Assembly (NCBI RefSeq): GCF_000427905.1
Contig: NZ_KE386604.1
Coordinates: forward strand, 548,648-612,647
DNA length: 64,000 nucleotides
Origin: Thermocrispum agreste DSM 44070
Lineage (GTDB): Bacteria > Actinomycetota > Actinomycetes > Mycobacteriales > Pseudonocardiaceae
Reading direction: 5' to 3'
Each line of letters begins with the position of its first letter. The first letter of the stretch is position 1. Below are positions 1-64,000 of the stretch, piece by piece. The notes beneath the pieces are model-generated. The model saw only the letters and a program-made list of their open reading frames with translations, was not told the origin of the DNA and made no database searches. Made by a program: the position numbers and the translations under genes.

Positions 1-115
1 GTGTGTGCTGGGCGCGTGGGTCGGCTGGCCGTTGTGGCGGCCGGTCGAGTGAGCAGGGGTTGTGGCGGGTGGTGTGTGCTGGGCCGTGAGCCGGCCGCCC
101 GTTGCCGTAGCCGGC
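1..115. repeat. Degenerate 71-bp direct repeat downstream of thiE
   Basis: The motif GTGTGTGCTGGGC begins at position 1 and again at 72. The following 30 or so bases are also similar (CGTTG and GGCCGG blocks in the same order). The unit is about 71 bp and is only partly conserved. It lies in the noncoding stretch just past the thiE stop codon, and no convincing gene is seen in bases 1-179. Confidence 0.5.
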
Positions 116-179
116 CGATGGCGCCCGTGGCGCTGCGTAGCTCCGCCGCAGTGTGCTGGCGACCCGGCCGGGGAACGAA

Positions 180-851
180 TCAGTGCGAGAGCAGCGCGTC
201 CTTGAGCGTGCGAGCGGCTGCCGTCGGATCCTCGGCCTCGGTGATGGCCCGCACCACGACGATGCGGCGGGCGCCGGCGTCGAGGACGGCGGGCAAGCGC
301 TGGTGGTCGATGCCGCCGATGGCGAACCACGGCCGCGCCGGATTCGCCTCCGCCACCGCGCGAACCAGGCCGAGACCGGGCGCAGGCCGTCCTGGTTTGG
401 TCGGGGTCGGCCAGCACGGCCCGGTGCAGAAGTAGTCCACGCCGTCGGCCGCGGCGGCCGCCGTCGCCTGCTCGACCGAGTGGGACGACAGGCCGACGAC
501 CATTTCGTCGCCCACCACCCGGCGCGCCAGCGCCACCGGGAGATCGTCCTGACCCAGGTGCAAGACGTCGGCTCCGGCCGCCAACGCCACGTCGGCGCGG
601 TCGTTGACCGCCAGCAGCGCACCGTGCCGCTCGCATGCTTCGGCCAGGACCTCGAGCGCGGCCAGCTCCTCGCGCGCTTCCAGCGGCACGCCGCCGGGCT
701 TGTGCCGCAGCTGGATGATGTCCACCCCGCCGGCCAGCGCCGCATCGGCGAACTCGGCCAGCTCGCTGCGTGAGCCCCTGGCGTCGGTGCACAAGTACAG
801 CCGGGCCTCGGCCAACCGGGCGCGGATCTGATCGCCGTTTGCTCCAGGCAC
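180..851 (-). CDS. thiE: Thiamin-phosphate synthase ThiE
   Basis: ThiE joins HMP pyrophosphate to thiazole phosphate to give thiamin phosphate in the cytosol. The 223-residue product shows the family signatures in order: IIQLRHK for the diphosphate-binding strand, [20 protein letters not shown], the GLSSHS loop, [13 protein letters not shown] near the phosphate site, and AIGGI at the C terminus. I chose the GTG at 851 because family similarity begins a few residues later ([10 protein letters not shown]). An ATG at 917 would add about 22 residues without family resemblance. The gene is transcribed away from the thiO-thiS-thiG operon, with the thiO riboswitch lying in between on the other strand. 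No TPP element was seen on its own strand. Confidence 0.93.
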
Positions 852-1023
852 GTCGTCACGGTACCTGGCCCGCCACGAGCGGCCCTGGCCGCCGGTATGT
901 GCTGCGGAGCAGGCCACGCCCGTGCATCCCGCGGCTTCCGGCGCGCGCCGCGCACCGCAACGTGGGAAGTGCCACGGTTGCGAAGTTGGCGCCGGTGCGT
1001 CCGGTCACGCTACGGTTGAGGCG

Positions 1024-1110
1024 TCCGCACGGGAGCCTGCGTATGCGGGCTGAGAGGGAGCTGCGGCTCCGACCGTGGAACCTGATCCGGGTCATGCCGG
1101 CGCAGGGAGC
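1024..1110 (+). promoter_or_regulatory. TPP riboswitch (THI element) of thiO-thiS-thiG
   Basis: The conserved TPP aptamer cores are visible: GGGCTGAGAGGGA in the first half, then ACCTGATCCGGGTCATGCC and GGCGCAGGGAG in the second half. The 3' end of the aptamer holds the GGGAG that would serve as Shine-Dalgarno sequence for the ATG at 1117. Control by masking the ribosome binding site is therefore the natural reading (inference from layout and from the known THI family). Confidence 0.95.
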
Positions 1111-1116
1111 GTGATC

Positions 1117-3214
<2,098 letters not shown>

Positions 3215-3225
3215 CCGCGATGGCC

Positions 3226-3390
3226 GCGCGCGGCGGGTGCGCGTTCTCGCCCGGCTGCGTGTGCCTGACCGTGATCCGGCCGGGCGTGCGCGGCGGGTTC
3301 GTGTTCTGGCCGGCTGCGTGCGTCTGATTGCGATCTGTCCGGCCGCGGTGACGTTTCGATCTTGTCGGGTGCGTGCGCCGGTCGCGATGT
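3226..3390. repeat. Degenerate ~60-bp tandem repeats after thiG
   Basis: CGGCGGGT occurs at 3231 and 3291, and the flanking text (GTTCT, GGCTGCGTG, CTGA, GATC, CCGG) recurs in the same order with a period of about 60 bp. A third, weaker copy starts near 3359. The array fills the convergent spacer between thiG and the HNH nuclease gene. No gene was recognised there. Confidence 0.6.
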
Positions 3391-3564
3391 GACCACGCCC
3401 GCCGCGAGCGCGATGGCGCTGCCTGTGCGCGGCTGGGCCGCGATCGCCACAGGTGGCGCTCCACTGGGAATCGTCAGGGCGAAGAGGCCGCCGATGCACC
3501 CCGCGCGCAAGATCGAGTCCCGGCTCACCGGCAAGGTCGACGACGGTGTTCCGGGCCCTGCCGG

Positions 3565-4272
3565 TCAGTTCGGCTGGTCCTTCCAGCAGGCCGGGCTGGA
3601 CAAGATCCGCCGGGCGGTGTCCTTTTCGCGGGCGTCCATCGCCAGCCCGTACTCCTTCTTGATCGACACCCACTCCGAGACGTAGGTGCAGCGATTGCGC
3701 TCGGGCAGCCACTCGGCCAGGTCCTTGTCGCCCTTGGCGCGATTGAGCGTGCCGCTCGCGGCCAGCACGTTCCGCGGGTCGTTGGCGAAGCGCTCCTTCT
3801 TCTCGGCAGGCCAGTTCGCTGCGCCCGACTGGTGGGCTTCGGCCAGCGGCACCAGGTGGTCGATGTCGATCGACTCGGGGGAGGGGTGCCTGCGGTTGTC
3901 GTAGCTGGTGCGCCAGGTGCCGTCGGTGATCCGGCAGCCCTCGCCGGTGCGCACTTTCCAGCCGTCCCGGATCAGCACCGCCTCGCGGGTGTTGCAGCCG
4001 GTGCGATCCCCGACCCATGCCCGCCAGCGCGGATCACCGGTCACCGTGATCCAGTGCCGCCACTCCTCACGGTCGTAGGTGCGGTGGCCGGTTTCCGGCC
4101 GGGTCGGAATCTCGTCGAGCAACGCCGCCACGTCAGCGGACTGCTCGGAGACCGCCACCTCGCCGGGCGCCGAAACCGGCCCCTGCTCCTCCGTCTGGCC
4201 GGACGCCCAGAAAACGACCGCGGCCACCACCGCCGCCAGCAACGTGCCCACCATCCTGCGCACGTTCGACAT
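3565..4272 (-). CDS. Exported HNH endonuclease-like protein (GmrSD C-terminal / DUF1524 type)
   Basis: The 235-residue product starts with a basic N terminus and one hydrophobic segment (TLLAAVVAAVVFWASG, about residues 9-24). It is therefore probably anchored or secreted. The C-terminal half carries the HNH arrangement of the DUF1524 family: DIDHLVPLAEAHQSGA, then NDPRNVLAASGTLNRAKGDK, then EWVSIKKEYGLAMD. Such proteins are common in actinomycetes as putative extracellular nucleases; the substrate is unknown. I placed the start at the ATG at 4272 because it gives the signal-like N terminus, although the frame stays open further upstream. Confidence 0.82.
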   Translation of the reverse strand: MSNVRRMVGTLLAAVVAAVVFWASGQTEEQGPVSAPGEVAVSEQSADVAALLDEIPTRPETGHRTYDREEWRHWITVTGDPRWRAWVGDRTGCNTREAVLIRDGWKVRTGEGCRITDGTWRTSYDNRRHPSPESIDIDHLVPLAEAHQSGAANWPAEKKERFANDPRNVLAASGTLNRAKGDKDLAEWLPERNRCTYVSEWVSIKKEYGLAMDAREKDTARRILSSPACWKDQPN

Positions 4273-4804
4273 GCACACTTCCCCTTTCTCGTCGTCTCGG
4301 CGCCCGGGACAACGCACCGGCCTGCCGGGCAGAGGCGGGGACGAGGCGGGCCGGTGTGCTCCCCGGACAAGGGCTCCGGAACGGGTAGGCAAGACGTCGG
4401 CAAACAGCGGTGCCAGGCGGCGCAGTGACCGGTCGAAACGCGCGAAACGCTCGATCTCGGGGTCGTCGTCCGGAAGATCAACAATGCCAAACTCGTCATC
4501 GGCTGCCGCAGCCGGTGCCGGTTGCGCTGCACCTGGCACGACCCGGGCACCTTCCCGCAGGGCTCGTCTGCTCGTCCGCCGGCGTGAGCCGTCCAGCCGG
4601 CACCGCCTCGACCAGGTCGGGCCGGGCTCATGCTCGGGCAACCGCCGCCGGGCACTCCGGCGCGGCGACTCACCGCGTCAGCGACACGACGCACATTCCA
4701 GGGGACTCCCCGGCCGGGATCGATCGGAGGGGCCGCAGGCGGTCACTTCGTCGGTAGGAAGCCGGGCTCGCGGGTCGCGCCGTCGGTCACGGGGCGCGCA
4801 GGAG
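4273..4804. other. 532-bp spacer without a confident gene
   Basis: The minus-strand frame of the HNH gene stays open to about 4641 and contains one protein-like patch (GIVDLPDDDPEIERFARF), but the rest is arginine/proline-rich low-complexity translation. It could be a remnant or an unrecognised N-terminal extension. A 13-bp direct repeat (TCGCGCCGTCGGT at 4775 and 4810) overlaps the 3' end of the downstream channel gene. Nothing else was recognised. Confidence 0.35.
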
Positions 4805-5641
4805 TCAGTTCGCGCCGTCGGTGGCGGACACCCGCTGGCCGTCCAGCCCGGCGCGCAGCTGGGCCACCTCCGCCCGCAGCGCTTGCAGCTCCGCGAGGAT
4901 CGTCGCGTTCGAATCGGCCAGCTCCTGGTGGTGCTGCTCGCCTTCCTGGTGCATCTCCTCACGCAGCTGTGCCTCCATCGCGCTGACCACCACCGCGATG
5001 AACAGGTTCAGCACCGCGAACGTCGAGATCAGGATGTAGATCACGAAGAAGATCCAGGCCAGCGGCATCTCGGCCATCACGGCGTCGGCGATGTCCGGCC
5101 AGGACTCCCCGGTCATGATCTGGAACAGCGCGAACAGGGACGTGCCCAGATCGCCGAAGTACTGCGGGGCCACGTCGCGGAACAGGTTGGTGGCCATCAC
5201 CGCGGAGACGAACAGCACCAGGCCGAGCAGCGCCACGATGGACGCCATGCCGGGGATCGCCGACAGCAGCCCGGAGACCACCTTGCGCATGGCAGGCACC
5301 GCCGAGATGAGCCGCAGCACCCGCAGCACGCGCAGGGCACGCAGCACGGCGAACGGGCCGCTGGCCGGAACCAGCGCGATCACCACCACCACGAGGTCGA
5401 AGACGTTCCAGCCGTCCGAGAAGAAGCGCGGGCCGAAGGCCACCAGCTTGGCCACCAGCTCGGCGACGAAGATCGCCAGCACGATCTTGTCCAGCACGTG
5501 CAGCAGGTCGCCGCTGCCCGCCATGATCGACTCGGACGTCTCCATCGCCAGAGTGATCGCGTTGAACATGATGACCGCGATGATGAACTGCTGGAAACGG
5601 CGGTTCTCCACCGCCGCGGCCAGGCGGTCACGCCACTGCAT
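4805..5641 (-). CDS. Voltage-gated cation channel, NaChBac family (copy 1)
   Basis: This is a 278-residue single-domain, six-helix channel subunit that would assemble as a tetramer in the plasma membrane. S1 is about residues 18-35. S4 carries four arginines at every third position (101, 104, 107, 110 in LRALRVLRVLRL). The pore helix LFQIM leads into the filter TGESWPD (177-183), S6 is about 195-218, and a charged C-terminal tail (about 222-268) looks like a coiled coil. Characterised NaChBac-type filters as I recall them read T-L-E-S-W; here the second position is Gly and the seventh is Asp. A paralog follows upstream with 78 bp between them. Ion selectivity cannot be read with certainty. 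Confidence 0.9.
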   Translation of the reverse strand: MQWRDRLAAAVENRRFQQFIIAVIMFNAITLAMETSESIMAGSGDLLHVLDKIVLAIFVAELVAKLVAFGPRFFSDGWNVFDLVVVVIALVPASGPFAVLRALRVLRVLRLISAVPAMRKVVSGLLSAIPGMASIVALLGLVLFVSAVMATNLFRDVAPQYFGDLGTSLFALFQIMTGESWPDIADAVMAEMPLAWIFFVIYILISTFAVLNLFIAVVVSAMEAQLREEMHQEGEQHHQELADSNATILAELQALRAEVAQLRAGLDGQRVSATDGAN

Positions 5642-5719
5642 CTGCGTCCTCCCGGGTGCACTGTGTCGGCATGAAGCGTGCGGTCGCTCGCTCCAGCTGA
5701 ACGTCTTGGTTGAGACGGC

Positions 5720-6526
5720 TCATCCGCTGAGTCGGTTGCGCAGCGCGGCGAGGTCCTCGCGGATCGCCGCCAGCTCGGCGCTGATGCGCTCGTGGGCGGC
5801 GGCCAGCTCGTCGGCGTGCTGCTGTTCCTCCGCCCGGATGTCGGCGCGCACCTCTTGTTCCATCTCGTTGACCACGACCGCGATGAACAGGTTCAGCACC
5901 GCGAAGCTGGAAACCAGGATGTAGACGACGAAGAAGATCCACGCCAGCGGCTGGGCAGCCATCACTTCCTCGGCGATGTCCGGCCACGACTCCCCGGTCA
6001 TGGTCTGGAACAGGGAGAACAGCGAACGCCCCAGGTCGCCGAAATAGTGCGGGGACGCCTCGGCGAACAGGGCGGTGCCCATCACGCCCGCGACGAAGAT
6101 CACCAGCGTGGCCAGCGCGATGATCGACACCATGCCGGGGATGGCGCGCAGAAACGCGCTCACCACCCGGCGCAGCGGCGGGACCGCGGACACCAGGCGC
6201 AGCACCCGCAGCACTCGCAGGGCGCGCAGGACCGCGAACGGCCCGCTGGCGGGTATCAGCGCGATCGCCACGATCGCGAAGTCGAACACGTTCCATGGGT
6301 CACGGAAGAACGCCGACCGCTGCGCGTACAGTTTCAACGCCAGCTCGACGACGAAGATCGCCAGCGCCATGGTGTCCAGCGCGGCGATCAGGTCGTGATA
6401 GTGCCGCTCCAGCGATGCGGAGGTCTGCACGGCCAGCAGCGCCGCGTTGATGCCGATCACCGTGACGATGAACCGTTGGAAGTACGGGTGATCGACCAGC
6501 GCACTGACTCGTTCGCGTGGCGTCAC
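5720..6526 (-). CDS. Voltage-gated cation channel, NaChBac family (copy 2)
   Basis: This is a 268-residue paralog of the neighbouring channel, collinear residue for residue through the membrane domain. The S4 arginines are again at 101, 104, 107 and 110, and the filter TGESWPD is again at 177-183. It differs mainly in S1-S3 and in the C-terminal coiled coil (ADIRAEEQQHADELAAAHER). It is the upstream member of the pair on the minus strand, and the two genes may be co-transcribed. A tandem duplication is the simplest origin. Whether the subunits form homotetramers or mixed channels is open. Confidence 0.9.
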   Translation of the reverse strand: MTPRERVSALVDHPYFQRFIVTVIGINAALLAVQTSASLERHYHDLIAALDTMALAIFVVELALKLYAQRSAFFRDPWNVFDFAIVAIALIPASGPFAVLRALRVLRVLRLVSAVPPLRRVVSAFLRAIPGMVSIIALATLVIFVAGVMGTALFAEASPHYFGDLGRSLFSLFQTMTGESWPDIAEEVMAAQPLAWIFFVVYILVSSFAVLNLFIAVVVNEMEQEVRADIRAEEQQHADELAAAHERISAELAAIREDLAALRNRLSG

Positions 6527-6693
6527 CCGGGGATCCCTACGTCATCGGCTGCGTGGTGAATGTCCGCATCGTAACGGCCGTAACGTCCGATGATCATCGG
6601 ATGGCGGACATCTGTGACGCGTTGCTCGCTGAGCGTGGCGACGCCGGCGAGGACCGCCGGATGCCCGGTGCCGTCGCCGGCGCCGCCGAATGG

Positions 6694-9395
<2,702 letters not shown>

Positions 9396-9442
9396 TCAAG
9401 GTCGGCGCTAGCGTGGTGGCCAGGCCCACGAAAGGTGGACGC

Positions 9443-9901
9443 ATGGCCGAGCGATATGTCGCGCCGGATCGGGCGACGCGAGTGTTCAACTGGTTCGTCG
9501 TCCGGCTGACCCGGCTGGGCGTGAGCGTGGCGGGCAGCCGGGAGCTGGCCGTGCCGGGCCGCAAGACCGGCAGGATCCAGCGGGTGCCGGTCAATCCGCT
9601 GAAGGTGGGCGGTCGAAGGTATCTGGTTGCGCCGCGGGGCCAGACGCAGTGGGTGAAGAACCTGCGGGTGGCCGGGCGGGCCGAGTTGCGGGTCGGCAAG
9701 CGGACCGAGGTGTTCACCGCGAGCGAGGTGGCCGACGAGGACAAGCTGCCGGTGCTGCGCGAGTACCTGCGCCGCTGGGCGTGGGAGGTCAAGGGCTTCC
9801 TCGGCGACCTGACCAAGGACGCCCCGGACGAGCGGCTGCGGTCGGCCGCGCCCGGGTTCCCGGTGTTCCGGATCGACCCAGCAGGTCGCCCGCGCGGCTG
9901 A
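9443..9901 (+). CDS. Deazaflavin (F420)-dependent nitroreductase-family protein
   Basis: The 152-residue protein belongs to the DDN / F420H2-dependent quinone-reductase family (split-barrel fold). It shows RELAVPGRKTGRIQRVPVNP, which matches the family phosphate/F420-binding GRKTG motif, then GRRYLVAPRGQTQWVKNLR and GRAELRVGKRTEVFTASEV. The ATG at 9443 is preceded by AAAGGTGG. The physiological substrate is unknown; members reduce menaquinone or nitroaromatics. It faces the HtrA-like gene end to end. Confidence 0.85.
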   Translation: MAERYVAPDRATRVFNWFVVRLTRLGVSVAGSRELAVPGRKTGRIQRVPVNPLKVGGRRYLVAPRGQTQWVKNLRVAGRAELRVGKRTEVFTASEVADEDKLPVLREYLRRWAWEVKGFLGDLTKDAPDERLRSAAPGFPVFRIDPAGRPRG

Positions 9902-9904
9902 GCG

Positions 9905-10849
9905 TCAGCCGACGGTGAGCTCGGTCGGTGTGGCGAAGACGTCGACCATGGCACCGTTGCGCAGCACGGTCACGGCAAGGCGGGTGCCGATGACCTCGGC
10001 GAACAGCTGACGCTGGATGCCTTGCGCGTCTCTGACCGGGGTGCGGGCCACGGTCAGGACGATGTCCCCGGCGCGCAGCCCGGCCACATCGGCAGGGCCA
10101 CCGGGCACGGTCTCCACGATGCGCAGGCCCGCCCGCTGCCCGGTGCGTTCGGCCACGTCGTCGGGCAGCGGAGCGGGGGTGCCCACGATGCCCAGGTACG
10201 CGCGCCGGACCCGGCCTTCGACCAGCAGCGTGCCGATGATCCGGCGCGTGGTGTCGTTGATCGGCACGGCCAGCCCGACCCCGATGCCGGCCAGCGCGGT
10301 GTTGATGCCCACCACGCGCCCGGCGGAATCGGCGAGTGCGCCGCCGGAATTGCCCGGGTTGAGCGCCGCGTCGGTCTGGATGACGTCCTCGATCAGCCGG
10401 GTGGTGCGGCCGTGCCGGGCGGGCAACGCCCGGCCGAGCGCGGAGATGACCCCGGCGGTCACCGATCCGGACAGGCCCAACGGGCTGCCGACGGCGACGA
10501 CCAGCTGGCCGACGACCAGGTCGTTGGCGTTGCCGAGTTCGGCGGGGAAGGGCAGCGTGCCGTCCGCGCGCAGCACGGCCAGGTCGGAGAGCGGGTCCGA
10601 GCCGACGACCTCGAACGGTGCCTCGGAGCCGTCGGAGAACGTCGCCGTGCCGTGCCGGGAGCTGCCGACGACGTGGGCGTTGGTGATCAGGTGGCCGGGA
10701 TCGAACACCACGGCCGACCCACCGCCGTGCGGCAGCCGGACGCTGGCCACCTGGGGGGTGAGGCGCCGGGCCACCGAGGTGACCACGCGCGAGTAGGCGT
10801 CGAGTGCTTGTTCGTCGAGCGATTCATCGGGCCGGCGGCTGTCCGGCAT
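9905..10849 (-). CDS. HtrA/DegP-like serine protease with PDZ domain
   Basis: The 314-residue S1C protease has its catalytic triad in place: His59 (ITNAHVV), Asp89 (SDLAVLR) and Ser168 (NPGNSGGAL). A PDZ domain covers about residues 225-312 (AYLGIVG...PGGPADVAGLRAGDIVL). HtrA proteins degrade or refold damaged proteins. Unlike most actinobacterial relatives it shows no signal peptide or membrane anchor from the chosen ATG; the open frame upstream adds 18 residues (GVIGVVEVVV) that are only weakly hydrophobic. Either the protein acts in the cytosol or the true N terminus is different. Confidence 0.88.
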   Translation of the reverse strand: MPDSRRPDESLDEQALDAYSRVVTSVARRLTPQVASVRLPHGGGSAVVFDPGHLITNAHVVGSSRHGTATFSDGSEAPFEVVGSDPLSDLAVLRADGTLPFPAELGNANDLVVGQLVVAVGSPLGLSGSVTAGVISALGRALPARHGRTTRLIEDVIQTDAALNPGNSGGALADSAGRVVGINTALAGIGVGLAVPINDTTRRIIGTLLVEGRVRRAYLGIVGTPAPLPDDVAERTGQRAGLRIVETVPGGPADVAGLRAGDIVLTVARTPVRDAQGIQRQLFAEVIGTRLAVTVLRNGAMVDVFATPTELTVG

Positions 10850-11071
10850 GACGACCACCTCCACAACGCCGATTACACCGTTACAACGTGAGCGGGGTTG
10901 CAATGATGCCCGGTGTCAGCGGTGTTCGCGGTCAGCGAGCAGAAATGGCCGACACGGCGGCCCGGGAGGTGGCCGGGTGCCGAGTCACGGCGTCGGACGC
11001 CGTCGGGCGGCCGGACGAGCCGAAGCCGACGTCGTGGCGGGCGGGGCCGCGGTGCGGTCGTGGCAGGGCGG

Positions 11072-11641
11072 TCAGTCCTCGGGCCTGTCCTTGCTGGGGT
11101 CCCAGCTCAAGCCCGGCTTGCCCCACCCCCTGCGCTTGATCATCTTCTTCGCCGCGCGGGCGTACCTGCCGACCAAGCGGTCGAGGTAGAGGTAGCCGTC
11201 CAGGTGGTCGGTCTCGTGCTGCAGGCAGCGGGCGAAGAAGCCCTTGCCCTCGACCTCGATCGGGTTGCCGTACAGGTCGAAGCCGGTGACCTTGGCCCAG
11301 GTGGCGCGGCCGGTCGGGAACGACTCGCCGGGCACGGACAGGCAGCCTTCGTAGTCGTTGTCCGGGTCCGGCATGGTCTCCGGGCGTTCGGAGGTCTCCA
11401 GCACCGGGTTGACCACCAGGCCCTTGCGCCGCTCGCCGAGCTCCTCGTCCGGGCAGTCGTAGACGAAGATGCGCAGATCGACGCCGATCTGGTTGGCGGC
11501 GAGGCCGACGCCCTCCGCGGCGTACATGGTCTCGAACATGTCGTCGGCGAGGGTGCGCAGCGACTCGTCGAACTTCTCCACCGGACGCGTCGGCTTGTGC
11601 AGCACGGGGTCGCCGGCGATGCGGATGGGGTGAATGGTCAC
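11072..11641 (-). CDS. def: Peptide deformylase
   Basis: The enzyme removes the N-formyl group from nascent proteins. The 189-residue product has all three metal/active-site motifs: GVGLAANQ (44-51), EGCLSVPG with Cys100, and QHETDHLDG with His142, Glu143 and His146. The C terminus is extended and basic ([18 protein letters not shown]). The start is the GTG at 11641, giving [14 protein letters not shown] as in relatives. It is divergent from the DUF3263 gene, an arrangement I recall in other actinobacteria. Confidence 0.95.
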
Positions 11642-11723
11642 AGCGGGTGAGTGTAAGCGGGACGCGCCGGGCCCGGAGCCGGGCGGGTGCCGGTCCCGCA
11701 TGATCTAATGAATCCGGGTGGGG

Positions 11724-11741
11724 AATCACATGCCTGTGATT
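11724..11741. promoter_or_regulatory. Palindrome between def and DUF3263 gene (candidate operator)
   Basis: AATCACA-TGCC-TGTGATT has perfect 7-bp arms and a 4-base centre. It lies in the divergent intergenic region about 83 bp from the def start and 46 bp before the DUF3263 start. It is the only AT-rich palindrome in this spacer. The binding factor is unknown. Confidence 0.4.
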
Positions 11742-11786
11742 TCGCCGTGGAGCTCAGGCGCATGCCGGTGAGTCGATCGGAGGAGG

Positions 11787-12119
11787 ATGGACGCTGCGGA
11801 GTCGATGTCCCGGGGCGATGAGGGCGCGGTCGCACCGGTTGTCGGCGACCCGCGCGGTCCGGCGGCCGCGGAACTGTCTGATCTGGAACGCCGGATCCTG
11901 GCGTTCGAGAACCAGTGGTGGCAGTACGCAGGCGCCAAGGAGAAGGCCATCCGCGAGCAGTTCGGCATGTCGTCGACTCGCTACTACCAGCTGTTGAACC
12001 GGTTGCTGGACACCGAACGTGCGCTGCGCGCGGACCCGATGCTGGTCAAGCGCCTGCGCAAGACGCGGGCGGAACGCAGGCGTAAGCGCAGTGCCCGCAG
12101 GTTGGGGATCGAGCTGTGA
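11787..12119 (+). CDS. DUF3263 protein
   Basis: This 110-residue protein has the DUF3263 core LERRILAFENQWWQYAGAKE followed by a helix-turn-helix-like segment (AIREQFGMSSTRYYQLLNR) and an arginine/lysine-rich C terminus (KTRAERRRKRSARR). The family is restricted to actinobacteria and is probably DNA-binding (inference). Its stop overlaps the start of the LytR_C gene (GTGATG), so the two are co-translated. The ATG at 11787 has GGAGG eight bases ahead. Confidence 0.85.
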   Translation: MDAAESMSRGDEGAVAPVVGDPRGPAAAELSDLERRILAFENQWWQYAGAKEKAIREQFGMSSTRYYQLLNRLLDTERALRADPMLVKRLRKTRAERRRKRSARRLGIEL

Positions 12120-12775
12120 TGACACATCGGGGACCAGCTCGGCCGATGCGGCTCGGGGGTATGGCGTTGCTGGGAATCGCCGCGGTCGCGGCCGTCATCG
12201 GGGTGGCCAGCGCGATCAGCGGCGACGAGGACGAGCAGGCCTCGCCTCGGCCGGACCGGCCGGAGACGTCGCAGACGCCGGCTCCTGACGAGGAGCCGGG
12301 CACAACGCCGAAAGAGCCGGAGCCGAGCCGGCCTCCGGAGCAGTCCACGGAGGTGTCCGAGCCACCGCGGTCGTCGGCTCGCCCGCCCGAGTCCGGCAAG
12401 CCCGGCGGGGCCGGGGACGGCACGCGGGGCGGGACGTCCGACGGTTCGGCGCGGCCTGCAGGCGGCGCCAAGGGCGACGCGTACAAGTGGGTGTCGATCC
12501 GCGTCTACAACAACAGCAAGATCAAGGGGCTGGCGTCGCACGCGGCCGACGACCTGCGGTCCCGCGGCTGGAACGTGGTCGCGGTCGGGAACTACTCGCA
12601 GGGCATCATCTACGAGACCACGGTGTACTACCGGCCGGGCACCAGCGAGGAGGCGGCCGCGAAAGCCATCGGTGCGGAGTTCGGCATGCGGGTCGAGCCG
12701 CGGTTCCCGGGCATCGAGGACTCCAGTCCCGGCGTGATCGTCATCGTCACCAAGGACTACGTGGGCGGCAAGTAG
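12119..12775 (+). CDS. LytR C-terminal-domain membrane protein
   Basis: The 218-residue protein has one membrane segment (MALLGIAAVAAVIGVASAI, about residues 15-33), a proline/glutamate-rich linker of some 85 residues, and an extracellular LytR_C domain (VSIRVYNNSKIKGLASHAADD ... GVIVIVTKDY). LytR_C domains are found with cell-wall glycopolymer ligases, but here the catalytic LCP domain is absent. It follows DUF3263 with overlapping codons. A GTG three bases upstream is an equally possible start. Confidence 0.85.
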   Translation: MTHRGPARPMRLGGMALLGIAAVAAVIGVASAISGDEDEQASPRPDRPETSQTPAPDEEPGTTPKEPEPSRPPEQSTEVSEPPRSSARPPESGKPGGAGDGTRGGTSDGSARPAGGAKGDAYKWVSIRVYNNSKIKGLASHAADDLRSRGWNVVAVGNYSQGIIYETTVYYRPGTSEEAAAKAIGAEFGMRVEPRFPGIEDSSPGVIVIVTKDYVGGK

Positions 12776-13204
12776 GCGATCCGGGCGCGTGCTGGCGACG
12801 GGCGGCCGGGCCACGCGTCGGCCGCCAGGCTGCGAGGTCATCCGGGCGCGTGTGGGCGACAGGCGACCGTGGCGCCGAAGAGCGCGACGGTGCCGAGGCG
12901 GGCGCGTTCTGGCGACGGTTCGTTGGAGAAGCCGCATCACGGGCAGGACGAGTTCGGTCCGGTGGCTCGGGTGCGGTCGTGCCGGGCCTGCGAGGGCGTG
13001 GTGTGTTGCGGCTGTTCGCGCGACCGCGGCTGGGTTTCGGCGCCGTCGACGTCCAGGTGCGGAAGTCCAGGCGGGGTGTGCCGCGCTGGGAGCAGGTGCC
13101 AGCTGATGGTACGGGCGGGCGAATGCTCGTCCGAAGTGCCTATTTCTCCTGGTCAGCGTTGGTAAGCTGGCCGCCGCGTACTGAGTGTGAGGGGGGTTGT
13201 ACGC
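12776..13204. repeat. Gene-free spacer with degenerate ~60-bp repeats
   Basis: ATCCGGGCGCGTG occurs at 12779 and 12840 and a weaker GCGGGCGCGT near 12899. Each is followed by a GGCGAC block, giving spacings of about 61 and 56 bp. The array begins four bases after the LytR_C stop codon. The rest of the 429-bp spacer holds no gene I recognise until the Shine-Dalgarno sequence (GTGAGGGGGG) before 13205. Confidence 0.5.
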
Positions 13205-13644
13205 ATGGCTTTCGTCCCCACCGGGCCGGCCGTTCCCGCTGGCGGAAAATCGGAGGTAGCGTCGCAGCACTGTTCGGCTCCAGCGCCAAGAACTCGGCAG
13301 CCGTCGAAGGAGCCAAGGCATTCCGGGGCGCCGCCAAGGCAGGCAAGTTCGCCGTCGATCCCGACCAGGCACAGAAGGCAATCAGGCAGCTTGAAGACGC
13401 TGAGGACAGCCTGAAGAAGGCTAGCGCCATCTCCGAGTACCTGGCACAGCTGCCTATCGGGAACACGCCGTTCGCATCCAACAGCGCCGCGCCCGCCTAC
13501 GCGGAGGCTGGACAGTCCGCCAAGAATTCACTCGAGGCGACGAGGAAAGTGCTTCAATACTATCGAGAAGGCATCGACGCTGCCATGAAAAACTACCGGC
13601 GCCTCGATGATTCTGCGGCAACATCGTTCGGAGGGAAGACTTGA
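13205..13644 (+). pseudogene. ESX/WXG100-like helical protein gene with apparent frameshift
   Basis: A strong ribosome site (AGGGGGG) precedes the ATG at 13205, which opens MAFVPTGPAVPAGGK. After the AAAA run at 13246-13249 the sensible coding moves to the -1 frame: GGSVAALFGSSAKNSAAVEG, then VDPDQAQKAIRQLEDAEDSL and so on to the stop at 13642-13644. One extra A would make a continuous protein of about 146 residues. From memory it resembles the short helical, secretion-target-like proteins often encoded next to DUF3558 lipoproteins in Pseudonocardiaceae. The downstream frame has no good start of its own. The lesion may be a sequencing indel, true decay, or slippage of tRNA-Lys on A-AAA. Confidence 0.6.
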
Positions 13645-14255
13645 TGAGGTGCTGGGCCCGTTCTGCTCGGCTGGTTTCGGCAACCGTGGCGACAGGATTG
13701 TTGGCGATGAGCTCGGCTTGCTCCACCGAAGAGGGACGGGCTGTCGCTGGTAGTCAGAATACCCCGAGCAGTCCCCCGCCAGCCAGCTTGGCTCCGCAGT
13801 CATCCGATGGTCGGGGTAGCCCAGAAGGGCAACTCGACAAGGCCGTGGCGTGCGAGTTGCTCACGACCGAAGAAGTCAATCAACTGGATAAGAATTACAA
13901 GAGTTGTGAGATCGTCGATCAAGGTTCGGTTGGTCCCAATAGTGACACATGTACAAGGCAGTCCAAAAGCAGCGACTCCTCCGGAGGATCCGTTGTCGTG
14001 GGGATTGCCATCTGGTCGAAGCTGACGATCGACAACTACAAGACAACACCCAATGATCAGGTCGTCGACGGCCAAGTCGGTGGGCGGCCGGCCAAGCAAA
14101 TCAAGGATGATTCCGGCGAGTGTGTTGTGACGTTCGCTGCCGAGCAGGGGCGAGTCGATGTCGTGGTGGAGGCTGACTCAGTAGAGCGTGCTTGCGAGAT
14201 TGCTGATCGGGCGGCCGAGGTGGTCGAGCCCAAAACACCGGAACCAGCCAACTAG
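13644..14255 (+). CDS. DUF3558 lipoprotein
   Basis: The 203-residue protein has a lipoprotein signal (TVATGLLAMSSAC, lipid-bearing Cys at about 26), a serine/proline-rich linker and a DUF3558 domain. That domain contains ACELLTTEEVNQLD, paired cysteines and the VSW-like core IWSKLTIDNYK. It is an envelope protein of unknown function. Its ATG overlaps the stop of the preceding frameshifted gene (TGATG), so the two belong to one operon. Codon use is noticeably less GC-rich than in the flanking core genes. Confidence 0.83.
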   Translation: MRCWARSARLVSATVATGLLAMSSACSTEEGRAVAGSQNTPSSPPPASLAPQSSDGRGSPEGQLDKAVACELLTTEEVNQLDKNYKSCEIVDQGSVGPNSDTCTRQSKSSDSSGGSVVVGIAIWSKLTIDNYKTTPNDQVVDGQVGGRPAKQIKDDSGECVVTFAAEQGRVDVVVEADSVERACEIADRAAEVVEPKTPEPAN

Positions 14256-14383
14256 TTCCGACGATCGTCAGCAGCGGGTCGGCCGGCGCCGCTCGCAGCC
14301 GATGGATCAGTGGCCACCGGCGGTGGTTGGCTCAGGCGAACGGCGGGGTTGATCCGCTTCATGTTGCAGGTAACGTCGAGCGA

Positions 14384-14971
14384 GTGGCGACGAGCATGAC
14401 CGACCTCGTGCGCCAGTCTGCCGGGCTGGCGGAGCAGTTGATGCGGCCGCTGGGGCGTCGTTGGGCTCATGTGCAAGCAGTGGCCCGTGCGGCGACTCAG
14501 TGGGCATCGGTCTTGGCGCCCGAAGAGCGGCCGGTGCTGATCGCCGCCGCTTGGCTTCACGACATCGGATACGCCGCCGAGCTGGTCGACACAGGATTTC
14601 ATCCCCTCGATGGTGCCCGCTACCTTCGTGCCGAGGGTTGTCCGGACCGTGTCGTCGACCTGGTGGCACATCATTCAGGGGCGCGGTTCGAAGCGGCCGA
14701 GCGTGACTTGAGAACGGAGCTGGCCGAGTTCGAGCTCGAAGACACCCCGGTCATGGACGCTTTGGTCACGGCGGATCTCACGACCGGCCCCGCGGGCGAG
14801 CAGGTCAGCTATCAGCAGCGAATCGCAGAGATACTTCGGCGCTACCCACCCGAGGACCCGGTTCATCGGGCGTGGCTTCGGGCCGCGGACCCGATGAAGG
14901 CGTGCGTGGTGCGAACCCAGGAGCGCATACGCCGTCATCCGATGAACGGCTTCGGTCTCCTCTCCACATAG
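14384..14971 (+). CDS. HD-domain phosphohydrolase
   Basis: The 195-residue protein (191 if it starts at the ATG at 14396) shows the HD-superfamily metal motif in AAAWLHDIGYAAEL, with an upstream His in RRWAHVQAVAR, and later AHHSGARFEA and MDALVTADLT. HD proteins hydrolyse phosphate esters of nucleotides or nucleic acids; the substrate is unknown. It converges on the Nudix gene, overlapping it by 37 bp at the 3' ends. Together with the Nudix and XRE/PLD-like genes it forms a small accessory group. Confidence 0.82.
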   Translation: MATSMTDLVRQSAGLAEQLMRPLGRRWAHVQAVARAATQWASVLAPEERPVLIAAAWLHDIGYAAELVDTGFHPLDGARYLRAEGCPDRVVDLVAHHSGARFEAAERDLRTELAEFELEDTPVMDALVTADLTTGPAGEQVSYQQRIAEILRRYPPEDPVHRAWLRAADPMKACVVRTQERIRRHPMNGFGLLST

Positions 14972-15408
14972 TGCTGGATGCGAAGACGCATGGACGGGTG
15001 GATGCTCAGCCGGTCGAGCTGGTCGACATCGACCCAGCGCACTTCTTTCGTCTCCGTGCCGTCCTCGCGCGCATGACCGCCGACCAGCCGCGCCGAGAAG
15101 CAGATCGAGAATTCTTGCCGGACCTCGCCGTCGTCGTAGGCCATGACGTGGTTCGGGTCCGTGTAGAGCCCGACGATGCCCGTCAGCTCGACGGTCACGC
15201 CCGTCTCTTCTTCGACTTCCCGGACCGCCGTTGCCGAGATCGACTCGCCGATCTCGTGGCCGCCTCCCGGCAGTGCCCAGAGGTCGTTGTCAGTCTTGTG
15301 CACGAGCAGGATTCGCCCCTCGTCGTCCTGCACGGCCACCGTGACCGACGGCACCACACTGTTGGCTTCGGGAGCTTTCGGATCGTAGTAGTAGTCGACT
15401 CGTGCCAC
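14935..15408 (-). CDS. Nudix hydrolase
   Basis: The 157-residue protein contains a complete Nudix box: GGGHEIGESISATAV followed by REVEEETGV, matching the GX5EX7REUXEEXGU pattern. It begins MARVDYYYDPKAPEANSVVP. The substrate is likely a nucleoside diphosphate derivative but cannot be specified. The next gene upstream on the same strand, the XRE/PLD-like regulator, ends just 2 bp away, so the two are probably co-transcribed. Confidence 0.9.
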   Translation of the reverse strand: MARVDYYYDPKAPEANSVVPSVTVAVQDDEGRILLVHKTDNDLWALPGGGHEIGESISATAVREVEEETGVTVELTGIVGLYTDPNHVMAYDDGEVRQEFSICFSARLVGGHAREDGTETKEVRWVDVDQLDRLSIHPSMRLRIQHYVERRPKPFIG

Positions 15409-15409
15409 G

Positions 15410-16170
15410 TCAGCTGCTTACCTCACTTCCGAAAGGCTTGGCGGCGTCCCAAACTTTGTGAAAGCTCTGTTGGTAGTGGTCGAAGATTCGCCCACCGGGA
15501 ACGTGCTGCAGGTGAAGCACGGGGTTGAACGGAGTACCTGAGCCGTACGTGTGGAGATTCACGAGCATCGTTGTGTCGCTGCGAAAGATCGAATTGTACA
15601 AGGGTGTGTCATGGAGCCGAACCTCGATGCCCGGTGCGTTGATGGCTTTGCGCACGTAGTTCAAGACGATATCTATCCGGGTGGACAGTGCGGAAGCGGG
15701 TAGGCCTTCCTCTTCGCTGCGACGACGAACTTCGCTGAAGTCGGGATCGCCGAAAAGAAGGCGAATGCGAGTCCCCGCCTTCGCCTTCTCGATCAGTACG
15801 TCAGCAAGATCTGGTCGGCTGTCGAAGAGAAACTTTCCCGCGTAGGCCAGGATGTCGAGGGCCTCTGTTGCGCCGTCGATGAGTCGAACCCACGTCGTGT
15901 ACGGAACGCATCCACGATTCGGATAGATCTGAACGAACTCGGCATTCCATGCCCTCTTTGGGTCACGGGATCGTCGTTCAGCTCTGGCCAAAGATAGGTT
16001 TCGTCTCGGCCGAGAATGGTGGCCGTCTTCCAACGATGCTCGCGGTAAGGCAACCGGTTCGTGGTGATCCACCGCTCCACCGTCTTGCGGTTCACGCCTA
16101 CTTGCTGAGCGAGTTCGGCAACTGTCAGTCCGGCTGCTGAGATACATCCACGTAGCCGTTCGTTCGGCAC
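15410..16170 (-). pseudogene. XRE-type regulator with C-terminal PLD-like domain, frameshifted
   Basis: From the GTG at 16170 (preceded by AAGGGGG) the first frame encodes a helix-turn-helix domain (SAAGLTVAELAQQVGVNRKT, VERWITTNRLPYREHRW) and ends its sensible part at ELNDDPVTQRG. The matching C-terminal domain continues in the -1 frame from NAEFVQIYPNRGCVP to the stop at 15410. It contains LLFGDPDFSEVRRRSEEEG and VNLHTYGSGTPFNPVLHL. Insertion of one base at the AA of GGAATG (about 15945) restores a single protein of about 254 residues, the usual length for this family. The gene is therefore broken or the sequence has an indel there. Confidence 0.75.
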
Positions 16171-16332
16171 CGCACCCCCTTGGTACTTCATGGGACGTCC
16201 CACCGAGTTCTGTGCGTCCCAGGACGTCCGCAGATGTCCCGGCAGGCCGTTTCTCGTCCTCCATTTTCGCGATTTCATGAGATTAGTCAAAACAGTGCGC
16301 AGAGTCGGCACTCGATTGGAGGCATTGTTGCA

Positions 16333-16738
16333 ATGCCGCTCCCGGCTAGCTACTCGGACGTCGGCAATGGAGCTTTCGAACGGTTCGCGTTCGCGCCACG
16401 ACTTGGGGACCTTGATGTGCCGCCGAGCCGAGAGGAGTGGATGCGTACGCCGCACCCGTATGACTACTCGCACAAGCGCTATCCCTGTGCCAGATGCGGC
16501 CTGTGGCCGGGGCCGATGTCCACCGGAGTCAGTCGCAGTGACGTGCACCGATGCGGCGCTAGCTGTTGTGTTGCGTCAGCTCCAGTGGGCGCTGGACAGC
16601 GTAGCCCGCGATGTCGCGAGCCTCACCACAGTCCGTGCCGAGGAGCTGGCAATGTTGCTGGAGGAGACGGCTGCGCTCGTCCGCGTGTCGCGAGGGCACA
16701 AGATCGTCGAATGCGCCACCGAAGCCGACGCCGGCTGA
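16333..16738 (+). CDS. Possible small accessory gene(s), reading frame unclear
   Basis: From the ATG at 16333 a protein-like stretch reads MPLPASYSDVGNGAFERF and later EEWMRTPHPYDYSHKRYP with a CARC pair, but the frame then turns into arginine-rich text. In the next frame, from a GTG at 16538, a plausible 66-residue helical protein follows (AALAVVLRQLQWALDSVARD ... LAMLLEETAALVRVSRGHK), ending at 16738. These could be two small genes or one gene with a frameshift near 16.53 kb. I do not recognise a family. Confidence 0.35.
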
Positions 16739-16746
16739 GATCTGGC

Positions 16747-19014
16747 CTAGCTGCGTGACGCGGCGTATGCGGCTAGGGCGGCGAGTTGTTCCGGGTCGAG
16801 TGAGGGGCGGACGGTCTCGCGTGCTTTCGCCAGGTGGGCGGCGGTGACTTCGGTGGCATCCAGGGATTCGCGCATGGCGGTGAGAGCGGCTTCGCGAATC
16901 AGGGCGGCGCAGTCGGCTGCCGAGTAGCCGTCGAGCTCGGCCGCCAGTGCGTCCAGGTCCACCGACTCGGCCAGGGGTGTGTGTTTGGCGGCGGCGCGCA
17001 GGATGGCTGCCCGGGCTTCGGTGTCCGGTGGCGGCACGTAGATCAGCCGTTCCAGGCGCCCTGGCCTGAGCAGCGCGGGGTCGACCAGCTCGGGGCGGTT
17101 GGTCGCGCCGAGCACGACGACGTTGCGCATCGGTTCCACGCCGTCCAGCTCGGTGAGCAACGCGGCGACCACGCGGTCCGCCACCCCGGAATCCGACGAC
17201 TGACCACGCCGCGGCGCCAGCGCATCGACCTCGTCCAGGAAGACCAGCGACGGCGCGGCGTCCCGGGCACGGCGGAAGAGTTCCCGCACCGCCCGCTCGG
17301 ACTCGCCGACCCATTTGTCCATCAGTTCCGCGCCCTTGACAGCGAAGACGTTCAACGCCCCCGTGCCTGCCAGCGCGCGTACCAGATAGGTCTTCCCGCC
17401 CCCGGGTGGCCCGTAGAGCAAGACACCGCGCGGCGCCGACACTCCGAGGCGGGCGAACGAGTCCGGGTACCGCAGCGGCCACAGCACCGACTCGGTCAGG
17501 GCCTGCTTGACCTCGGCCATGTCGCCGACGTCGTCCAGCGTCAGACCACCCGTGGCCAGCGTGTCCGACTCCGACATGGAGATCGGGCGCACGGTCTGCA
17601 GCGCGTCGAGCAAGTCCTGCTGCGAAACCACCGGATTCTCCGCGTCGCGCTGTCGCACGGCCGCACGCAGCGCCGCGTCCCGCCGCAAGGCGATGAGATC
17701 GGCGGCAACGAACCCCGGCGTCTGCTCCGCGATCGCGCCCAGGTCGATACCGCTTTCCAACGGCACGTCCCGGAGCAGGATCCTCAGCAGCTCGGTGCGC
17801 ACCTCCTTGGTGGGCAACGGCAACCCCAGCTCCCGGTCCAGCAGCCCGACGGCACGCAACCGGGGGTCGACCGCTTCCGGGTGCGCAGTCGTGGCGACGA
17901 TCGCCAGCCCGGGGTTGGCCAGTGCCGCGCGCAGCCGATCGATCAGCACGGTGGCCACCGGCGGCGGCTGGCTGGCCGGAAGCAGCGCATCGACGTCGGT
18001 CACCAGCAGAACGCCAGGGCCTTGCGAGCGAGCCCGTTCGACCGCGGCCTCCAGCGCCGACACCGCCGCGTTGGGTTCCAGCACCGCCACCGACGGTCCG
18101 GCCAGCAGCGACACCGGAAGATCGAGCGCGTGCGCAACCGACCGCACCACAGTGGTCTTGCCGACCCCTTCCGGTCCGGCCAGCAGCACGCCGAGCTGTC
18201 CGGACGCCCCGAGTTTCGCCAGCAGCTCGGGGTGGCGGAAGGCGAGCTCGAACCACTCGGTCAACGTCTGCGCGACCGTGCGAGCACCGGCCAGGTCGGC
18301 CACCGGGATCGGCTCGGGCAGCTCCGGCTGGGGTTGTTCGACCAGAACGCGCACCGATTCGCTCCGCTGCGCTGCCTGCGTGGTCTGGGGTCCGCTCGAG
18401 GCAGGCGTCGCCGTCGTCGTGGCGGGCTGGCTGGGGCTCGGCCGGGGAGGGTCGTGCCGCCAGCCGATCACCGTCGACGGGCCCACCGACACCGGCCCCT
18501 CGGGATCCGTGGCGGTGATGGTCAGCAGCTCGGTGGTCCACGTGGCGCCGATGGCCCGGGACAGGCGGGTGCGGGCGTCGGCCGGGTCGACCCCGGGTTC
18601 CGGCGCGAGATCCTGCGGCAGCAGCGAAATCGCGTCACCGGCCGTGAACACCTTGCCCATCAGGGCCAGCCGCAACGTGTCGGCCTGCAGCGACAGCGTC
18701 GCCATCCGCGAACCGGCGACGGTCACCGTGCGGGCGTGCGCGACGGTGGCAGGCGCGACGACCACCTCGGAGCCCTCGGTCAGCCCCACGTTGGACAACG
18801 TGACGTCGTCGACCAGCACGACACCCGGCGGCTGGCTGGACTCCGCAGGGGCCGCCAACGCCGCGCTGACCCGCGACCCGATCAACCGCACAGCATCCCA
18901 GGCGCGCAACCCGAGTGCGTCGATCACCTCGCGATGCAGCCGCACGACACCCCGGCGGGCGTCGAGTGCGGACGGGGTGAGCCGGAGGGTCAGGGCCAGC
19001 TGCGGTTCGGTCAC
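16747..19014 (-). CDS. CDC48/VCP-like tandem AAA ATPase
   Basis: The 755-residue protein has an N-terminal CDC48-type double-psi barrel region (about 1-160), a linker, and two AAA modules. Module 1 has GPEGVGKTT but a weakened Walker B (VTDVDAL). Module 2 is intact, with GPPGGGKTY, FLDEVDALAPRRG, the second region of homology GATNRPELVDPALLRPGRLE, and the pore loop KGAELMDKWVGE. It probably unfolds or remodels proteins. It corresponds in position to M. tuberculosis Rv0435c, next to pssA, psd and moeA. The start MTEPQLALTLRL fits relatives. Confidence 0.92.
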   Translation of the reverse strand: MTEPQLALTLRLTPSALDARRGVVRLHREVIDALGLRAWDAVRLIGSRVSAALAAPAESSQPPGVVLVDDVTLSNVGLTEGSEVVVAPATVAHARTVTVAGSRMATLSLQADTLRLALMGKVFTAGDAISLLPQDLAPEPGVDPADARTRLSRAIGATWTTELLTITATDPEGPVSVGPSTVIGWRHDPPRPSPSQPATTTATPASSGPQTTQAAQRSESVRVLVEQPQPELPEPIPVADLAGARTVAQTLTEWFELAFRHPELLAKLGASGQLGVLLAGPEGVGKTTVVRSVAHALDLPVSLLAGPSVAVLEPNAAVSALEAAVERARSQGPGVLLVTDVDALLPASQPPPVATVLIDRLRAALANPGLAIVATTAHPEAVDPRLRAVGLLDRELGLPLPTKEVRTELLRILLRDVPLESGIDLGAIAEQTPGFVAADLIALRRDAALRAAVRQRDAENPVVSQQDLLDALQTVRPISMSESDTLATGGLTLDDVGDMAEVKQALTESVLWPLRYPDSFARLGVSAPRGVLLYGPPGGGKTYLVRALAGTGALNVFAVKGAELMDKWVGESERAVRELFRRARDAAPSLVFLDEVDALAPRRGQSSDSGVADRVVAALLTELDGVEPMRNVVVLGATNRPELVDPALLRPGRLERLIYVPPPDTEARAAILRAAAKHTPLAESVDLDALAAELDGYSAADCAALIREAALTAMRESLDATEVTAAHLAKARETVRPSLDPEQLAALAAYAASRS

Positions 19015-19131
19015 ACGAGTCTCCTGTTTCCAGCCCCGGTGGGAATGTGCGGCGGCTCGTCCGTGAGCCTAATCGCCCACCGCCGCGCCCGTGCCGCACG
19101 ACGCGAGCACGACGCGAGCACGACGCTGGGA

Positions 19132-20100
19132 TCAGCGCCCCGGGTTGTTCCGGCGCAGCCCGATCCGCCGCCAGTTGCGCTGACGCTCCGCGCGGGGACG
19201 ACCGTTGGCGGATTGGGCGGCGCGCTTCGCCTCGCCGTGGGTGAAGCCGGCGCGGGGCAGCCGCATGCGGCCACCGGCGATGTGCGCCACCCGCGGCCTG
19301 CGGAGGCTGAGGCGGCGGGCCCGTCGCGTGCTGCGCCGGATGGCGCGCCGCTCGCGCGGTGGGACGTCCCACGCCTCGGGGTGGTTGGCCAGCCAATGGT
19401 GCCGGTGCACCGCGTACGGGATGTGCGCCAGGTAGCCGATCAGCAGCACCATCAGCGTGGTCATCGAGAACTGGATCACCGCGGCCGCCAGCAGCCCGAC
19501 GCCGACCAGCAGCGGGGCGACGGCCTTCGCGGGCACCTTGACCGCCTTCACCGACAGCGTCGGGATCCGGCTGATGGCCAGCATGGCGATGGCGATGATC
19601 CACCCCCAGACCACCGGGCCGTCCGACCACCAGCCGGGACCGAACGCGGAGGTGGCCATGACCGGCATCAACGCCAGCAGGCCGCCGGCGGGGGCGGGCA
19701 CGCCGACGAAGAACTCGTTGGCGTACGGCGGCTGATCGGCATCGTCCAGCAGGGTGTTGAACCTGGCCAGCCGCAACACCATGCACACCGCGAAGATCAG
19801 CGCGGCGACCCAGCCGAACCGGCTGCCGTCGGCCTGCCACACGAACAGGATCAGCGCGGGCGCGACACCGAAGGAAATCGCGTCGGACAGCGAGTCCAGC
19901 TCCGCGCCGATCTTCGACGTGGCGTCCAGCAGCCGCGCGATGCGGCCGTCCAGGCTGTCCAGCACCGCGGCCACCACCACGCAGGCGATGGCCAACTGGA
20001 AGCTCTTCTGCAGTGCGAACTGCACCGAGGACAACCCGGCGCACAGCGCCAGGACGGTGATGGCGTTGGGCAGGAGGCGGACCCCGCTGGCGGGCTTCAT
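19132..20100 (-). CDS. pssA: CDP-diacylglycerol-serine O-phosphatidyltransferase PssA
   Basis: This integral membrane enzyme makes phosphatidylserine from CDP-diacylglycerol and serine. The CDP-alcohol phosphotransferase motif is complete in DSLDGRIARLLDATSKIG and AELDSLSD. Several hydrophobic segments follow to about residue 235. The last 80 or so residues form a strongly basic tail (RRSTRRARRLSLRRPR) that is longer than in many homologs and likely faces the cytosol. Its start overlaps the psd stop by four bases, so the two consecutive enzymes of phosphatidylethanolamine synthesis are coupled. Confidence 0.92.
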   Translation of the reverse strand: MKPASGVRLLPNAITVLALCAGLSSVQFALQKSFQLAIACVVVAAVLDSLDGRIARLLDATSKIGAELDSLSDAISFGVAPALILFVWQADGSRFGWVAALIFAVCMVLRLARFNTLLDDADQPPYANEFFVGVPAPAGGLLALMPVMATSAFGPGWWSDGPVVWGWIIAIAMLAISRIPTLSVKAVKVPAKAVAPLLVGVGLLAAAVIQFSMTTLMVLLIGYLAHIPYAVHRHHWLANHPEAWDVPPRERRAIRRSTRRARRLSLRRPRVAHIAGGRMRLPRAGFTHGEAKRAAQSANGRPRAERQRNWRRIGLRRNNPGR

Positions 20101-20843
20101 GCCTTCGTCGACTCCCGATGGTCAGCAGGCAGCTCGGCCAGCGTGGTCTCACCGCCGATGGTGCGCTGACCGACACGCACTGTCACCGTGCTGCCCGCGG
20201 GCAAGTACAGGTCGACGCGGGACCCGAAGCGGATCAGCCCGTAGGTCTGGCCGACCCGCACGGCCTGCCCCTCGGACACCTGGCAGACGATGCGGCGCGC
20301 GATCAGCCCGGCGATCTGCACGACGGCGAGCTCGTGGCCGGTGCTGGTGTGCAGCAGGACGCTGTTCCGTTCGTTCTCCTCGCTGGCCTTGTCCAGATCG
20401 GCGGAGAGGAACTTGCCTGGCCGGTAGGCGACTCGCTGGACGTGGCCGGTGGCCGGGACACGCTGGACGTGCACGTCGAACACCGACAGGAAGATGCTCA
20501 CCCGCGGCAGCGGCCGGTCGGCCATGCCCAGCTCGGGCGGCGGCACCGCTTCCTCGATCAGCGACACCACGCCGTCGGCCGGCGCAACCGCGACGTCGTC
20601 CCGGGCAGGCGGCACCCGCTTGGGCTCACGGAAGAACCACGCCGTCGCGGCCGCACCGAGCAAGCCGAGCGTGCCGAGCGGCCGCGCGAGCTTGCGCAAC
20701 ACGAAGGCACTCGCCAGTGCACCGAGCACGAACGGGCGCCCCGCCGGGTGCATCGGGGGGATGGTCTGGCGTGCGAGTTCCGCCGCGTGCCGAACAGTGC
20801 CGCGCATGCCCGACTCGGGCGCAGGCGTTTCCGGTCTGGCCAC
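20097..20843 (-). CDS. psd: Phosphatidylserine decarboxylase
   Basis: Psd converts phosphatidylserine to phosphatidylethanolamine using a pyruvoyl group made by self-cleavage. The 248-residue protein has a hydrophobic segment at about 45-70, then FFREPKRVPPARDD, APADGVVSLIEE and the His-containing FLSVFDVHVQRVP. The self-cleavage site is the Gly-Ser in IRFGSRVDLYLP. This matches the short PSD-A form. It is the first gene of the psd-pssA pair. Confidence 0.93.
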   Translation of the reverse strand: MARPETPAPESGMRGTVRHAAELARQTIPPMHPAGRPFVLGALASAFVLRKLARPLGTLGLLGAAATAWFFREPKRVPPARDDVAVAPADGVVSLIEEAVPPPELGMADRPLPRVSIFLSVFDVHVQRVPATGHVQRVAYRPGKFLSADLDKASEENERNSVLLHTSTGHELAVVQIAGLIARRIVCQVSEGQAVRVGQTYGLIRFGSRVDLYLPAGSTVTVRVGQRTIGGETTLAELPADHRESTKA

Positions 20844-20852
20844 GCCCTTACG

Positions 20853-21128
20853 CTACCGCCTGCGTTGCACCGCCCCATCGACGGCTTTGAGCAGGACGAG
20901 CAGCACGATCGCGCCGAGCACCGCGACCCCGAAGCTGCCGAAGTCGAACTCGAAGACCTTCTCCCGCCCGGTCACCAGCCGGTAGATGAGCCCGCCGAGC
21001 GCCGCACCGACGATGCCGACGAGCACGCTGACCAGGCAACCGCGCCGAGGCCGGTCGCGTCCACCGACCACCACGTTGGCGGCCCAGCCTGCCAGCGCTC
21101 CGAACACGATCCAGGCGAGCAATCCCAT
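20853..21128 (-). CDS. GlsB/YeaQ/YmgE-family small membrane protein
   Basis: This 91-residue protein has three hydrophobic segments (LAWIVFGALAGWAANVV, LVSVLVGIVGAALGGLI and GVAVLGAIVLLVLLKA). The family feature GxxxGW is present in the first and GIVGAxxGG in the second. The family is described as stress-associated but its mechanism is unknown. It sits between moeA and psd on the same strand with short spacers. Confidence 0.85.
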   Translation of the reverse strand: MGLLAWIVFGALAGWAANVVVGGRDRPRRGCLVSVLVGIVGAALGGLIYRLVTGREKVFEFDFGSFGVAVLGAIVLLVLLKAVDGAVQRRR

Positions 21129-21158
21129 GGCCGCGATGGTAGTGATCGTCCGAGCCGG

Positions 21159-22394
21159 TCAACCGAGCAGCAGCACGTCGACCAGGTCGCCCTCGGCGAG
21201 CTCGGTGGCCTCCTCGGGGATGTCGATCAGGCAGTTCGCCTGGCTGAACGCGGCCAGCAGGTGCGAACCCGGTCCGCCGCGCGGCCCGACCGTGCCGGTG
21301 ACGCTGCCCTCGTCCCAGGTGAAGTACCCGCGGCGGAACTGCCGCTTGCCCGCGGGCGCCCGCAGGGCCTCCAGCAGCCGCGCCCGCACCCGCTGCCGTT
21401 CGGTCTGCCGGTGCCCGAGCAGCTTGAGCAGTGCAGGCCGCAGGAAGACCTCGAACGACACCGCCACGCTGACCGGATTGCCGGGCAGCGTCACGATCGG
21501 TGTCGAGCCGATGCGTCCGCAGCCTTGCGGCCCGCCCGGCTGCATGGCGACCTTGGTGAACTCCACACCGCGCGCGGTGAGCGCGTCCTTGACCACCTCG
21601 TAGGCACCCGCGCTGACCCCGCCGGTCGTGACCACCAGATCGGCCTCGGCGGCTCGGGGCGTCAGCAGCCGCATGAACTCGTCCACGTCGTCGGCGACGG
21701 CGCGGAGAACGTCGACCTGGCAGCCGAGCGAGCCGAGGGCGGTGGCCAGATACACCGAGTTGGACTCGTAGATCTGCCCGTGCCGCAGCGGCGCGGGCGG
21801 CACCACCAGTTCCGAGCCCGTGGCGACGATCAGGACCTTGGGGGGCAGGTAGACCGGCAGCTCGCCGCGGCCGATAGCGGCGGCGAGTGCGAGCTGCGCA
21901 GGCCCGAGCCGGGTGCCCGCGGTCAACGCGGTGGTGCCGCGGCGGATGTCCTCGCCGGCGTGCCGCACGCTCGTCCCACGCGGGGGAGCAGCGTGGATGG
22001 TCACGCGCTCGGTGCCGGCGTCGGTGTCTTCGACCTTCACCACGGTGTCGGCGCCTGCCGGCATCGGGGCGCCGGTCATGATCCGATGCGCGGTGCCCGG
22101 CTGTAGCGCCGGAACGTCGGTGCGGCCCGCGGGAATGTCCGCGGCCACCGGCAGGGTCACCGGCCGTTCGCCCGCCGCCGCCACGTCCTCGGCGCGGACC
22201 GCGTAGCCGTCCATGGCGGAGTTGTCGAACGGTGGCAGGTCCACATCGGCGTTGACGTCGGCGGCCAGCACCAGGCCGGCACAGGCCTGCAGGGGCAGCG
22301 CGTCTGCCCGCGGCGGCGGCATCAGGCCGGCGATCGCCGCACGGTGCTCGTCGACCGAACGGCCTGCCCGGGAGGGTGAGTTCGCAGTGCTCAT
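21159..22394 (-). CDS. moeA: Molybdopterin molybdenumtransferase MoeA
   Basis: MoeA inserts molybdate into adenylylated molybdopterin, the last step of Moco synthesis. The 411-residue protein shows DVDLPPFDNSAMDGYAVR, RIMTGAPMPAGADTVV, VLIVATGSELV, VTTGGVSAGAYEVVKD and VTLPGNPVSVAVSFEVF. I took the ATG at 22394 because similarity begins with RSVDEHRAAI shortly after it. The other Moco genes lie 20 kb downstream (moaC, mog-moaE, moaD, moaA). The position next to psd-pssA matches M. tuberculosis moeA2. Confidence 0.94.
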   Translation of the reverse strand: MSTANSPSRAGRSVDEHRAAIAGLMPPPRADALPLQACAGLVLAADVNADVDLPPFDNSAMDGYAVRAEDVAAAGERPVTLPVAADIPAGRTDVPALQPGTAHRIMTGAPMPAGADTVVKVEDTDAGTERVTIHAAPPRGTSVRHAGEDIRRGTTALTAGTRLGPAQLALAAAIGRGELPVYLPPKVLIVATGSELVVPPAPLRHGQIYESNSVYLATALGSLGCQVDVLRAVADDVDEFMRLLTPRAAEADLVVTTGGVSAGAYEVVKDALTARGVEFTKVAMQPGGPQGCGRIGSTPIVTLPGNPVSVAVSFEVFLRPALLKLLGHRQTERQRVRARLLEALRAPAGKRQFRRGYFTWDEGSVTGTVGPRGGPGSHLLAAFSQANCLIDIPEEATELAEGDLVDVLLLG

Positions 22395-22477
22395 GGTGAG
22401 CACATCATCCCGCGCCCACCGGCCATGCCACACTCTGCACTCGCTGGAAACGCTGATCGCGCGAACGGAGGAACCTG

Positions 22478-23083
22478 GTGGAGGTACACACCCGGCACAC
22501 GCCGTCGTTCGGGGTCGCGCGCTTGGGACTGCGCGGCGGCGAGGCCGTGCGCGCTGATCGGGACGCGTTGCTGGCCTGCAGTTTCGGGGTGACCATCGCG
22601 CCGGACGGGCGCGGCAAGAGCAACCGCGTGGTGTTCACCGCCCCTTCCGACGGCGGGTGGATCGATCTGGCGCCCGCCGCCGCCGGTGACGTCTATGCGC
22701 TGGAGCTGGACGGCCAGCGTGGCTGGTGTGTGGCGCGCGACGCGGTGCTGGCGGAGCCGCCGGGCGTGCGCCGGAACCCCCAGTGGCCGGGGTTCGCCCC
22801 GCTGTTCGGGACGGAGACGGGATTCCTCGAGTACTGCAGCGGGGTCGGCACGCTGGTGCTCACCTGCGCGGGCCCGATCGACGCGTTCGAGCTCGCGCAC
22901 GGCGACCTGATCTCGATGAACCCGGCCTACCTGCTGGCCTACCCGGAGGGCATGCAGTGCAGGCTGCGGGCGATCGACCCGGCGGGCCACCAGTCGCTGC
23001 GCACCGGCGAGGGACTGTTGCTCGACTTCGCAGGCCCGGGAACCGTGTTGTCTCGCGCCCGCGCGTCACGCGCTTCGGTCTAG
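22478..23083 (+). CDS. AIM24-family protein
   Basis: The 201-residue protein matches the AIM24/TIGR00266 family of beta-rich proteins of unknown molecular role, with VHTRHTPSFGVARL at the start, ALLACSFGVTI and ALELDGQRGWCVARDAVLA. The GTG at 22478 has GGAGG ten bases ahead. It is divergent from moeA, and the Ser/Thr kinase gene follows after 27 bp in the same direction, so the two may share a transcript. Confidence 0.8.
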   Translation: MEVHTRHTPSFGVARLGLRGGEAVRADRDALLACSFGVTIAPDGRGKSNRVVFTAPSDGGWIDLAPAAAGDVYALELDGQRGWCVARDAVLAEPPGVRRNPQWPGFAPLFGTETGFLEYCSGVGTLVLTCAGPIDAFELAHGDLISMNPAYLLAYPEGMQCRLRAIDPAGHQSLRTGEGLLLDFAGPGTVLSRARASRASV

Positions 23084-23110
23084 GCTGTCGGCGAGCACGG
23101 CAGAGAAGGG

Positions 23111-24331
23111 ATGAGCATGCCGGACGAGGCGACTGCCGACCCGGCGGCGGGGGAGAGCCCTGCCAAGGACGCTACCGACCTGACGGGCCGCAGGCTCGGC
23201 AACTATCGCATCGACGGTGTCCTGGGCAAGGGCGGCATGAGCGTCATGTACCGCGCCACCGACGTTCGGCTGGGGCGCAAAGTGGCGCTGAAGGTCATCG
23301 GTGAGCATCTGGGCGCCGATGCGGAGTTCCGCGAGCGGTTCGTCGACGAGGCGCGCAACACGGCGGCGATCGACCACCCGAACATCGTGCCGCTGTACGA
23401 CTTCGGCGAACTGGACGGCATGCACTACATCGGCATGCGGCTGGTCGACGGGGCCGATCTGGCCAGCATCATCTCCGGCGGGCCGATGGAGCCGTCGCGC
23501 GCGCTGAGCTTGCTGGAGCAGGTGGCCGACGCGCTGGACACACTGCACAAGCGGGGGCTGGTGCACCTGGACGTCAAACCGGCCAACGTGCTGGTGACCC
23601 AGCGCGAGTCGATCCGAGAGCACGTGTACGTGGCCGATTTCGGGTTGACCAGGCGCGGCGCGACAGGGCACCGCACGCGGGGCGGGGACTTCCTCGGCTC
23701 GCCGACGTACGCGGCGCCGGAGCATCTGCGTGGGGAGCCGCTGGACGGCCGGACCGACCAGTACGCGCTGGCGTGTGTGTTGTTCGCTTGCTTGGCGGGG
23801 CGGCCGCCGTTCATGGGAGACGTGCCGACGGTGATCAAGGGCCACCTGAACACGCCGCCGCCTCCGGTCACGCGGTACGCGCGCACGCTGCCGCCCGCGA
23901 TCGACGGCGTGTTGGCGCGCGGGATGGCGAAGAACCCGACGGAGCGGTTCGGCAGCTGCGTGGAGCTGATCTCCGCGGCGCGGGAGGTGCTGCTGGAGAA
24001 GCCGAAGGAGGCGCGCCCGCCTGCCGGGCCGCCGAACGGGCCCAGCGTCAGTGGCCCGCACCGGATCCCGCCACAGCCGCCGCAGCACCCGCAGCAACCG
24101 CATCACGGGTTTGCTCCGCAGCAGCCGCAGGGAGGCCCCCCGGGAATGCCGCCCGGCTACGGCCCGGCGATGGGCATGTGGCCGCCGCAGCCCCCCGCGG
24201 GCGGCCCGATTGCCGGTCCGCCACCGGTGACCGCGGGCAAGAGCGGCCCGCCGGGGTGGGTGATCCCGGTGCTGTGCGGGATCATCGCGGTCCTGGTCGG
24301 CGTGATCGTCGTCCTGCTGATCACCGGCTGA
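23111..24331 (+). CDS. Membrane-anchored Ser/Thr protein kinase (PknB family)
   Basis: The 406-residue protein has a full N-terminal kinase domain: glycine loop GKGGMSVMYRA (39-49), Lys61 in VALKVI, catalytic loop HLDVKPANV (152-160), DFG at 176-178 and AAPEH. Position 153 is Leu where most bacterial kinases have Arg (HRD), making it a non-RD kinase. A proline/glutamine/glycine-rich linker of about 90 residues leads to one membrane helix (VIPVLCGIIAVLVGVIVVLL) at the very C terminus, so there is no extracellular sensor domain. The target is unknown. Confidence 0.93.
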   Translation: MSMPDEATADPAAGESPAKDATDLTGRRLGNYRIDGVLGKGGMSVMYRATDVRLGRKVALKVIGEHLGADAEFRERFVDEARNTAAIDHPNIVPLYDFGELDGMHYIGMRLVDGADLASIISGGPMEPSRALSLLEQVADALDTLHKRGLVHLDVKPANVLVTQRESIREHVYVADFGLTRRGATGHRTRGGDFLGSPTYAAPEHLRGEPLDGRTDQYALACVLFACLAGRPPFMGDVPTVIKGHLNTPPPPVTRYARTLPPAIDGVLARGMAKNPTERFGSCVELISAAREVLLEKPKEARPPAGPPNGPSVSGPHRIPPQPPQHPQQPHHGFAPQQPQGGPPGMPPGYGPAMGMWPPQPPAGGPIAGPPPVTAGKSGPPGWVIPVLCGIIAVLVGVIVVLLITG

Positions 24332-26507
<2,176 letters not shown>

Positions 26508-26555
26508 CGGTCACGCGAGGTGTGAACCTCCGGCGGCCGTCAAGGTCGACCACGC

Positions 26556-26588
26556 AAAAGGCCCGGGTGCGCGCACCCGGGCCTTTTT
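26556..26588 (+). terminator. Rho-independent terminator of groEL
   Basis: A 14-bp perfect stem (AAAGGCCCGGGTGC pairing with GCACCCGGGCCTTT) with a two-base loop is followed by a T run. It lies about 50 bp after the groEL stop codon. Confidence 0.95.
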
Positions 26589-26859
26589 CGCGTGCCGACA
26601 CCGAACGTGTTCGTGGGAGTGGGTTGGCTCCTCCTGGCATCCACGGCGGAATCCCACGCTGGTGCTGTCTCCGCGACCTTTTACGCGTGCTGGCACGGGC
26701 TCGGTGGGCGTCTGGCGGGTCTTGGGTGTTGGTCGACGGCTGCGGGCTGTCCGGCAGGTTTCGAGTGGTCATGCGTCGGCTGGGCGTTCGTCGTGGTCCG
26801 GGCAGTCTTCGACCGGCCCGGGTGGCTGCCCGGCACGTCCTGGGGGCTTGCTAGGCGAG

Positions 26860-27650
26860 TCCGATGCGTTCGGCGCACGAGGCCGAGCCGGGGCCAGGTG
26901 TGCGGGTTGCCCGCCCAGCATCAGCCCAGCTTCGGGGCCTGTTGCTGATCCACAGCGCAGGCCCCGCTTGTTCCCGCGCAGGCCCTCGACTTGTCCCTGC
27001 CACGAGATGCCAGCAAAAAGAAGCAGTTGGTCCTCTCCAGCGACGCGGGGTACTGGGTGATGAACGCGATGCGTACGGCGACCGTCAGCGGCGATCCGCC
27101 CTGCTCCAGGATCAGAGCAGCGGCAGGGCCTTGTTCGGCGTCACGTTCACGGTCGCCGCACCCTGGTGGACATCGGTGATCAGGTAGGCGTCGCCTGCGG
27201 GCACGGCGACGTCGTCGATGGGCTGGAAGCGGTCGATGTCCTCCGGCTCGAAGACGCTGAATTCCGCTTTGCCGCCGAGCTCGGTGCAGGCGATCTGATC
27301 GGGGATCGGCACGAGCTTGGGCTGACGACAAGGGTGAAGGGCACCCGAGCGCGAGTGGGCTCGCCGGGTAGGGCGGACTCACGCAGCGGCGTGACCAGCT
27401 CGAGCTCGTGCGGTGGTATGGCTAGCTCGGGCTTGTGCGGTGGTATGGCTAGCTCGGGCTTGTGCGGTGGTGCGAGTGGCTCGGGCTTGTGCGGCGCAAC
27501 CAGCTCGCGGAATTCGGATTCGGTCAGCCCGGCGGCCGCCGGATACCCCTTGTCGACGAGCTTCCGCACCTGGCGATCGAACTCGGCTACGGCATCGAGG
27601 GGAGCTGGCCCACGTACCTCCTGGTCGGCCGACGGCGTCAAGGCCTTCAA
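26860..27650 (-). pseudogene. DUF5701-family gene, multiply disrupted
   Basis: Read on the minus strand the family sequence appears in three frames in the correct order. The first holds AVAEFDRQVRKLVDKGYPAA up to VPFTLVV. The second holds KLVPIPDQIACTELGG and FQPIDDVAVPAGDAYLITDV (27112-27330). The third holds LEQGGSPLTVAVRIAFITQY and QAPKLG. Single-base losses near 27.33 kb and 27.12 kb explain the frame changes. A TGA then stands where relatives, as I recall them, have Trp (KLG-stop-CWAGNPHTW). The N-terminal part also contains a 27-bp repeat expansion. Three independent lesions make real decay more likely than sequencing error. The start is not resolved. Function is unknown for the family. 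Confidence 0.75.
27390..27497 (-). repeat. Four 27-bp tandem repeats inside the DUF5701 pseudogene
   Basis: The unit encodes nine residues of the form P-H-K-P-E-L-A-I-P. Two central copies are identical at the protein level and the outer two have diverged (PHKPEPLAP and PHELELVTP). The length, 108 bp, is exactly four units. Confidence 0.85.
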
Positions 27651-27751
27651 CGGGGCGGCCGCTCCCGTTGTTCCAGGTGGTTCCCGGTCGTCGGCCTGCT
27701 CGGCCGGTGACCGTCGTGCCACCCCCGGCGTCGATGCCAGGGCAGCGCCGG

Positions 27752-27961
27752 TCACTCGCTGGGCATGAGTATCCAGCAGATGGCGTAGACCACCGCCGGT
27801 GTGCCGATCCCGACGACGGTGGCAACAGCCAGCAGGATGCGCAGCAGGGCGGCGTCCATGCCGAGGTACTGGGCCCAGCCCCCGCACACGCCGGCCACTA
27901 TCCGGTCGGTCTCGCTCCGGCGCAGTCGTTTCGGGCCGGCGGAGTTCGATTCGGTCGTCAT
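27752..27961 (-). CDS. PspC-domain small membrane protein
   Basis: The 69-residue protein is a single PspC domain: RLRRSETDRIVAGVCGGWAQ, YLGMDAALLRILL, and a membrane segment AVATVVGIGTPAVVYAICWI. PspC proteins sense or respond to membrane stress; single-domain forms are common in actinobacteria. The ATG at 27961 was chosen because relatives start just before this core. It lies upstream of the DUF5701 remnant on the same strand. Confidence 0.87.
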   Translation of the reverse strand: MTTESNSAGPKRLRRSETDRIVAGVCGGWAQYLGMDAALLRILLAVATVVGIGTPAVVYAICWILMPSE

Positions 27962-28134
27962 GGCTCCACCCTCGCCGACATCGGTCCGGCGCACATCGGG
28001 GAGCGACCCTGAGTCGACCCTGAATCCGACCTGGCCACGCCTCGGGGCTGCCCGGCACGACGGCAAGACGGCGGCGAGGTTTGACCGACCCGGTGGCCGT
28101 GCAACCCCGCTGGTACCGATTCGAGGAGGTAGCA

Positions 28135-28722
28135 GTGGCCGACACCCTGCAAGGCAAGACGATCGCTTTCGTGGCCGCCCCGGAGGGCACCGAACAGGTC
28201 GAACTGACCGAACCGTGGCAGGCGGTCGAACGGGCAGGTGGTACGCCGAAGCTGCTGTCCACCCAGCCCGGTTCCATTCAGGCGTTCGACCACCTGGAGC
28301 CCGCCGACGAGTTCTCGGTGGACGACAGCGTGGAAGCCGCTTCGGTGGACGACTACGACGGGCTGGTTCTCCCCGGCGGGGTCGCCAACCCGGACATCCT
28401 GCGCACCAACCCGGCGGTGGTGCGGTTCGTCGGCGAGTTCTTCTCCCGCGGGCTGCCGGTCGCCGCGATCTGCCACGCGCCGTGGACGCTGATCGAGGCC
28501 GACGTGGTACCCGGCCGTCGGCTGACCTCGTGGCCGAGCCTGCGTACCGACTTGATCAACGCGGGCGCGGAGTGGGTCGACGAGGAAGTCGTGGTGGACA
28601 ACGGCCTGGTGACCAGCCGCAAGCCGGGCGACCTGCAGGCGTTCTGCGCCAAGATGGTCGAGGAGTTCGCCGAAGGCAAGCACGCCGGCCAAGCCAGCGG
28701 AGCAGCCGCGGCCAAGACCTGA
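28135..28722 (+). CDS. PfpI/DJ-1 family protein (type 1 glutamine amidotransferase-like)
   Basis: This 195-residue protein of the DJ-1/PfpI superfamily has the nucleophile Cys113 in the elbow AAICHAPW, the preceding YDGLVLPGGVANPD segment and GRRLTSWPSLRTDL. Relatives act as proteases or glyoxalase/deglycase-type stress proteins; the activity here is not determined. The GTG at 28135 follows GAGGAGGTAGCA, a clear ribosome site. An upstream in-frame start would lack one. Confidence 0.88.
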   Translation: MADTLQGKTIAFVAAPEGTEQVELTEPWQAVERAGGTPKLLSTQPGSIQAFDHLEPADEFSVDDSVEAASVDDYDGLVLPGGVANPDILRTNPAVVRFVGEFFSRGLPVAAICHAPWTLIEADVVPGRRLTSWPSLRTDLINAGAEWVDEEVVVDNGLVTSRKPGDLQAFCAKMVEEFAEGKHAGQASGAAAAKT

Positions 28723-28751
28723 CGACCAGGGCCGGGCGCCATGTCTGAGGG

Positions 28752-28842
28752 CAAGCCCTGACCTGAGGCCACGCCCTGAGGTCAAGCCCTGACCTGAGGC
28801 CACGCCCTGAGGTCAAGCCCTGACCTGAGGCAAGCCCTGAGG
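28752..28842. repeat. 31-bp tandem repeats
   Basis: A 31-bp unit beginning CAAGCCCTGACCTGAGG starts at 28752, 28783 and 28814. The first two are full and identical, the third is partial, and a further CAAGCCCTGAGG follows at 28831. The array starts 29 bp after the PfpI-like stop codon. Confidence 0.9.
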
Positions 28843-28968
28843 CGGTGGTGGTCGGTACGTGCTCCGCATTCCGGCTCGGTACGCCTGCTGAAGACCGGAC
28901 CGGGTGCGTGGCTCGGCAAACGACACCACCGGGCGCTGAGGCTTCGTCACGCCCGACGTCTGCGGAAT

Positions 28969-29004
28969 GACCTCTGGCTACCAGGAACCCTGGAGCCAGA
29001 GGTC
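28969..29004. terminator. Bidirectional hairpin terminator
   Basis: GACCTCTGGCT and AGCCAGAGGTC form an 11-bp outer stem, extended inside by CCAGG/CCTGG. It lies between the convergent PfpI-like and DUF397 genes and can serve both. Confidence 0.75.
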
Positions 29005-29021
29005 TTCCGTGTCAGACAGTG

Positions 29022-29210
29022 TCAGAACTCGCCTTTGATGACGCCGTCTTTGAAGGCTTCCCACTCTGTCTTGGTGAAGCGCAGCACGGGCCCCTCGCGA
29101 TCCTTGGAGTCGCGGACGAGCACGGTGTCACCGTCGAAGGCGACCTCGACGCACGCGCCGGTGGCAGACGACCGGGACGACTTGCGCCAGGTCAGCCCTT
29201 GCTGCTCCAT
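29022..29210 (-). CDS. DUF397 protein
   Basis: The 62-residue protein has the DUF397 core (LTWRKSSRSSATGACVEVAF, VLVRDSKDREGPVLRF, TKTEWEAFKDG). In actinomycetes these small proteins are almost always paired with an XRE/DUF5753 regulator and act in developmental or secondary-metabolite control. Its start overlaps the end of the XRE gene by 19 bases, so they are co-translated. Confidence 0.93.
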   Translation of the reverse strand: MEQQGLTWRKSSRSSATGACVEVAFDGDTVLVRDSKDREGPVLRFTKTEWEAFKDGVIKGEF

Positions 29211-29954
29211 TCTTCTGCTACCTCCTGTATGAGTTCAACTGACTGCCGACGCGACAGTGCCTCAGCGCGGATCAGATTCCACCGATATTTGGTGTATTCA
29301 ACGATCTCACGATCGTTGATCAGTACGCCGTGCACCGGTGAGTCCGCGTACGCGTACTCCTGGCCCTCGACGGTGGCGATGCCGAATGACCCGTCCAAAT
29401 GCGTGTAGATGCCGCAATTGATAGGAATCACTTGGATGATCAGCCGATTGGCGAGCTCGACCACGTGCTCAAGCTGCTTCGCCATGATTTCCGGGCCGCC
29501 CACGAGGTTGCGTAAAGCCCGCTCATCGATCAGGGCTACGTAATCGATGTCCTTACTCAGTACCGACTGTCGTTTCAGTCTGGCAACTACCTTGTTCTCG
29601 TTGTCGAGCAGCGCACGTACGTAATCCTCGAGCTGCATCAGGCCAGGTACAAACGACAGGTCGAACCACAAGATGTGGCTGGCCTGCTGCTCCACGTCGA
29701 ACCACGACCTGAGCCACTCCGGCGTCAGGTCGTACGTCAGCGCGTACTGACGCAGACGAGTCAGCAGCCCGTCCGTCTTGAGCACGTCGTCCATCACCCG
29801 GACGAACTGCTCACTCGGCGGCTTGTCGCCGCATTCGACCTTCTCGATCAGGCTCGTCGAGAAGGCCGAGGCTTCGGCGAGTTGCTCGCGGGTGAGGCCG
29901 GCACGTTCCCGCGCGCCGCAGCTCGCTGGCGAGCAATCCCATCACGTCGGTCAC
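29192..29954 (-). pseudogene. XRE regulator with DUF5753, frameshifted near the N terminus
   Basis: The start GTG at 29954 gives MTDVMGLLASELRRA. The helix-turn-helix then continues in another frame as ERAGLTREQLAEASAFSTSL and IEKVECGDKPPSEQFVRVMD, followed by DUF5753 (TPEWLRSWFDVEQQASHILW ... YAYADSPVHGVLINDREIVE). The switch falls in a GC-repeat tract at about 29908-29912. Two missing bases or one extra base would account for it. The downstream frame has no ATG, GTG or TTG before the helix-turn-helix, so an intact full-length product is not encoded as written. Confidence 0.75.
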
Positions 29955-29981
29955 ACCCCCAAGACTCTGGTCCCCACAGTT

Positions 29982-30010
29982 GACCACACAACCACCGTGG
30001 GTGTGTGGTC
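29982..30010. promoter_or_regulatory. 29-bp near-perfect palindrome in divergent promoter region
   Basis: GACCACAC (29982-29989) pairs with GTGTGGTC (30003-30010). The inner bases pair too, with a single mismatch, around a central C at 29996. It lies 28 bp upstream of the XRE start and 38 bp upstream of the small gene at 30049. It is a strong operator candidate, plausibly for the XRE protein itself (inference). Confidence 0.6.
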
Positions 30011-30048
30011 CGTTTCACAGTGTAGTCGACGCCACCGACAATTTCGGC

Positions 30049-30267
30049 ATGACATGGCTTTCGGGATCGTGCTCGTCCACCTACGGCGCGGCCTACGTGA
30101 TCACCGACGCCTATCCGGAAGGGGTGATCCGCATCAGTGACGAGGACGTCCGCGCGGACCAGATGAGTGACGATGGCGGGTACGCGGACGAAGCGGAGCG
30201 GCAGCGGGTCGTGCTGGACGAAAGCGTCGGCTTTCCGCGCGTGGAACGGGGGCTCTACCAGCCGTGA
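30049..30267 (+). CDS. Hypothetical 72-residue protein
   Basis: The ATG at 30049 opens MTWLSGSCSSTYGAAYVITD and continues AYPEGVIRISDEDVRADQ with an acidic C-terminal half. No family is recognised. It is divergent from the XRE/DUF397 pair across the palindrome, and the next small gene overlaps its stop (GTGA). This suggests a two-gene unit under XRE control. Confidence 0.6.
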   Translation: MTWLSGSCSSTYGAAYVITDAYPEGVIRISDEDVRADQMSDDGGYADEAERQRVVLDESVGFPRVERGLYQP

Positions 30268-30494
30268 TCGAGCAGAACCGGGAGTTGCTCACCCAAGTGG
30301 CGAGTGTCAACCCGGGCATGGTGTCCACGCTGCTTGCTCTCGACGGGCAGTTGCGGGCCGGGCCGCTGCCGCCGCCACAAGTACTCCACCACTACGGCCA
30401 GCTCATCTGCCGCTTGGGGGCGGCCATCATCGCGCACGCCGAGCGGCAGAACGCCGCGGCCATCGAGCCGGGCGACCTGCCGGACCGGGCCTAG
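30264..30494 (+). CDS. Hypothetical 76-residue protein
   Basis: The product begins MIEQNRELLTQVASVNPGMV, is mostly helical by composition (VLHHYGQLICRLGAAIIAHA), and ends EPGDLPDRA. No family is recognised. The four-base overlap with the preceding gene supports both being real and co-translated. Confidence 0.6.
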   Translation: MIEQNRELLTQVASVNPGMVSTLLALDGQLRAGPLPPPQVLHHYGQLICRLGAAIIAHAERQNAAAIEPGDLPDRA

Positions 30495-30712
30495 CCGGTC
30501 GAGGCCGACACCGTCACGTCCGGAAGCCGCGGCCGTCCCTGGCGCGGGGCGAACCTGGCCTGGTGCCGCCGGGCACGCCGGCTGAGCCGCCGGCTCCCAT
30601 CGGTCGACAGTCGCGCAAGCGCAAGCGACGACATCCGGACGACGCCGAATGCCGCACGACCCACACGGCACGGGAACGGCACAACGAGAAGGGCGCCGAG
30701 ACCACAAAGAAC

Positions 30713-30750
30713 GAGGCCCTGCCGTCCCCTCTCGGGATCGGCAGGGCCTC
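30713..30750 (+). terminator. Hairpin terminator
   Basis: GAGGCCCTGCCG (30713-30724) pairs perfectly with CGGCAGGGCCTC (30739-30750) around a 14-base loop, followed by TTC. It would end the transcript of the two small genes, and could also stop transcription from the other side. Confidence 0.75.
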
Positions 30751-30882
30751 TTCAGCTGTGCCGCAGCGGCGGTATCCCCGATCACCCCCATCCGCTGCGA
30801 CCTCGCTGACGGGGCGACCCGGACGCGGCTAGGAGAAACCGACTGGGACTGCGAGACACCTCGGTGCGTCCGGGTGCCCGGG

Positions 30883-31047
30883 TCAGTGGGTCGGACGCGC
30901 CGTACGGTGCGCCCGACGGCTCTCCTTGCGGGCCTTGCGCTCCGCGCGGCGGGCAAGCGCCTGCTTTCCGACGCGCTGGGCGGTGGCCTCCGCGCGCAAC
31001 GTCACGGCCCGGTCGGCGGCGAGCTGCTGGTAGATGTAGTCGTGCAT
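30883..31047 (-). CDS. Small basic protein, 54 residues
   Basis: The ATG at 31047 is preceded by GTAGGAGG seven bases upstream, an excellent ribosome site. The product reads MHDYIYQQLAADRAVTLRAE, then continues with a lysine/arginine-rich helical tail (ARRAERKARRESRRAHRTAR). The MHDYxYQQLAAD start is, as I recall, common in small uncharacterised actinobacterial proteins. Function is unknown. Confidence 0.75.
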   Translation of the reverse strand: MHDYIYQQLAADRAVTLRAEATAQRVGKQALARRAERKARKESRRAHRTARPTH

Positions 31048-31248
31048 TGCGGGCCTCCTACTTCTGGTCTGCTACCAGGTTCTCGGTAAGGCCCACCCCC
31101 TGGCATCGGTCATTCACCCCGAGATGCCGGGCACACCGCCGCCGGCCGCGGCGACAGGTAAGGGATTACGTAGCTCGACGTGACCGGCCTCGCATGATCC
31201 CTTACCCTGCCGGGCTTGATCGCTAAGGGGTCACGTGACCTGCGGAAA

Positions 31249-32889
31249 TCAGCCGTCGAAGGCTTCCGCGTCGCGGATGGTGTACGCGTAGCCCTGTTCG
31301 GCGAGGAAGCGCTGCCGATGCGCTGCGTAGTCGGCGTCCACGGTGTCGCGGGCGACGATCGAATAGAAGTGCGCCTGCCGCCCGTCCGCCTTGGGCCGCA
31401 GCAGCCTGCCCAGCCGTTGCGCCTCCTCCTGCCGTGACCCGAAGGTGCCGGAGATCTGGATGGCCACCGCCGCCTCCGGCAGGTCGATGGAGAAGTTCGC
31501 CACCTTCGACACCACCAGCGTGCGGAGCTCGCCAGAGCGGAACGCGTCGAACAGCCGCTCCCGCTCCGCGGTGCGGGTCGACCCCTGCAGCACCGGGGCG
31601 TCCAGCTCAGCGCCGATTTCCTCCAGCTGCTCCAGGTACGCGCCGATGATCAGCACCTGCTCGCCGGCGTGCCGCTGCAGGATCGACTTGATCACCCGCA
31701 TCTTGGACCGCGCCGTGGAGCAGATGCGATACCGCTGGTCGGCATCCGCCGTGGCGTACGCCATCCGCTCGGAGTCGGTCAGGGTCACGCGGACCTCGAT
31801 ACATTCCGCCGGGGCGATCCAGCCCTGCTGCTCGATGTCCCGCCACGGCACGTCGTACCGCTTCGGGCCGATGAGGGAGAACACGTCACCCTCCCGACCG
31901 TCCTCGCGCACCAGCGTGGCCGTCAACCCCAGTCGGCGCCGGGACTGCAGCTCGGCGGTCATCCGGAACACCGGCGCGGGCAGCAGATGCACCTCGTCGT
32001 AGATCACCAGGCCCCAGTCGCGGGAGTCGAACAGCTCCATGTGCCGGTAGGCGCCTTTGGTCTTGCGGGTCAGCACCTGGTAGGTGGCGATGGTGACCGG
32101 GCGGATCTCCTTCCGCTCGCCGGAGTACTCGCCGATCTCGTTCTCCGTCAGCGACGTGCGGGCGAGCAGTTCACGCTTCCACTGCCTGCCCGCGACCGTG
32201 TTGGTGACCATGATCAACGTGGTCGCCTCGGCCCTGGCCATCGCGGCGGCGCCGACCAGCGTCTTGCCCGCGCCGCACGGCAGGACCACGACGCCGGAGC
32301 CGCCCGCCCAGAAGGCGTCCGCCGCTTGGCGCTGGTAGTCACGCAGCTGCCAGCCTTCCTCCCGCAGCTTGATCGGGTGCGACTCGCCGTCGACGTAGCC
32401 GGCGTGGTCCTCCGCGGGCCAGCCGATCTTGAGCAACGCCTGCTTGAGCCTGCCCCGCTCGGACGGGTGCACGGCGACGGTGTCCTCGTCGATCCGGTCC
32501 CCGAGCATCGGGGCGATCTTCTTGTTGCGCAGGACCTCCTCCAGCACCGCCCGGTCGGTGGTGGTCATGACCAGGCCGTGCGCCGGATGGTTGATCAGTT
32601 GCAGCCGGCCGAACCGCGCCATCGTGTCGACCACGTCGATCAGCAGCGGCTGCGGGACCGGGAAGCGCGAATACCGGGTCAGCGCGTCCACGACCTGTTC
32701 GGCGTCGTGCCCGGCGGCACGCGCGTTCCACAGCGCAAGCGGCGTGATGCGGTAGGTGTGCACGTGCTCAGGTGCACGTTCGAGCTCGGCGAACGGCGCG
32801 ATGGCCATGCGAGCTTCCTCGGCGCCGGGGTGGTCGACCTCGAGCAGTACGGTCTTGTCCGACTGGACGATCAACGGACCAGTGCTCAT
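31249..32889 (-). CDS. DNA repair helicase of XPB type
   Basis: This 546-residue superfamily-2 helicase is related to XPB/Rad25. It has an N-terminal substrate-binding region (1-180), Walker A LPCGAGKT (203-210), the DEVH box (298-301), LGLTATLVREDG, and motif VI QRLGRLLRP. It unwinds DNA 3' to 5' in relatives. It corresponds in context to M. tuberculosis Rv0861c; the partner Rv0862c-like gene follows 5.3 kb away, separated here by inserted genes. Confidence 0.94.
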   Translation of the reverse strand: MSTGPLIVQSDKTVLLEVDHPGAEEARMAIAPFAELERAPEHVHTYRITPLALWNARAAGHDAEQVVDALTRYSRFPVPQPLLIDVVDTMARFGRLQLINHPAHGLVMTTTDRAVLEEVLRNKKIAPMLGDRIDEDTVAVHPSERGRLKQALLKIGWPAEDHAGYVDGESHPIKLREEGWQLRDYQRQAADAFWAGGSGVVVLPCGAGKTLVGAAAMARAEATTLIMVTNTVAGRQWKRELLARTSLTENEIGEYSGERKEIRPVTIATYQVLTRKTKGAYRHMELFDSRDWGLVIYDEVHLLPAPVFRMTAELQSRRRLGLTATLVREDGREGDVFSLIGPKRYDVPWRDIEQQGWIAPAECIEVRVTLTDSERMAYATADADQRYRICSTARSKMRVIKSILQRHAGEQVLIIGAYLEQLEEIGAELDAPVLQGSTRTAERERLFDAFRSGELRTLVVSKVANFSIDLPEAAVAIQISGTFGSRQEEAQRLGRLLRPKADGRQAHFYSIVARDTVDADYAAHRQRFLAEQGYAYTIRDAEAFDG

Positions 32890-32934
32890 CCGTCCTTTAT
32901 AACCGCGTGCGCCGGGCAGCCTGCGTCCGGTGCG

Positions 32935-33930
32935 TCATGCTACGGCGCCGACCCCGTCCTGCTGAGGCAGCATCGAGGCCACGTCGACCCGTTCGGACAC
33001 CACGCCTGCCCGGTAGAACAAGTCGGCCGCGCGCTGCAGCCGGACTTCGTTCAGCGACGTGGGGAACGTGCCGAGGGCCACCAGCTGCGTGGTGGTCGGA
33101 TCCACCCCGGTCAGCTCGCTCAGCTCCGCGCGCACGACGGCGCCGTTGGTGGCCAGTTCCTGAGACTTGACGAGCGCACGACGGAACGCCGCATACACCT
33201 CCGGCTGCTGGCGCGCGTGATCATGCGCCGCCACATATGACGAGAGCGGGAAATCGAGCAATGCGCCCCGCGCGGTGTCCATGACGACCTCGGCGCCGTA
33301 CTCCTTCTGGGCCTTGCTGATGTCCGGCTCGGTCATCCAGGCCGCGTCGATCCGCCCGCTGCGCAGCGCCGAGATCTGCTCCGCATAGCGCATTTCGACG
33401 AACGTGATCCGCTCCGGGTCGACGCCCTCGGTGGCCAGCCGCAACCGGGTGGCCAGCTTGCCGAACGGGTGGCCGGGCGCGATGCCGATGACCGGTTTCG
33501 GCCTGCGGGTGGGCGCTTCGTAGTCGCGCCCCGGCAACGCCACCAGCGCCATCGTGTCCGGCCCGCACGCGTAGGCCTCGCCTTGCAGCTCGAACCGGGC
33601 ACCACCCGCGGCCCGGCGCAGCATCACGTAGTTGCTTGCCAGTCCGACGTCCGCGCTGCCGTCCAGAACGGCCCGCAGCACCTCGTCGTCGGTGGCGCTG
33701 TCCACCACCTGGACATCCAGGCCCTCCGCCGCGAAGACTCCGCGCTTCACCCCGAGCCGCAGCGGCACGCTGTCGATGGACGACGTCGCGGCGACACGGA
33801 GAGTGTGCTGCTCGGGCTGATACGGCCGTTCGGGTGAGATCACCGAACACGAGACGGCGAGCAACGCCACGCACAAGCCCGCTCCGATCGCCGGCCACCG
33901 CCGGAGCCGCCGGATGAGCGTCACGTGCAT
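32935..33930 (-). CDS. ABC transporter substrate-binding lipoprotein (SsuA/ThiY/NMT1-like)
   Basis: The 331-residue protein has a lipoprotein signal ending ALLAVSC (Cys28) and a periplasmic-binding fold typical of nitrate/sulfonate/thiamin-precursor transport: SSIDSVPLRLGVKRGVFAAE, GLDVQVVDSATDDEVLRAVL and GSADVGLASNYVMLRR. No permease or ATPase gene is adjacent, so its transporter must be encoded elsewhere or it serves another role. The substrate cannot be told. It belongs to the inserted segment between the XPB gene and its usual neighbour. Confidence 0.82.
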   Translation of the reverse strand: MHVTLIRRLRRWPAIGAGLCVALLAVSCSVISPERPYQPEQHTLRVAATSSIDSVPLRLGVKRGVFAAEGLDVQVVDSATDDEVLRAVLDGSADVGLASNYVMLRRAAGGARFELQGEAYACGPDTMALVALPGRDYEAPTRRPKPVIGIAPGHPFGKLATRLRLATEGVDPERITFVEMRYAEQISALRSGRIDAAWMTEPDISKAQKEYGAEVVMDTARGALLDFPLSSYVAAHDHARQQPEVYAAFRRALVKSQELATNGAVVRAELSELTGVDPTTTQLVALGTFPTSLNEVRLQRAADLFYRAGVVSERVDVASMLPQQDGVGAVA

Positions 33931-34222
33931 CGTCGCCGTCCAAACCCGGGATCGTGCAGGTCTTGGCGGATTCTAGCCAGCTGAGCGGTGGCGAATCAGC
34001 CGCTCATCGGCGGTTCGATCGGGCGAATGATCGGGCAAATCGGACGTCATGCACGGTGCGTCGGCACGCGCGGCTGCACGTGCGGGCTGCTTTCCTCGCC
34101 TTCGTTTGGGCATTACTCTCCAGGCGTTCTCACTCGTTCCCATGAACAACCACAGTGTTCGCGAACCCGTCGGGGGCGCGGGGGATCGCGGAGCGTGACG
34201 AGGCACCACCGAAAGGGGCGTA

Positions 34223-37200
34223 GTGCGGCAGAACGGCCAGGAGGGTGATGCGGTGGCGCGCGCACCCGAACCTGAGCGTGCTGGACGCGATCGGCTGGGC
34301 ACCAAGATCGCACAGATGCGCCGTACCCGCTCCGGGACGCCGTGGCGGCTGCGGAACTGGTCGCTGCGCACCAAGCTGGTTGCGGTCCTGCTCATCCCAA
34401 CGCTGACCGCGCTGGTGCTGATGGGCGTGCACTTCGACAGCAAGCTGCGCGCGGCGAACAGCCTCACCGAGCTGTCGGCGCGGGTGACGGCAGATCGGGC
34501 CATGTCCAACGTGGTGCACGCGCTGCAGCGGGAACGAGATCTCACCGTGCGCTACGTGGCCAACGGGCGCAGGTCCGCCGAGGCCGACGAGATCGCCGAG
34601 CAGCGGCGCCGGGTGAACATCCGGGTCGGCACCTTCAGCCGCGTCTACGCCTCGGTCAAATCGAAGATGGACGACGCGGCCGTGCAGGACCTGGACCGGA
34701 TCCGCCAGGAGCTCAACGGCCTGTCCCGGCTGCGTTACGGTGCCGAGCACGACAAGTACCCGGCGAGCAAGGTGCTGGCCGGCTACAGCGCGTTGATCGC
34801 GGAGATGCTGGCCACCCGCGGGCGCACGGTGACCGCGGTGAGCGAACCGGAGCTGGTGCGGCTGCAGCTGGCCGCCACCGCGGTGAGCCGGATCAAGGAA
34901 CAGCTGTCGATCACCCGCGGCCTGGTCGACGAGGCGCTGGCGGTCGGCAAGCTGTCCGTGGACGCCCGGCGCGAGCTGGCCGGGGCGAACTCCGACCTGG
35001 AGGCATGGCGCAGCGAGTTCGAGACGTTCGCCACCGAAGAGCACAAGCGCATGTATGCCGACAAAGTGACGGGCATGCTGGTCGACCAGCGCAACGAGCT
35101 GCTGGACACGGTGGTGGCGCGCAGCGAGAACGGCCGCTCGCTGCAGGGCATCGACCGCTCCCAGTGGGACACCGCGGCGACCTACACGTCGAACCTGGTC
35201 TTCGAGGTGGAGCAGGCGCTGCAGGCCGAGATGCAGGAACGCACCGACGCGCTGGCCGACGAGGCTCGCACCTCCGCGCTCCGGGACGGCGGCATCGTGC
35301 TCGTGTTGCTCGGCTTCGCCGCACTGCTGGCCGTGGTCATCGGGCGTTCACTGCTCCGCCCGCTGCGCACCCTGCGCAGCACCGCGCTGGAGGTGGCCGA
35401 GTTCCGGCTGCCTGCGGCGGTGCACGGGTTGCTGGCCAGCCCGCGCGGCCCGCGCAAGACCGACGTCGCGCCGGTGCCGGTGGACAGCACGGAAGAGGTC
35501 GGACAGGTGGCGCGGGCGTTCGACGCGGTGCACGCCGAAGCCGTACGGCTGGCCGCCGAGCAGGCCGAGCTCCGGCAGAACGTCAACGCCATGTTCCTCA
35601 ACCTGGCCCGCCGCGGGCAGGAGCTGGCCGAGCGGCAGCTGGACGTGCTGGACGGCATGGAAGCCGACGAGCAGGACCCGGACCGGCTGGAGAAGCTGTT
35701 CGAGCTGGATCACCTGGCCACCAGGTCGCGCCGGGTGGCGGAGAACCTGCTGGTGCTCACCGGCAACGACTTCGCCAGGATGCTGCCGGGCGCGATCCCC
35801 GCGTCCGAGGTGATGGCCGCCTCGCTGTCGGAGATCGAGCACTACCAACGCGTCCAGCTGTCCACCATCCCGGAGATCGCGGTGCGCGGCGACGTGGTCG
35901 GCGACGTGGTGCACGTGATCTCCGAGTTGCTGGAGAACGCCACCAACGAGTCCGGAGATGAACCGGTGTCGGTGGTCAGCTCGATCACCCGGGACGGCGC
36001 CTGGATGGTGGAGATCACCGACCGCGGCGAGGGCATGTCCGACGAGGAGCTCGAGCGGGCCAACGCCCGGCTGGCCAACCCGCCGGAGATCGACGTGGAG
36101 GCGTCCCGTCGGATGGGGCTGTACGTGGTGGCCCGCCTCGCTCGCCGCAACGGGCTGGAAGTGCGGTTGCGGCACGCGCCGACCGGCGGCCTGACCGCCG
36201 TGGTGGTGGTGCCTGCGCGGTTGATCAGCGAGGTGCCGCCCAGCGGCACCCGGCGCCGCGACGAGGACGATCCGAACCGACCGCTGGACTGGCTGGAGAC
36301 GGCGTCGCGCAGGCAGGCCGTGCGGGAGGCGCACACCGCGCAGATGCGGGACTCGTCCCGTGCGGTGCGGGACACCTCCGGACCGGTGCGGGATGCGTCT
36401 GCGCCGCCGCGGGTCGCGCCGATCGAACAGCGGCCCAGCCCGAAGCTGGTGCAGGACAGCCCGCTGGAGGAGGACGGCCCCACCGAACGCATGCCCGCGT
36501 ACCGGGACCTGCTCACCAAGTGGTTCGAGCAGGTGCAATCCGGGCTGCGCGAACGGGCACGTGACGCGGACGACGGGGACGACTCCGTGGACGAGAATCA
36601 GCTGGGCGTGCTCGCCGAGCCGGACCTGGCCACCCCGGGCAAGCAGGCAGAACGCCGTGGCGAACCCACCCGGCCGCCATCGCCGGAACCGCCGACCAAG
36701 CCCGGGTACCATCCGGTGCGGCTGCCCTCCGGCGGTGAGGTCACCGAGCAGGACGACGCCGGCTCGGACGCGGGGACCCGTCGGCAGGACATCGACGATC
36801 GGCTGGCCGGGCGACCGTCTGGCGGGCCGGAACTGGACGCGCGCACGGTCCGCATGACGCGGCGGCAACACGCGGCAATCGAAGTGAGCGCGCAGCTCGC
36901 GGAACAGCGAGCGGCGGCGGGGCGAACCCACGCCGAGTCCGACCGCGTCTCTCATGACGGGCGGGACAACGGGCCGAACGGCGCCGGGCACACCCACCAC
37001 GGTGACCGTTCGCAGCAGTCGGCCGGGGACCAGGCGGCCGACGGTGCGCTCCGGGCGGGCGGCGACCCCGATCGGACGACGTCCGCGACGGTGCGTAATC
37101 GGCCGATCTCCCGTGCTCCGGACGCGGTACGCGTCCGCATGAAAAGTCTGGCCGAAGGTCGCCGAAGGGCTCGACAGGCCGGGCGCGACGAATACCCTGA

Positions 37201-37288
37201 GTCGGGACGTTCAGCGACCGCCGGATCCCCGCGGCACCAGTGGCCGGCGAACGGCGCAGGAACGGGAGGCGAGAAGGAGGGTCAGTGA
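34223..37288 (+). CDS. cvnA: Conservon sensor kinase-like protein CvnA
   Basis: The 1021-residue protein has membrane helices at about 51-69 and 353-373 flanking an extracytoplasmic nitrate-sensor-like (NIT) domain. A HAMP region and a GHKL ATPase domain follow (ELLENATNES at about 568, ITDRGEGMSDEEL, GLYVVARLARRNGLEVRL). A disordered acidic tail of some 320 residues ends the protein. In Streptomyces, CvnA-D form a membrane signalling complex around a small GTPase. The start GTG at 34223 has GAAAGGGG ahead. The stop overlaps the start of cvnB (GTGA). Confidence 0.9.
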   Translation: MRQNGQEGDAVARAPEPERAGRDRLGTKIAQMRRTRSGTPWRLRNWSLRTKLVAVLLIPTLTALVLMGVHFDSKLRAANSLTELSARVTADRAMSNVVHALQRERDLTVRYVANGRRSAEADEIAEQRRRVNIRVGTFSRVYASVKSKMDDAAVQDLDRIRQELNGLSRLRYGAEHDKYPASKVLAGYSALIAEMLATRGRTVTAVSEPELVRLQLAATAVSRIKEQLSITRGLVDEALAVGKLSVDARRELAGANSDLEAWRSEFETFATEEHKRMYADKVTGMLVDQRNELLDTVVARSENGRSLQGIDRSQWDTAATYTSNLVFEVEQALQAEMQERTDALADEARTSALRDGGIVLVLLGFAALLAVVIGRSLLRPLRTLRSTALEVAEFRLPAAVHGLLASPRGPRKTDVAPVPVDSTEEVGQVARAFDAVHAEAVRLAAEQAELRQNVNAMFLNLARRGQELAERQLDVLDGMEADEQDPDRLEKLFELDHLATRSRRVAENLLVLTGNDFARMLPGAIPASEVMAASLSEIEHYQRVQLSTIPEIAVRGDVVGDVVHVISELLENATNESGDEPVSVVSSITRDGAWMVEITDRGEGMSDEELERANARLANPPEIDVEASRRMGLYVVARLARRNGLEVRLRHAPTGGLTAVVVVPARLISEVPPSGTRRRDEDDPNRPLDWLETASRRQAVREAHTAQMRDSSRAVRDTSGPVRDASAPPRVAPIEQRPSPKLVQDSPLEEDGPTERMPAYRDLLTKWFEQVQSGLRERARDADDGDDSVDENQLGVLAEPDLATPGKQAERRGEPTRPPSPEPPTKPGYHPVRLPSGGEVTEQDDAGSDAGTRRQDIDDRLAGRPSGGPELDARTVRMTRRQHAAIEVSAQLAEQRAAAGRTHAESDRVSHDGRDNGPNGAGHTHHGDRSQQSAGDQAADGALRAGGDPDRTTSATVRNRPISRAPDAVRVRMKSLAEGRRRARQAGRDEYPESGRSATAGSPRHQWPANGAGTGGEKEGQ

Positions 37289-37686
37289 CCGCGTCCGCTG
37301 GGCAGGCCGCGGCCGGGTACGGCTGGCTGGTTTCGGATTTCGTCCAGCGGGTCGCAGGAGTCGCTCATGCGGTCATCGTCGCGCCGGACGGGCGCTTGCG
37401 CGCCGGGTCCCCGCGACTGCGGCCGGAGCGGGCCGAGCAGCTGTGCTCGATCGCGGCACGGCTGATGCGGCTGACGGAGGAGGCCGCCACGTCGTTCAAG
37501 GGCGGGGCGGTCGCGCAGACGGTAGTGGAGATGGAGCTCGGGTACCTGTTGCTCACGTCGATCGGCGACGGCTCGGCGCTCGTGGCGCTGGCGTCACCCA
37601 ACTGCGACCTGGGTGACGTGGCCTACGAGATGGCCACGCTGGTGGACCTGATCAACGAGCGGCTCGGCTCCGGGCAGACGTGGTGA
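37285..37686 (+). CDS. cvnB: Roadblock/LC7 protein CvnB
   Basis: The 133-residue protein matches the roadblock/LC7 fold of conservon proteins: GWLVSDFVQRVAGVAHAVIV, APDGRLRAGSPRLRPERAEQ, and TVVEMELGYLLLTSIGDGSA. Such proteins regulate small GTPases. It overlaps both cvnA (start) and cvnC (stop, GTGA) by four bases. Confidence 0.93.
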   Translation: MTASAGQAAAGYGWLVSDFVQRVAGVAHAVIVAPDGRLRAGSPRLRPERAEQLCSIAARLMRLTEEAATSFKGGAVAQTVVEMELGYLLLTSIGDGSALVALASPNCDLGDVAYEMATLVDLINERLGSGQTW

Positions 37687-38096
37687 GGAGCGTGACGCGG
37701 ATGGACGGACCGACCAGGTATCCGGTTGCCGGTGCCGCCGGGGCCCCTGCCCAGCGGCATGTGTCGCTGGCCAGGCCGTACGCCCGCACCGGTGGCAGGA
37801 CCAGGCCTGGCCAGGATCTGTCCCTGGAAGCGCTGGTCACCACGAGCGAGCAGGGCCGCAGGTACGAGGGTGCGCGGACCGAGGAGCACCGCAGGATCTG
37901 CGATTTCTGCACCTCCGCGCGCACCCTGGCGGACATCGTGGCCGAGCTGCAGCTGCCGCTCGGCGTGGTCAAGGTGATCGTGGCCGACATGGCCGCCGAA
38001 GGGCTGGTACTGGTGCATCAGCCCGGCCTGGCGTTCGGTGACCGCTCCTCCCGCGAGTTCATGCAGCGGCTGCTCACCAGCTTGCACGCGCTGTAG
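37683..38096 (+). CDS. cvnC: DUF742 protein CvnC
   Basis: The 137-residue protein has the DUF742 winged-helix core (RRICDFCTSARTLADIVAEL, QLPLGVVKVIVADMAAEGLV). An ATG at 37701 (MDGPTRYPV) is an alternative start. The conservon normally continues with a GTPase gene (cvnD); here the next gene is on the opposite strand, so the cluster stops at cvnC. Confidence 0.92.
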   Translation: MRSVTRMDGPTRYPVAGAAGAPAQRHVSLARPYARTGGRTRPGQDLSLEALVTTSEQGRRYEGARTEEHRRICDFCTSARTLADIVAELQLPLGVVKVIVADMAAEGLVLVHQPGLAFGDRSSREFMQRLLTSLHAL

Positions 38097-38165
38097 GGCG
38101 GGCTTCCGGGAGCCGAACCCGGACACCGGCGTGCGGGACCAGCTTGCACGCGCTGTGGGGCGGGC
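38079..38165. repeat. 62-bp duplication spanning the end of cvnC
   Basis: AGCTTGCACGCGCTGT followed by GGGCGGGC occurs at 38079, where it includes the cvnC stop, and again at 38141. The unit is 62 bp, so the last codons of cvnC are repeated in the spacer. Confidence 0.8.
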
Positions 38166-38244
38166 CGTCGCCGGCAATGCGCAGCCGTGCGCGAATTCGT
38201 TGCCGCCGGGCCGGCGATGCAGTGCTCCTTTCCTGGTACGAGTG

Positions 38245-40524
38245 TCAGTCCACGTATGCGGCTGACGTGATGCGGTGCAACGGATACCGGTCGTTGTCCG
38301 CGCCGTCGAGGATTCCGGCGCTGACCCGCACCGGGGTGACCACCCGCTGGGCAGCGGTTCCGTTGGCATCGACGTAACCGATCCACACCTGCCTGCCGGA
38401 GCGGACCGCCTCGGTGAGCAGCTGAACGGTCGCCGACGTGTCCCCGGTACCGCCCGCGTTGCGAACTCCCTCGCTGCGCCGCGCCGCGGCGGCAGCGTCC
38501 CCGGCACGCATGCGCGCCACCACCTCGGCGGCTTGTTCCTCGGACAGCGGGCGCGCCGCCGGGGCCCGCCTGCCGGGGTTGCGCGGCGGTGCCACCCGGC
38601 GACCACGCGGGGCCAGGTCGACGACCTGGCCGTCCACGCCTTCCGCCGCCGGGGAGAAGCCCGCGGCGCGCAGCCCGTCCAGCACTTCGGCCAGCGGCAG
38701 CGGGCTGACCAGCACCGTGGGGGCGATCCGGCGCAGCTGCAGGTCCTCGGCGGCCGGATGCGACACCACTTCGGCGATCAGCACCTCGTCGTCGCTGCGC
38801 AGGAACGAGGACGCCGCCCCACCGCGAAGCCTGCCGTGGCGGCGGGCGACGTCGTCGATCAAGTACGTCAGCGACTGTGGCACCGGAGTCCGCGAGCGCT
38901 TCCGGAAGAACTCGTGCAGCTCGCCCGCGGTGCGGCCGCTGTCCAGGGCGCGGCGCACGGACTGCTCGCTGATCCGGTACACCGTGGCGTGCCCGGCCGA
39001 TTCGATGTCGGCGATCGCGGCCATCTCGTCGGCCAACGCCGGTTCGAGCGGGCCGGGCGCCACCACGGTGAGGTCGGCTTGCACCAGCACGTGGTCGACC
39101 GGCTCGGGAAGCGCTTGCGTCATGGCCACGGTGGCCCGCCGCCGGACGTCCTCGAGTGATTCGCCCTGCTCCGGCTCGGCCAGCAGTGCGCGCGTGGCCG
39201 AGGACACCGCGCCGAGCGCGGTCACGCCGAGGGCCGCGGCTTCCGCCAGGATCCAGCGGGCCGCGTCGTCGCGAAGCCTGCCGCCGCGCCGAGGATTCCG
39301 CCACGCCAGCAGGGCGATCAGCTCGGCGTCGTCCACGATCCCGGTTCCTGGCGGCAGGTCGGCCAGCGCCCGCAGCACCCTGCGCCGCACCGACGGCGCG
39401 GTCGGCCGGTGCAGCCGGTCGGACAGCGGTGCGGGAGCATCGCCCCGCCGCGCCGGGTTCGCGCCGTCGGACGTGGCGTCCGGCCGGTCGTGCGCCAGGC
39501 CCGGCATCCGGGGCATGTCCAGCCATGCGGCGGCCAGGGTGGTCCACCGCGCGGCCGGTCCGACCGCCAGCCAGCTGTCGGCCAGCGTCGTGGGCACGAA
39601 CTCCGGGGTGGTCGAGCCGCTGTCGGCCACCAGGCCCGCGGCGAGCAGCACCTCCACCAGCAGCACCGCGCGCGGCTCGTCGACCTCCAGCTCGCGGCAC
39701 ACCCGGCGCACCTCGCGCACGCCGAGCCCGCCCGCCTTGAGCACCGGTGGCGGATTCTGCGACCACGACGCCAGCAGCGCGCCGACCTGGCGGCACAACT
39801 CCATCGCCTCGCCCGCGGCGGTGCGGTCGACCGACTCCTGGCCGAACGACCGGGTGCGGACTTCGGGTTCGCGCAGCGTCTCCTCGGTGAAGGCACGTCC
39901 GCCACGCAAGTACAAGCCGATCTCGCGCGGCAACTCGACCGTCTGCGTGTCGCGGCGGATCAGCAGACCGCGGGCGAGCAGGCGCTGCACCGGTGTGCGG
40001 GCGGAGTCCAGGTCGACGTCCACGGCGGCGTCGCGGGTGCGGCCGATGGGCGGGCCGGACGCCAGCTTGTCCAGCACCTTCCGCTCGTCGTCGGGCAGCC
40101 CGGTGAGCAATTCCGCCACGTCCTGGCCGGCCAGGGCAGGCAGGCTGCGCCCCAGCCCGGCGGGGAACGGCCCGAGGGCCTCGCGGACGGCCGGAAGCGT
40201 GCTGACCCCTTCGTCGGCCGACCAGCACAGGGCCAGCCGTTCCAGCGCGGCCAGATCGTCGGCCGCGTCGACGCCGAGCAGGTCGTCCACCGCGGTCTTG
40301 GCAACCGGCTCGGTGTCCGCGCCCAACAGCAGCAACGCCTCCGCGACGGCCAGCTGGCGCGCGTTGAGCTGCTCGCACGCCCTGGCCACCGATCCGGCGG
40401 TGGCGGCCCGCCTGGCCAGCACCTCGGTGTCGGCGGGCGGCGGGGTCGCCAGGTCGCGCCGAGCCATGAGCAGCGCGGCGAGCTGCTCGTCGGAGGCGGA
40501 ACGCAAGACGTCGGCAAGCATCAT
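38245..40524 (-). CDS. Helicase-associated WYL-domain protein (Rv0862c-like)
   Basis: The 759-residue protein has a long helical N-terminal part resembling the XPB/Ssl2-like helicase-associated region (LADVLRSASDEQLAALLMAR; DHVLVQADLTVVAPGPLEPA). It ends in a WYL-like module (GRQVWIGYVDANGTAAQRVV, TPVRVSAGILDGADNDRYPL). It lacks Walker motifs and so is not itself a helicase. In mycobacteria the homolog is next to the XPB gene, suggesting joint work in DNA repair. Adjacent ATGs at 40524 and 40521 are both possible starts. Confidence 0.85.
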   Translation of the reverse strand: MMLADVLRSASDEQLAALLMARRDLATPPPADTEVLARRAATAGSVARACEQLNARQLAVAEALLLLGADTEPVAKTAVDDLLGVDAADDLAALERLALCWSADEGVSTLPAVREALGPFPAGLGRSLPALAGQDVAELLTGLPDDERKVLDKLASGPPIGRTRDAAVDVDLDSARTPVQRLLARGLLIRRDTQTVELPREIGLYLRGGRAFTEETLREPEVRTRSFGQESVDRTAAGEAMELCRQVGALLASWSQNPPPVLKAGGLGVREVRRVCRELEVDEPRAVLLVEVLLAAGLVADSGSTTPEFVPTTLADSWLAVGPAARWTTLAAAWLDMPRMPGLAHDRPDATSDGANPARRGDAPAPLSDRLHRPTAPSVRRRVLRALADLPPGTGIVDDAELIALLAWRNPRRGGRLRDDAARWILAEAAALGVTALGAVSSATRALLAEPEQGESLEDVRRRATVAMTQALPEPVDHVLVQADLTVVAPGPLEPALADEMAAIADIESAGHATVYRISEQSVRRALDSGRTAGELHEFFRKRSRTPVPQSLTYLIDDVARRHGRLRGGAASSFLRSDDEVLIAEVVSHPAAEDLQLRRIAPTVLVSPLPLAEVLDGLRAAGFSPAAEGVDGQVVDLAPRGRRVAPPRNPGRRAPAARPLSEEQAAEVVARMRAGDAAAAARRSEGVRNAGGTGDTSATVQLLTEAVRSGRQVWIGYVDANGTAAQRVVTPVRVSAGILDGADNDRYPLHRITSAAYVD

Positions 40525-40665
40525 GGCCACAATACGGAAGACGCCGTGCGACGCGTCACGACCAGGTGACCGGCCGGTATGCGCAGGCCGGGCGGTGGAA
40601 ACGCACCCGCATGCCTTAGGCTGTCGAACGCCGGTGAGATGTCGGTGTGGACAGCGGAGGATGAC

Positions 40666-40857
40666 GTGGCTGGCGGCAAGAAGCTGAAGAAGGAGCGCAT
40701 CGATCCGTCCTGGCCCCAGGTGCCCGACGGCGGGATCCCGGTGAGCGAGCTGGCCGCGGACCGGCAGGGGTCGCTGTCGCCGTTCGGCGAGGTCAGCTTC
40801 CCGCAGGAGCGGGTGCCGTACGAGCATCCGGAGACCGAGATCAACAAGACTCCGTGA
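40666..40857 (+). CDS. Small conserved protein (Rv0863-like)
   Basis: A GTG at 40666 preceded by GCGGAGGATGAC opens VAGGKKLKKERIDPSWPQVP. The 63-residue product is hydrophilic and proline-rich and ends EHPETEINKTP. It is divergent from the helicase-associated gene as in mycobacteria. Function is unknown. Confidence 0.75.
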   Translation: MAGGKKLKKERIDPSWPQVPDGGIPVSELAADRQGSLSPFGEVSFPQERVPYEHPETEINKTP

Positions 40858-40916
40858 TCCGCTCCGGCCGCCCTCGCGACTGACGACGTTCGACGATTTC
40901 GACTGCGGAGTGTTCC

Positions 40917-42311
<1,395 letters not shown>

Positions 42312-42425
42312 TCCGGCACGTCGCACGCCGGTGCCTGCCGCCGCAACCGGTCGTCGGCGGTCACGGCCCCGGTGCCGCACGATCTGGTGGCAGCCGGTCC
42401 GGGTGACCGGCAGTAGCCTGCATAT

Positions 42426-42896
42426 GTGAGCGAGTTGAGTCACCTCGACGCGTCCGGCGCGGCCCGCATGGTCGACGTCTCCGAGAAGGCCGCGACCACC
42501 CGCACGGCAGTGGCGACCGGTGTGGTGCGGACGACGCCCGAGGTCATCGGGCTGATCAGCGAAGGCGGGCTGCCCAAGGGGGACGCCCTGGCGACCGCGC
42601 GGGTGGCAGGCATCATGGCCGCGAAACGCACCCCGGAGCTGATCCCGTTGTGCCACCCGTTGGCCATCTCCGGCGTCAAGGTCGACTTCGAGCTGGCCGA
42701 GTCGGAGGTGCGGATCACCGCCACCGTGCGCACGACGGATCGCACCGGGGTGGAGATGGAGGCGTTGACCGCGGTCGCGGTGGCCGGTTTGACGGTGCAC
42801 GACATGATCAAGGCCGTCGATCCCGCCGCCACCCTCGACGCGGTGCGGCTGGAACGCAAAGAAGGCGGAAAACGGGGGGTATGGACCCGTGACTGA
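42426..42896 (+). CDS. moaC: Cyclic pyranopterin monophosphate synthase MoaC
   Basis: MoaC completes cPMP formation after MoaA. The 156-residue protein begins [20 protein letters not shown] and has the active-site segments [15 protein letters not shown] and [20 protein letters not shown], then DMIKAVD. The GTG at 42426 is the only start near the family N terminus. Its end overlaps the next gene by eight bases. Confidence 0.96.
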
Positions 42897-43923
42897 CCAG
42901 CAAGCTCGGCACGCCAGGAACGGTCAGCGGCGGACCGCGCGGGTGGTGGTGGCGTCGAACCGCGCCGCCGCCGGGATCTACCCGGATCGCACCGGGCCGA
43001 TCATCGCGCAGTGGCTGGCCGCCCGCGGCTTCGCCGTGGAGGGCCCGGTGGTCGTTCCGGACGGGGACCCGGTCGGTGCCACGCTGCAGGACGCCGCCGA
43101 AAAGGGACTGGACCTGGTGATCACGACCGGTGGGACCGGGATCTCGCCGACGGACCGCACGCCGGAAGTCACCGCCGAGGTCGTCGACTACCACGTGCCC
43201 GGGTTGGCCGATGCCATCCGCCGCGCAGGCCTGCCCCATGTGCCGACCGCGGTGCTGTCCCGGGGAACGGTGGGGGTCGCCGGGCGGACGCTGATCGTGA
43301 ACCTGCCCGGGTCACGCGGCGGCGTGATGGACGGCCTCGGGGTTCTCGAGGGGGTTCTCGACCACGCGCTCTCGCAGATCGCGGGCGGAGACCACGAACG
43401 AGCGGGCGAGCAGGACGCCTCGGCCGCCGCTGCAGTGAAGGAGCAGGCCATGTCCAGCAAGACCGCCGCCGGTACCGGTGGCGAATCCGGCGAGCGGGCC
43501 GTTCGGGTCGTGCTTGCCGAGATCACCGAGGAGAAGCTGGACGTCGCGGAGCACGAACGGCTGGTCGCCGACGAAGCGGCTGGTGCCGTGGTGTCGTTCG
43601 CGGGTGTGGTGCGCAATCACGACGGTGGCCGGTCGGTGGCCGCCCTGCACTACGAGGGGCACCCCACCGCGAAGGACGTCTTGCGGTCGGTGGTCTCCGA
43701 GGTGGCCGAGCGGCATCCGCAGATGCGGGCCGTGGCGATCAGCCACCGGATCGGCGACCTCGGCATCGGGGACGTGGCGCTGGCCTGCGCGGTGTCGGCG
43801 CCGCATCGGCGGGAGGCTTTCGCCGCGTGCGCGGACCTGGTCGACACGGCGAAGGCGCGACTGCCGATCTGGAAGCACCAGCGCTTCACCGACGGCACCG
43901 ACGAGTGGGTCAACTCGCCGTGA
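42889..43923 (+). CDS. Fused Mog/MoaB-MoaE molybdopterin protein
   Basis: One uninterrupted frame of 344 residues encodes two Moco proteins. Residues 17-165 are Mog/MoaB-like ([55 protein letters not shown]), the molybdopterin adenylyltransferase type. Residues about 205-344 are MoaE ([62 protein letters not shown]), the large subunit of molybdopterin synthase. An internal ATG at 43451 with AAGGAG ahead could also release free MoaE. Confidence 0.88.
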
Positions 43924-43951
43924 CAGTGGCAGCTCCGGTGGCCTCCGCGGC

Positions 43952-43977
43952 AGTTGTCCACAGGCCTGGGGACAACT
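43952..43977 (+). terminator. Hairpin after the moaC/mog-moaE operon
   Basis: AGTTGTCC pairs with GGACAACT around a ten-base loop, 29 bp past the stop codon. There is no T run, which is common for actinobacterial terminators. Confidence 0.55.
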
Positions 43978-44704
43978 GAACCGTCGACGTGGGGGCGGTG
44001 ACCGGTTCTCCGGCCGCCGTGTTCCGGTTTCCGGGCCGGCTCGCGGCGTCCCACTGTCAGCTGCGGCCTGCTGGCCGAGTGTTCGTGGCCGGGGATGGTC
44101 CGTGTGAGCCGGCGCGCTTCGGATGGCCGCGATCTGGCCATGGGTGCTCGGCGCCTGGCTGCGGTTTGCCTGCTGTGAGGGCGTGGCCCCGGCCTGGTCG
44201 CCCTATCACGGCTCGGGCATCCAGCAGACGCGCAGCGGCCGCATCTTCGGGCTGACCAGGGTCGTGGCAGGGCAGGTGCGATGGCTTGGTGCTGCTGTGT
44301 TTGTGCGTCGTGGCCTGCTGTGCCGTATGAAGGGTTCGTCGTGTGCTTTCGGGGCGCTGTCGCGGTGGCTTGTTGCCGCTTGGCGTCCCGCCGTCAGCTG
44401 CGGCCTGTTCGCCGGGTCAAGGAAGGGTTCGCCGGGGCCTGGCGGTTTGCGTCCACTGCGGTGCACCCGCAGCGGTGCGCCGCCGCCAGGCCCCGGCCTT
44501 CACACCCGATCGCGGAAGGTAGGGGGTCGGCCCGCCAGGCGGTCAGCGGGCCGACGAACCGGCTGTGGGGGAACCAGCCGGGGATGGGGGAGCGCGGTGG
44601 GGCCCGCCGCGCGTGCACCGCACGCGCCGCAGGCCCCGTCGCATCGCATCGCCGGTCGGACGACCGGCCGGATCACCGGTCAGCTCACCGGGCCACCGAG
44701 CAGA
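43978..44704. other. 727-bp spacer without a recognised gene
   Basis: No open frame here resembles a known family and none has a good ribosome site. A 30-base degenerate direct repeat built around GTCAGCTGCGGCCTG occurs near 44056 and 44393. The spacer separates the convergent mog-moaE and rpf genes. Confidence 0.45.
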
Positions 44705-45367
44705 TCACTTGGTGGCGATCTTCTGGCCGACCAGGATCAGGTCAGGGTCGCTGATGTATTCCTTGTTCAGCTGGTGCAGCTTCTTCCAGCCGCCCTTGAT
44801 GTTCTTCTCGGCCGCGATCTCGGACAGCGTGTCGCCCTTGCGGACCGTGTAGTCGCCGTTCGGGTTGGACTTGGTCACCCTGGCGCGCACCGGGGCGGCC
44901 TTCGGGGCGGGCTGAGCAGGCTTGGCCTGCTGCTGCTTCTGCTCCTGGGCGCCACCACCCTCGGTGTTGGTGCCCTGGTAGCTCTGGCCGCTGCCACCGG
45001 CGTTGTACCAGCCGGTCTTCGCCGAGCACGCGGGCCATGCGCCGGGACCCTGCGCGGCAAGGACCTTCTCGGCGATGCGGATCTGCTCGGCCCGCGACGC
45101 CTGGTGCGGCATGCCCTGGCCACCGTAGGCCTGCCAGGTGCTCGGCGAGAACTGCAGACCGCCGTAGTAGCCGTTGCCGGTGTTGATCGACCAGTCCCCG
45201 CTGCTCTCGCACTGCGCGAGCATGTCCCAGTTCGGGTTGTACCCGGCAGCGTTGGCCGGAGCGGCGGCGATCGCCAGCGGGGCGCCCATGGCCATGCCGG
45301 TGGCGGCAACGCGGGCGATGTTGCGGCGAATGGTGGACGGCTTTCGGTGCTTGCCTCGATAAGACAT
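44705..45367 (-). CDS. rpfA: Resuscitation-promoting factor (Rpf) with LysM domain
   Basis: This secreted muralytic enzyme cleaves peptidoglycan and promotes regrowth of dormant cells. The 220-residue precursor has a signal peptide ending ANA (residue 40). The Rpf catalytic domain includes the likely catalytic Glu54 in [11 protein letters not shown] and [18 protein letters not shown] glutamine/proline/alanine linker and a C-terminal LysM domain follow ([18 protein letters not shown]). It sits inside the moa genes exactly as rpfA does in M. tuberculosis. Confidence 0.93.
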
Positions 45368-45574
45368 GGGGACGTACTCGTACCTCCGCGCCACCGCACT
45401 GCGCAGGGGTCGTCCTGCGCGCGTCCCTGTCCCGGAGTTCCTTCGGATCGGGGGATGGGTTGCGGGGTCCCACCGGACAGGGCATGGCGAGCGGAACCCC
45501 GTGCTGTGGCCGGTTCGGGGCCGACCGAGCATCGACGGTACGTAATCGCGTTCGATAACGGAAATGAAACGATG
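45368..45574 (-). other. Long 5' leader of rpf, possibly structured
   Basis: About 200 bp lie between the rpf start and the CRP site. The minus strand here can form several GC-rich helices (GGTCGGCC/GGCCGG, GGGACCCC-type blocks). Many rpf genes carry a cyclic-di-AMP (ydaO) riboswitch in this position, but I do not find the conserved ydaO core, so I call it only a candidate structured leader. Confidence 0.35.
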
Positions 45575-45590
45575 TGTGATCTACCTCACA
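45575..45590 (-). promoter_or_regulatory. CRP-type site upstream of rpf
   Basis: TGTGA-TCTACC-TCACA is a perfect match to the CRP consensus TGTGA-N6-TCACA. It is centred about 215 bp upstream of the rpf start. In M. tuberculosis, rpfA transcription is controlled by the CRP homolog Rv3676, so the link is probably conserved here. Confidence 0.82.
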
Positions 45591-45779
45591 GTAACGCGAG
45601 CTTTTCGCCTGAGATTGCGACCTTTTCGCAGGTCAGAGGCTTGTTATCGACCCGTGTCCAAGCCGAGATCAATTACCCAGGGTGAGGTTTGGCTCACGTG
45701 TACTGTGACCGCTACTACGTTCGTGGCAGGGCTCGTCGCCGCTTCGGCGGGCCGGTCCGGCCGGGTCCTGCGGCGCGGC

Positions 45780-46034
45780 TCAGCCGCCCGCGAAGGGTGG
45801 CAGCACGTCCACCTGTTCGCCGTCCGCCAGGGCCCGCTTGCGGTCGGTGGTGGCCACCCCGTTGATCAGGAAGCTGGCCATGGACAGCACCCGTGCGAGC
45901 TTGCCGGGATGGTCGGCGGCCAGCCGTGCGACGAGATCGTCCAGGGTGGCGCCGTCCGGCATGGCCACCGCCTCCGAGTCGGCGCCCGCCGCGGCGCGGG
46001 CCGATGCGTAGTAGTTGACCTGGACCTTGAGCAT
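45780..46034 (-). CDS. moaD: Molybdopterin synthase sulfur carrier MoaD
   Basis: MoaD carries the thiocarboxylate sulfur used by MoaE to make molybdopterin. The 84-residue protein starts MLKVQVNYYASARAAAGAD and ends VDVLPPFAGG with the required terminal Gly-Gly. The ATG at 46034 lies two bases from the stop of moaA on the same strand, so moaA-moaD are an operon. Confidence 0.94.
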   Translation of the reverse strand: MLKVQVNYYASARAAAGADSEAVAMPDGATLDDLVARLAADHPGKLARVLSMASFLINGVATTDRKRALADGEQVDVLPPFAGG

Positions 46035-46035
46035 C

Positions 46036-47103
46036 TCACCCACCAATCGCACTCATCGGACGCAGCGGCTGGGCGAATCCCGCGGAGTTGATCTCGTGAC
46101 CGGGGCCCTTGGCCCACATGGTGGCCCGCCAGGCGTTGGCGACGTCCTCGTCGGAGCCCCCGCTGCGCAGGATCGTCCGCAGGTCGGTCTCGTCCGTGCT
46201 GAACAGGCACGACCGCAGTGAACCGTCCGCGGTCAGCCGGGTGCGGTTGCACGCCTGGCAGAACGGCTTGGTCACCGAGGCGATGACGCCGACCTCGCCG
46301 GGGCCGCCGTCGACCAGCCAGCGTTCCGCGGGTGCCGACCCGCGCTCCGCCGGGCTGGGCTCGAGCGTGAACTCGGTGCGGAGGATGGCCAGGATCTCGT
46401 CGGCGGTGATCATTTCCGCGCGGTTCCACTGGTGCTGGGCGTCCAGCGGCATCTGCTCGATGAACCGCAGGTGGTAGCCGTGCTCCAGGCAGAACCGCAG
46501 CAACGAGCAGGCTTGGTGGTCGTTCACCCCGCGCAGCAGGACGGCGTTGACCTTCACCGGGCGCAGCCCGGCTTCCTGGGCGGCGCGCAGCCCTTCCAGT
46601 ACGTGGTGCAGCCGGTCGCGCCGGGTGATCTCGACGAACGTCTGCCGGTCGATCGTGTCCAGCGAGACGTTGATTCGGTCGAGACCGGCTGCGGCCAGCC
46701 GGGCGGCCCGCTTGGCCAGGCCGATGCCGTTGGTGGTCATGGCCACCCGGGGGCGCGGGCGCAGCGCCGTGATCTCGGCGACGAGGTCTTCCAGTCCGCG
46801 CCGCAGCAGTGGCTCACCGCCGGTCAGGCGGATGTCGGTGATGCCCAGGTCGCGCACCGCGATGCGGAGCACGCGCAGCAGTTCCTCGTCGGTCAGGATG
46901 TCCGCACTGGGAAGCCAGTCCAGCCCTTCCGCGGGCATGCAGTACTGGCAGCGCAAATTGCATCGATCGGTGAGGGAAACGCGCAGATCGGTAGCGACGC
47001 GGCCGTACTTGTCGATCAACCCCGGGGTGTCCGGGCGGCCGGCCATGTCGGCTCCTCCGTAGTCGCGCATCACGCGAGGGAGTCCAAGGTTGATCGCCGT
47101 CAC
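46036..47103 (-). CDS. moaA: GTP 3',8-cyclase MoaA
   Basis: This radical-SAM enzyme catalyses the first step of Moco synthesis from GTP. The 355-residue protein has the N-terminal cluster motif CNLRCQYC (Cys48, 52, 55), RLTGGEPLLR and VAMTTNGIGL. The C-terminal cluster is CQACNRTRLTADGSLRSC. It ends in Gly-Gly as MoaA proteins need for activity. The GTG at 47103 gives VTAINLGLPRV, similar to the start of mycobacterial MoaA. It is divergent from the molybdate regulator. Confidence 0.95.
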   Translation of the reverse strand: MTAINLGLPRVMRDYGGADMAGRPDTPGLIDKYGRVATDLRVSLTDRCNLRCQYCMPAEGLDWLPSADILTDEELLRVLRIAVRDLGITDIRLTGGEPLLRRGLEDLVAEITALRPRPRVAMTTNGIGLAKRAARLAAAGLDRINVSLDTIDRQTFVEITRRDRLHHVLEGLRAAQEAGLRPVKVNAVLLRGVNDHQACSLLRFCLEHGYHLRFIEQMPLDAQHQWNRAEMITADEILAILRTEFTLEPSPAERGSAPAERWLVDGGPGEVGVIASVTKPFCQACNRTRLTADGSLRSCLFSTDETDLRTILRSGGSDEDVANAWRATMWAKGPGHEINSAGFAQPLRPMSAIGG

Positions 47104-47228
47104 ACCACCCAGGGTAGCCGTGGGGGCAACCGTTGCGCGCCCACCAATTCCGCGGTTCAGCGCGTGAATTTGCACATGCGGAGCCACGAGCTGGATTCTG
47201 ACGTACGTGCGGATCTAGACTTCAAATC

Positions 47229-47636
47229 GTGCCGCTGTATCGGATTTCGGAAGCCGCTCAGCTCCTCGGCGTCAGCGACGACACGGTGCGCCGCTGGGTC
47301 AAGGCGGGCGAGCTGACCGCGAGCACGGACGCCGCGGGGCGTGCGGTGGTCGACGGCGCGGAGCTGGCGGCCAAAGCGCGGGCGTACGCGGCCGAGGTGG
47401 CCGACCCGTCCGCGGTGAACCGGTCGGCGCGCAATCGTTTCGTCGGCCTGGTGACCGACGTGGTGTCCGACACCGTGATGGCACAGGTCGAGTTGCAGTG
47501 CGGTCCGCATCGGGTGGTGTCGCTGATGAGCTCGGAAGCGGTGCGGGAACTCGGGCTCCGCCCCGGTTCGCTGGCGGTCGCGGTCGTCAAAGCCACCACC
47601 GTCGTGGTGGAGACCCCGCAGCGGAGGCAGGCATGA
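47229..47636 (+). CDS. Molybdate-responsive regulator: helix-turn-helix plus TOBE/Mop domain
   Basis: The 135-residue protein has a MerR/excisionase-type helix-turn-helix (YRISEAAQLLGVSDDTVRRW) and a C-terminal molybdate-binding Mop/TOBE domain (SARNRFVGLVTDVVSDTVMA, GLRPGSLAVAVVKATTVVVE). It likely senses molybdate and controls uptake, and perhaps the adjacent divergent moaA operon. Its stop overlaps the modA start (ATGA). Confidence 0.9.
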   Translation: MPLYRISEAAQLLGVSDDTVRRWVKAGELTASTDAAGRAVVDGAELAAKARAYAAEVADPSAVNRSARNRFVGLVTDVVSDTVMAQVELQCGPHRVVSLMSSEAVRELGLRPGSLAVAVVKATTVVVETPQRRQA

Positions 47637-48376
47637 GGCTGACGAGGGTGGTCGCAGCGGCTGCCATCGCCCTGTTGCTGGCGGGGTGCGCGACGGCGGA
47701 GGCGACGCGCACGGTCACGGTGTTCGCGGCCGCTTCGCTGACCGAGACTTTCGAGCAGCTCGCGGAGAAGTTCGAAGCCCGCCGCGAGGGCGTGGACGTG
47801 CGGCTCAGCTTCGGCGGATCGTCCCGGCTGGCGGAGCAGCTGGCCGAAGGGGCACCGGCGGACGTGTTCGCCGCGGCCGACGACAAGGCGATGGCGAAGG
47901 CGGTGCAGGCAGGGGTGATCGACGGCGAACCGCAACGGTTCGCGCGGAACCGGATGACCATCGCCGTGGCCCCGGGCAACCCCAAGAAGATCGACGGCTT
48001 GACCGGCCTTCGGGGCGACGTGGTGCTGGTGACCTGCGCTCCCGAAGTGCCATGCGGCCGGGCGGCGCAGGCGTTGGCGGCGAACGCCAACGTGCGTCTG
48101 CAACCCGCGAGTGAAGAACCCGACGTGAAATCCGTGCTCGGCAAGGTCGCGGCCGGGGAGGCCGATGCGGGCCTGGTCTACGTCACCGACGTGCGGGCGG
48201 CCGCTGGCAAGGTCGACGCGGTGCCGATCACCGGCGCTGATGCCGTGGCCAATGCGTACCCGATCGCCACGACCCGGGAAGCCGCGGAGCCGGATCTGGC
48301 CAGGCAGTTCGTCGAATTCGTGCTCAGTGACGAAGGACAGCGGGTGTTGCGTGACGCGGGATTCGACGCTCCGTAG
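47633..48376 (+). CDS. modA: Molybdate-binding lipoprotein ModA
   Basis: The 247-residue protein has a lipoprotein signal ([12 protein letters not shown], Cys20) and the ModA fold: [53 protein letters not shown], and [16 protein letters not shown]. It captures molybdate or tungstate outside the membrane for ModBC. It overlaps modB by 26 bp. Confidence 0.93.
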
Positions 48377-49172
48377 CGGGCTTCGGTCGCCGCGGCTGCT
48401 GTGGATTCCTGCGGCGGCTGGCCTGGCGCTGATCGTGCTGCCCGTGGCCGGGCTGTTGTTCCGGGTCGACTTCGCCCGGCTGCCGGAGTTGCTGACCTCG
48501 CAGGCTTCGCTTGACGCGCTGGAGCTGTCGCTGGTCACCGCGGGACTGTCGACCCTGCTGTGCGTGCTGCTCGGCGTACCGCTTGCTGTCGTGCTGGCCC
48601 GGGTTCGTCGAGGTGGCCGTGTGCTGCGCGCTGTGGTGGTGCTGCCGTTGGTCATGCCGCCCGTGGTGGGCGGGCTCGCGTTGTTGTACCTGCTCGGCCG
48701 CAACGGCTTCGCCGGATACCTGCTGGACGTGGTTGCCGGGGTGCGGGTCCCGTTCACGACCGCTGCGGTGGTGCTGGCGCAGACGTTCGTGGCCATGCCG
48801 TTTCTGGTGATCAGCCTGGACGGTGCGATTCGCGCCGGGGGAGACGAGTACGAGCGGGTGGCCGCGACACTCGGCGCGGGGCCGTGGGTGGTGTTCACCC
48901 GGGTGACGCTGCCGTTGCTGCTGCCGCCGTTGGCGTCCGGTGTGGTGCTCAGCTTCGCCCGCGCTCTCGGCGAGTTCGGCGCCACGATCACGTTCGCCGG
49001 CAGCCTGCAGGCGGTGACACGAACGCTTCCGCTGGAGGTCTACGCGCAGGCCGAGGCGGACGTGGAAAGCGCGGTGGCGTTGTCCTTGCTGTTGATCGTG
49101 GTGGCGATCGCGGTGATCGTGGCCGCGGGCCCGCGCATGACCGCGCGTGTGACCGAGGGGGCCCGGCCATGA
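48351..49172 (+). CDS. modB: Molybdate ABC transporter permease ModB
   Basis: This 273-residue inner-membrane permease has at least five hydrophobic segments and the ABC-permease EAA loop ([40 protein letters not shown]), then [13 protein letters not shown]. The GTG at 48351 overlaps the modA end; a later start would truncate the first helix ([20 protein letters not shown]). The stop overlaps modC (ATGA). Confidence 0.92.
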
Positions 49173-50263
49173 CGCTGCGGGCCGTCGTGCGGGCGGCGCG
49201 CGGACAGTTCCGGCTGTCGGTGGAGTTGTCCGCGGAGCGTGGGCACGTGGTCGCCGTGCTGGGGCACAACGGTGCAGGCAAATCGACACTGCTGGACTGC
49301 CTTGCCGGGCTGCTGCGGTCCGACGAGACGTCCGTCCGGCTCGACGGCCGCGAACTCGGTTCGCTGCCGCCGCATCGACGGCGGGTCGGCCTCCTGCGGC
49401 AGCGCCCGTTGCTGTTTCCCCACTTGACCGTGCGGGACAACGTGGCCTTCGGCCCACGGGCGGCGGGGGCGAGCCGACGCCAGGCGCGGGCCATCGCAGG
49501 CAGGTGGCTGGCCGCCGTCGGCGCCGAGGAGTATGCGGATCGGCGGCCGGACCAGCTGTCCGGCGGCCAGGCCCAGCGGGTGGCGCTGGCCCGCGCGCTG
49601 GCGACCGAGCCCGAGCTGCTGTTGCTCGACGAGCCACTGGCCGCGTTGGACGCCGATGCCGCCCCGGCGATGCGTGCCCTGCTGCGCACGGTGTTGCGTT
49701 CGGCATCGAAACGGGTGACGGTCCTGGTGACGCACGACCCGCTCGATGCGCTCGCGCTGGCAGACACCGCGCTGGTGCTGGCCGATGGCCGGGTGGTGGA
49801 GCGTGGACCGACGCAGCGCGTCCTGTCCGCGCCGCGTACTCCATACGCTGCGCGTTTGGCCGGGCTCAACCTGGTGGCCGGCGAAGCCGTCGAAGGTGGA
49901 CTGCGCACGCCGGACGGCGACCTGCTCAGCGGATTGCACGCCGAAGGGCTCGAGCCGCATACGCCCGCCGTCGCGGTGTTCGCGCCGTCGGCGGTGTCGG
50001 TGTACCCGCGCGGCAAGTCGGTGCCGGGCAGTCCCCGCAACACCGCGGAAGCGGTCGTCGCTGCGGTGGAGCCGCACGGGCCGGTGATCCGGGTACGCAC
50101 CCGCGCCAGTGGCGGCTGGGCCGGTGGGCTGACGGCCGATCTGACCCCCGCAGCCGTCGCCGATCTGGCCTTGGACCCCGGCAAACCCGTCACGGTCGTG
50201 GTGAAAGCCACCGCGGTCGATGTGCACCCGGCATCGTCCCTTTCGGCCGCCCGGTCCGCCTGA
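49169..50263 (+). CDS. modC: Molybdate ABC transporter ATPase ModC
   Basis: The 364-residue ATPase has Walker [10 protein letters not shown], a Q-loop in [14 protein letters not shown], signature [15 protein letters not shown], Walker [13 protein letters not shown], and the switch His in VTHDP. The C-terminal third is a TOBE/Mop-type molybdate-binding domain that can down-regulate transport. It is the last gene of the regulator-modABC operon. Confidence 0.94.
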
Positions 50264-50326
50264 ACTGACCGGCTCGACGGCCTGAGCTGCCACAACGCCC
50301 CGCACGGGCCTACAGTTGAAACGACT

Positions 50327-51163
50327 ATGAGTGACAGGCAGCGGCCCACGTACGTCGTCGGCGACGTACACGGCCACCGGGACCAGCTCGCCGACGCGCT
50401 GCGCGCCGCCGGCCTGCTCGACGACGACGACCGGTGGGCAGGCGGGAACGCGCGCGTGTGGTTTCTCGGCGACTTCGTCGACCGTGGCCCGGACGGCATC
50501 GGCGTCATCGACCTGGTGATGAGCCTGGCCGACCAGGCGGGCGAAGCCGGTGGTGCGGTCGACTCGGTGCTCGGCAACCACGAGATCCTGATGCTCGGCA
50601 TGTACACGTTCGGCGACACCGCGGTGCCGTCGGACTTCGGCATCCGCAGCTTCGCGCGCAGCTGGCTGCTCAACGGCGGGCGAATCCGGGACATCCAGGG
50701 ACTGACCGACCGGCACCTGGAGTGGCTGACCAGCAGGCCGGTGATCGCGCACGCGGCCGATCACCTGCTGATGCACTCCGACACCACGGCCTACCTGGAG
50801 TGGGGCGACGACGCGAACTCGATCAACAAAGCGGTGCGCGACATCCTGGCCGGGGACGACCTGGTCGAGTGGTGGGACGTGTGGAGCCGCATGACCACCC
50901 GCTACGCCTTCCGCGGGCCGGACGGGCCGGAGGTGGCCGGCCTGCTGCTGGAGCGGCTGGGCGGGCAGCGCATCGTGCACGGGCACAGCGTGATCGCCGA
51001 CCAGATGGGCGTCGCCCCGGAGGACGTGACCGGGCCGCTGCTGTATGCGGGCGGCAAGGTGCTGGGCATCGACGGTGGCGTGTTCGTCGGCGGGCCGATG
51101 CTCGTCGTGTCTTTGCCGTACCAAGAGCCGGGCGGGGACGCGGAACCGCGCGACGCCGAATGA
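50327..51163 (+). CDS. Calcineurin-like metallophosphoesterase
   Basis: The 278-residue protein carries the PPP-type metal motifs in order: GDVHGH (12-17), GDFVDRG, GNHE, and HGHS near the C terminus. It has no signal peptide, so it is cytosolic. The substrate could be phosphoprotein or a nucleotide such as a dinucleoside polyphosphate; the sequence does not decide. Confidence 0.9.
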   Translation: MSDRQRPTYVVGDVHGHRDQLADALRAAGLLDDDDRWAGGNARVWFLGDFVDRGPDGIGVIDLVMSLADQAGEAGGAVDSVLGNHEILMLGMYTFGDTAVPSDFGIRSFARSWLLNGGRIRDIQGLTDRHLEWLTSRPVIAHAADHLLMHSDTTAYLEWGDDANSINKAVRDILAGDDLVEWWDVWSRMTTRYAFRGPDGPEVAGLLLERLGGQRIVHGHSVIADQMGVAPEDVTGPLLYAGGKVLGIDGGVFVGGPMLVVSLPYQEPGGDAEPRDAE

Positions 51164-51291
51164 CCTGCCCGCGCGTCCCACGACCGGGACGCATTCGCAC
51201 CGTGGCGGTGGACTGCGCCCGCCGGGAGGCAGGCCTTAGAGTGAGCCCTTGATCCGACGGCAGGTGAGGAGCTTCGAGGGAGGAACCAATC

Positions 51292-52311
51292 ATGGGCGGC
51301 TCCCGCGGCGTGTTCCGGTGGAGCGGTCGTCGCCGGACGCCTGCCGTGACCCAGGTGCCCGCGGCATCAGCCGAGAGCGACGAGAGCGAGAGCCGCGTGG
51401 CGGTGGATCGGAACGCGCACGACAGCGCGGCCACCGCGAAGGTGGCGGAGCCCGCCTGGCCGGACGAGGGGCCCGACGAAGAAGGCCCGGCCCAGCAGGT
51501 CGTCGGGGAGCCGGTGATCGCCGGCGAGTCGCCGGACGCCGAGAACCCAGCAGATGCCGATCCCCTGCAGACGGAAGCGCAGGTCACGGGCGTCGGCGAG
51601 CAGAACGCCGTTGACGAAGCCGACGCTGCGTCGGATGCGGAAGCGGTGGCTGACGACGGTCGGGGAACCGAACACACGGTCGCGCATCCCTCCGAGTCCG
51701 ACCAAGACACTGCGCGCGGTGATGCCGAGTCGAAGCGCGCGGCCAGCGTGGACGCCGAGCAGTCAGGCTACGCGCGCGAAGAAGGTGCGGCCCCGGCGGA
51801 ATCCGACGCTTCGGACGGAGCAGAAGAGGCCGAGCCGGCTGAGGTCGTCATGGCGCAGGAGGCAGCGGGGCAGTCGGAGGGTGCGAAGCCCGCCGAGGCC
51901 GCACACGGCGCAGCAGGCCCGACGCCGCAGCAGCCGGACACCGGGCCGACGCCGGTGCGTGAGGAGACGGACGACTTAGGGGAGGTCGCCTGGGTCCGCC
52001 CCTACGTCTGGACCGGGGGCAAGACCACCTCCCCGCCCACGTTCGCCATGGAAACCCTGGTGAGCGCGAAAGCCGCCGGCCCCGCCGCGGCGGTCAAGGA
52101 CGAGCACCGGCGTGTCCTCGAGCTCTGCGCGCAGCCTCGCTCGGTCAGCGAGGTGGCTGCGATGCTGTCGGTGCCGCTTGGCGTGGCCAAGACCCTGCTC
52201 GCCTCGATGGTCGAGGAGAACCTGATCACCGTGCATCCGGCAGGTTCCGGTGCGGAAGGACCGGACCTGGAGCTGATGCAACGGGTGCTGCGCGGCCTGC
52301 GCGACCTCTAG
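51292..52311 (+). CDS. DUF742 protein with long acidic N-terminal region
   Basis: The 339-residue protein has an acidic, alanine/glutamate-rich, presumably disordered region of about 220 residues. A C-terminal DUF742 domain follows (VRPYVWTGGKTTSPPTFAME; RRVLELCAQPRSVSEVAAML; VPLGVAKTLLASMVEENLIT). DUF742 proteins normally sit in conservons as CvnC; this one stands alone, with no roadblock, kinase or GTPase gene nearby. It could work with the cvnA-B-C set at 34-38 kb (inference). Confidence 0.85.
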   Translation: MGGSRGVFRWSGRRRTPAVTQVPAASAESDESESRVAVDRNAHDSAATAKVAEPAWPDEGPDEEGPAQQVVGEPVIAGESPDAENPADADPLQTEAQVTGVGEQNAVDEADAASDAEAVADDGRGTEHTVAHPSESDQDTARGDAESKRAASVDAEQSGYAREEGAAPAESDASDGAEEAEPAEVVMAQEAAGQSEGAKPAEAAHGAAGPTPQQPDTGPTPVREETDDLGEVAWVRPYVWTGGKTTSPPTFAMETLVSAKAAGPAAAVKDEHRRVLELCAQPRSVSEVAAMLSVPLGVAKTLLASMVEENLITVHPAGSGAEGPDLELMQRVLRGLRDL

Positions 52312-52368
52312 CCGTCGCCGCACGGCCGGAGCAGGCCGAAGCGCGTGCGGCCGGTGCTTTCCGGCTGG

Positions 52369-52584
52369 TCAGCCGCGGGCGCGCGCTTCCCGCAGCAGCG
52401 CCACCAGGCCGAGGGCGAACCCGATCGTGGTCAGCCCGATCGCCGCGACGTTGAGCCACCACGGCAGCTCGGTCTGGCCCGCGGCGTACAACCCGAGGAT
52501 CACCAGCACCCCGAGGATCCCGGCGGCGAAACAAGCCACCGCGGCCTGGACCATCCGGTGCGGTCGACGGTGCGAAGCGGTCAC
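52369..52584 (-). CDS. Small two-helix membrane protein (Rv0870c-like position)
   Basis: The 71-residue product has two hydrophobic helices (AAVACFAAGILGVLVILGLY and WWLNVAAIGLTTIGFALGLV) joined by a short polar loop. The start is uncertain: the GTG at 52584 and an ATG 45 bases upstream are both in frame and neither has a clear ribosome site. It lies opposite the cold-shock gene, as in mycobacteria. Function is unknown. Confidence 0.7.
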   Translation of the reverse strand: MTASHRRPHRMVQAAVACFAAGILGVLVILGLYAAGQTELPWWLNVAAIGLTTIGFALGLVALLREARARG

Positions 52585-52785
52585 GAGGACAAAGGGTACG
52601 GATGCTTGTGTCGCGCACCGCAGGCGCATGAGAAACCTTCGCGCCGGGCCTTCTAAACTCGCTACGCTGTACTTGACGCGCGTCGGGAGGGCGACCCCCC
52701 GGGGCGCGTTCGTCGTGCGAGCAGGCTTGCGCGCGTACGCGCGTACTCGAGGAGTTCGTGCGCGCGCTCGAGCAGAAAAGGAACG

Positions 52786-53181
52786 GTGAGTTCGGTGCCG
52801 ACCGGCAGGGTCAAGTGGTACGACGCGGAGAAGGGCTTCGGGTTCGTCTCCCAGGACGGGGGCGAGGACGTGTACGTCCGGAAATCGGCGTTGCCGCGTG
52901 GCGTTGAGACGCTCAAGGCCGGACAGCGCCTGGAGTTCGGGATCGCCGACGGACGTCGCGGTCCGCAGGCCCTCTCGGTGCGGCTGATCGACCCGCTGCC
53001 GTCGGTCGCCGAGGCTCGCCGCCGCCCCGCCGAAGAGCTGCACGGCGTGATCGAGGACATGATCAAGCTGCTGGAGGCCAGGGTGCAGCCCGGGCTGCGG
53101 CGTGGCCGGTATCCGGAACGCCGCCACGCCAAGCGGATCGCCGAAGTGCTGCGGGCGGTTGCGGACGATCTCGATCCGTAG
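52786..53181 (+). CDS. cspB: Cold-shock domain protein with C-terminal extension
   Basis: The 131-residue protein has one cold-shock domain with both RNA-binding motifs ([20 protein letters not shown] and [10 protein letters not shown]). It adds a C-terminal extension of about 60 residues, rich in Arg and Glu, not found in 67-residue Csp proteins. A GTG at 52795 is an alternative start. It is a single-stranded nucleic-acid binder; the extended form is typical of the actinobacterial CspB-like gene at this location. Confidence 0.92.
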
Positions 53182-53190
53182 TCGTGGTGT

Positions 53191-53335
53191 CCGCGCACCC
53201 CACGCGGTGGGGTGCCGGGAAGGCTCCGGATTCCTGCCGCACCTGTCCGGACCCGCGCCCCACGCGGTGGGGTGCCGGGAAGGCGAACGGCGTGGCCGGG
53301 CGGAAGATCCAGTCCGCGCCCCACGGGTGCCGGGT
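53191..53335. repeat. 60-bp repeats with a palindromic core after cspB
   Basis: CACGCGGTGGGGTGCCGGGA occurs at 53201 and 53261, each copy beginning with CCCC to make the hairpin CCCCACGCGGTGGGG. The period is exactly 60 bp. A shortened third copy lies near 53320. The hairpins may act as terminators for the flanking convergent genes. Confidence 0.8.
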
Positions 53336-53344
53336 GCCTGACGG

Positions 53345-53806
53345 TCAGCGGCCGCGCAGCTGCACGGACCACACGCCCCTGGCGACGATCACGCCGCTGT
53401 CGTCGAACGCGGCCCCGGCTTGCTGGATCTCCACCGTGAGCAGCCGCTGGCCAGGCGCGGGCCGCGCGGTGTAGGCGTAGGCCTCACCTGGGCTGAAGAA
53501 CTCGTGCTGTACCGGCTGGGGACGGCCTTGCGCGTCCACCGACTGCACGTACACGAGCCAAGGAGATTCGGCGACCTCGGGCGGCACGGAGATCTGCATC
53601 GGCCGGTCGGGACGCACCGTCATGAGCCCTGCGGCCTGCGGGTTGGCCTCGCATTCGGTCACCCGTACGTCGCAGTACTGCACCGGTGCGAGCTGCATGG
53701 TCTTCCCGTCGGCGTACACCGTCAGCTCCGGAGGGCCGGACGCCGAGCAACCGGCGACGGTCGACGCGAGGGCAGCGAGCAACACGGCGGGCAAACGTCG
53801 CGGCAT
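53345..53806 (-). CDS. DUF2771 lipoprotein
   Basis: The 153-residue protein has a lipoprotein signal (LLAALASTVAGC, Cys20) and the DUF2771 domain (LTVYADGKTMQLAPVQYCD; SVPPEVAESPWLVYVQ). It is an envelope protein of unknown function, widespread in actinobacteria. The start ATG at 53806 gives a compact signal peptide; the frame is open upstream but overlaps the MFS gene end. It probably follows the MFS gene in one transcript, ten bases apart. Confidence 0.85.
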   Translation of the reverse strand: MPRRLPAVLLAALASTVAGCSASGPPELTVYADGKTMQLAPVQYCDVRVTECEANPQAAGLMTVRPDRPMQISVPPEVAESPWLVYVQSVDAQGRPQPVQHEFFSPGEAYAYTARPAPGQRLLTVEIQQAGAAFDDSGVIVARGVWSVQLRGR

Positions 53807-53816
53807 GCGCCGAAGC

Positions 53817-55964
53817 CTACTGGGGCGTCCATTTGGTGGTGCGCGGCCGCCGCTTGGTTCCGTCCGAACCGGACGGGCCACCGGTGGCGGGCGCCGCGCC
53901 TGCGGGCTCCGCTGAGCCGGAAGACGGCGCCGATCCCGCGGGCGTTCCGGACGTCGCTGCGGCAGCCCTGCGGCGACTGAAGATCTCCCGGCTCGGCAGC
54001 AACGACTTGCCGCGCCGCACCAGGATCGTCTGTACCAGGCCGAGCACCAGCAGGACGGAGATCACCAGGAAGCCGAGCCAGTAGGTGGGCGGCAGCAGCA
54101 GGCCGATCGCGCCGCCGAAGCACCAGGCCATCTGCAGCACGGTCTCCGACCGGCCGAACGCCGACGCGCGGGATTCCTCCGGCAGGTCGTGCTGGATGAC
54201 CGCGTCCAGGCTGATCTTGGCCAGCGCGCTGCAGGTCGCGCCGATCAAGGCCACCAGCGCGGCCGTGGCGATCCCCGGCAGCAGCGCGGCCAGCACGGTG
54301 GCGGCGAGCGTGGTGGCGACCGCGACCGTGGTGACCTGGTCGGTGCCGCCCAGGTGCAGCCGGGAGCCGATGGCGTTGCCCACGAAGCCACCCGCGCCTG
54401 CGGCGGCACCGAGCACGCCGAGCAGCAGCAGCTGGACGAACGGGCTCTGGTCGTGCTGCTCCGCGGACGCCTTGACCGCGAACGCGGCGAACAGCATCAG
54501 GAATCCGGTCAGCAACCGGATCGTGCCGTTGCCCCACAGCGCCACCAGCACGCCGACGGTGATCGGCTGCTTGCCCGCAGGCTTGCGCCGGATGGCCTGC
54601 GAGTTCAGCGTCGCGGGCACCTCGCCCTCGGTGACCTCCACCCAGGACGGGATGCGCATCGCCTGCACGGTTCCGGCGACACAGATCGCCGCGGCGACCC
54701 AGGCCGCGCCCGGCGAGCCGGCGATCCAGCTGAACAGCGACGCGATGGCACCGCCGACGGCACCGGCGCCGAGCCCGAACACGGTCAACCGGGCGTTGGT
54801 CTTCGACAGGGTGATCTCCGGCGGCACCACCCGCGGGGTGACCGCCGACTTGAGCACCATGTACGACTTCGACAGCACCATCTTGCCCAGCGCCGCGGGA
54901 TACAGCGCCCAGTTGTCGAAGTTCAGCGCGATGACCATGCACATCACGGCGGACGCGGCCGACGCGACGGCCATGGCCAGCCGCCTGCCGCGTTGGATCT
55001 TGTCCAGCGCAGGCCCGATCAGCGGCGCGATGACCGCGAACGGCGCGATGGTGATCAGCAGGTAGAGCGCGACCTTCCACTTCGACTCGGCGGTCGCGGC
55101 GGAGAAGAACAGCGTGTTGGCCAGCGCGACGGCCAAGGCCGCGTCGCTGGCGTAGTTGAGCATCAGCGACCAGCTCAGCGACGTCAGGCCGGACTCGTGG
55201 GCACCGTCGGCCCGGTGCACCCGCTGGAACAGCCGCACCGCGCGCTCGGACAGCTCCCGGCCGCGCATGGCCGCCACCCTGGTGACCGTGAGCTTCTTCG
55301 GCCACGGCCGCCCGTCCGGACCGACGGGACCGTCACCGGGCGGGACCTGGCCGCCGCCGGGAGGCACGTGCCCGCCGCCCGGCGGTTGGCCACCGTGCCC
55401 GCCGGCGTGGCCAGGCGGCTCGTGCCCCGGCCCCTCGTAGTGCGCGCGGCCCCGCTGGTCGTAGCCGCCGGGATGCGGGTAGCCATGCTCGTCGCGGCCC
55501 CGATACCCGCCGCGCTCCGGGTAGGGCCGCCCTGCGGGCCCGTCGTAGAACCGCTGCCTCCGCTCGTCGTAGGGCCGCTCACCGGGCGGCGGGGCCTGGC
55601 GCTCGTAGCCGCGGGACCGGTGACCCGGAGGCCGGAGGTAGCCGTCCGTTCCGTAGCGCTCCCAGCCGGGCGCGCCCGGCTCGGCCTGCTCACGCGGCTG
55701 CCTGCGCTGCTCCCGCTCCAGTTCGACGGTGTAGGCCTGGTCGGCGGTGATCCGGTGCGGAGGATCCTCCACCGGCGGCCTGGCAGCGGGCGGCTCGGCG
55801 AATCGCTTGGTCGGCGGGGGCGTGACGGCGCCCCGCGAGCGGCGCGTCGGCTCGGGATCCGGGACCCACTTGCGGGCGGGCTTGTTGCGGCCGCGACGGG
55901 ACCGGCCCCCGAACACCGAGGGGCCCTTCCTGTCGTCGGAACCGGAACCGATCACTCTTCTCAT
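53817..55964 (-). CDS. MFS-type transporter with long glycine/proline-rich N-terminal tail
   Basis: The 715-residue protein has an unusual N-terminal cytosolic tail of about 240 residues, rich in Gly, Pro, Arg and Tyr (HAGGHGGQPPGGGHVPPGGG). A 10-12-helix major-facilitator domain follows (LNYASDAALAVALANTLFFS; SLSWSLM; LLLGVLGAAAGAGGFVGNAI), then a charged C-terminal tail. The substrate is unknown. The position matches the mycobacterial MFS gene Rv0876c. Start at the ATG at 55964. Confidence 0.87.
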   Translation of the reverse strand: MRRVIGSGSDDRKGPSVFGGRSRRGRNKPARKWVPDPEPTRRSRGAVTPPPTKRFAEPPAARPPVEDPPHRITADQAYTVELEREQRRQPREQAEPGAPGWERYGTDGYLRPPGHRSRGYERQAPPPGERPYDERRQRFYDGPAGRPYPERGGYRGRDEHGYPHPGGYDQRGRAHYEGPGHEPPGHAGGHGGQPPGGGHVPPGGGQVPPGDGPVGPDGRPWPKKLTVTRVAAMRGRELSERAVRLFQRVHRADGAHESGLTSLSWSLMLNYASDAALAVALANTLFFSAATAESKWKVALYLLITIAPFAVIAPLIGPALDKIQRGRRLAMAVASAASAVMCMVIALNFDNWALYPAALGKMVLSKSYMVLKSAVTPRVVPPEITLSKTNARLTVFGLGAGAVGGAIASLFSWIAGSPGAAWVAAAICVAGTVQAMRIPSWVEVTEGEVPATLNSQAIRRKPAGKQPITVGVLVALWGNGTIRLLTGFLMLFAAFAVKASAEQHDQSPFVQLLLLGVLGAAAGAGGFVGNAIGSRLHLGGTDQVTTVAVATTLAATVLAALLPGIATAALVALIGATCSALAKISLDAVIQHDLPEESRASAFGRSETVLQMAWCFGGAIGLLLPPTYWLGFLVISVLLVLGLVQTILVRRGKSLLPSREIFSRRRAAAATSGTPAGSAPSSGSAEPAGAAPATGGPSGSDGTKRRPRTTKWTPQ

Positions 55965-56023
55965 CCTGCCTCATCGGCTCGTGTCGTGCGCGCAACACCG
56001 CTGCAAGATGAGGTGAAACTCGG

Positions 56024-56195
56024 GGAGGTCCCGGACCCGGTGTATGCGGTGCGCCCGGGCCACCACTTCGGTGAGACGACCGAGGAGTTCCCGGACCCGG
56101 TGCATGCGGTGCGCCCACGCGCTGCGGACCGTGGCCTCGCTCGCGCTGTGGCCGGCCGCGGCGGCCGGGTGCGCCCACGCACTGCGGACCGTGGT
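56024..56195. repeat. 60-bp-period repeats after the glutamine cyclotransferase gene
   Basis: CCGGACCCGGTG followed by ATGCGGTGCGCCC occurs at 56031 and 56091. GCGCCCACGC followed by CTGCGGACCGTGG occurs at 56111 and 56171. Both pairs are exactly 60 bp apart. The array fills the spacer between the stop at 56195 and the MFS start region. Confidence 0.8.
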
Positions 56196-57019
56196 CACCC
56201 GGCGGGGACGAAGCGCACGCGGAACGTCTTCGGCCACAGCTTCCCGGTGATGAAGAAGGCGTCCGTGCCGGGAATGGCGGCGATGCCGTTGAGCACGTCG
56301 GCGTGCGCCCGCTCGTGCGGCTTCAGCAGGCCGGATGCGTCGATCTCGCCGGTGACGACGCCCGCGTCGGGGTCGATGCGCAGGATCGTGTCGGTCTGCC
56401 AGACGTTGGCGTAGACCACGTCGTCGACGCACTCCAGCTCGTTGAGGTCGTCCACCGGCATGCCGCCGGAGCGGATCCGCACCCGGCCGATCTCGGCGAA
56501 CGTCCGCGGGTCACGGAAGGTGAGCACGTCGGTGCCGTCGCTCATCACCAGCCGTTCGGCTTCCGGCTGGTGGCACAGTCCCCAGCCTTCGCCGGAGTAG
56601 CGAACCCGCTCGCGCTCCTCGAGCGTGCGGGGATCGCGGCGGAAAGCGACTCCGTCCTGCCAGGTAAGCTGCCACAGGTCCGTGTCGGTGACGGTGATCC
56701 CTTCGCCGAACATCGGGGAAGGGAGCATGATCCGGCGCAGCTCCTTGCCCGTGGTCAGATCGATCGCACGCACGTACGACTGGCCGACCCGGCCGGTGCC
56801 CTCGTACAGTGTCCCGCGCGCGATCTCGAACCCCTGTGTGAAAGCGTTCCGATCATGGCGAAGCGTTTCAAGGACCTGTACGCGCAGGCGCTCGGGCGGT
56901 TGTTGCGCGACGAGCGCGTCCCGAGCACCCTCCGTGCCCGGATCGCCCGGTTCGCAGGCGAGCACGGCCATGCAGCCGACGACGGCAGTCAGCCGCGAGA
57001 GCAGCAGCTTGAGCGGCAC
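56195..57019 (-). CDS. Glutaminyl-peptide cyclotransferase-like lipoprotein
   Basis: The 274-residue protein resembles the plant-type glutaminyl cyclase family (beta-propeller), which converts N-terminal Gln to pyroglutamate. It shows HDRNAFTQGFEIARGTLYEG, TGRVGQSYVRAIDLTTGKEL, LTWQDGVAFRRDP and NELECVDDVVYANVWQTD. The GTG at 57019 yields a lipoprotein signal ending AVLAC (Cys22). It is divergent from the DUF3027 gene. No clear ribosome site is seen, so the exact start is open. Confidence 0.85.
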   Translation of the reverse strand: MPLKLLLSRLTAVVGCMAVLACEPGDPGTEGARDALVAQQPPERLRVQVLETLRHDRNAFTQGFEIARGTLYEGTGRVGQSYVRAIDLTTGKELRRIMLPSPMFGEGITVTDTDLWQLTWQDGVAFRRDPRTLEERERVRYSGEGWGLCHQPEAERLVMSDGTDVLTFRDPRTFAEIGRVRIRSGGMPVDDLNELECVDDVVYANVWQTDTILRIDPDAGVVTGEIDASGLLKPHERAHADVLNGIAAIPGTDAFFITGKLWPKTFRVRFVPAG

Positions 57020-57184
57020 CGTGCGCCGAGCGAGCCAGCCGCACCCGTCCCGCCGTCCGCGAGCGGGGCCGCGAGCGCGCCGGAGCAGGCGGCGTCCGGC
57101 GCCGAGCAGGTCCAGCCGGAGGAGACGACGTCCGCGGTGCACCGGCCCAGCCTGCCAGATTCCCCGACGTCTATTCTCGAGCCC

Positions 57185-57991
57185 ATGACCAGCGCGACCG
57201 AGGCACCACCACGGCCGGCACCGGAGCTGCTGGACGCGGTCGAGACCGCCCGCGCCGTCGCCCGTGAGGAAGCGGCGGACCGCGGCTACGACGAATCCGC
57301 GGTCGGCGACTACGTGGACCAGGTGGTCGAGGACGCTGCGGCGGTGACGTACCGCTTCGAGGCGCACGTGCCCGGTTACCGCGGTTGGCGCTGGGAGATC
57401 ACGCTGGCGTCGGCCGGGGAGGGCTTCCCGGTCACGGTGAGCGAGGCGGTGCTGCGCCCCGGCCCGGACGCGCTGGTGGCCAAGCCGTGGGTGCCGTGGG
57501 AGCAGCGGGTGCGGCCGGGCGACCTGGGGGTCGGCGACCTGCTGCCCGCCGACCCGAACGACGAGCGGCTGGTTCCCGGCTACCTGCACAGCGACGATCC
57601 TGCCGTCGAGGAGGTGGCGCGCGAGGTCGGGCTCGGCCGGGTGCGGGTGCTGTCCTTCGAGGGCAGGATGCGGGCCGCGAAGCGCTGGCGTTCCGGTGAG
57701 TTCGGCCCGCGGTCGGACATGGCACGCAGCGTGCGGGAGACCTGTGGCACCTGCGGGTTCTACTACCCGCTGTCGGGCGCGCTGCGGGCGGCCTTCGGCG
57801 CGTGCTGCAACGAGTACTCGCCCGCGGACGGCCGGGTCGTGCATGTCGAGTACGGCTGCGGCGCGCATTCCGAGATCAAGGTGCAGCGTAGTTCCGGGGT
57901 GCCGGTGGCCGAGCTGGTCTACGACGACACCCAGCTGGACGTGGTGCCGCTCGGGTCGAACGCGGACGACCGCGGTCAGAGCCCGCGCTGA
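57185..57991 (+). CDS. DUF3027 protein
   Basis: The 268-residue protein has the DUF3027 core, including HVPGYRGWRWEITLA, AKPWVPWEQRVRPGDLGVGD, and a zinc-like pair of cysteine motifs (CGTCGFYYPLSG and FGACCNEYSPADG). Function is unknown; the family is actinobacterial. The ATG at 57185 is the usual family start. The frame continues upstream but there it is antisense to the cyclotransferase gene. Confidence 0.88.
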   Translation: MTSATEAPPRPAPELLDAVETARAVAREEAADRGYDESAVGDYVDQVVEDAAAVTYRFEAHVPGYRGWRWEITLASAGEGFPVTVSEAVLRPGPDALVAKPWVPWEQRVRPGDLGVGDLLPADPNDERLVPGYLHSDDPAVEEVAREVGLGRVRVLSFEGRMRAAKRWRSGEFGPRSDMARSVRETCGTCGFYYPLSGALRAAFGACCNEYSPADGRVVHVEYGCGAHSEIKVQRSSGVPVAELVYDDTQLDVVPLGSNADDRGQSPR

Positions 57992-58269
57992 GCCCCGCGC
58001 GATCCGCGCCGGGAGGCCCAGCGCTGCCAGGAAACGACGCCCATCCCGACGAATCCGAGGACGAGCCCGGCCAGCGAGGTCTGTGGCCAGATGCCGACGT
58101 CGGCGTCGAACGCGTAGCGAAGCACCAGCGAGACGCCGAGGGCGACGGCCCATGCCCCGGTCCCGACGAGCAGCGGCGGCCGCAGGTCCACCAAGCTCTT
58201 GGGCAGGTCGGGTGGGGTGCGCCGACCGTCCGCGGTGGCGGCGCCATCCGGGTTCCGGTCGGTGGTCAT
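57976..58269 (-). CDS. DUF2530 membrane protein
   Basis: The 97-residue protein has two membrane helices (LLVGTGAWAVALGVSLVLRY and LAGLVLGFVGMGVVSW) in the DUF2530 pattern and a basic C terminus. It overlaps the end of the DUF3027 gene by 16 bp tail to tail. Function is unknown. Confidence 0.82.
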   Translation of the reverse strand: MTTDRNPDGAATADGRRTPPDLPKSLVDLRPPLLVGTGAWAVALGVSLVLRYAFDADVGIWPQTSLAGLVLGFVGMGVVSWQRWASRRGSRGAQRGL

Positions 58270-58377
58270 GACCGAAGCCTACCCACGCCCGTCCCGGTCC
58301 GCCGCCGGCACCGTGCTGCCTGCCGGATCCCGCTCCCGACCTGCGTCATGGCGGTGCCGACTCGGTAGGCTGGCGGA

Positions 58378-58815
58378 ATGGACACCGTGCCGCGGACCAG
58401 TGATCGTGGGCTGGCCGCCCGGTTGCGGCTGGCCGTCGTCCGGCTCAACCGCCGCTTGCGGGCGCAGAACCCGCCGACCGACGTCACCCTGACGCAGCTG
58501 TCGGCGATGTCGACGCTGCACAAGTGCGGGCCGATGACGCCGGGGCAGTTGGCGGCCAAGGAAGGGGTGCAGCCGCCGTCGATGACCAGGGTGATCGCGG
58601 CGCTGGAGAAGATGGGCTACGTCGAGCGCCGGGCCCATCCCACCGACGGCAGGCAAGCGATCGTCGAGCTGAGCCGCCGCGGCGTGGACTACGTCAAGGC
58701 GACCATCACCGCAAGGGAAGCGTGGCTGGACGAGCAGCTGGCCAAGCTCACTCCGCAGGAGCGCCAGATCCTCGACCAGGCGGCGGAACTGATCCAGCGA
58801 ATGGCTGAACAGTAG
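58378..58815 (+). CDS. MarR-family transcriptional regulator
   Basis: The 145-residue winged-helix protein shows TLTQLSAMSTLHKCGPMTPG, QLAAKEGVQPPSMTRVIAAL (recognition helix) and GYVERRAHPTDGRQAIVEL (wing). It is divergent from DUF2530, and its position equals mycobacterial Rv0880. The ligand and targets are unknown. Confidence 0.93.
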   Translation: MDTVPRTSDRGLAARLRLAVVRLNRRLRAQNPPTDVTLTQLSAMSTLHKCGPMTPGQLAAKEGVQPPSMTRVIAALEKMGYVERRAHPTDGRQAIVELSRRGVDYVKATITAREAWLDEQLAKLTPQERQILDQAAELIQRMAEQ

Positions 58816-58845
58816 CGTGTTCGCGCCCACGATCCGGACCCCGTG

Positions 58846-58876
58846 TTGCACGGCAGGTGAGGTTAGGCTAACCTCA
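58846..58876 (+). promoter_or_regulatory. Promoter overlapped by an IdeR/DtxR iron box
   Basis: TTGCAC (58846-58851) and TAACCT (58869-58874) form a -35/-10 pair with a 17-bp spacer. The 19-bp palindrome TGAGGTTAGGCTAACCTCA (58858-58876) covers the -10 and matches 17 of 19 positions of the iron-box consensus. An iron-loaded IdeR/DtxR repressor would block this promoter. Confidence 0.82.
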
Positions 58877-58880
58877 GTCG

Positions 58881-58958
58881 CGTCGCTTCGTGGTGGGAGC
58901 GGCAGTCAGTTCGGGAACGCACGAAGGCCCCGTGGCGGAGGACGCGCCACGGGGCCTC
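58881..58958 (+). ncRNA. Candidate iron-responsive small RNA
   Basis: From the predicted start near 58881 to the hairpin ending at 58957 the transcript would be about 80 nt and holds no convincing protein gene. The layout (iron-box promoter, short body, strong terminator) is that of an iron-sparing small RNA such as mycobacterial MrsI, but no sequence relation is claimed. Confidence 0.45.
58925..58957 (+). terminator. Strong hairpin terminator
   Basis: GGCCCCGTGGCG pairs perfectly with CGCCACGGGGCC (12 bp) around a seven-base loop, flanked by an extra A-T pair. No T run follows. Confidence 0.8.
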
Positions 58959-59639
58959 GTCGCGTCGTCAGGATACTCCGGCAGGCCTGTCGATCAATGT
59001 GATGTCGGGCGGCGTCCGGCCGATGCCGTCGGTGGTGTCGGGCCACATCACCTGTCGATCGGGCTGCTGGTGATGCGCGGATGATCCGGCTGGTCGCTGA
59101 GGTCGTCGGGGTCGGGGTGGTGTGGCGTGGTGGTGCCTGGCGTCGCTTGGGGCCGGGGTGGGCGAATGCCGGGCTGGCTTGTTGTGGTGCGGTGCTGTGG
59201 CTGGTTACGAAGGTTCGTGGGCCTGCGGGCACTGGGTCGGTGTCGCGGTGGGCGGTGGCGGGGGGGGGGTGCCCAGGGGCCTGAGCCGGGCCGTGCCGGG
59301 CGGTGTGCGGCCATTGGCGTGATCCGGCTGGTCGCGGGTCACCGAGGTCGTCGAGGTCGTCGCGGTGGTCCGGCAGCGTCTGGCGTTCCGTGGTCGGGCC
59401 GGGCGCGTGTCGAGTCGGCTTGCCGTGGCAAGGTGGGTGGCCGTTCCCCGCAGTCGTCGCGTGTCCCGGATCAGCGTGCTGCCACCCGGTCGCGATGCGA
59501 CTGCCACTCTGCGGTCGGCGCGCACAGTCACTGCCGTCGTCTGGTGTGCGGTCGGTGCGCTGGTCAGGCCTGGCTCCTCCTGCCCGCCGCACCCGCGGTG
59601 AACCGTCCGTTCGCCGATGAACACCCCGTTTGCCGTGAC
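58959..59639. other. 681-bp spacer without a recognised gene
   Basis: The stretch is G-rich on the plus strand and includes a run of ten G at 59260-59269 and two similar blocks starting ATCCGGCTGGTCGC (59084 and 59322). Open frames on both strands are low-complexity and no family is recognised. Confidence 0.45.
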
Positions 59640-59670
59640 GGCCCGGTCCGGCACATGGCCGGACCGGGCC
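59640..59670 (-). terminator. Terminator of sodA
   Basis: GGCCCGGTCCGGC and GCCGGACCGGGCC form a 13-bp perfect stem with a five-base loop, 19 bp beyond the sodA stop codon on the minus strand. Confidence 0.85.
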
Positions 59671-59688
59671 GGGAAAGCACGGGTGGCG

Positions 59689-60309
59689 TCAGCCGAGCAG
59701 GCCGTTGCCGCCGTTGACGGCGTTCTCGAACCGCTTGGCGATCTCCGCCCAGTTGTAGACGTTCCACAACGCCTTGACGTAGTCCGCCTTGACGTTCTTG
59801 TACTGCAGGTAGAACGCGTGCTCCCACACGTCGGTCATCAGGATCGGCGTGGTGGGCAGCGCCATGTTGTTGTGGTGGTCGCGCAGCTGCTGAATGACCA
59901 GCCGCTTGGCCAGCGGGTCCCAGGACAGCGCAGCCCACCCGTTGCCCTGGATCGTGGTGGCCACCGCGTTGTAGTGCGCCTGGAACTTGTCGAACGAACC
60001 GAAGCTCTCGTCGATGGCGGCTGCCAGCTCACCGGTCGGCTTGTCACCGCCCTCCGGCGACAGGATCTTCCACCACACCACGTGGTTGGCGTGCCCGGCC
60101 AGGTTGAACGCCAGCGTGGTCTCCAGGCCGACGATCGCCCCGTAGTCACCCGCGTCGCGGGCCGCGGCCAGCTTCTCCATCGTGTCGTTCGCGCCCTTGA
60201 CGTAGGTCGCGTGGTGCTTGCTGTGGTGCAGTTCGTTGATCTCGCCGGAGATGTGCGGCTCGAGTGCGCCGTAGTCGTAGTCGAGATCGGGAAGCTCGTA
60301 GAGCGCCAT
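59689..60309 (-). CDS. sodA: Superoxide dismutase (Fe/Mn)
   Basis: The enzyme converts superoxide to oxygen and hydrogen peroxide. The 206-residue protein has metal ligands His28 ([12 protein letters not shown]), His76 (GHANHVVWW), Asp160 and His164 ([16 protein letters not shown]). No signal peptide is present. The sequence is close in pattern to mycobacterial SodA. Whether Fe or Mn is used is not decided here. The ATG at 60309 is preceded by GAGGGAGC. Confidence 0.97.
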
Positions 60310-60585
60310 CTGTGCTCCCTCAATTCACACGGGTGGGAATTCCGCTATTCAACCTAGTCCGGATCACTACCCCGGTCGAACCGGGTGATCAAGAGCTACC
60401 AGCCACGATGCAACTTCCACCACGGTGGAGGTCAACGCGGTGTGGTCACGACCACTTCGTACCCACCCGGCGGGCAAGTCAACCACGCGATGCAGCCGGC
60501 GCGCGTGAACCCGGGCCGGGGCGCACACCGGTCAGCGTGCGCCCCGGCCGCCTGCACCCGCGACGAAACCCGATCGTCCGGAGGC

Positions 60586-62076
60586 CTACACCGGCCACTC
60601 GTGCACCGGATCGCCACCGTGCATCAAGCCGACGTAGTCGGCCAGCATGGCGCGCAACGCGTGCTCACGGTCCATGCCCGCCCGCTCCAGCTTGTCCACC
60701 GTCGCACGCTGCCACGCGGCGCCGTTGCGCCTGGTCAGGCAGCGCTGCTCGATGATGCCCAGGTAGCGGTCGGCGACCGTGGCATCCACGTTGGCGGCAG
60801 CCAGCCCCTCGGCGGCCAGCGGCAGCAGCTCACGAAGCACCAGCTCGTCCGGCGGCACGCAGCCGAGGCCGGGCCAGTACAGCTCGGCGTCCATGCCGAA
60901 CCGCGCCCCACGGTGCATGTTGTCCTCGGCGGCCTGGAAGGACATCGCCGTCCACACCGGGCGCTCGGCCTCGGCCAGCGCACGCTGCGCGCCGTAGAAG
61001 AACGCCGCGTTCGCCACCATGTCGGCCACCGTCGGCCCGGCGGGCAGCACGCGGTTCTCCACTCGCAGGTGCGGCTGGTCGTCCACCACGTCGTAGACCG
61101 GGCGGTTCCACCGCCACACCGTGCCGTTGTGCATGCGCAGCTCGGTCAGTTTCGGCGTGCGCCCGGACGCCAGCGTGTCCAGCGGATCCTCCGGGTCGGT
61201 GTCGGTGAGCAGCCCGGGGAAGTAGCGGACGTTCTCCTCGAACAGGTCGTAGATCGAGTTGATCCACCGCTCGCCGAACCACACCCGCGGCCGCACGCCC
61301 TGGTTCTTCAGCTCCTCGGGGCGGGTGTCGGTGGACTGCTCGAACAGCGGGATCCTCGTCTCGTGCCACAGCGCCTTGGCCAGCAGGAACGGGGAGTTGG
61401 CCGCCACGGCCAGCTGCACCCCGGCCAGGCACTGGGCGGCGTTCCAGTACGCGGCGAACTTGTCCGGGCTGACCTGCAGGTGCAGCTGCATCGACGTGCA
61501 GGCGGCCTCGGGCAGGATGGTGTCGGAGTACGCGCGCAGCCGCTCGGGCTGGCGGCCGGGCAGCGCCACCCCGTCCATGGTCAGCAGCGTGTGCTCACCG
61601 CGCTCGGCGAGGATCTTGTCGTTGAGCGTCAGATAGCGCGGATTGGCGGTCAGCCATTTGGCCTCGAAGTGCTCGGCGCCCAGCGTGGGCAGGATGCCGA
61701 TGAGCGCCAGCCGGGACCCCCATTCGCCCGCTTTGGTGTCCGCGTCGGACAAGAACGTGCGCAGTTCCAGGTCGAGCTCGAACAGCGATTCGCCGTCCAG
61801 CCTGCGGGGCGGCACGTTCAGCTCCAGGTTGTGCCTGCCCAGCTCGGTGGTGAACGACGGGTCGTCCAGCGACTCGAGCACTTCCGCGTTGGTCATCGAC
61901 GGGCGCATCTGCTCGTCGATCAGATTCAGCTCGATCTCCAGTCCGATGCGTGGCGGCTGGGCGACGAAACTGCCTTCGGCCAGCATCTGCGCCAGGGTGT
62001 CCAGGCACCGTTGCACCTTGCGCCGATAGCGAGCGCGATCCGACGAGCTCGCGCTCGCCAGCCCATCGTCGGTCAT
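60586..62076 (-). CDS. Glutamate-cysteine ligase family (GCS2) protein
   Basis: The 496-residue protein has the GCS2 ATP-grasp-like core (IGLEIELNLIDEQMRPSMTN, LELNVPPRRLDGES, TSMQLHLQVSPDKFAAYWNA, TVWRWNRPVYD, LRVENRVLPAGPT). Family members ligate glutamate to an amine or cysteine. The true substrate is not clear, since mycothiol rather than glutathione is expected in this lineage. The ATG at 62076 is chosen because an upstream start adds unrelated residues. Confidence 0.82.
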   Translation of the reverse strand: MTDDGLASASSSDRARYRRKVQRCLDTLAQMLAEGSFVAQPPRIGLEIELNLIDEQMRPSMTNAEVLESLDDPSFTTELGRHNLELNVPPRRLDGESLFELDLELRTFLSDADTKAGEWGSRLALIGILPTLGAEHFEAKWLTANPRYLTLNDKILAERGEHTLLTMDGVALPGRQPERLRAYSDTILPEAACTSMQLHLQVSPDKFAAYWNAAQCLAGVQLAVAANSPFLLAKALWHETRIPLFEQSTDTRPEELKNQGVRPRVWFGERWINSIYDLFEENVRYFPGLLTDTDPEDPLDTLASGRTPKLTELRMHNGTVWRWNRPVYDVVDDQPHLRVENRVLPAGPTVADMVANAAFFYGAQRALAEAERPVWTAMSFQAAEDNMHRGARFGMDAELYWPGLGCVPPDELVLRELLPLAAEGLAAANVDATVADRYLGIIEQRCLTRRNGAAWQRATVDKLERAGMDREHALRAMLADYVGLMHGGDPVHEWPV

Positions 62077-62267
62077 GCTGTGCGCTCCCCGCCCCGTTCG
62101 TCTTGTGGCTCTCGTGCGAACCCCGGCCTGTAACGGTGACACGGGAATTGCCGCAGCGGCTAGCGGCCAAACCGGTACAACGGGTGAGGCGGACTTGACG
62201 CTCCGCGATCGTGCCTGGTCGTCGACCTGGTGCGCCGGGGACCGGGCGCTGCGGCAGACTCAGCCAC

Positions 62268-63086
62268 GTGGCTGTGTTCGTGGACGTGGGCGATCCCGCC
62301 GACCCACGGTTGGACGACTACCGCGACCTCAAACGTGCCGACCGCCGCCCGGATCGGCCCGGCGGCCGCGGTCTAGTGATCGCCGAGGGCACCAACGCCG
62401 TGCAGCGGCTGCTGGACTCGCCGTATCCGGTGCGCTCGGTGCTGGGCATCCGCCCGCGCGTCGACGATCTGGCGGCGCGGCTGGCCGCGCTCGACGTACC
62501 GGTCTACGTCACGTCCGCGGAGGTCATGGACGCCGTGATCGGGTTCCACCTCAACCGCGGGGTGCTGGCGGTCGCCGACCGGGCCGCCCCGGTGAGCTGG
62601 GAACGACTGCTGTCCGGACGGGTGCTGCTCGGCTTGGAAGGCGTCAACGACCACGAGAACATCGGCTCGTTGTTCCGCAATGCCGCCGCCTTCGGGGTGG
62701 ACGGTGTGCTGGTCGGTCCCGGCTGCCCGGATCCGCTGTATCGGCGCAGCGTCCGGGTGTCGATGGGGCACGTGCTGCATGTGCCGTTCGCGCGGGTGGA
62801 CGACATCGGAGCGGCGGCCAGCAAGCTGCGTGCGGTGGGTTTCACCATCGCGGCACTGACGCCCCGGCCGGGTGCCGTGCCGGTCCGGGACTTCGCCCGG
62901 TCCGTCGAGCGGGCGATCCTGTTCCTCGGATCGGAAGGGCACGGGCTCAGCGAGGACGTGCTGTCGGTGGCCGACGTCGCGGTCCGTATCCCGATCGCCA
63001 AGCACGTGGACTCGCTGAACGTCGCGGTGGCCGGCGCGATCGCCTGCTACGAGATGGCCGAACGAGCTAGGCTCGGCCAACGATGA
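62268..63086 (+). CDS. TrmH/SpoU-family RNA 2'-O-methyltransferase
   Basis: The 272-residue protein has an N-terminal substrate-binding domain and the SpoU knot motifs: NHENIGSLFRNAAAFG, ILFLGSEGHGLSE and IPIAKHVDSLNVAVAGAIA. It methylates rRNA or tRNA; the exact target is unknown. The GTG at 62268 gives VAVFVDVGDPADPRLDDY. It overlaps the DUF2537 gene by four bases (ATGA), as in the mycobacterial Rv0881-Rv0882 pair. Confidence 0.92.
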   Translation: MAVFVDVGDPADPRLDDYRDLKRADRRPDRPGGRGLVIAEGTNAVQRLLDSPYPVRSVLGIRPRVDDLAARLAALDVPVYVTSAEVMDAVIGFHLNRGVLAVADRAAPVSWERLLSGRVLLGLEGVNDHENIGSLFRNAAAFGVDGVLVGPGCPDPLYRRSVRVSMGHVLHVPFARVDDIGAAASKLRAVGFTIAALTPRPGAVPVRDFARSVERAILFLGSEGHGLSEDVLSVADVAVRIPIAKHVDSLNVAVAGAIACYEMAERARLGQR

Positions 63087-63733
63087 CCGCCGAGGACCGC
63101 CGCGCGCCGACGATCGTGGAATTGCGTGTCCGGGGCGACCGCGCGGTGCTCGTCGACGGGCGGCATGCCGCCGGCCTGGCGCCCGAGGAATTCCCGCTGA
63201 ACGACGAGCTGGCGGCGGCGCTGCACGAGTGGGCCAGGGTCGCCACGGCCATCCGGGCGACGCGGCGCGACGACGGATCCGACACCGAAACCGTCGGGGT
63301 GGTCAGCCGCCGTGGTCATCAGCTCGCCGGCCGGGTGGCCGCCGAACTGCGCCGCCCGGTGCGTTACGTCGACCCGGTCACCGGCTCGACCGTGGTCGTC
63401 GTTCCCCGGGAACCGGTACGACGGGTGCCACGGCCCGACGAGGGAACCCGGTGGTTCCGGCGCTCGCCCGGAGAGCCCACGCCGTGGGGGCCGGGCCTGA
63501 CGGTGTCGGTGATGATCGGCGCGGTGGTGCTGGTCGGCATGCTGGCGTTGACCACGACCATCGCCGAGGCGGTCGCCGGCTGGGCGGCGTTGCTCGCCGC
63601 GTCGATCGTCAGCGGGGGCATGGCACCGTCGCTGTGGCTGGGGCGGAACGTGCCGACCATGCGCTGGGTGTGCTTCGGTGCCGCCGGGGGACTGGCCATT
63701 TCCTGGCTGGGCGTGCTGATCGTGGTGTTCTAG
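63083..63733 (+). CDS. DUF2537 membrane protein
   Basis: The 216-residue protein has a soluble N-terminal part (about 1-135) and three C-terminal hydrophobic segments (GLTVSVMIGAVVLVGMLALT; WAALLAASIVSGG; FGAAGGLAISWLGVLIVVF). This matches DUF2537. Function is unknown. It is translationally coupled to the methyltransferase. Confidence 0.85.
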   Translation: MTAEDRRAPTIVELRVRGDRAVLVDGRHAAGLAPEEFPLNDELAAALHEWARVATAIRATRRDDGSDTETVGVVSRRGHQLAGRVAAELRRPVRYVDPVTGSTVVVVPREPVRRVPRPDEGTRWFRRSPGEPTPWGPGLTVSVMIGAVVLVGMLALTTTIAEAVAGWAALLAASIVSGGMAPSLWLGRNVPTMRWVCFGAAGGLAISWLGVLIVVF

Positions 63734-63743
63734 CCTGGTCGCC

Positions 63744-64000
63744 ATGCCCGATGACCCGCTCCCGCGCCTGCGCGCGCTGTGCCTGGCCCTGCCGGAGACG
63801 ACCGAGCGGGTCAGCCATGGCGAACCTGCCTGGTTCGTGCGGGACCGGAAGATGTTCGTCACCTATGCCGACCACCACCACGACGACCGGCTCGGTTTCT
63901 GGTGTGCCGCGCCGCCCGGGGCGCAGGAAGCGCTCGTCGGCAGCGACCCGCAGCGCTTCTTCCGTCCGCCGTACGTCGGCCATCGCGGCTGGTTGGGGGT
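63744..64000 (+). CDS. MmcQ/YjbR-family protein (partial, runs off the window)
   Basis: The first 85 codons are present: MPDDPLPRLRALCLALPETT, then SHGEPAWFVRDRKMFVTYAD and QRFFRPPYVGHRGWLGV, the typical MmcQ/YjbR start and core. These small proteins have a double-wing DNA-binding-like fold of unknown role. The gene is cut by the end of the window. Confidence 0.85.
   Translation, partial: MPDDPLPRLRALCLALPETTERVSHGEPAWFVRDRKMFVTYADHHHDDRLGFWCAAPPGAQEALVGSDPQRFFRPPYVGHRGWLG

Follow-up and report, generated by a model that had tools for sequence, protein, structure and literature searches.

The window analysed here is a 64,000-nt stretch of the 4.19-Mb genome of Thermocrispum agreste. In it, a MarR-like open reading frame on the plus strand (58378–58815; named by reading its sequence, with no family search) is followed by an iron box, a short conserved sequence and a terminator-like hairpin. 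The fold and conservation of this interval point to an sRNA of about 85 nt on the plus strand, which would run from 58880 to 58965. Its next neighbour is sodA (59689–60309, minus strand; named in the original prediction and by reading the sequence), which faces the opposite way, as that prediction had it. No convincing gene was found between box and hairpin, again as predicted. The roughly 0.7 kb from hairpin to sodA (58970–59690) also holds no convincing gene; it is rich in GGT/CGT-like repeats and contains a G run near 59260.

The IdeR/DtxR box, TGAGGTTAGGCTAACCTCA (58858–58876, strand-less), is recognised by its symmetry, its match to the consensus and its conservation. The claim of a perfect 19-bp palindrome matching 17 of 19 iron-box positions is borne out: the palindrome arms are 9 nt long, and 17 of the 19 positions agree with TTAGGTTAGGCTAACCTAA, which we take to be the iron-box consensus. 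The four CCTAA repeats described for an IdeR box in the available part of one report (PMC8464063) agree with it. The proposed promoter fared less evenly. A -35-like element, TTGCAC (58846–58851, plus strand), and a putative -10 element, TAACCT (58869–58874, plus strand), which lies within the box, do have the predicted 17-nt spacing, but each hexamer has just three of six consensus bases, and a strict sigma-70 scan called no promoter at the sRNA locus.

Across the genome, a scan with TNAGGTTAGGCTAACCTNA at up to three mismatches gave 15 strand-wise matches at nine places, with the sRNA box alone exact; the reversed pattern had no genome match. The other eight near-box sites have iron-uptake, siderophore and further genes beside them: two SIP genes, a Lys/Orn monooxygenase and formyltransferase, a haem oxygenase, FecCD next to a periplasmic binding protein, FhuF_C and two ABC genes. 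Of the proteins that the genome encodes, three have a DtxR-type domain, and one of these is IdeR (E 6e-97 to PDB 7b1v, the IdeR of Saccharopolyspora erythraea; PMC8464063, in part).

Directly 3′ of the box lies the conserved core of about 36 nt (58881–58916, plus strand), which scores 63.2 bits with the covariance model R1 described below. It includes stem-loop I (58882–58903, plus strand), in which 58882–58889 are predicted to pair with 58896–58903 around the loop GUGGUG (58890–58895); by this fold, the proposed seed is GUGGUGGGA (58890–58898, plus strand). The linker AGTCAGTTCGGGAAC (58904–58918, plus strand) is nearly invariant and, by prediction, mostly unpaired. The hairpin (58925–58957, plus strand) has perfect 13-bp arms (58925–58937 and 58945–58957) and a 7-nt loop; it stands about 45 nt past the presumed start near 58880, where it had been predicted, and is one pair longer than described (13 bp, not 12). 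It has no T run and was absent from the output of a terminator scan that requires one; actinobacterial terminators have likewise been described as lacking a T run (PMC3919588, in the part available). Folded as a whole, 58880–58965 reaches −53.6 kcal/mol (z −4.1), and one of 200 shuffles does as well. In Rfam 15, nothing exceeded the gathering cut-off over 57800–60400 (the best overlapping match was F6 on the opposite strand, at 23.1 bits against a cut-off of 46).

Conservation across the Pseudonocardiaceae

A 160-nt DNA query found matches in 34 of 36 genomes of the same family at E values of 7.4e-11 or below, and in 6 of 24 genomes outside it, all at E values of 1.9e-4 or above. The part common to the relatives consists of the box together with the core behind it (consensus TCCGCTTCGTGGTGGGAGCGGCAGTCAGTTCGGGAAC). 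A search of 397 genomes of the order with model R1, built from the core alone in 30 sequences, all from Pseudonocardiaceae, gave at least 51 bits in 78 of the 79 Pseudonocardiaceae listed (the exception being G284, and nine genomes with no match standing outside the count), and the highest score listed for other families was 28.6 bits. A closer look at G003, G018 and G284 still gave no strong sRNA match. A pattern scan of named genomes returned at least 80 matches; 78 of the 80 listed bear genus or family names that presumably belong to the Pseudonocardiaceae, and the remaining two are Nocardia sp. NRRL S-836 and a Pseudonocardiales bacterium.

The box is no part of model R1, and it precedes the core in all 123 distinct copies (those with the exact core pattern in loci L010–L069 and L100–L179, near-end copies and copies identical over 150 nt being dropped). 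Its scores there are 13 to 17 out of 19, with 109 copies at 16 or 17; among 2255 windows drawn at random from the same loci, three reached 13. In 120 of the 123 copies the distance from box to TTCGTGG is 9–11 nt, and the T at −12 before the box is kept in the same number, with the flanking bases varying. The hairpin has at least 13 pairs in 119 copies and is represented by 111 distinct sequences over all 123; its median fold is −43 kcal/mol versus −22 kcal/mol in control windows, a third of which also have at least 12 pairs. Stem I varies little: a two-sided pair change occurs in two of the 123 copies, such a change was seen in L029, and the support from covariation is slight, its score being equalled in 49 of 500 shuffles.

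Box, core and hairpin are kept together in close relatives; the original prediction had named a box not conserved there as a ground for its own refutation. With this conservation, an IdeR in the genome and the iron-target signal described below, the predicted arrangement of an IdeR/DtxR-repressed sRNA is, as a reading of sequence, largely upheld.

Four of the loci contain two copies each. Two or three sRNA copies, some in tandem and often with a 1-base insertion in the linker, were seen in L027, L115, L116 and L154 and in genomes G005 and G270, which are Pseudonocardia where named.

Predicted target sites beside ribosome-binding sites

The G-rich loop suggested a target rule, namely TCCCACCAC beside the ribosome-binding site. 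The rule was searched as TCCCACCAC-N0-10-AGG-N4-10-ATG in 45 genomes of the family and 30 others, with the reversed seed as control. Totals were 69 matches for the seed versus 36 for the control within the family, and 20 versus 21 outside it (p 0.089, not decisive alone); several of the seed matches stem from G464–G468, genomes left outside the sRNA search. All but one of the 69 family matches were read, the last being a duplicate in a terminal repeat. Once reading frames shorter than 60 codons or with GC3 below 0.78 were left out (among them hypC of G003, GC3 0.77), 48 seed and 18 reversed-seed frames remained in the 45 genomes. Pfam covered 47 of the former and all 18 of the latter; L320 was judged by eye to be a transporter permease.

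Iron enzymes or their partners account for 15 of the 48 seed frames versus 1 of the 18 controls, a class that was set after the proteins had been seen (one-sided p 0.026 for the share; p 0.0003 for the number, 15 versus 1). The 15 comprise IlvD, a NiFe hydrogenase, two ferredoxins, two CoxS-type [2Fe-2S] proteins, two catalases, two Rieske oxygenases, an Sdh cytochrome, two P450s, a 4Fe4S molybdopterin oxidoreductase and a molybdenum hydroxylase of the window's own genome, the last counted as iron because of an overlapping [2Fe-2S] gene. The sole iron frame of the control is a haem dehydratase. Target families recur in different genera. Complementarity continues past the seed into GA at 8 of the 15 iron sites versus 7 of 64 others (p 0.0008), an extension that may partly reflect the ribosome-binding site itself. 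Outside the family, 11 of the 20 seed matches were read; four had reading frames, none of them encoding an iron protein.

Other searches were less productive. A longer seed with free spacing, CTCCCACCACG-N0-17-ATG, gave no clear excess in 46 genomes, with many starts unconvincing; its few iron-related starts (P450, hypC, RimO-like, molybdenum hydroxylase) are not counted as evidence. A 12-mer search allowing one mismatch in two genomes of the genus revealed no common leader target in the 30 loci read.

In the window's own genome one gene fits the rule, the molybdenum hydroxylase that overlaps its [2Fe-2S] partner gene. Its leader has a perfect 15-nt complement to the sRNA that ends 7 nt before the ATG, and the predicted duplex has an energy of −51.8 kcal/mol, which none of 500 shuffled targets matched. 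Catalase was followed through orthologues collected by protein similarity (the own genome has no catalase of that type at the cut-off used). Of 22 family genomes, 10 have a complement of at least 8 nt next to the start; leaving aside the two that the seed had picked out, the figure is 8 of 20. The sRNA was shown in 19 of the 22, the others being G464, G466 and G467; if these three are set aside together with G007, which the seed had picked out, 8 of 18 have the site. By comparison, such a site occurs in 5 of 440 windows inside these genes, and of 5000 scrambled complements five perform equally well. Among genomes with no sRNA shown, one of eight catalases has the site (that of G054), and the comparison of sRNA-bearing or untested family genomes with the rest gives p 0.076.

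Recurrent seed frames outside the iron count are DUF1540 (three), PhoD (two) and metallophosphoesterase (two). DUF1540 proteins are Cys-rich and perhaps metal-related; the seed complement precedes the start in L378, L395 and L399, from different genera.

A proposed iron-sparing mechanism and its alternatives

These observations are best read, with a probability of roughly 0.7, as those of an sRNA gene at 58846–58965 that would be repressed by IdeR and would spare iron by pairing at the ribosome-binding sites of iron-enzyme mRNAs. With iron present, IdeR-Fe would sit on the box over the -10 region and block transcription, as proposed from the position of the box and the known action of IdeR. 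When iron is low, IdeR would leave the box and the RNA of about 85 nt would be made. Its predicted structure is a stem-loop whose loop is rich in G, followed by a single-stranded linker that hardly varies between copies and by a terminator hairpin. The loop GUGGUGGGA would then pair with UCCCACCAC, immediately upstream of the ribosome-binding site in mRNAs for catalase, ferredoxins, CoxS- and Rieske-type proteins, P450, IlvD, hydrogenase and Sdh cytochrome and, in the own genome, in the molybdenum-hydroxylase operon. Such pairing would presumably hinder translation and so spare iron.

The alternative that survives best, and that we still rate as unlikely, is a real IdeR-controlled sRNA that acts mainly elsewhere than at the ribosome-binding sites of iron enzymes, by way of its invariant linker or of a bound protein, with the seed signal owed partly to chance. 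Across copies the linker varies no more than the loop does, and the non-iron seed frames also exceed their control (33 versus 17, p 0.016). There are exceptions to the target rule as well: hypC in G003 has an 11-nt site and the catalase gene of G054, a genome of another family (L496), has a 12-nt complement to the loop region, and these sites speak against the rule since neither genome has a strong sRNA match. What tells against this alternative is the excess of iron enzymes, the return of the same target families across genera and the catalase site. Pairing with iron-enzyme mRNAs is predicted from a signal that is significant and not exception-free.

A very improbable alternative is that the RNA regulates its convergent neighbour, either as an antisense RNA to sodA or by acting on the sodA leader. 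The neighbourhood is conserved: sodA is downstream and convergent in 79 of the 123 copies and in no other orientation, a count in which many of the other 44 copies offered just a short stretch. The sodA mRNA had also been suggested as a target, and a 7-nt match, TCCCACC, is present only in the leader of the window and of a congener. The suggestion is not supported: in 21 of the 24 distinct leaders of sodA the complement is no longer than 6 nt; three reach 7 nt, the third through another segment. In several loci, the window included, the end of sodA is at least 700 nt away. What is conserved about sodA is its position. Of the proposed target predictions, then, that on iron-protein mRNAs in general gave a statistical signal with exceptions, and that on sodA found no support. 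Upstream of sodA in L024, L029, L030, L033, L034 and others, a TTGCAA-like motif is repeated around TAG.

The hairpin could also be no more than a terminator, either for the MarR-like gene or, working in both directions, for sodA as well, in which case the box would act on a neighbour. This too has very little to recommend it: the MarR-like frame of the window ends 42 nt before the box and sodA is often convergent, as noted, but within the set of loci compared a close MarR-like gene is found there just in L010, L011, L012 and L014, while box, core and hairpin are kept in the others, and the invariant core would be left unexplained. Least probable of all is that a leader or a small protein is expressed from the box: core GTG codons open short reading frames, but the core is near-invariant at every base, third codon positions included, a 1-base insertion breaks the frame in some copies, the hairpin follows the core directly and the next conserved gene faces the opposite way.

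A bolder version of the iron-sparing sRNA is held tentatively, at somewhat under even odds. The RNA would represent an undescribed family-wide class in which an invariant G-rich loop reads a C-rich address, UCCCACCAC, by the ribosome-binding site; IdeR-controlled iron sparing would have had two or more origins within the order (here and in MrsI); and the linker would serve as another functional site, where an RNA chaperone might bind in place of Hfq (these bacteria are not known to have Hfq). On this version the address would be carried by each genome's own dispensable iron enzymes, so that the sRNA could stay fixed while its regulon turns over.

Relation to known iron-sparing RNAs

The Pseudonocardiaceae include many antibiotic producers, and one IdeR of the family, that of S. 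erythraea, has solved structures. Searches of main texts in the open-licence literature found no iron-sparing sRNA for the family. A prediction in S. erythraea gave 265 intergenic sRNA candidates (PMC3827479, in the part available), and the locus may appear in its supplementary sRNA table or among the IdeR sites tabulated in PMC8464063. The IdeR regulon of S. erythraea concerns the same family and the same type of box, with in vitro binding at two native sites of one cluster; it differs in that the accessible part of the report names no sRNA, and sites more than 500 bp from a start codon were discarded (PMC8464063).

The closest parallel is mycobacterial MrsI, whose targets include ferritin-type genes. 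As described in the available parts of two reports, MrsI is an actinobacterial sRNA of about 100 nt with an IdeR box near its start, a seed in an apical loop, a terminator and iron-enzyme targets (PMC11188477, PMC8628891); of these traits, the present locus has the IdeR box over the promoter and the terminator hairpin. Seven of 30 mycobacterial BlaI loci contain a box-led RNA of about 100 nt with a terminator, divergent from blaI, which fits the description of MrsI in the part of PMC11188477 available; these loci are called MrsI from gene order and that description alone. The two RNAs differ in place (likely MrsI is divergent from blaI, whereas the Pseudonocardiaceae sRNA lies beside sodA or other genes), and no homology was found: run on eight mycobacterial loci, R1 scored 8.6 bits at best.

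RyhB, PrrF, FsrA and IsrR are likewise iron-sparing sRNAs controlled by a metal repressor (PMC9410917, in part), with Fur in place of IdeR; two of them, RyhB and PrrF, act with Hfq. The motifs of IsrR and FsrA are C-rich, whereas here the proposed seed is G-rich and the C-rich site would lie in the mRNA by the ribosome-binding site. The s-SodF of Streptomyces coelicolor, an actinobacterial RNA of about 90 nt that is tied to a sod gene and has a stem-loop pairing up to the ribosome-binding site, is cut from the 3′ end of sodF mRNA and belongs to nickel and Nur (PMC3919588, in the part available); the Pseudonocardiaceae sRNA has an iron-box promoter of its own. A comparable origin from a sod 3′ UTR was rejected: in all 79 copies with sodA nearby, the sRNA and sodA are on opposite strands. 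The resemblance to MrsI and RyhB would be one of working, compared by design rather than descent, and the sRNA is offered as having evolved convergently with MrsI, RyhB and IsrR. A fixed seed and a simple address rule would make the regulon directly testable.

One further element was considered as a relative of MrsI and set aside, since it is present at full length in just 2 of 60 mycobacterial genomes. It is a different RNA-like element led by an IdeR box and ending in a terminator, which lies at L097:1937–2062 beside a BlaI-type gene.
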